Source: Candidatus Aerophobetes bacterium Ae_b3b (GTDB taxonomy: Bacteria; Aerophobota; Aerophobia; Aerophobales; AE-B3A). Taken from it: 23,764 nucleotides of DNA. Both the position numbers and the translations under genes were made by a program. Within the stretch, counting starts at the first letter, position 1; each line of letters begins with the position of its first letter. This document shows, one piece after another, positions 1 through 23,764 of the stretch. The notes under the pieces are model-generated. The model saw only the letters and a program-made list of their open reading frames with translations, was not told the origin of the DNA and searched no databases. The stretch is from positions 1 to 23,764 of the forward strand of contig NJBP01000033.1 in the NCBI GenBank assembly GCA_005223085.1, written 5' to 3'.

Positions 1-186
1 AGGCTCGCCCTCGATGTGGACATAGATCCAGCCGTTTTTATCAAAGCGGTAACCCTTGCCATACTCAGTGGCCCCGATAGTCCCTTTCTCTGTGGTAGCT
101 TCAATCTCTGCCGAAGATACCCCTATAACCAAACCCAGAGCAAAAACACCAATTACTACGACCTTCAAGAGACTTTTCCTATCCAT
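1..186 (-). CDS. Secreted C45 / phospholipase-B-like protein, N-terminal part (cut by window edge)
   Basis: Sixty-two codons run leftward off the window from an ATG at 184-186. A strong ribosome site (AAGGAGG) lies just upstream on the minus strand. The product begins with MDRKSLLKVV, a hydrophobic stretch, and a likely signal-peptide end near GVSSAE. The mature part has KGYRFDKNGWIYVHIEGEP, which in the second copy at about 7 kb continues with YERGFHHGYLVA. That pattern resembles the start of C45-type N-terminal nucleophile acyltransferases and phospholipase-B-like proteins, which cleave or transfer amide-linked acyl groups. The catalytic region lies outside the window, so the family call is tentative, while the secreted location is well supported. 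The gene has its own promoter-like sequence at 283-310. Confidence 0.6.
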   Translation of the reverse strand, partial: MDRKSLLKVVVIGVFALGLVIGVSSAEIEATTEKGTIGATEYGKGYRFDKNGWIYVHIEGEP

Positions 187-282
187 TTTCAGACCTCCTT
201 TTCATGTTATTATCAAATTTATATGATATTTGTGAGTATTGTTTAACGATACCAGTTTAGTTTTCCCAAAAGACTGCCTGTG

Positions 283-310
283 AATTTATCACACCAAGAA
301 ATTTCGTCAA
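283..310 (-). promoter_or_regulatory. Promoter of the C45-like gene
   Basis: Read on the minus strand, TTGACG (305-310) is followed after 16 bases by TAAATT (283-288). The start codon at 186 is about 100 bases downstream. The same elements survive in the second repeat copy at about 7225-7252, where they now point toward the acetolactate-synthase-like gene. Confidence 0.4.
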
Positions 311-520
311 GCACCCGCCTTTAATCCAGATATTTCGAGAGTAAGACCGTCGGCTCCAGAAGCGCAGGATCCCAAAAAGCATTTTCAATATGGGGTGGAC
401 AACTTCAGATAATAGTGGCGAGAAGCTACCAGCTGACGTCCAACCAATTTATGTCGGATACGTACGCATAAATCCCAGCAAGTGGATTGTAAGTATTGGA
501 AAAGTCCAGCTGTTGGTAAA

Positions 521-552
521 TTGACACTATCCCTTTTCTACAGTAGTATAAT
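521..552 (+). promoter_or_regulatory. Promoter of the partner-switching operon
   Basis: TTGACA at 521-526 is followed after 17 bases by TAGTAT (544-549). The closer consensus match TATAAT (547-552) overlaps it, but at a 20-base spacing. The first gene starts about 150 bases downstream. Confidence 0.5.
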
Positions 553-701
553 TCCCATAAGAGGGATAAGATGTATGATGGCAACAAATAGACAATAAAC
601 GTGTTTTAGGGTCTGGCAGAGATGATGAATTTTCCGGGGGTAATTTCCGAGGACAGAGAAGTTCTAGATAAAACAAGGATAGCTTAAGGAGGGCAAAGCA
701 G

Positions 702-1034
702 ATGCAGATAACCCAAAAACAGGAAGGAGAAGTTCACATTTTTTCCTTAAATGGGCGTTTCGATGCTCATTCTGCGGGCAATGTAGAGAACGAGTTGAAC
801 CTGGTCATATCTAAAGGAGAGCATAATTTACTCGTTGATCTAGATGGGGTCGAATATATAAGCAGTGCCGGGTTAAGAGTCCTTTTGGCAGCAACCAAAA
901 AACTAAAAAAGGGAAAGGGTGAGATAAAACTCTGCTGTCTTAAGCCTTATGTAAAGGAAGTTTTTGATATTGCTGGATTTACTCAGATATTCAAAATTTA
1001 CAATACTGTTGAGGAGGCAACACAGAGCTTCTGA
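702..1034 (+). CDS. STAS-domain anti-sigma factor antagonist (RsbV/SpoIIAA-like)
   Basis: This 110-residue protein is a single STAS domain, the usual length for RsbV/SpoIIAA-type antagonists. In such systems the unphosphorylated antagonist binds the kinase and releases the kinase's target; phosphorylation by the kinase inactivates it. Visible features are the N-terminal beta strands with LNGRFDAHSA (16-25), the block VDLDGVEYISSAGLRVLL around 45-62 with the phosphorylatable serines Ser54/Ser55, and the C-terminal helix region DIAGFTQIFKIY. The start has a good upstream site (AAGGAGGGC). The kinase gene follows, with its likely start 28 bases after this stop, and the phosphatase comes next. 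This makes a complete switch: antagonist, kinase, phosphatase. The fold and role are secure; the downstream target is unknown. Confidence 0.92.
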   Translation: MQITQKQEGEVHIFSLNGRFDAHSAGNVENELNLVISKGEHNLLVDLDGVEYISSAGLRVLLAATKKLKKGKGEIKLCCLKPYVKEVFDIAGFTQIFKIYNTVEEATQSF

Positions 1035-1062
1035 ACCTTTGGATAGTCTAGCGAGGGAAAAA

Positions 1063-1512
1063 ATGGAAAACCAAGCCTCTTCCATTACCCTGGAGGCTTC
1101 TCTGGAAAACCTCAAGGCAGTAAATAGTTTCATCTGCAAATGGGCTAAAAGAGCAAATTTATCTCCTCGCAGCGAAAATAACCTCCTTCTAGCTGTGGAG
1201 GAGGTTTATGTTAATATAGTCAAATATGCCTACCCAGAGTCCTTGGGCAAGGTAACTATTTGTTGCCGCATGGACAAGAATAGCCTAATCTCAAAAATAA
1301 AGGATGCGGGGATTCCTTTTAACCCTTTGGAAGTTCCAGAACCTCGCCTTGTTTCCCGCCTGGAAGAAAGAAAGGAGGGAGGCCTGGGACTCTTTCTTAT
1401 GCAAAAACTTGTGGATAATGTGGGGTATGAGAGAGAAGGAAACTATAATGTATTGACTCTGGTTAAGAGTAGAAAAAAGAAGATAAAGCGTCGGGAAAGC
1501 AAAGACAACTGA
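1063..1512 (+). CDS. Serine kinase / anti-sigma factor of GHKL type (RsbW/SpoIIAB-like)
   Basis: I chose the ATG at 1063 (149 residues). The open frame extends upstream to 964, but that start would lie inside the STAS gene and add sequence foreign to the family. The GHKL ATP-binding fold is evident: N-box EEVYVN at 46-51 with Asn51 for Mg-ATP, DAGIPFNP at 81-88 (G1 box), and GGLGLFLM at 106-113 (G2 box). Family members phosphorylate the STAS antagonist and sequester a partner, classically a sigma factor. The tail is strongly basic (KSRKKKIKRR). The phosphatase gene starts 11 bases after this stop, and its ribosome site overlaps the stop, so translation is probably coupled. No sigma factor gene is adjacent, so the partner may be encoded elsewhere or be a non-sigma target. 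Confidence 0.9.
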   Translation: MENQASSITLEASLENLKAVNSFICKWAKRANLSPRSENNLLLAVEEVYVNIVKYAYPESLGKVTICCRMDKNSLISKIKDAGIPFNPLEVPEPRLVSRLEERKEGGLGLFLMQKLVDNVGYEREGNYNVLTLVKSRKKKIKRRESKDN

Positions 1513-1522
1513 GGAATATGGG

Positions 1523-3463
1523 ATGCTGAATTCTATTGCAGAAGTAGAACTTTTACTTTTACTGGTGGAAAAAATATGTGTGGTAATTGTTGTTGCCTAT
1601 CTTATCACCCGAACAAAACATTTCCACAATGTAATTGATAAACAGCCTACCTTCGGGGATCGTCTAATATTAATTTTAGCTTTCGGTGGATTTTCCATAT
1701 ATGGCACCTACAGTGGAATAAAGATATTCGGGGCTATCGCTAATACCCGAGATCTTGGTCCAATGATTGCCGGTCTGGTAGGAGGACCTTTTATTGGACT
1801 GGGAGCTGGCTTAATTGGTGGCATACATCGCTATTTTCTGGGCGGCGGGTTCACTGCCATCCCTTGTGCTCTGGCCACCATAATTTCTGGTCTTTTAGGT
1901 GGTCTCATTTATGAGCTTAGAAAGAAAGAGTTCATCGGGGTCCTTTGGGCAGCTCTTTTTGCTATTTCCATGGAATCCTTTCATATGCTCCTTGCTCTCT
2001 TGATAGCTAGACCCTTTGCTGATGCTCTTCAACTGGTCAAAGAGGTTAGCTTACCTATGATTGGTGCCAACTCGATAGGAGTGGCTATCTTTGCCCTAAT
2101 TATAGTGAATCTAATAAAGGAAAAAAGAACAAGCTCTGAGAGGGACCGATACTATGCTGAACTCGAGCGTAAAATTTATGAAATGGAGAAATTATATCGA
2201 TTGGGAGTCGAGGTAAGTTCCACTCTTGATATTAATGTTGTGCTGGATCTATGCATAAATACAACTGTAGAAGTACTTGAGGCTAAAATGGGGTTTATCT
2301 TTCTGGTGGATGAAAAGAGCCACCAGTTATTTCTTGGTTCAATGGCAGAATTTGAAAATGAAGGAGTTCGCCCACAAAGCTCACCATCAGGAGGTTCTGT
2401 GGAAGTCGTCAAGCGAGGGGAACTGCGGTTGGAACAGGGAAAAGGCATTGCTGGCTGGGTAGTCAAAAATAAAAAACCACTTCTTGTTAATGATGTTGAT
2501 ACCAAAGAACTGTTGTCGAACCCTATTTATGAGGATTGTGGGTTTGAAGTCAAGTCCATTCTTTGCGTGCCGCTACTGCTAAAGGATAGGGTTATCGGGG
2601 TTATCCAGGTCTGCAACAAAAGAAAAGATGGTCTTTTTAGTAGGGAAGATCAACATCTGCTTGTTTCTTTTGCTGTACATGCAGCTATAGCTATTGAAAA
2701 TGCCAAACTCTACCAGGAAGTAGCTGAAAAGGAAAGGATGAAAAAGGAATTAGAGATCGCTCATAGGCTCCAGACAAGTCTTCTACCTGATAACCCTCCC
2801 CAGATCAAAGGCTATCAAATCGCAGCTATAAGCGTTCCAGCCAAGGAAGTTGGTGGTGATTTTTATGATTTTATTGATGTTGCCGATAACAAAATTGGTT
2901 TGGTTATAGGTGATGTTGCGGGGAAGGGACTACCGGCGGCTTTATTTATGGCACTTTCTCGAAGTTTTCTGCGGGCTCAGGCTATCGGGAACCTGGAAGC
3001 AAAGACAGTTATGGAAGGAACCAATCGATTAATTGCTAACGATGCACGAGAGGGGATGTTTGTAACTGCCTTCTATGCTATTTTAGATATACCCGGTAAG
3101 GTCTTAAAACTTTCCAATGCTGGCCACAATCCACCCTTCCTTTTTCATTCAAGCATGGGTAAATGTGAAGATCTGAAAGTGGAAGGTATAGCACTGGGTG
3201 TTCTTGATGAGGCCCAGTTCCAGCAGAAAGAAATCATTCTCAGAAAAGACGATATTGTAGTTTTCTATACCGATGGTATCGTGGAAGCTATTGATAAGAA
3301 CAACCAACAATTTGGAGTGGAAAGACTCATCAAAATATTCAAGGATAACCCTCACCTCCAAGTCTCCCAATTAATTAAATCGATAGAGAAAAAAGTGGAA
3401 GAGTTCACCAAAGGTCAACCTCAATTTGATGATCTTACTCTCATGCTTATAAAGGTAACCTAG
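1523..3463 (+). CDS. Membrane sensor PP2C phosphatase: 5TM-LytS-type sensor, GAF, SpoIIE/RsbU domain
   Basis: This 646-residue protein has three parts. Residues 1-197 are hydrophobic and carry a glycine-rich signature, GLVGGPFIGLGAGLIGG around 84-100 then HRYFLGGGF, typical of the 5TM-5TMR_LYT sensor of LytS-like proteins. Residues about 225-395 form a GAF domain (ILCVPLLLKDRVIGVIQVCN). Residues about 405-646 are a SpoIIE/RsbU-type PP2C phosphatase with metal ligands visible in GGDFYD (444-449), GDVAGKG (463-469), TDG (583-585) and FDDLT (635-639). A helical linker (200-225) joins the sensor to the GAF domain. The likely role is dephosphorylating the STAS antagonist encoded first in the operon in response to a membrane or small-ligand signal. 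Pairing a LytS-type sensor with RsbU output is less usual than PAS or HAMP sensors. Confidence 0.92.
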   Translation: MLNSIAEVELLLLLVEKICVVIVVAYLITRTKHFHNVIDKQPTFGDRLILILAFGGFSIYGTYSGIKIFGAIANTRDLGPMIAGLVGGPFIGLGAGLIGGIHRYFLGGGFTAIPCALATIISGLLGGLIYELRKKEFIGVLWAALFAISMESFHMLLALLIARPFADALQLVKEVSLPMIGANSIGVAIFALIIVNLIKEKRTSSERDRYYAELERKIYEMEKLYRLGVEVSSTLDINVVLDLCINTTVEVLEAKMGFIFLVDEKSHQLFLGSMAEFENEGVRPQSSPSGGSVEVVKRGELRLEQGKGIAGWVVKNKKPLLVNDVDTKELLSNPIYEDCGFEVKSILCVPLLLKDRVIGVIQVCNKRKDGLFSREDQHLLVSFAVHAAIAIENAKLYQEVAEKERMKKELEIAHRLQTSLLPDNPPQIKGYQIAAISVPAKEVGGDFYDFIDVADNKIGLVIGDVAGKGLPAALFMALSRSFLRAQAIGNLEAKTVMEGTNRLIANDAREGMFVTAFYAILDIPGKVLKLSNAGHNPPFLFHSSMGKCEDLKVEGIALGVLDEAQFQQKEIILRKDDIVVFYTDGIVEAIDKNNQQFGVERLIKIFKDNPHLQVSQLIKSIEKKVEEFTKGQPQFDDLTLMLIKVT

Positions 3464-3548
3464 CCATATTCGGTCACTACCAGGGTTACCGCTTTGTAAT
3501 CCCTTGAGATGAGGGGTAGTAACCAACTACATTCAGGGGGTCTTAGCT

Positions 3549-5168
3549 ATGTGGGAAGTCTTGGGATTGATAGTAGCTGGTCTTGGTCTGTTTTTCGTAG
3601 GCGTAAAGATGATAAGCGAAAACGCCAAGCAGATGGCCAGCCGCCGTCTCCGCATGCTCGTAGCCAGGTGGACGCAGAGCCAACTACTTGCCAGTTTGGG
3701 TGGAGCTCTATCCGGCTTTGTTACCCAGAGCACTTCAGCAGCTACCTTTATTGTTGCTGGCCTTACATCAAGCGGGTTGATGACCGTTAGAAAGGCGCTT
3801 CCCATCATCATCTGGGCTAACGCGGGCTGTTCTATATTGGTACTGCTGGCAGTACTCGACATAAAATACGCGGTCATGCTTCTGCTTGGCGTGGCCGGGA
3901 TAAGCTTTGCCTTCAGCAAATCGGTGAAGTACCGGTATGCGGTGGGGATTCTCCTTGGCATTGGCTTATTGTTTTATGGCCTTCAAATGATTAGGAGTGG
4001 GGCCTCTCCCTTAGCAGAAGTGAGCTGGCTTCAATCTTTTTTGTACCGTATAAAGGGCTCGTATGTTCTCGCTTTCATAGTTGGACTCTTGTTAACGTTT
4101 GTTTCACAGACTGCAATTGGTATTGTCATCGTTGCCATTACCATGACAGAAGCCGGGCTGTTCAGTGTCGATCAGACGATTATGCTCATTTACGGAGCAC
4201 ATGTTGGATCAAGTCTTACCACATGGTTCCTGGGTTCCGGTTTGAAGGGAACATCCAGGCAGTTAGTCGTGCTGCAGGTTCTGTTCAATATTGTGGGGGT
4301 GATCCTTTTTGTCTCACTGTTTTACCTGGAAGTATTGGGACATGTTCCTCTGGTCAAAAAGCTGGTTAGCATGATAACCTTGGAACTCGAGCAGCAAATG
4401 GCCTATGTCGTCCTCATTTTCAATTTTGGCATCCCTTTGGTTCTATCGTTTTTCCTGGATCCCCTTCATAGGCTACTGGTCAAGATCAGTCCTCCAACCC
4501 AAGAAGAAGATCTCTCAAAATTGCAGTTCCTACACGATCAGGCCCTCAATGATCCCGAAACCGCCATGGACCTTATAGAAAAGGAACAACTCCGCCTTGT
4601 AAAGCGCCTTCCGGGCTACTTGGAAAGTATCAGGGTCGAAAAGACCGGAGAGGAGTCACCGCCTTATGAGACCGTTCACAACGCCTCCACCGTCGTTGCC
4701 ACAGAGATACAGTCCTTTTCAATTGATCTTGTTGACAAAAATCTTTCCCATAGAACATCTGAGCGACTGCTGAACCTGCAGAACCGTCACAGCCTCATTG
4801 TCTCCATTGAAGATAATGTGTACCAACTGGTGAGGACAATAGATCAGACAGACTGCTCAGCCAGGCCGCAAGAATTGATTCACAATGTTGTCGAGGGACT
4901 CCATACTATATTGTTAACCACTGTGGATGCGATGGAATCGCCCGAAGAATATAATATTGACTTGCTGATCAGCATCACTGAGGATAGAGGAGATTTGATG
5001 GAAAGGATTCGCAAGATGTATTTGACCAGTGAGAGAGGCCTGGAAGTAGCAGATAAATCTACACTCCTTTACCTCACCAATCTATACGAGAGGATTGTAT
5101 GGCTCATAAGAAGGTGGGCAACGCTTTTGAAAAGTGCTCACCGGTTAAATCAAAAGGATAAGCAATAA
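3549..5168 (+). CDS. Na/Pi cotransporter-family membrane protein with PhoU-like tail
   Basis: This 539-residue protein has about nine hydrophobic segments in residues 1-320 and a soluble, helical, charged C-terminal part (about 330-539) resembling the PhoU-like extension of bacterial NptA/YjbB-type transporters. The family signature is clear in the first repeat: SGFVTQSTSAATFIVAGLTS at about 57-76, matching the QSSSA motif. The second inverted repeat reads FVSQTAIGIVIVAI, where QTAIG replaces the usual QSSSA, followed by YGAHVGSS in place of GANIGTT. Family members carry out sodium-driven phosphate transport or export; the altered second motif leaves the substrate uncertain. It begins 86 bases after the phosphatase gene on the same strand with a G-rich ribosome site, so it may be co-transcribed. 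It converges with the next gene. Confidence 0.88.
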   Translation: MWEVLGLIVAGLGLFFVGVKMISENAKQMASRRLRMLVARWTQSQLLASLGGALSGFVTQSTSAATFIVAGLTSSGLMTVRKALPIIIWANAGCSILVLLAVLDIKYAVMLLLGVAGISFAFSKSVKYRYAVGILLGIGLLFYGLQMIRSGASPLAEVSWLQSFLYRIKGSYVLAFIVGLLLTFVSQTAIGIVIVAITMTEAGLFSVDQTIMLIYGAHVGSSLTTWFLGSGLKGTSRQLVVLQVLFNIVGVILFVSLFYLEVLGHVPLVKKLVSMITLELEQQMAYVVLIFNFGIPLVLSFFLDPLHRLLVKISPPTQEEDLSKLQFLHDQALNDPETAMDLIEKEQLRLVKRLPGYLESIRVEKTGEESPPYETVHNASTVVATEIQSFSIDLVDKNLSHRTSERLLNLQNRHSLIVSIEDNVYQLVRTIDQTDCSARPQELIHNVVEGLHTILLTTVDAMESPEEYNIDLLISITEDRGDLMERIRKMYLTSERGLEVADKSTLLYLTNLYERIVWLIRRWATLLKSAHRLNQKDKQ

Positions 5169-5195
5169 TACGATCTGTGAAGTCCGACTCTCATT

Positions 5196-6923
5196 CTATA
5201 TCATATCCAAACGATGAGAAAAATTCTTTAAACCTTCTACGAAAGGAGAAAGGGATGGAACCTCATCCGGGTCAATAAGACAATCAATAACGGTAGGTTT
5301 GCCGGAAGCGATAGCCTTCGGCAAAAGCTCCTTCAGTTCGTTTGGTTTTTCGATCCGATATCCTACGGCACCAAGACCTTCTGCAACCTTAGCCAGGTTA
5401 ACCTCCTTAAAGGTTGTAGCCACAGTGTTATCACCTAAAGAAAATTTCTGAAGTTCATGGACGAGCCCAAGTTTTGCATTGTTCTGTACTACCCAGACAA
5501 CCGGAATATCGTGGCTCACTGCCGTTGCCACTTCCATCCCATTCATCAGAAAACATCCATCTCCCACCAAAGCTACCACAGGACGATCCCCGGCAGCTAA
5601 TTTTCCTCCCACAACCGCAGCTGATGCATATCCCATGGTCAACATTCCAAAGGCAGAAATGAAGGCATCGGGTCTGCGAAATTCCATATAGTGAATCGCC
5701 CAACAGATATGATTGCCGGTATCCACGAAGAGGATAGCATTTTTCGGCAAAGCTTCCTCTAATTCTTTCACCATACGTTGCGGCTTGACCGGGACAGAGT
5801 CAGACCTTGTCTTCTCCGGTTCAATGTACATTCCTACCTCTCGCCGAAGCCTGGCAATCTTTTCTTCTCGATCTTTTCGTTTTTCCTTCTGTTCAACCAG
5901 ATTCCGTAGAAGACGGAAGGAAATTTCATTAATAATTGTGCCGGCGTCTCCAATCAGTGGAATATCAGCCTGGTAGTTCTTGCCAATTTCCACTGGATCA
6001 ATATTGATATGAATGAGACATTTTGAGGGTGCTAGCCGAGGGTCCCAGGACATAGTGGTGATTTGATTAAGGCTCGCTCCAACGACCAGTAGTAGGTCAG
6101 TCTCACTTGATTTAATATACCTTTCCGCCAGAGGTGAACCACAAAGACCAAGCACTCCTAAGGCCAAAGGATGATCCTCAGGGAAGGCACCTTTTGCCTT
6201 GGGTGTTGTGGCTACCGGAATACTCAACATCTCAGCCAGATCCCGGAGGTCCTCGCAAGCTCCTGAAGCCACGGTTCCACTGCCTACCAGTATTACTGGC
6301 CATCGAGCACGTGCCAGCTCTTGTGCTGCCTCTATCACCAAACGACGGTCAAAATACTCCATAGAGTGTCTATAGGTTGAGGGTGAGGGAAGATCGGTCT
6401 CGATCTCCTCTGACATGACATCTTTGGGTAAACTAAGGTGCACCGGTCCCTTTTTGCCGGTAAGAGCAACTCTTAACGCTTCACGCAATTCATCCACAGC
6501 TTTGTATTTAGAGATCATCATTGAACTTTGCTTGGTGATAGGATCAAACATCGAGACAGAATCGATTCCTTCCCTGGTTGAATCCTGAAAAGTTCCCTTG
6601 CCATAAGCCGAAGTGGGTACCTGACCAGTGAGAACTAACACAGGAACATTGTCCACAAAAGCATTAGCCACTCCAGTTACAAGGTTGGTAGCCCCTGGCC
6701 CAGAAGTCCCAAAGCATACCCCTAAAGACCTTTTGACTCTGGCGTAACCATCAGCCATAAAGGCTGCACCTTGCTCGTGTTTGGTAAGAATTGGTTTGAC
6801 ATTACTATTTCGATTACAGGCGGCAAATAATGGCACCAGACTGGTGCCAGGAACACCAAATATATACTCTACTCCTTCAGCCTCCAGATATTTTAAAATA
6901 AGATCGGCTACCGTCATTCTCAT
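5196..6923 (-). CDS. Thiamine-diphosphate enzyme, acetolactate synthase large-subunit-like
   Basis: This 575-residue protein has the three-domain layout of acetolactate synthase and its relatives. The N-terminal Pyr domain carries the catalytic glutamate Glu50 in KHEQGAAFMADGYAR. The central domain is about 190-345. The C-terminal PP domain has the thiamine diphosphate/Mg site from GDG (454-456) to NN (481-482). Residues DSVSMFDPITKQ around 121-132 resemble the same stretch in catabolic AlsS-type enzymes. The expected reaction is condensation of two pyruvates to acetolactate, but sulfopyruvate or glyoxylate-type relatives cannot be excluded. No small regulatory subunit or other branched-chain gene is nearby. 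The ATG follows AAGGAGA at good spacing. It lies 18 bases downstream of the broken C45-like copy and may be driven by that gene's surviving promoter. Confidence 0.85.
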   Translation of the reverse strand: MRMTVADLILKYLEAEGVEYIFGVPGTSLVPLFAACNRNSNVKPILTKHEQGAAFMADGYARVKRSLGVCFGTSGPGATNLVTGVANAFVDNVPVLVLTGQVPTSAYGKGTFQDSTREGIDSVSMFDPITKQSSMMISKYKAVDELREALRVALTGKKGPVHLSLPKDVMSEEIETDLPSPSTYRHSMEYFDRRLVIEAAQELARARWPVILVGSGTVASGACEDLRDLAEMLSIPVATTPKAKGAFPEDHPLALGVLGLCGSPLAERYIKSSETDLLLVVGASLNQITTMSWDPRLAPSKCLIHINIDPVEIGKNYQADIPLIGDAGTIINEISFRLLRNLVEQKEKRKDREEKIARLRREVGMYIEPEKTRSDSVPVKPQRMVKELEEALPKNAILFVDTGNHICWAIHYMEFRRPDAFISAFGMLTMGYASAAVVGGKLAAGDRPVVALVGDGCFLMNGMEVATAVSHDIPVVWVVQNNAKLGLVHELQKFSLGDNTVATTFKEVNLAKVAEGLGAVGYRIEKPNELKELLPKAIASGKPTVIDCLIDPDEVPSLSPFVEGLKNFSHRLDMI

Positions 6924-6941
6924 CGTTGTCTCCTTTTCAGA

Positions 6942-7197
6942 TCATTTTTCTACAAAAAACTCCCAGTCTTTACCGGTATTCCAGTAGGTAAGATATTTGA
7001 GACTCTCTAGAATCTCGTCAAGCTCTGAAGCCACCAGGTATCCGTGGTGGAAACCCCTCTCGTAAGGCTCGCCCTCGATGTGGACATAGATCCAGCCGTT
7101 TTTATCAAAGCGGTAACCCTTGCCATACTCAGTGGCCCTGATAGTCCCTTTCTCTGTGGTAGCTTCAATCTCTGCCGAAGATACCCCTATAGCCAAA
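6942..7197 (-). pseudogene. Truncated second copy of the C45/phospholipase-B-like gene
   Basis: On the minus strand the codons from about 7197 down to 6942 repeat the product of copy 1 (GVSSAEIEATTEKGTI, then KGYRFDKNGWIYVHIEGEP) and continue with YERGFHHGYLVASELDEILE to a stop at 6942. The start codon, ribosome site and most of the signal peptide are missing, because 122 bases present in copy 1 (134-255) are absent here. The open frame can be extended upstream to 7256, but that stretch is the former untranslated leader. The 3' end is also lost: the frame stops after about 84 residues, far short of a complete enzyme, and the acetolactate-synthase-like gene begins 18 bases later. It is not expected to make a working secreted protein. 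Confidence 0.8.
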
Positions 7198-7288
7198 TTT
7201 AGTTTTCCTAAAAGACTGCCTGTGAATTTATCACACCAAGAAATTTCGTCAAGCACTCGCTTTTAGTCCAGATATTTTGAAAGTAGAC
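6942..7288. repeat. Direct repeat, copy 2
   Basis: This matches copy 1 (1-133 and 256-345) with a 122-base internal deletion at 7197/7198. The deletion join reads GCCAAATTTAG here; copy 1 has ACCAAAC at one edge and ACCAGTTTAG at the other, so a three- or four-base shared sequence (CCA) may have mediated it. Copy 2 also extends about 120 bases into the gene (6942-7064) beyond what copy 1 shows within the window. Confidence 0.8.
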
Positions 7289-7319
7289 TGCCTAAGCATA
7301 GTGCTTACCTATCGCAGTC
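7286..7319. other. Two-tier inverted repeat (hairpin)
   Basis: GACTGC (7286-7291) pairs with GCAGTC (7314-7319) and, inside it, TAAGCA (7293-7298) pairs with TGCTTA (7302-7307) around a three-base loop. No T-run follows on the plus strand, so it is not a clear terminator for that strand. It sits at the end of the repeat and just upstream of the hydrolase promoter. Confidence 0.45.
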
Positions 7320-7326
7320 GGTCAGT

Positions 7327-7355
7327 TTGACAAATGGCGGCTTTTACCGTACAAT
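7327..7355 (+). promoter_or_regulatory. Promoter of the alpha/beta hydrolase gene
   Basis: TTGACA (7327-7332), a 17-base spacer and TACAAT (7350-7355) form a near-consensus housekeeping promoter. The start codon at 7459 is about 100 bases downstream. Confidence 0.65.
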
Positions 7356-7458
7356 CTCGAAAAATTAGAAGTTGGAAGTCAAATCACTGAATTTCGAGCC
7401 GGCGAAGAGAAAAACTACCAATGCTTCAAAGGAATAAAATATAGTGAGAGGTGGTGTT

Positions 7459-8361
7459 ATGAAAAAATCTTTTGGCGTGACTCTGATGCTGGGTATAGTT
7501 GGAGTGTTAATGTTCGGATGTTGTGTGCAGAAAGCTTCATCGAGCAAAGTAGCGCTAGAAAAAGGAGTAACAAAAATGATACATGTGGGGGATATCGATA
7601 TTGCCTACAAAAAGTTTGGTGAAGGGGACCCGCTCCTGTTGATAATGGGCTACAGTGGTACCATAGACCTCTGGGCTACAGAAATGTTGAAAGAGCTTGC
7701 CGCACGTTACCAGGTAATCATATTCGATAACCGGGGAATGGGAAAAACAACCGCTTCAGATAAGGAATTTACCATTGAGTTGTTCGCAGATGATACCCGA
7801 GGCCTCCTGGATGCTCTGGGCATTGAGCGCGCCCATGTACTTGGTTGGTCTCTGGGTACCTACATTGCCCAGGAGTTTGCACTCACCTATCCCGATAAGG
7901 TTGACAAGCTCATACTGTATGCCGGGGACTGTGGAGGTAAGGAAGCGATATATCCGGGCCCTGAGGTTTTGGACATCCTCGCTGATACCTCAGGTACACC
8001 TCAAGAGAGAGGAGAGAGGCTTCTTAAGACTCTGTTTCCAGAGAAGTGGCTGGAAGAGCACCCTGATCCCCGTACCTATTTCCCTAAGGTGACAGAAACG
8101 AGTCCCGATGAGAATATAGAGCGCCAGTACAAAGCCTGGCAGAACTGGAAGGGTACGTACAGCCGACTCCCGAAGATAACGCCACCTACCTTGCTCATTA
8201 CCGGAGCCGATGATATAAATACTCCTTGGCAAAATTCTCTCATGATGATCGACCTCATTCCGGGAGCCTGGCTGGTTCAATTGAAAGACGGGGGCCATGG
8301 TGTGATGTATCAGTATCCAAAGAAATTTAGCCGAATTGTGCTCACCTTTCTTGAAAGCTAA
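7459..8361 (+). CDS. Exported alpha/beta hydrolase, probable lipoprotein
   Basis: The ATG at 7459 is preferred over the in-frame GTG at 7444, because the ribosome-site-like GAGGTGG lies between them and the protein then begins with a classic signal MKKSFGVTLMLGIVGVLM. The Cys at 21 follows MFG, an imperfect lipobox, so lipid attachment is likely but not certain. The mature part is a complete alpha/beta hydrolase of about 300 residues: oxyanion-region GYSGT, FDNRGMGKT, nucleophile elbow GWSLG with Ser131, acidic residue in GADDINTPW (Asp251/252) and catalytic histidine His280 in GGHG. This is the layout of esterases, lactonases and peroxidase-like hydrolases; the substrate cannot be inferred. 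It has its own promoter and is not part of a neighbouring operon. Confidence 0.88.
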   Translation: MKKSFGVTLMLGIVGVLMFGCCVQKASSSKVALEKGVTKMIHVGDIDIAYKKFGEGDPLLLIMGYSGTIDLWATEMLKELAARYQVIIFDNRGMGKTTASDKEFTIELFADDTRGLLDALGIERAHVLGWSLGTYIAQEFALTYPDKVDKLILYAGDCGGKEAIYPGPEVLDILADTSGTPQERGERLLKTLFPEKWLEEHPDPRTYFPKVTETSPDENIERQYKAWQNWKGTYSRLPKITPPTLLITGADDINTPWQNSLMMIDLIPGAWLVQLKDGGHGVMYQYPKKFSRIVLTFLES

Positions 8362-8517
8362 CTGTTTTCTAGTTCGGTGTGCCAGCAAGGACTTTCACCT
8401 TTTTCTCCCTTCATAACAGCTCATCGTAGAGCAATACTCAGGTGGTGCTCATTGCTGCTGGTCGTCCTCTATTTTTAACTCGCTCCCCGATTTTGAAATA
8501 CTGTATGATAGTCAAGA

Positions 8518-8529
8518 ATATCCGGATAT
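8518..8529. promoter_or_regulatory. Palindrome upstream of the antiporter
   Basis: ATATCCGGATAT is a perfect 12-base palindrome, 63 bases before the GTG start. It could be a regulator binding site. No convincing promoter pair could be placed around it. Confidence 0.2.
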
Positions 8530-8592
8530 GCCTTAATATACAAAGAGCTGTGACCTAATGGCAATTCCTGTAAAAAAGAAAGGATAAATAGT

Positions 8593-9822
8593 GTGCAGGC
8601 TATCCTGGTTGTTGGAATCGTTATTTTTACTGGTTTTGTTTTTGGAGAAATAGCTGCGAAAGTTAAACTCCCTAAGGTAACGGGATATATTTTAGCAGGT
8701 ATATTATTAAATCCTGGTTTATTTAATTTTATTCCCCAAGACTTCGTAGATCACACCAGTCTTATTACCAATATCTCCCTTGCTTTCATCACCTTTTCGG
8801 TCGGTGGCACTCTATTATATTCTCGTATAAGAAAGTTGGGAAAAGGAATTCTTTGCATAACCATGTGTGAGGCTGAATTCACTTTTTTGGCCATCGTTAT
8901 AGGATTTCTGGCCATAACGCCTTTTCTTATTCATCCTGCGGGCGCCACTTGGTTTACCACCTTTATTCCTTTAAGTTTACTCATTGGTTCCCTGGGATCA
9001 CCCACTGACCCGGCTGCCACACTGGCAGTGGCACATGAATATAAAGCTAAAGGGGATGTTTCATCTACTATAATGGGTGTTGCTGCACTCGACGATGTTA
9101 CAGGGATTATAAATTATAGTGTTGCTATCGCCATAGCCGGGATATTTATTCTCCATCAAAGTTTCAATTTGTATTCTTCGATATTAAACCCGTTAGTCGT
9201 TATTGGGGGAGCCATAATATTGGGAATAGCTTTCGGATTCCTTTTCAATTTGATCACTTTATTTGTAAGAGGTGAGACGGAGGGCGTGTTCATAGTCTTA
9301 ATACTAGCTCTATTGGCACTATGTTTTGGTATGGCAGCACTCTTAGGTTTTGATGAACTTTTGGCGACAATGACCATGGGCATTACTGTTGTCAACTACA
9401 ACCCCCGGAGAGATAAAATATTTAAGATTCTGGAGCGCTATACCGAACAATTAATTTTTGTTTTATTTTTTACCTTAAGCGGAATGCATCTCAAATTTTC
9501 GGTATTATCCACTTACTATATTCTCGTGTTATTATTTATCATTTTCAGAGCCGTGGGAAAAGTTTCAGGAACTATGCTAGGAGCCTCTATTTCAAAATCG
9601 TCTACCATGGTTAAAAAATATGCGGCAGGTGGTTTGATTCCCCAAGGCGGTATTGTCATTGGATTGGCACTACTGATCAAACAGAATCCTGCCTTTGATG
9701 GTATTTCCGATATTATTATCAATGTTATCCTTGGAGCCACAATTGTACACGAAATAATTGGACCTATTCTTGCTAAGATAGCGCTCAAAAAAGCAGGAGA
9801 AATAAAAGAAAGCGGTAAATGA
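8593..9822 (+). CDS. Cation:proton antiporter (CPA-type)
   Basis: This 409-residue, strongly hydrophobic protein has about eleven to twelve membrane segments and no C-terminal TrkA or universal-stress domain. The start is a GTG at 8593 with AAAGGA about ten bases upstream. Conserved antiporter elements are GYILAGILLNPG (31-42), LIGSLGSPTDPAA (130-142) with the unwound-helix TDPAA, and the ion-binding pair Asp167-Asp168 in AALDDVTGI, which usually marks electrogenic Na+/H+ exchangers. The late segment PQGGIVIGLALLI is also typical. It probably exchanges Na+ or K+ for H+. A 12-base palindrome (8518-8529) lies in its upstream region and could be an operator. Confidence 0.9.
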   Translation: MQAILVVGIVIFTGFVFGEIAAKVKLPKVTGYILAGILLNPGLFNFIPQDFVDHTSLITNISLAFITFSVGGTLLYSRIRKLGKGILCITMCEAEFTFLAIVIGFLAITPFLIHPAGATWFTTFIPLSLLIGSLGSPTDPAATLAVAHEYKAKGDVSSTIMGVAALDDVTGIINYSVAIAIAGIFILHQSFNLYSSILNPLVVIGGAIILGIAFGFLFNLITLFVRGETEGVFIVLILALLALCFGMAALLGFDELLATMTMGITVVNYNPRRDKIFKILERYTEQLIFVLFFTLSGMHLKFSVLSTYYILVLLFIIFRAVGKVSGTMLGASISKSSTMVKKYAAGGLIPQGGIVIGLALLIKQNPAFDGISDIIINVILGATIVHEIIGPILAKIALKKAGEIKESGK

Positions 9823-9853
9823 TTTTAGGGAATGGGTTTTCCTTTAAATTGAG

Positions 9854-9882
9854 TTGACACGTGACAGTTTTTGTTTTATCTA
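9854..9882 (+). promoter_or_regulatory. Candidate promoter of clpB
   Basis: TTGACA (9854-9859) is followed after 17 bases by TATCTA (9877-9882). The start codon is at 9907. No CIRCE operator and no sigma-32-like element is visible, so heat control is not evident from the sequence. Confidence 0.4.
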
Positions 9883-9906
9883 TATGTAGAATATTGGAGA
9901 AAAATA

Positions 9907-12489
9907 ATGAAATTAGATAGGTTTACTCTTAGGGCCCAGGAAGCTTTAGAAAATGCCCAGGCTATAGCAGGAGAAAATCACCAATCAGAAATTACCCCCG
10001 AACATCTTTTATTTGCTCTAATAGAGCAGAAAGATGGAATTGGCTCTCCCCTTTTAAAGAGGGTAGGAGCCGATACTAATATTATAAAAAATAGTCTTAA
10101 AAAGAAAATGGAAGATTCTCCCCAGGTCTATGGTGGTAACCAGGCATACATCTCTCCCTCTTTAAACGAGATCTTGAAAGACGCCCAGGCTGAAACTACT
10201 CAAATGAAAGACGAATATGTAGGAATTGAGCATCTTCTTATTGCTCTTTCTCAACATGATTCCTTCGCCAACCAGATCCTGAGAGAAAATGGGGTGAATA
10301 AAGACGCTCTTCTCAAAGCTTTAGTAGATATTCGTGGAACCGAGCGCATTACCGATCAGAACCCAGAAGAGAAATATCAAGCTCTCAAGCGTTATACCAG
10401 AGATCTTACTTCTTTAGCTGAACAAGGTAAACTGGATCCAGTAATTGGTAGAGACCAAGAAATACGACGTATCATTCAGGTTCTCTCGCGACGAACCAAG
10501 AATAATCCAGTGCTTATAGGCGAACCCGGAACAGGTAAGACAGCTATAGTAGAGGGATTAGCTCAGAGAATGGTAGCTGGCGATGTACCGGATAGTTTGA
10601 AAGGTAGACGCCTTTTGGCTCTAGATATTGGCTCGATGGTAGCCGGAGCTAAGTTTCGGGGTGAATTTGAAGATAGAATGAAAGCTGTTTTGCGTGAGAT
10701 AAGGCGGGCAGAGGGCCAATTAACTATTTTCATTGACGAACTTCATACAGTAGTAGGAGCGGGAGCTGCCGAGGGGGCAGTAGATGCCTCAAATATGCTA
10801 AAACCAGCTCTGGCCAGGGGAGAACTTAGGTGTGTCGGTGCTACTACCCTGGATGAATATCGGAAAAATATAGAAAAGGATGCTGCTCTGGAGAGGCGAT
10901 TCCAACCTATTTATATTGGAGAGCCCTCTGTTGAGGATACCATAGCTATTCTGCGTGGTCTCAAGGAACGCTACGAGATCCATCACGGAGTGAAAATCAA
11001 GGACTCAGCTATCATTGCCGCCGCGAGGCTTTCCCAGCGCTATATAACGGACCGGTTTCTTCCCGATAAAGCTATAGATCTTATTGATGAGGCTGCGGCT
11101 GGACTCCGCATGGAAATTGATAGTCGGCCTACTGAAATAGACGAAGTGGAGCGAAGGATAACTCAATTGCAGATTGAAAAGGAAGCTTTAAAAAAGGAAA
11201 AAGATAAGGACTCTCAAGCAAGACTGACGGAGTTGAAAAAGGAGTTAGCTAACCTGAAAGAGAAAAGCGATCATCTTAAATCTCACTGGAAGGATGAGAA
11301 AACTATTATTCAGAGAATCCGTGAAGTGAAAGAAAGAATCGAACAAGCAAGGGTTGAATCAGAAAAGGCAGAGCGAGAAGGAAGGCTAGAAAGAGCAGCA
11401 GAACTTCGTTATGGCACCCTTATAGAATTAGAGAAATTACTGGAAAAAGAAAATAACAGGTTAGCTCTGCTGCAAAAAAAACAAAAGATGTTAAAAGAAG
11501 AAATAGATGAAGAAGACATTGCCGAGGGAGTTTCCAAATGGACCGGGATACCGGTGTCCAGACTTATGGAAGGAGAAAAAGATAAGCTCTCTAAAATGGA
11601 GGAAAGGTTAAAAAAGCGAGTAGTAGGTCAGGATAGAGTTATAGAAATCATTTCTAATACCATAAGAAGAAGTCGGACTGGCCTGCAGGATCCCCGGCGC
11701 CCGCTGGGTTCATTTATTTTTATGGGCCCCACGGGGGTAGGAAAAACAGAGCTTTCCCGCGCTCTGGCAGAGTTTCTCTTTGATGATGAGGAAGCTATGA
11801 TCAGAATTGACATGGGTGAATATACCGAAAGACACACCGTCTCCCGTCTTATTGGCGCACCCCCCGGATATGTTGGTTATGAAGAAGGGGGGCAACTCAC
11901 TGAACCAGTAAGAAGAAGACCTTATTCAGTTATCCTTTTTGACGAGATAGAAAAGGCTCATCGCGATGTCTACAACACTTTACTTCAGATTCTCGACGAC
12001 GGTAGGCTCACTGATGGACAGGGAAGGACAGTAAATTTCAAAAATACAGTTATTATTATGACTTCCAATATAGGCACTAGCTATCTGCAAGGAATGTCTT
12101 CCCAGAATCGGCAGAATACGGAAAATAAAGTGATGTCCGCTCTTCGAGCCCAATTTGCTCCGGAATTCTTGAATCGAATCGATGAAATAATCATCTTTAA
12201 CCCGTTGGGGAAAGAGGAGATCAAAAAGATTGTGGATATTCAACTTTCGGAAGTAAATCAGCGATTAAAAGAAAAAGACCTCAAGCTTGAATATTCAGAA
12301 AAGGTGAAGAATTATCTGGCTGAAAAAGGCTTTGACCCGGATTATGGAGCAAGACCACTAAGAAGAGTTATCCAGCGAGAGATACTGGATTCTCTGGCTA
12401 AGAACCTTTTGGAGGGCAAGTTTAAGGAAGGAACTAAAATTCGAATAAATTTGGAGGATTCGACGCTTACTTTCTCTGCTAAAAATTGA
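9907..12489 (+). CDS. clpB: ATP-dependent disaggregase chaperone ClpB
   Basis: From the ATG at 9907 the protein has 860 residues, the usual ClpB length. An in-frame ATG at 9871 would add twelve unlike residues, whereas 9907 has GGAG eight bases upstream and starts [15 protein letters not shown] like other ClpB proteins. Order of domains: Clp-N repeats (about 5-145), first AAA+ module with Walker A GEPGTGKT (205-212) and Walker B IFIDE (274-278), a charged coiled-coil middle domain (about 400-530) that separates ClpB from ClpA/ClpC, second AAA+ module with Walker A GPTGVGKT (607-614), and a C-terminal D2-small domain. It works as a hexamer with DnaK to pull proteins from aggregates. It appears to be a single-gene transcript ended by the hairpin at 12561-12597. 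Confidence 0.97.
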
Positions 12490-12560
12490 AAAACCTTTTT
12501 AGGCGAAGCTAGAGACCTTCTGGTTAAAAGAAAATGTGGCTGCCAAAGTTATTTACCGGT

Positions 12561-12600
12561 AAACTCATTCTTTCAAAAGAGAGAGAATGGGTTTTTTTAT
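12561..12600 (+). terminator. Intrinsic terminator after clpB
   Basis: AAACTCATTCTTTC (12561-12574) pairs with the stretch ending at GGGTTT around 12594, with a few wobble pairs and an A-rich loop, followed by a run of T. The stem sequence closely resembles the riboswitch terminator at 20152-20185. Confidence 0.8.
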
Positions 12601-12623
12601 TTTTAAAGAGATAATCTTACAAA

Positions 12624-13244
12624 ATGAAAGCGATTGGTTATATAAGAATTTCTACTCAGGAACAAGCTAAAGAAGGAATATCCCTTGAGGCTCAAGAGGA
12701 TAAGATAAGAAAATACGCTGTCCTTCACAATTTGAGCTTGATTGAAGTGGTGAGAGATGAGGGGGAGTCAGGAGAGGATTTAGACCGGGAAGGGATACAA
12801 AAAGTTATAGCTCTGTGCGAGAAAAGAAAGGTTGACCACCTGATAGTCTATAAAATGGATAGGTTAACCGGGAAGACTTTGGATCTTCTTATTTTAATTG
12901 AGAGGATTTTCAAACCAAACAAGGTTCAACTGCACTCCATTACTGAAAGGATAGATACTTCTACTGCTCAAGGCAAGTTCTTTCTGACCATCATTGAAGC
13001 TATGCCTCAGATTGGTGTAGCCTTAGGAGTTATGTTTTGCATTATGTTATGGTTTTTCTCTACCGTAGGTTTGGGTATACTTGCTTTACTCGGTAAATCT
13101 AAAAGTGATAAGAAGAATGATAAGACCTCTCATGGACTATGTGCAGATTGTTGGCTGTCAGGCGAGTGTGAAAGAGAAAAAAAGGCCAAGAGATCTGGGG
13201 AGATAATCACCAGTTGCCGAGGTCATCTTCCTAAAAGTAAGTGA
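12624..13244 (+). CDS. Truncated serine-recombinase catalytic domain joined to a membrane helix and Cys-rich tail
   Basis: Residues 1-133 are a recognisable resolvase/invertase catalytic domain: YIRISTQEQ with the nucleophile Ser10, SLEAQEDKIRKYA, DEGESGEDLDREG, YKMDRLTGKTLDLL and TAQGKFFLTIIEAM. Normally this leads into helix E, then a recombinase domain and zinc ribbon. Here, after AMPQ, the protein becomes a membrane segment (IGVALGVMFCIMLWFF and on, about 136-162), then a polar tail with CADCWLSGEC and a later Cys, which may bind metal. No DNA-binding domain is visible, so site-specific recombination in the usual way is doubtful. It may be a fusion of a recombinase fragment with an unrelated small membrane protein, or two genes joined by a deletion. 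The ribosome site is weak. It follows the clpB terminator and precedes the radical SAM operon by 76 bases. Confidence 0.65.
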   Translation: MKAIGYIRISTQEQAKEGISLEAQEDKIRKYAVLHNLSLIEVVRDEGESGEDLDREGIQKVIALCEKRKVDHLIVYKMDRLTGKTLDLLILIERIFKPNKVQLHSITERIDTSTAQGKFFLTIIEAMPQIGVALGVMFCIMLWFFSTVGLGILALLGKSKSDKKNDKTSHGLCADCWLSGECEREKKAKRSGEIITSCRGHLPKSK

Positions 13245-13320
13245 AACGAGAGCAAAAATGGACCAGCTTCTACTCACTAAAGGGAGAATATTTGCCTTCA
13301 TTTCGAGGAGATTTTGACCG

Positions 13321-14535
13321 ATGAGATTGTTTAAATTAGCGAGCCAGCTTTTTATGGGGGCAATTTTGGGGATATTTTTTTTGCTCCCTCATACAGGAAG
13401 CCAGGCAGGAGAGCCATCCTTAAAAGAGGCTTATTTTTACCGTAAACTAGGAGATAACGAGACTCAATGCCTGATGTGTCCCCGAAAATGCCTTATCCCC
13501 GAAGGAGCCAGAGGAGTTTGTCGCAACAGAGAAAACCAGTCAGGAACCCTTTTTGCCTTAACCTATGGGAGGCCCTGTAGTATAGCGGTGGAGCCCATCG
13601 AGAAAGCCCCCTTTTGGCACTTTATCCCCGGGCATAAGCGTCTGTGTGTAGCTACAGTGGGCTGTAATTTGCGCTGTAAATACTGTCAAAATTGGCACAT
13701 TTCACAAAAGCGCGTAGAGGAGGTAAGGCATTATAATTTATCTCCAGAAGAAATTGTCGAAATAGCCAAAAGGGAAGGTGTAAAGTCCATTTGCTTTACC
13801 TTTAGTGAACCTACTGCTTTTTATGAATATATGTATGATATCGCCAAGTTAGCTAAGGAAAATGGACTTATGACCTCCATTGTTTCCAATGGCTTTATCA
13901 ATCCAGAGCCTTTAAGAAAGCTCACTAAAGTTCTGGATGCAGTGAAAATTGACCTCAAAGGCTTCTCGGAAGACTTTTATGAGGAAGTCTGTTTTGGAAG
14001 GCTTGAGCCTGTGCTTAATACCTTGAGGATTTTAAAGGAGGAGGGAACGTGGGTGGAAATTGTTAATTTAATCGTTCCTCCCCTTAACGACGATGCCAAC
14101 GAGATTGAAAAGATGTGTGAATGGATTAAGAAAAACTTAGGGGATGAAGTGCCCTTGCATTTCATCCGTTTTTTCCCCAATTATAAATTAACTCACCTAC
14201 CACCTACACCGGTTGAAACCCTGGAGAAGGCCATAGAAATTGCCCAGGGGGTGGGGCTTAAATATGTCTATATTGGCAATGTTCCCGGTCATAAATACAA
14301 TTTTACTTATTGCCCTAAGTGCGGAAGGTGCTTAATTAAGCGGGTAGTTTTTTTCCTGTTGGAAAACAATATTGTGAATGGCAGGTGCAAATTCTGCGGG
14401 GAGAAAATTCCCGGTTTCTGGGGTAGAAATTTAAAAAAGAGTAGGGGAGGGGAGCATGCTAAAACGCGTGAGGAGAAAAATTTGGATTTTACTAATTGTG
14501 CTCATAATACCGGCCTTGCTATACTCGCTGTATAA
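13321..14535 (+). CDS. Exported or membrane-anchored radical SAM protein, AmmeMemoRadiSam type (first paralogue)
   Basis: This 404-residue protein has the radical SAM cluster motif CNLRCKYC (Cys115, Cys119, Cys122). It also has an N-terminal four-Cys motif CLMCPRKC then Cys67, and a C-terminal CPKCGRC with a later CKFC. The order, plus RFFPNYKLTHLPPTP and YIGNVPGHKYN, matches the AmmeMemoRadiSam-system radical SAM enzymes, related to pyruvate-formate-lyase activases. Residues 1-30 look like a Sec signal peptide ending near GSQAGE, which is odd for an enzyme that needs SAM and a low-potential reductant. The usual partners, Memo-like and AMMECR1 proteins, are absent nearby. The frame reads about 34 residues past the normal family end, overlapping the next gene by 80 bases. 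First gene of a five-gene operon; substrate unknown. Confidence 0.85.
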   Translation: MRLFKLASQLFMGAILGIFFLLPHTGSQAGEPSLKEAYFYRKLGDNETQCLMCPRKCLIPEGARGVCRNRENQSGTLFALTYGRPCSIAVEPIEKAPFWHFIPGHKRLCVATVGCNLRCKYCQNWHISQKRVEEVRHYNLSPEEIVEIAKREGVKSICFTFSEPTAFYEYMYDIAKLAKENGLMTSIVSNGFINPEPLRKLTKVLDAVKIDLKGFSEDFYEEVCFGRLEPVLNTLRILKEEGTWVEIVNLIVPPLNDDANEIEKMCEWIKKNLGDEVPLHFIRFFPNYKLTHLPPTPVETLEKAIEIAQGVGLKYVYIGNVPGHKYNFTYCPKCGRCLIKRVVFFLLENNIVNGRCKFCGEKIPGFWGRNLKKSRGGEHAKTREEKNLDFTNCAHNTGLAILAV

Positions 14536-15613
14536 TCCAGGATATTCCTCAGGCACCTTGGACACCATAACTTCAGCCTCACCTAAGGCAAAAAAGGAAT
14601 CTTTCTTGAGGGAAGCCATGTTCTATAAAGTATTAGTTGGCAACGAAGTTCAATGCCAGATGTGTTTTCGGAAATGCATAATTCCTGAGGGCAGAAGGGG
14701 CGCTTGCAGAAACAGAGAAAACCGTAAAGGGAAATTATACAGTGTTGTTTACGGCCGACCCTCTGCTGTGCATATAGACCCGGTAGAGAAAGAGCCGCAG
14801 TACCATTTTTTGCCAGGCTCGGAAATCTTGTGCATAGGCACTGCGGGCTGTAATTTCAGATGCCGCCATTGCCACAATTGGCACCTTTCTCAGCGCTCAA
14901 TTGAAGAGATGGCATATGTGTATGACCTTATGCCTGAAAAGGCAGTAGAGCAGGCCTTAAAGAACAAAATTCCCACCATGTCCTTTACCTATAATGAGCC
15001 AACCTCCTTTTATGAGTATGTTTACGATATTGCTAAACTGGCCAAGGAAAAGGGCCTGAGGATTATCTGGCACTCTAACGGAGCGCTTAATCCCGCTCCT
15101 TTAAAGGAACTTCTTAAATACACAGATGGGGTGACCATAGATTTAAAGGGTTTTTCTCAAAGAGCCTATGACAACTCCTCCGCAGAGCTGGAGCCTGTGC
15201 TAAGGACCCTCAAAATCATCAACAAGGAGGGCAAATGGCTGGAGATCGTAAATTTGGTCATCCCCACTATAAACGATGACCTGGAGGAAATCAGGAAGAT
15301 GTGCATCTGGATCAAGGAAAATTTGGGAGTGGATGTGCCGCTCCACTTCTCCAGATTTTTCCCTGCCTACAGATTGACTCAGCTACCACCCACACCTATC
15401 TCCACCTTAGAAAAGGCTTATGAGATTGCCAGAAAAGTAGGCTTAAACTACGTAAGCATTGGCAATGTCCCCGGCCACAAGTATAACTCTACTTTCTGTC
15501 CAAAATGCGGGAAGAAATTGATACACCGCACTCACTTTATGGTATTAAGCAATGATATAGAAGACGGGAAGTGTAGATTTTGCGGGCAGGAAATTCCCGG
15601 CATCTGGAAGTAG
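14456..15613 (+). CDS. Membrane-anchored radical SAM protein, AmmeMemoRadiSam type (second paralogue)
   Basis: This 385-residue paralogue of the preceding gene has CNFRCRHC (Cys132, Cys136, Cys139), the N-terminal CQMCFRKC plus Cys84, and a C-terminal CPKCGKK with CRFC. It ends cleanly with IPGIWK, the expected family end. The first 26 residues, MLKRVRRK then a hydrophobic stretch to about 26, form a membrane anchor with positive residues first and no clear cleavage site. The ribosome site GGGGAGGGGAG precedes the ATG, inside the extended end of the upstream gene. The two paralogues are similar along their whole length but clearly diverged, so this is an old duplication retained for distinct roles. 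Neighbours suggest a membrane-associated redox or modification process. Confidence 0.87.
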   Translation: MLKRVRRKIWILLIVLIIPALLYSLYNPGYSSGTLDTITSASPKAKKESFLREAMFYKVLVGNEVQCQMCFRKCIIPEGRRGACRNRENRKGKLYSVVYGRPSAVHIDPVEKEPQYHFLPGSEILCIGTAGCNFRCRHCHNWHLSQRSIEEMAYVYDLMPEKAVEQALKNKIPTMSFTYNEPTSFYEYVYDIAKLAKEKGLRIIWHSNGALNPAPLKELLKYTDGVTIDLKGFSQRAYDNSSAELEPVLRTLKIINKEGKWLEIVNLVIPTINDDLEEIRKMCIWIKENLGVDVPLHFSRFFPAYRLTQLPPTPISTLEKAYEIARKVGLNYVSIGNVPGHKYNSTFCPKCGKKLIHRTHFMVLSNDIEDGKCRFCGQEIPGIWK

Positions 15614-15658
15614 AGTTTTATAGTTATTCCACCCATACCAAGCCTGGCGAGGCATACC

Positions 15659-17968
15659 TTGTTCATAAGAAGACGTTTCGTATTTGCTGTACTAGCGCTG
15701 GGATTTAGTGGTATGGTAGCTCAGGTGCTGCTTCTGCGAGAAATACTGGTGATATTTCACGGAAATGAATTAACCATCGGCATTATCCTGGGGAACTGGC
15801 TTGTTCTGGAGGCGATAGGCGCATTTCTCCTAGGTAAACAAATTGAGAAAATCAGACTGAAACTTGAGGCATTTGTGGTTATCCAACTACTTGTCTCACT
15901 TCTTTTTCCCTCAATGATTTACCTTGCCCGGATTTTCAAGGGAATAATAGGAATCCCCGTTGGTGAGGGTTTGGGTCTCCTGCCAATTTTTTATTCCTCA
16001 TTTTTAATACTCCTCCCGGTTAGCCTTCTTCATGGAGCAGCTTTTACCTTTGCCTGCAAAATACATTCTGAGATACTTAAAAAAAGGGCAGTCTCCATTG
16101 GCAGGGTCTATGTTTATGAAACCCTGGGGGTCCTCATAGGCGGGGTTGCCTTTACCTATCTTTTGATCCCCTATTTTCATTCCTTCAAGATATCCTTCGG
16201 ACTCGGACTGTTAAATGTTCTAGTGTGCTTAGGTCTGTTGGGCAGGTTTTGGCAGGGAGGAGGGGCAAGCTTCAAAAAATTTTTGGGTGGTGCTTCAGCA
16301 GTATTTTTGGGGATATTTCTCTTCTCACTCATTGGTCCAGTAGCGGATAGATTGCATCATCTTTCCATAAGTGAGCAATGGAAGGTGGGAAAAATAGAGC
16401 ATTACCAGAATTCTATTTACGGGAACATCGTGGTGGTAAAAAAAGGTGAGCAATATACCTTCTTTTTCGATGGCATCCCCGTTGTCAGCACTCCTCTTCC
16501 AGATGTAACCCACACCGAGGACTTCGTCCATCTATCTTTACTTTCCCATCCTGAGCCTCGCGAGATCTTAGTTATCAGCGGTGGGGCTGGTGGGGTTATA
16601 AATGAGATATTAAAACACAAAATAAAAAGGGTTGATTATGCTGAACTTGACCCGGTGCTCCTGCAGGTCGTCCAGAAATTTCCCACCCCTCTTACGGAAA
16701 GGGAATTAAGCCATCCCCGAGTACACATCAAATATGTAGATGGCAGGTATTTCGTTAAAAAAACTGATCATAAGTACGATGTGGTTCTCATAGGTATATC
16801 CGAACTTTCCAATCTACAGGTGAACAGATTAGCAACTGAGGAATTTTTCCTAATGGTCAAAGCTATCTTGAAGGAAAAGGGTATCTTAGTCATCTCATCT
16901 CCTGGCTCTTTAACCTATTTAAGTGAGGAGCTCATAAATCTTAATCTCTGCCTTCTTAACACCCTTAGAGGAGTTTATCCGTGGGTGAAAATAGTCCCCG
17001 GGGATTTTAATCTCTTCCTGGCCTCGATCTCCCCTCAAATTCTTGAGGTGGACTCTTCCTTGCTTATAAAAAGGTTAGGAGAGCGTGAGCTTCGGACATT
17101 TTCTCTAACCTCTGACTATATCCGCTATAGATTGCACTCCAGATGGCTGGATTGGTTTTTGAATTCCTTAGCCGCTGGTAGAGAAACTGCTTCCGGTAAT
17201 GAAACGAAGATCAATAAAGATTTTCATCCTTTGGGCACTTTCTATAGCCTTGCCTTTTGGAATGCTCTCTTTTCTCCCTGGGGGCAACCATTATTTAGCT
17301 GGTTTGAGAGTTTGAGCCTTCGCTTCTTCTTTATAGCTTTAAGTATGTTTGGCCTTCTGTTTCTCTTATTTGGATATAGAAATCGGAGGCTCAGGAAGGG
17401 AGCTGTCCCCTTTGCCATTATCTCCACCGGCTTTGCTGGGATGATGTTTAACTTAATCTTGATTTTTGCCTTCCAGGTAGTTTACGGATACCTCTACTAC
17501 TGGATAGGGCTTTTAACCAGCATTTTTATGGCAGGAGCAGGTGTTGGTGGATTGTTGGTGACACGCTCATTGGAGAAGATCAAAGAAGATCTTCTCTATC
17601 TTTTAAAACTGGAGGCCTCTATAATAATACTTTCTCTTCTTTTGCCCTTTATCTTCCTTCAATCAGGTCCCTACTTTGGCCAATTCTTCTCTCAAACAAT
17701 CTTCCTCATTTTGTGTTTTATCTCCGGACTCCTGATCGGAGCAGAGTTTCCTTTAGCTAATAAAATACATTTAAAAACCTCTCCCAGTGTAAGTGGTACT
17801 GCAGGTCTATTTTACGCTGGCGACCTGTTAGGTGGTTGGTTAGGGGGGATTATTGGTGGAGTAGCACTTCTGCCTGTTTTAGGCCTGTGGAAAACCTGTC
17901 TCATCATAGCTTACCTTAAAATAATCAGTCTCATTATACTGATAGTCTTAGGTAAAAGGCTCAAATGA
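15659..17968 (+). CDS. Multi-pass membrane protein with internal spermidine-synthase-like domain
   Basis: The 769-residue protein starts at a TTG (15659) with GCGAGG about ten bases upstream. Residues about 5-225 hold six or seven membrane segments, about 235-500 form a soluble methyltransferase-like fold of the spermidine synthase family, and about 545-769 add six more membrane segments. The SAM-binding region is recognisable (VISGGAGGVINEILK from about 305, then VDYAELDP), as is DGRYF near 361. The glycine-rich loop has Ala where polyamine synthases have Asp, and the catalytic Asp region reads LIGISELSN instead of a D-x-x-DP pattern. True aminopropyl transfer is therefore unlikely; it may bind a SAM-like ligand or act structurally. 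Its stop overlaps the next start in ATGA, so the two are translationally coupled. Confidence 0.8.
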   Translation: MFIRRRFVFAVLALGFSGMVAQVLLLREILVIFHGNELTIGIILGNWLVLEAIGAFLLGKQIEKIRLKLEAFVVIQLLVSLLFPSMIYLARIFKGIIGIPVGEGLGLLPIFYSSFLILLPVSLLHGAAFTFACKIHSEILKKRAVSIGRVYVYETLGVLIGGVAFTYLLIPYFHSFKISFGLGLLNVLVCLGLLGRFWQGGGASFKKFLGGASAVFLGIFLFSLIGPVADRLHHLSISEQWKVGKIEHYQNSIYGNIVVVKKGEQYTFFFDGIPVVSTPLPDVTHTEDFVHLSLLSHPEPREILVISGGAGGVINEILKHKIKRVDYAELDPVLLQVVQKFPTPLTERELSHPRVHIKYVDGRYFVKKTDHKYDVVLIGISELSNLQVNRLATEEFFLMVKAILKEKGILVISSPGSLTYLSEELINLNLCLLNTLRGVYPWVKIVPGDFNLFLASISPQILEVDSSLLIKRLGERELRTFSLTSDYIRYRLHSRWLDWFLNSLAAGRETASGNETKINKDFHPLGTFYSLAFWNALFSPWGQPLFSWFESLSLRFFFIALSMFGLLFLLFGYRNRRLRKGAVPFAIISTGFAGMMFNLILIFAFQVVYGYLYYWIGLLTSIFMAGAGVGGLLVTRSLEKIKEDLLYLLKLEASIIILSLLLPFIFLQSGPYFGQFFSQTIFLILCFISGLLIGAEFPLANKIHLKTSPSVSGTAGLFYAGDLLGGWLGGIIGGVALLPVLGLWKTCLIIAYLKIISLIILIVLGKRLK

Positions 17969-18648
17969 AAATAGTGAGAAAGAAGAGGAACCTGTGGTTA
18001 ATTTGCCTCCTCGTTATAGCAGGCACTTTTCTTATATCAAGCTGTGTTTATGGCCTGCCGAAAAAAGAGCCTCTCTCTTATAAGGCCTTAAAAAATGAAT
18101 ATGAGATTGGCGGCCTCCTGGTAGATGCTGAAAAAGGTGAGATACACTTAACTGGCCGAGTTGTAAATCACAAAGGCTGGGTACAGTTTCTTTTTTATGC
18201 CTCTGGTTATAAATGGCTTAAGGAAGAATCTGCCATCGTAATCGACGCTGATCTCTCCTCCCTGCAAACTGCCTTAGCGCTTCTGGATTGGAAACTCTGG
18301 CAGCGGCTCTGGGAAAAAAGAAGTAGAGATGAGGATATCAAAGTTACGCTCAACTGGGAAAATGGAAACAATATCTTAGCCACCAAACTGCTCAAAAAGG
18401 CTAATGATATTCGATTCTCCGATCTTATATTTGTTGGCTCTCCTTATTTTGATGAGGCGGTTTTAGGAGGCGGCTTCAGCGGACCGTGTAGTCGCTGTCC
18501 CTTATTTACTTTAGAAGAAAAGGCGCTGCGAAAGCAGTTTACACGGCCCTCCGGGAAATCCGGCTATTTTCTTGATGAAAACCTTATGCCCCCAAAAGGA
18601 ACCTATCTTAAGATAACTATTAAATTGCCAGACAAAATTGATGGCTGA
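17965..18648 (+). CDS. Lipoprotein, YdjY-domain-like
   Basis: This 227-residue protein starts in an ATGA overlap with the previous stop. MKIVRKKRN plus a hydrophobic stretch and LISSC around residue 27 make a good lipoprotein signal, placing it outside the membrane. The middle, LTGRVVNHKGWVQFLFYASG then KWLKEESAIVIDADLSSLQTAL and VTLNWENG, resembles the YdjY domain (secreted or ferredoxin-like proteins of unknown role); this match is by pattern memory and tentative. The later part has GPCSRCPLF, a CxxC pair that could bind metal or form a disulfide, fitting the thiol-handling protein encoded next. Function unknown. Confidence 0.65.
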   Translation: MKIVRKKRNLWLICLLVIAGTFLISSCVYGLPKKEPLSYKALKNEYEIGGLLVDAEKGEIHLTGRVVNHKGWVQFLFYASGYKWLKEESAIVIDADLSSLQTALALLDWKLWQRLWEKRSRDEDIKVTLNWENGNNILATKLLKKANDIRFSDLIFVGSPYFDEAVLGGGFSGPCSRCPLFTLEEKALRKQFTRPSGKSGYFLDENLMPPKGTYLKITIKLPDKIDG

Positions 18649-19285
18649 GCTCATACAACTATTTCTGATTGGACTTACCTCATCTTTCTCAGCTTGCCTC
18701 GTTTTTTGCTCCCCCCTTATTGTCGGGTATATAGGGACAACCAGAAAAGGCTGGTCTTCCGGGCTCAAGGCGGTATCCCTGATTTTAGCTTCTCGGCTGG
18801 CTGGTTTTATAATCTTGGGAGTACTGGCATCTATGGCTGGACGACTGCTATTGGATTGGCTAATTGGAGTAAAAAGTATTTCATTTGCTCTAGGTGGGGC
18901 CTTAATCGTATCCCTGGGAGTACTAATCATTGTTAGTCACCAGGCTAGGAACCCTTTCTGCAGGATTGCAGGAAAGATAAAAGGGGTTTTCACTCCTGGA
19001 GATCTTATCCTACTGGGTCTCGTTATGGCGTTTTTGCCCTGTGCCCCCCATCTGGTTTTGTTTGGATTTGTAGCTCTTAGCGCCACTTCCATATTCCAGG
19101 GGATGGCTTTGGCGGCCGCCTTTGGTATAGGAGCTTCTATCTCTCCTTTGATACTGGGTGCGGTAAGTGGCGAGCTTTCCCGAATCACCTCCTCCAAAGG
19201 CTGGATAACTGCCGCATTTAGAATTTTCTGCGGTGGGCTAATAATAGCTGTAGGCTTACAATTGCTTATAGGTGTACTATTGTAA
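18641..19285 (+). CDS. CcdA/DsbD-like (TauE/SafE-related) membrane thiol transporter
   Basis: I take the ATG at 18641 (214 residues); a TTG one codon earlier is the alternative. It overlaps the preceding gene by eight bases. Six membrane segments are visible. The first has SFSACLVFCSP with Cys19 and Cys23, and the fourth has AFLPCAPH with Cys134, matching the paired membrane cysteines that CcdA/DsbD-type proteins use to pass electrons from cytoplasmic thioredoxin outward. The family also includes DsbD_2/TauE-SafE proteins annotated as sulfite exporters, so the name is uncertain. In this operon it could deliver reducing power to the extracytoplasmic CxxC-containing lipoprotein or to the anchored radical SAM proteins. 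Confidence 0.75.
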   Translation: MAELIQLFLIGLTSSFSACLVFCSPLIVGYIGTTRKGWSSGLKAVSLILASRLAGFIILGVLASMAGRLLLDWLIGVKSISFALGGALIVSLGVLIIVSHQARNPFCRIAGKIKGVFTPGDLILLGLVMAFLPCAPHLVLFGFVALSATSIFQGMALAAAFGIGASISPLILGAVSGELSRITSSKGWITAAFRIFCGGLIIAVGLQLLIGVLL

Positions 19286-19546
19286 TAAAGTATCCCGAAC
19301 ATCTGCCAGAAAAACGTTTACCCCTTTCCCTCGATAATAAAGAAGGAGATTTCCCAACTGGGGAGTTTCCTTAACGGTGTAAGTACTTATTCTGGTGAAC
19401 TTTAGATACCTCTTGTCAGATAATTCGTTTACCAGATAAAATTTAAAATTAGCCAGAGATTGAGAAGTGCTGCTCGCTTGATACCCGGTTTTGATGTTCC
19501 CAGTGAGTTTTGGCACAAGCAGCATCATCCTGGCGCAGTAAGTCAA
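19277..19546 (-). pseudogene. Possible minus-strand gene remnant converging on the thiol-transporter gene
   Basis: An 89-residue minus-strand frame ends inside the last codons of the plus-strand gene. The C-terminal half (LANFKFYLVNELSDKRY through LLLYYRGKGVNVFLADVRD) has the amphipathic look of a real protein end, but I do not recognise the family. The N-terminal part looks random and no ribosome site is evident. It may be the end of a decayed gene or simply chance. Confidence 0.25.
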
Positions 19547-19894
19547 AAAGAGAACAGAGTTGTAAAAGGAATTCTAGAAAAAAGGGTCTGGTTGCCCTAT
19601 TTTCGTGCAGGGTTTTGCCCTGAAACAGAGCAAAACAGATGAGCTTTAGCTATCCTAGATTCTTGAGGAGATACATAAGTTCAGGGTAAGAATAGCCTAC
19701 AGTAGTTTCCAGGGTCTTTCTTAAGAAAATGGCAGAAAAATTGCTCTAAGAATAGCCGGGGCTTCATTTAAAGGGCGACGATAAGGTCCGCCTTATAGAA
19801 GAGAAAACATAGGCCGACCACAATAACTCGGCGTCTCAAATCATTACCTCTTGACTTAACCGAAATTATAGCAGAAAAAAACCCAAAAATCTAT
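19286..19894. other. Non-coding stretch between the radical SAM operon and the riboswitch
   Basis: Apart from the doubtful minus-strand frame at its left end I see no gene. A short hairpin ATAAGG-TCCG-CCTTAT lies at 19791-19806 and a GC-poor stem CAGGG/CCCTG near 19613-19627; neither is followed by a T-run. The remainder looks like decayed or intergenic DNA. Confidence 0.5.
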
Positions 19895-19924
19895 TTGACG
19901 CAGGACCATGTAAATTGTCATAAT
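19895..19924 (+). promoter_or_regulatory. Upstream promoter candidate before the riboswitch
   Basis: TTGACG (19895-19900) and CATAAT (19919-19924) with an 18-base spacer, about 60 bases before the stronger promoter. Confidence 0.35.
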
Positions 19925-19955
19925 GCCTATTTGTCGTTTTTTTACCACATGCTGG

Positions 19956-19983
19956 TTGACAAATATTCCTTATTTATTATAAT
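19956..19983 (+). promoter_or_regulatory. Consensus promoter of the riboswitch transcript
   Basis: TTGACA (19956-19961), a 16-base AT-rich spacer and a perfect TATAAT (19978-19983). Transcription would start near 19990, about 60 bases before the aptamer core. Confidence 0.75.
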
Positions 19984-20052
19984 AAAAATATACTTGGATT
20001 ATAGCCGGTAGAGAACTGTACCTTTGAGAATTGTTCAAGAGTTGAAAAGGAC

Positions 20053-20136
20053 ATAATCGACAAAGGCAAACTGTTCGAAAGAATAGGGCGCAAAACCACA
20101 GGCCTTTTAAATGGCGGCTGGGTTACCGAAGTTAGA
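20053..20136 (+). ncRNA. GEMM-I cyclic-di-GMP riboswitch aptamer
   Basis: The core matches the GEMM-I consensus as I know it from the Vibrio Vc2 RNA. AAAGGCAAAC lies at 20062-20071. A six-pair stem CTGTTC/GAATAG is capped by a GAAA tetraloop (20077-20080), followed by GGCGCAAAACC at 20087-20097. The 3' half has GGCTGGGTTACCGAA at 20116-20130. The base equivalent to Vc2 G20, which sets ligand choice, is G at 20065, as in cyclic-di-GMP binders; cyclic AMP-GMP variants have A there. Closing pairs may form between TAATCG and CGAAGTTA. An outer helix TTGAGA (20024-20029) with TCTCAA (20144-20149) could compete with the terminator. It precedes a perfect terminator, so it probably controls readthrough into the ORFs at 20285 and beyond. 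Confidence 0.88.
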
Positions 20137-20151
20137 CCGTGAGTCTCAATC

Positions 20152-20185
20152 GCCCATTCTTTCGAAGGAAAGAATGGGCTTTTTT
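20152..20185 (+). terminator. Riboswitch expression-platform terminator
   Basis: GCCCATTCTTTC (20152-20163) pairs perfectly over 12 bases with GAAAGAATGGGC (20168-20179) around a GAAG loop, followed by six T. It starts 15 bases after the aptamer, placing it as the regulated terminator. Confidence 0.9.
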
Positions 20186-20284
20186 ATTGAGTGATCTGCC
20201 GATTAGCAGAATAGCAAGAAAAGGGAGAGGGTGAGAAAAAGAGTTTCAGAAGGTCCTATTCAGAACATGAGGAGGTGAGAATAA

Positions 20285-20399
20285 ATGAAGACTAAGATCA
20301 TCAAGATTGTACCTGTTCTGGGTTCTAGTTGCTCTGGCCGTTCCCCTTAGCTTGGGGCCAATCTCTGCCATCATAAGGAAGGCTGAAGAGAAGATATGA
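20285..20399 (+). pseudogene. Riboswitch-controlled short signal-peptide-like ORF, frameshifted
   Basis: A strong site GAGGAGGTGAG precedes the ATG at 20285. The frame reads MKTKIIKIVPVLG and then runs into a TAG at 20348-20350 after 21 residues. Dropping one T at 20323-20324 lets the reading continue as LVALAVPLSLGPISA then IIRKAEEKI to a TGA at 20397-20399, giving a 37-residue product with a basic start, a hydrophobic core and an SA-like cleavage point. That is a textbook signal-peptide layout, so I infer a one-base insertion in a small exported-peptide gene; a sequencing error or programmed shift is possible. The intact form does not match a family I know. Confidence 0.55.
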
Positions 20400-20442
20400 C
20401 AAGAGTAGTGAAAGAGTTTCTAGGTTCCTTCTTGTTAGCAAA

Positions 20443-20493
20443 CTGTTCACGATTCATTTTAGGCTGATAATAACTTGATCCTATCGTGAACAG
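20443..20493. other. 11-base perfect inverted repeat before the small membrane protein gene
   Basis: CTGTTCACGAT (20443-20453) is the exact reverse complement of ATCGTGAACAG (20483-20493), separated by 29 bases. In RNA it would form a long-loop hairpin ending eight bases before the AAAGGAGG ribosome site; in DNA it could be a two-site operator. Confidence 0.5.
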
Positions 20494-20515
20494 AAACTGA
20501 AAAGGAGGACAAACA

Positions 20516-20533
20516 ATGACGGAAAGGATGTGA
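20516..20533 (+). other. Five-codon leader or in-frame TGA before the 20540 gene
   Basis: The strong ribosome site AAAGGAGG (20501-20508) serves an ATG at 20516 that reads MTERM and stops at TGA (20531-20533). The same frame continues KKMVEWLKK into the next gene. This is either a minimal leader peptide coupling translation to the ATG at 20540, or a longer start broken by a nonsense codon. Confidence 0.45.
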
Positions 20534-20539
20534 AAAAAA

Positions 20540-21013
20540 ATGGTGGAATGGCTGAAAAAGGGGATTACTATTAACACCCTGATTACAGGAATAACTTTAG
20601 GAGTAGCTGTCTTTGCTCTAGCGTTAGCATGGTATGTATCTATTACAAGACCTAAACTCGTTCCAAAACCACATTTAGTGGTTACCGCAAGCACAAAGTC
20701 TACATCACCACCATATACGGGTATTCTAATTCAAAATTCAGGTGAAGCAGTAGCCCATGCTCTTTCAATCTACGCTAAATATCCTGAAGGAGCGAAGATT
20801 ACTCTCCTGGAGAAAGGTGTTTTTGATGTGGTAGAAGGTGGGACTGACGAAAATTTTGTCAAATTCAAAAAAGACCAAGTTGGGCCTGACGTCACTTTAC
20901 CCTATATTTTTTTGGCTGCGGAGAAGGACGGTACCTTCGTTCAACCCACACTATACGCTGAATCTCGAGACCTACTAAAAATCCCAATCCATTTAATGAG
21001 ACTGCCGGAGTAA
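20540..21013 (+). CDS. Unrecognised single-pass membrane protein with beta-rich outer domain
   Basis: This 157-residue protein has one membrane helix near the N-terminus (about 12-34, ITLGVAVFALALAWYVSI) after a basic start, then a soluble region with alternating hydrophobic residues typical of a beta-sandwich, including GILIQNSGEAVAHALSIYAK. That stretch resembles the start of immunoglobulin-like surface domains only in a general way. The topology would place the domain outside the cell. The start ATG has GAAAGGA about ten bases upstream, but the strongest ribosome site belongs to the five-codon leader before it. It is the first intact gene after the cyclic-di-GMP riboswitch. A hairpin terminator follows its stop. 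Confidence 0.75.
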   Translation: MVEWLKKGITINTLITGITLGVAVFALALAWYVSITRPKLVPKPHLVVTASTKSTSPPYTGILIQNSGEAVAHALSIYAKYPEGAKITLLEKGVFDVVEGGTDENFVKFKKDQVGPDVTLPYIFLAAEKDGTFVQPTLYAESRDLLKIPIHLMRLPE

Positions 21014-21015
21014 AC

Positions 21016-21053
21016 CAGGAGGGTAACCTTTACTCACTCTCCTGCTTTTTCTT
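21016..21053 (+). terminator. Probable terminator after the 20540 gene
   Basis: CAGGAG (21016-21021) pairs with CTCCTG (21039-21044), followed by CTTTTTCTT. The stem is short and the loop long, so efficiency is uncertain. Confidence 0.45.
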
Positions 21054-21097
21054 GATACTCTGCCTTTATATTTTTAAAGGTCAGCACAGGAGATTAA

Positions 21098-21631
21098 ATG
21101 AATCCGCAAAAGGAAAAAATTTCTAAAGTACCTCTCTTGATGTTGTTGTTCGCTGGTCTACTCACGATATTTGCAACAATTTTACTCACTATTAAAGGGC
21201 CCCCAGAAACAACGCGCAAGATAGAAGTAATTATGGAAAGATTATACGACACTCAAACGCAAACGGAAGCTAGACTATCTTTTCTTGAGAAAGCCCTTTC
21301 ACGAATAAACGCAGAGCTTGATCACATTACTTCCTTACCTAAAGAATCCAAAGAATATTTGCAGTTTGAAAAAATAAGAGCCGAAATACAAGAACAGCAA
21401 GGATCTTTAGACGCCTTGAAGATAATCATAATGGAAAATCCAGAAAAGGCGTTAGACATGACCTTATTAAGAAGAGATATAAAGATGTTACACGAAGATG
21501 TACAAACGATGACGCTTTCATCCATTAAAGATATAGACCGAATATATGAATTCTCAAAATGGTTTATGTTTCTAGTTGTCACCGCGATTATAGGAGTAGC
21601 TACAATTGCTTTACTTAAACCAAAGCCATAG
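21098..21631 (+). CDS. Unrecognised two-helix membrane protein with coiled-coil middle
   Basis: This 177-residue protein has a membrane helix at about 11-32 (VPLLMLLFAGLLTIFATILL), a long charged helical region (35-145) with heptad-like spacing including TEARLSFLEKALSRINAEL, and a second membrane helix at about 154-173 (FMFLVVTAIIGVATIALL). The two ends lie in the membrane and the coiled coil on one side, which suggests oligomerisation. No enzyme motif is visible. AGGAG lies at good distance before the ATG. It follows the weak terminator of the 20540 gene, so it may be co-transcribed by readthrough. Confidence 0.75.
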   Translation: MNPQKEKISKVPLLMLLFAGLLTIFATILLTIKGPPETTRKIEVIMERLYDTQTQTEARLSFLEKALSRINAELDHITSLPKESKEYLQFEKIRAEIQEQQGSLDALKIIIMENPEKALDMTLLRRDIKMLHEDVQTMTLSSIKDIDRIYEFSKWFMFLVVTAIIGVATIALLKPKP

Positions 21632-21707
21632 AAACCGTTTGGTTCCCTGAAACGTGACCATTTGGCAGAATTGATGAGAAATTCAAGCAAAATCAAAAAG
21701 AGCATAA

Positions 21708-21830
21708 ACGGTTCAGAAAATACGTAGTTACCATTGGGTTTTACCAACAGAATTGGTGGACAAAGGCGAATTCGCCAGACTTAAAGAAAGAATAACTAAG
21801 ATAGAGGTCAAACTCGGTATAACGTTATAG
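21708..21830 (+). pseudogene. Small coding remnant
   Basis: A frame open from just after a TAA at 21705 reads protein-like from about 21741: LPTELVDKGEFARLKERI, then TKIEVKLGITL and a TAG at 21828-21830. The second half is a convincing amphipathic helix. There is no ATG or ribosome site; TTG (21753) or GTG (21756) are the only near starts. It is probably the surviving end of a lost gene. Confidence 0.35.
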
Positions 21831-22018
21831 GAAAATCCTTCAAATGGATCATTTCTTATGTAGATGTGTAAGAACGTAATCTGTCGTCTTCTGTGTAAAA
21901 GTAAGACATTCACTCCTTTCCTCTAAACCAAAACCCCCATTTTATCTATATTTCATATCACAGATTAACGTCATTTTGGCGTCTTTTTACTTAATGTTGA
22001 CAAACCCTTAAAACAGGT

Positions 22019-22047
22019 TTGACGCCTTATTTTAAATAACCTATACT
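22019..22047 (+). promoter_or_regulatory. Promoter of the zinc-ribbon gene
   Basis: TTGACG (22019-22024), a 17-base spacer and TATACT (22042-22047). The GACGCC half of an inverted pair overlaps the -35 element; its partner GGCGTC lies about 40 bases upstream, a possible operator arrangement. Confidence 0.5.
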
Positions 22048-22188
22048 TACCTTAGATTCAACCAAACACGAAATCCATCCGACGATCGCAATTATTTTAG
22101 TTCTTACGTCGTAGATCTCACCATCAAGTTCTGATATTACGAGAGGTCCTGAGGGAGTATTTAAGAAATAAGTGAGGGAGGGGAGAAG

Positions 22189-22509
22189 ATGAGAAAATTC
22201 AACAACGGGAAACCTTTTTATGGGTCAGAAGCTATAACCAAAGGGAAACTTACTGGAAAAACAGATACTGATTACTTCTACTTTTTCTGTCCCAAATGTG
22301 GCGACACTCACATCTTACAGATTTTAGATTTTGGTATTGTCCATGATGGGCCGGTTGAATATTCCAAAGAGAAACGCCCTAAGGTTAAAAGAGATTTCAC
22401 TATTGCTTTTGAATTATATTGTCCAGAGTGTAAGCTGCATGACTTTGTGAAGATTTCAAATCTTGGTTGGCAGGGCGGGAAATTAAAAAACGTTCATTGG
22501 GCGGTTTGA
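22189..22509 (+). CDS. Small zinc-ribbon protein of unknown function
   Basis: This 106-residue soluble protein has two CPxC knuckles: FFCPKCGDTH (Cys34, Cys37) and LYCPECKLHDF (Cys78, Cys81), about 40 residues apart. That is the pattern of a zinc ribbon, used for structural zinc in nucleic-acid-binding or phage-type proteins. No other domain is visible. It has a strong ribosome site GAGGGAGGGGAG. A fragment of a helix-turn-helix protein in another frame begins at or just before its end, suggesting a join between unrelated pieces. Confidence 0.78.
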   Translation: MRKFNNGKPFYGSEAITKGKLTGKTDTDYFYFFCPKCGDTHILQILDFGIVHDGPVEYSKEKRPKVKRDFTIAFELYCPECKLHDFVKISNLGWQGGKLKNVHWAV

Positions 22510-22694
22510 TCTTATGGCTTGCCTGCCACACCCAAGAGGAGATAGCTCAAAAGTTCGACATTTCTCGTAATAGAGTCAGTGAGATTCTAGATAAGGTAAA
22601 AAAATTGAAATTGCAAGAAATCGACACTCCCGGTTCCATCAAATACTTCAATGTTTCGAATTTCTCAGGTTGTAAAATCGAAATATTTTGCTAA
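22500..22694 (+). pseudogene. Fragment of a ParB-like / helix-turn-helix protein
   Basis: In a frame different from the zinc-ribbon gene the sequence reads LILWLACHTQEEIAQKFDIS, then RNRVSEILDKV, and near the end SIKYFNVSNFSGC. The WLACxTQEEIA helix-turn-helix followed by a YNVWNFxKC-like end is, as I recall it, typical of ParB-N-domain proteins found with DNA methylases in phage and mobile DNA. The ParB nuclease domain that should precede it is missing, so this is a 5'-truncated remnant. The open frame can be extended to an ATG at 22467, but only through the coding sequence of the zinc-ribbon gene. Confidence 0.5.
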
Positions 22695-22730
22695 AATAAT
22701 TTCGGATATTGTTATGGGAAGAAAGAGAAT

Positions 22731-23255
22731 ATGTTTGAATTCATCTTAGGTCTTGGCTTCGGGATTATTGGAGCACTTCAAGTAGCAACAATTTTGATAA
22801 TAATCTTCCATCTAGGTCGCAAAATAGATAATCTGGGGCCTACTATTGTAAGTGGAATAGCTCAATTTATGGGGCCTAGAAAACCAGAACAGGTCGAGGA
22901 GAAACGGCGAGAAATCGGGTTTGCAGTTCCAGATAAAGAAAGAAAGGCAATTCATCAAAAGCACGAAAAAAGACTTAGCACTTACGTAAAAGAACTTTCT
23001 GAACTTTTACCACAAAAAGAAAAACAACCCAACCCAATGTCCACTGAAAAAATAAATAGGTTCAAGAGTTATCTGGATAGAGTAAAACGTGGCGAACTTC
23101 TCAGTTCTGCGGAATCTAAGGAATTTATGGATTTAGGAAACGAGATTAGAGGTGAGCTACCAAAGGAAAGAAAAAAGACGTGGGATTATCTTTTGGCTGG
23201 TTTTTTGGGATTTAGTATAGGCTTGCTGGTAGGCTATTTGATAACAAAGAAATAA
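22731..23255 (+). CDS. Unrecognised membrane protein with helices at both ends
   Basis: This 174-residue protein has an N-terminal membrane helix (about 3-28, FILGLGFGIIGALQVATILI), a charged helical middle (35-148) rich in Lys and Glu, and a C-terminal membrane helix (about 152-171, LLAGFLGFSIGLLVGYLI) with a KK end. The layout resembles the 21098 product, though I see no direct sequence match between them. No catalytic motif is visible. The ribosome site is weak (GAAAGAG). It is the last intact gene of the island in this window. Confidence 0.7.
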   Translation: MFEFILGLGFGIIGALQVATILIIIFHLGRKIDNLGPTIVSGIAQFMGPRKPEQVEEKRREIGFAVPDKERKAIHQKHEKRLSTYVKELSELLPQKEKQPNPMSTEKINRFKSYLDRVKRGELLSSAESKEFMDLGNEIRGELPKERKKTWDYLLAGFLGFSIGLLVGYLITKK

Positions 23256-23764
23256 TCAACCAAGTATTTTATCATATCCATTGAAACCATTAAAATTTAT
23301 TTTTTCCAAAAGTCCAATAATACTAATTAGGTTATCTTAGTCTTTCTCTCAAACTCTCACCAGACAAGGCTTTTCAAATTTGCCTATTTTTTTATAAAGA
23401 TCCCTTTTTTGAGAAGAGAATTTCCGAACTGTCTGAAACGCTCTCCAATCCTTATACTCTTTTCTCGGCTGGAGGAGCATCCCCGATTTACTGGGAAGAT
23501 TTCCTCCTCGAGCAACTTTGGCTCTCTTTCATTTAAGCTTGCTTACTTCGAGTGCATTTCTCTTTATACTCAGTTATTCCTTTCTCTGTAATCTTCTTAT
23601 CAGTAGCAGATGCCACTTTACCGTAAGTCTCACTTTTTAGGGAACCCCCCTTTTCTAGAGAGGTAATGATGGACTGCACCCTTTCCCTTTCTTTTTCACT
23701 TTAGACGCCATACTCGCTACATATCCAACTTCGGACTGCTCTCGCCTTCTCACCAGCTCTGTTT
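23256..23764. other. Gene-poor right end
   Basis: The plus strand has no supported gene; a 60-codon frame at 23409-23591 lacks a ribosome site and looks random. The minus strand carries the possible frameshifted gene end described separately. No RNA gene or clear terminator is visible. Confidence 0.45.
23533..23764 (-). pseudogene. Possible frameshifted C-terminal end of a minus-strand gene (cut by window edge)
   Basis: Read from the right edge, one frame gives TELVRRREQSEVGYVASM then ASKVKKK before degenerating. A neighbouring frame, entered at the A/G-rich run near 23690-23700, continues KERERVQSIITSLEKGGSL, then KSETYGKVASATDKKI and ends TRSKQA at a TAA (23533-23535). Joined, they make a coherent Lys-rich helical protein end. 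One frameshift in a purine run would explain the break. The family is not recognised. Confidence 0.3.

Follow-up and report, generated by a model that had tools for sequence, protein, structure and literature searches.

Among the closest described relatives of the locus studied here are the AmmeMemoRadiSam systems, which comprise a radical SAM protein (TIGR04337), Memo (TIGR04336) and AMMECR1 (TIGR04335); Memo and AMMECR1 members are present in humans too. As far as we know, every radical SAM enzyme is considered cytosolic, the cytosol being where SAM, low-potential electrons and cluster assembly are located, and we know of no established extracytoplasmic SAM pool. A full-text literature search on extracytoplasmic, periplasmic, Tat-linked and AMMECR1-linked radical SAM proteins found no exported ones described, while a study of Memo-AMMECR1 systems by Burroughs et al. 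2019, to which PMC7159879 refers, might mention secreted forms. The set of radical SAM proteins with export signals that we report here is apparently widespread and undescribed, and its sequences suggest that some bacteria perform radical chemistry outside the cytoplasm.

Operon structure and the radical SAM pair

The window, the whole stretch of 23,764 nucleotides that we analysed, comes from the uncultured Candidatus Aerophobetes bacterium Ae_b3b, of the phylum Aerophobota. Five open reading frames were confirmed on its plus strand at 13321–14535, 14456–15613, 15659–17968, 17965–18648 and 18638–19285, bearing out the five-gene operon proposed in the initial annotation. The spacing it had described is also correct for the 80-base overlap, the 45-base gap and the ATGA overlap; its 8-base overlap before the last gene holds from the ATG at 18641, but becomes 11 bases from the TTG at 18638. 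A binning error of the contig was ruled out, because two flanking genes are 85–88% identical to those of same-family genomes. When the suggested search for conserved gene order was run, the same neighbourhood was found again in other genomes, with the gene set present in at least 13 named phyla and shared neighbours across phyla rather than scattered homologues; it surrounds none of 21 canonical copies of the radical SAM gene.

The first two genes encode rS1 (404 aa, 13321–14535, plus strand) and rS2 (385 aa, 14456–15613, plus strand), which score 371 and 336 bits against TIGR04337, where the cut-off is 220; both match PF04055 as well. Both contain the CxxxCxxC radical SAM motif, as C115xxxC119xxC122 in rS1 (13663–13686, plus strand) and C132xxxC136xxC139 in rS2 (14849–14872, plus strand), and these cysteines are invariant in an alignment of 120 export-type and 24 canonical-type rows. 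The last ~37 residues of rS1, which overlap rS2, are not common to its relatives, and a strong Shine-Dalgarno sequence (AGGGGAGGGGAG) lies just 5' of rS2. Of the remaining radical SAM families, glycyl-radical enzyme activases (PFL-AE, TIGR02493) are one of the closest, and they provide the nearest solved structure, 3c8f.

Scores above the TIGR04337 cut-off would also be expected if rS1 and rS2 were an ordinary cytosolic AmmeMemoRadiSam pair with meaningless N-terminal tails. This reading is highly improbable, as the same genome has a separate, third copy of canonical type (338 aa, C17) that lacks the N-terminal extension, residues W384, H341 and C283 are specific to the export-type class, and the third gene of the operon, which we call SpdM, is near none of the 21 canonical loci; the RRxF/TatC and SpdM co-occurrence results given below contradict it further.

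The reported absence of Memo and AMMECR1 held for the operon, and Memo was not found in the genome (88.6% complete), which has one stand-alone AMMECR1 elsewhere; rS1 and rS2 are therefore members of the family rather than parts of a complete AmmeMemoRadiSam system. Related loci, however, preserve a connection with that system, since they encode Memo-AMMECR1 fusions in secreted form: all 23 fusions near export-type genes in other genomes have hydrophobic N-terminal signals.

Export signals of the radical SAM proteins

Using simple motif and hydropathy rules to assign signal classes, we found that rS1 and rS2 both begin with a hydrophobic segment, as had been noted from the sequence. In rS1 this is a Sec-type signal or anchor (MRLFKLASQLFMGAILGIFFLLPHTGSQA-G, 13321–13413, plus strand) with K/R residues before the hydrophobic stretch and no RRxF, missing from the canonical copy; in rS2 it is a hydrophobic anchor (MLKRVRRKIWILLIVLIIPALLYSLYNPG, 14456–14548, plus strand). 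Tat export of the two proteins was considered and rejected: rS2 has 'RRKI', but neither protein has RRxF, and a search of the 17 genomes belonging to the order of the window found no TatC, although absence from a single MAG could reflect incompleteness. A Sec-type signal is preferred on these grounds.

An N-terminal extension is present in 120 of the 144 family members collected, canonical copies being without one. The signals of relatives are of the twin-arginine (Tat) type or, in lineages without TatC, hydrophobic and Sec-type, and a few have lipobox-like sites too. RRxF was found in 29/41 proteins from TatC-positive genomes versus 1/23 from TatC-negative ones (P = 1.7e-7) and, by family, in 25/33 versus 0/12 (P = 4e-6); the lone TatC-negative protein with the motif (L135) has an open reading frame over-extended at its start, and its likely true start leads into a Sec-type segment. 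A phylogenetically independent-pairs test of TatC against Sec type, with only four informative pairs, was not significant. RRxF also occurs in 18 of the 23 DUF362 proteins found. On the core-domain tree, N-terminus types switch about 15 times, hydrophobic targeting being retained throughout. The expectation set at the outset for the N-termini was borne out as well, in that by these rules the extensions resemble signals for export or anchoring and follow a positive-inside pattern; in segments without RRxF the mean net charge is +2.7 before and +0.1 after.

These sequence features make an extracytoplasmic location of rS1/rS2-type enzymes well supported. Synteny and export-like N-termini thus sustain the envelope-associated system initially inferred, but "at the envelope" has been surpassed by a stronger reading, with the radical SAM domains predicted outside the cytoplasm. 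The enzymes could instead be tethered to the membrane and face the cytoplasm, the N-terminal segment serving as a mere anchor and SAM and electrons being cytosolic. Radical SAM chemistry requires cytosolic SAM and low-potential electrons, the characterised members are all cytosolic as far as we are aware, and reversed signal anchors do occur; nevertheless, we consider this arrangement improbable, since Tat motifs in many relatives track TatC, a few relatives have the lipobox-like sites, the charge bias predicts N-in, C-out, and the adjoining Memo-AMMECR1 fusions have cleavable-looking signals. In the favoured, exported arrangement, rS1 and rS2 would cross the membrane via their Sec-type segments, placing the iron-sulphur/SAM domains on the outer face, and in relatives having Tat the same enzymes would be exported folded.

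SpdM as the probable partner of the export-type enzymes

SpdM (769 aa, 15659–17968, plus strand) matches PF01564 (spermine synthase) at 85 bits, and its AlphaFold2 model (pLDDT 92.3) shows a 14-helix, MFS-type bundle of 7+7 helices enclosing a spermidine-synthase fold (residues ~240–540, 16376–17278, plus strand). In structure searches, the membrane part matched 6zgs (MFS) with a Z-score of 28.1 and the domain matched 3anx with a Z-score of 29.1 over 291 residues. The architecture is that of the fused MFS/spermidine synthase family NF037959, against which SpdM scores 33.7 bits, under the cut-off of 40. A cytoplasmic SAM fold, placed as the middle loop is in MFS proteins of 12 helices, was rejected: seven helices precede the domain in the model, and by the positive-inside rule the fold is predicted outside in 95 of 95 homologues (K+R 24.6 in versus 3.9 out).

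The Asp of GGGDGG is replaced by A/V/I/M310 and the catalytic Asp of the DSTDP type by G/N379, and because both are lost SpdM was rejected as a working spermidine synthase. Its nucleoside-binding residues are kept, conserved at 95% or more, and G/N379 is both new and conserved; a Q387-x-N389-R390 stretch is conserved too.

SpdM occurs in 61 of the 73 genomes with an export-type enzyme versus 5 of 295 others (P = 4e-51), and it also adjoins another family of radical SAM proteins, whose members have signals of Tat or Sec type. Among 80 SpdM loci, 29 have no radical SAM match up to four genes away; of these, some lie at the end of a contig and two have a gene of the second family that scores under the threshold; one of nine family members has SpdM (G000 only). 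The constant partner of the export-type enzymes is SpdM, not the CcdA-like gene.

From its position, fold, lost catalytic residues and co-occurrence, we infer that SpdM, by analogy with MFS transporters, most likely carries SAM or a closely similar nucleoside through the membrane and hands it to the exported enzymes, possibly in exchange for 5'-deoxyadenosine or methionine; it has no match to a known SAM transporter. A somewhat doubtful alternative is that SpdM is itself an enzyme, whose outward SAM fold would use a small molecule or a lipid of the envelope as acceptor for a methyl or 3-amino-3-carboxypropyl group, with the radical SAM proteins acting earlier or later in the pathway. The fold is typical of a group-transfer enzyme, and the conserved nucleoside-binding and G/N379 to R390 residues suggest a retained pocket. 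The aminopropyltransferase site, however, is without both acidic residues, the helices form a complete bundle of MFS type, and the differing partner radical SAM families fit a common need for SAM better than a single pathway.

Possible thiol partners and comparison with known systems

The last two genes encode a YdjY-like lipoprotein (227 aa, 17965–18648, plus strand) and a DsbD_2/CcdA-like membrane thiol transporter (18641–19285, plus strand, from the ATG; the TTG start is possible too). The CxxC pair and the CcdA/DsbD-type cysteines ascribed to them are both present in alignments. The former protein has lipobox ISSC, CxxC at residues 175–178 and 31 bits against NF040466, under the cut-off of 50; "lipoprotein" fits the window but not its relatives, which look signal-anchored. 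Its AlphaFold2 fold (mean pLDDT 46, from four sequences) was too poor for use. The latter matches PF13386 at 58.3 bits (cut-off 24.9), carries the paired cysteines, and has three cysteines invariant in 20 of 20 homologues.

Both genes occur mainly with Sec-type enzymes, the CcdA-like gene being near the enzyme in 1/33 TatC-positive versus 7/12 TatC-negative families (P = 1e-4); an independent-pairs test of Sec type against this neighbour (3.5 agreeing and 0.5 disagreeing of 10 pairs, few of them informative; median p 0.25) was not significant. Since both genes are absent near most radical SAM/SpdM loci and this test is not significant, they may serve another task, such as cytochrome c or metal-centre maturation, and merely share the operon. 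We regard this as rather unlikely, given that the genes overlap in the operon of the window and are found repeatedly next to enzymes of Sec type, namely in Chloroflexota, Spirochaetota, Aerophobota and several families without a name.

That the CcdA-like protein supplies electrons, as first suggested, is plausible. Sec-type enzymes would arrive unfolded, with the CcdA-like protein carrying thiol reducing power outward and the CxxC lipoprotein perhaps relaying it, such that Cys-rich motifs would stay reduced and clusters could form. By itself, a thiol system lacks the reducing strength that a radical SAM cluster demands; no electron donor of sufficiently low potential was found. The exported enzymes would modify some envelope protein, lipid or small molecule, kinship to glycyl-radical activases permitting a protein target, and in other genomes the secreted Memo-AMMECR1 fusion may be part of the system.

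With moderate confidence, we read the operon from its sequence as encoding an extracytoplasmic radical SAM system in which SpdM would handle SAM outside and the CcdA-like protein would give thiol electrons. More tentatively, many anaerobic and uncultured bacteria might maintain a pool of SAM outside the cytoplasm. SpdM, as a dedicated MFS-type exporter whose SAM-binding domain faces outward, would fill this pool for at least two families of exported radical SAM enzymes, and the translocases of the host would determine whether these leave by Tat (folded) or by Sec with thiol reduction of the CcdA-like kind. If true, SAM is used outside the cytoplasm, a new class of SAM transporter is predicted, and a route opens to the function of the Memo/AMMECR1/radical SAM set.

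Similarity of rS1 and rS2 to the glycyl-radical activases is weak, and no glycyl radical enzyme was seen in the operon. Gene 5 resembles CcdA/DsbD transporters in its six-helix size, the Cys in its first helix and its PCxP motif, but its linkage is to radical SAM genes, not to those for cytochrome c or Dsb proteins. SpdM shares the SAM-fold domain of polyamine aminopropyltransferases and the MFS-plus-SpdSyn architecture of NF037959; it differs in lacking the motif-I and catalytic Asp residues, in its domain being inserted between helices 7 and 8 and predicted outside, and in scoring below the cut-offs of NF037959 and of the SpeE equivalogs. With AmmeMemoRadiSam the pair shares the radical SAM family, the Cys motifs and, through its relatives, Memo-AMMECR1 partners; unlike it, rS1 and rS2 occur in a genome without Memo, are duplicated, carry class-specific residues, are N-terminally anchored or exported, and are paired with SpdM.

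The operon and its contig

The five open reading frames lie on the + strand at 13321–19285, at the positions first reported, and are joined by overlaps or a short gap. The first two, encoding rS1 (13321–14535, +) and rS2 (14456–15613, +), match TIGR04337, the AmmeMemoRadiSam radical SAM family, at 371 and 336 bits (cut-off 220), and their products are 58% identical across 338 common residues. Gene 3 encodes SpdM, a 769-residue membrane protein containing a spermine-synthase domain, gene 4 a YdjY-like lipoprotein scoring under the curated cut-off, and gene 5 a DsbD_2/CcdA-like protein. rS1 extends ~37 residues beyond the end of its relatives and into the start of rS2 (14425–14535), a run-on that could stem from a lost stop codon. 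A third TIGR04337 protein of the genome (338 aa, separate contig) has no N-terminal extension.

Two neighbouring genes are 85–88% identical to those of same-family genomes, indicating that the contig is sound. Within this family (G000–G008), SpdM occurs with N-terminally extended, export-type radical SAM genes in only one of nine genomes, the window genome (G000); the operon is therefore patchy and may have been acquired. Immediately 5' of it, an odd fusion (12624–13244, +) combines a serine-resolvase N-terminal domain, a hydrophobic helix and a tail rich in cysteine (CADCWLSGEC...SC). Also outside the operon, a perfect sigma-70-like promoter match (19956–19983) precedes a c-di-GMP-I-GGC riboswitch (RF03167, 68.7 bits; 20056–20131, +), which is followed by a strong terminator-like hairpin (20152–20179) upstream of unassigned small ORFs from 20540.

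Memo and AMMECR1 are missing from the operon, as the initial annotation had it: Memo was not found anywhere in the window genome, and the single AMMECR1 lies on another contig and lacks a signal, so the window's enzymes belong to the radical SAM family without making up a complete AmmeMemoRadiSam system.

Export-type enzymes and the Tat translocase

A profile built from seven relatives matched in 267 of the 386 genomes searched, and ~75 loci fetched for comparison split into a canonical class of ~330–340 aa and an export-type class with 28–100 additional N-terminal residues. All radical SAM cysteines are retained throughout the export-type class, in which W384 (118 of 120 rows), H341 and C283 are conserved, these three being mostly missing from canonical members. 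On a core-domain tree the split needs only four changes, some of which depend on sequences whose N-termini are short or truncated. Neither SpdM, the CcdA-like gene nor a DUF362 gene was found around 21 canonical loci. The canonical copies (L225–L244, L054) were mostly solitary, with Memo or AMMECR1 in the fetched stretch of only 2 of 21.

Many export-type proteins begin in the manner of a Tat signal, with RRxF plus a moderately hydrophobic stretch, and others have a strongly hydrophobic segment without RRxF (median maximal hydropathy 1.69 versus 2.68, P = 6e-12). Searching the same 386 genomes for the translocase component TatC, we found RRxF in 29 of 41 proteins of TatC-positive versus 1 of 23 proteins of TatC-negative genomes (P = 1.7e-7), the sole exception, L135, being an over-extended ORF; by family, the counts were 25/33 and 0/12 (P = 4e-6). 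An independent-pairs test on the tree had only four informative pairs, so phylogeny-free significance is not established for this association. The two signal types interchange ~15 times on the core-domain tree, 10 of these on well-supported branches. No TatC was found across 17/17 genomes of the window's order, which argues against incompleteness of the assembled genomes as the sole reason for its absence. Non-RRxF segments have a mean net charge of +2.7 before and +0.1 after them, which predicts that the enzyme domain lies outside.

CcdA-like genes lie near export-type enzymes in 1/33 TatC-positive versus 7/12 TatC-negative families (P = 1e-4), and near 17/17 such enzymes of Chloroflexota and Spirochaetota among the named loci; the independent-pairs test for Sec type and CcdA-like genes pointed in the same direction without reaching significance. 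An enzyme exported by Tat can cross already folded, but one exported by Sec has to receive its clusters on the outside while its cysteines are reduced, a difference that would account for the CcdA-like gene accompanying Sec-type enzymes. The CcdA-like homologues have a first-helix CxxxC and a later PCxP-type cysteine in 20/20 cases. The lipoprotein has four clear relatives, two with CxxC, and a lipobox only in the window.

SpdM and other recurring neighbours

Gene-order analysis in other genomes, as proposed at the outset, supported a system: loci with export-type enzymes are spread over at least 13 named phyla, candidate phyla included, and have shared neighbours, SpdM foremost. Within five genes, the families met most often at 65 export-type loci were SpdM (31), a ~500-residue Memo–AMMECR1 fusion (26), DUF362 (17) and CcdA-like genes (11). 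Fusions over 450 aa have a hydrophobic N-terminal signal in 23/23 cases, a few with a lipobox, and 18/23 DUF362 matches carry RRxF, so these loci have several components with export signals. RRxF DUF362 genes adjoin export-type radical SAM genes at L047, L087, L091, L094–L097, L099, L108, L111, L115 and L137. Two Dehalococcoidia loci (L218, L223) cluster five export-type radical SAM genes with two CcdA-like genes, one YdjY-like gene and SpdM, and the Bacteroidales loci L162 and L169 hold three export-type copies.

Across the 386-genome survey, borderline genomes left out, SpdM occurred in 61 of 73 genomes with a clear export-type enzyme versus 5 of 295 others (P = 4e-51). In one of these five (G013), SpdM adjoins a different, N-terminally anchored radical SAM protein. 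This second family (355–370 aa, Pfam Radical_SAM) has only a remote likeness to TIGR04337. Among 80 named SpdM loci, 33 have an export-type relative within four genes, 18 have the second family as the only radical SAM neighbour, with mostly TRRxF-type signals, and 29 have neither, several being contig ends and two (L195, L210) holding second-family genes that score under threshold. Second-family genes adjoin SpdM at L163, L164, L170–L172, L175–L181, L183, L192–L194, L195, L199 and L210; they mostly have Tat-type signals, but in G013/L164, an Aerophobota genome that lacks TatC, and in the Spirochaetia genome L199 the anchor is of Sec type.

A possible outward route for SAM

The AlphaFold2 model of SpdM (53 sequences; pLDDT 92.3, pTM 0.90) has seven transmembrane helices, a domain at ~residues 240–540 and seven further helices. 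Structure comparison pairs the membrane part with MFS transporters (6zgs, Z 28 over 340 residues) and the domain with spermidine synthases (3anx, Z 29 over 291 residues). Judged by the charge of their loops, 95/95 homologues have an inside N-terminus and an outside SAM-fold domain (K+R 24.6 inside versus 3.9 outside), consistent with a 14-helix MFS plan bearing the domain in the outer loop between the two extra helices. SpdM keeps the ribose- and adenine-side residues E329, D331, D361-G-R363 and D374, but, unlike the spermidine synthases whose fold it shares, has lost the GGGDGG Asp (A/V/I/M) and the catalytic Asp (G/N); it therefore looks like an outside binder of a nucleoside or SAM rather than an aminopropyltransferase.

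At the level of sequence, the evidence shows a conserved set with export or anchor signals, intact radical SAM motifs, and an outward SAM fold that has lost its catalytic residues. In such a set, SAM or a related nucleoside would cross to the outer face via SpdM, rS1 and rS2 would use it there, and the CcdA-like protein would pass thiol electrons outward. Full-text searches of the open-access literature turned up no account of radical SAM enzymes that are exported. Outward transport of a nucleotide cofactor has a precedent in FAD, which is moved to periplasmic flavin transferases. Although the enzymes belong to a known family, the compartment in which they apparently lie and their putative partner SpdM appear not to have been described before, and if transport of SAM by SpdM were confirmed, this would be a new kind of system.
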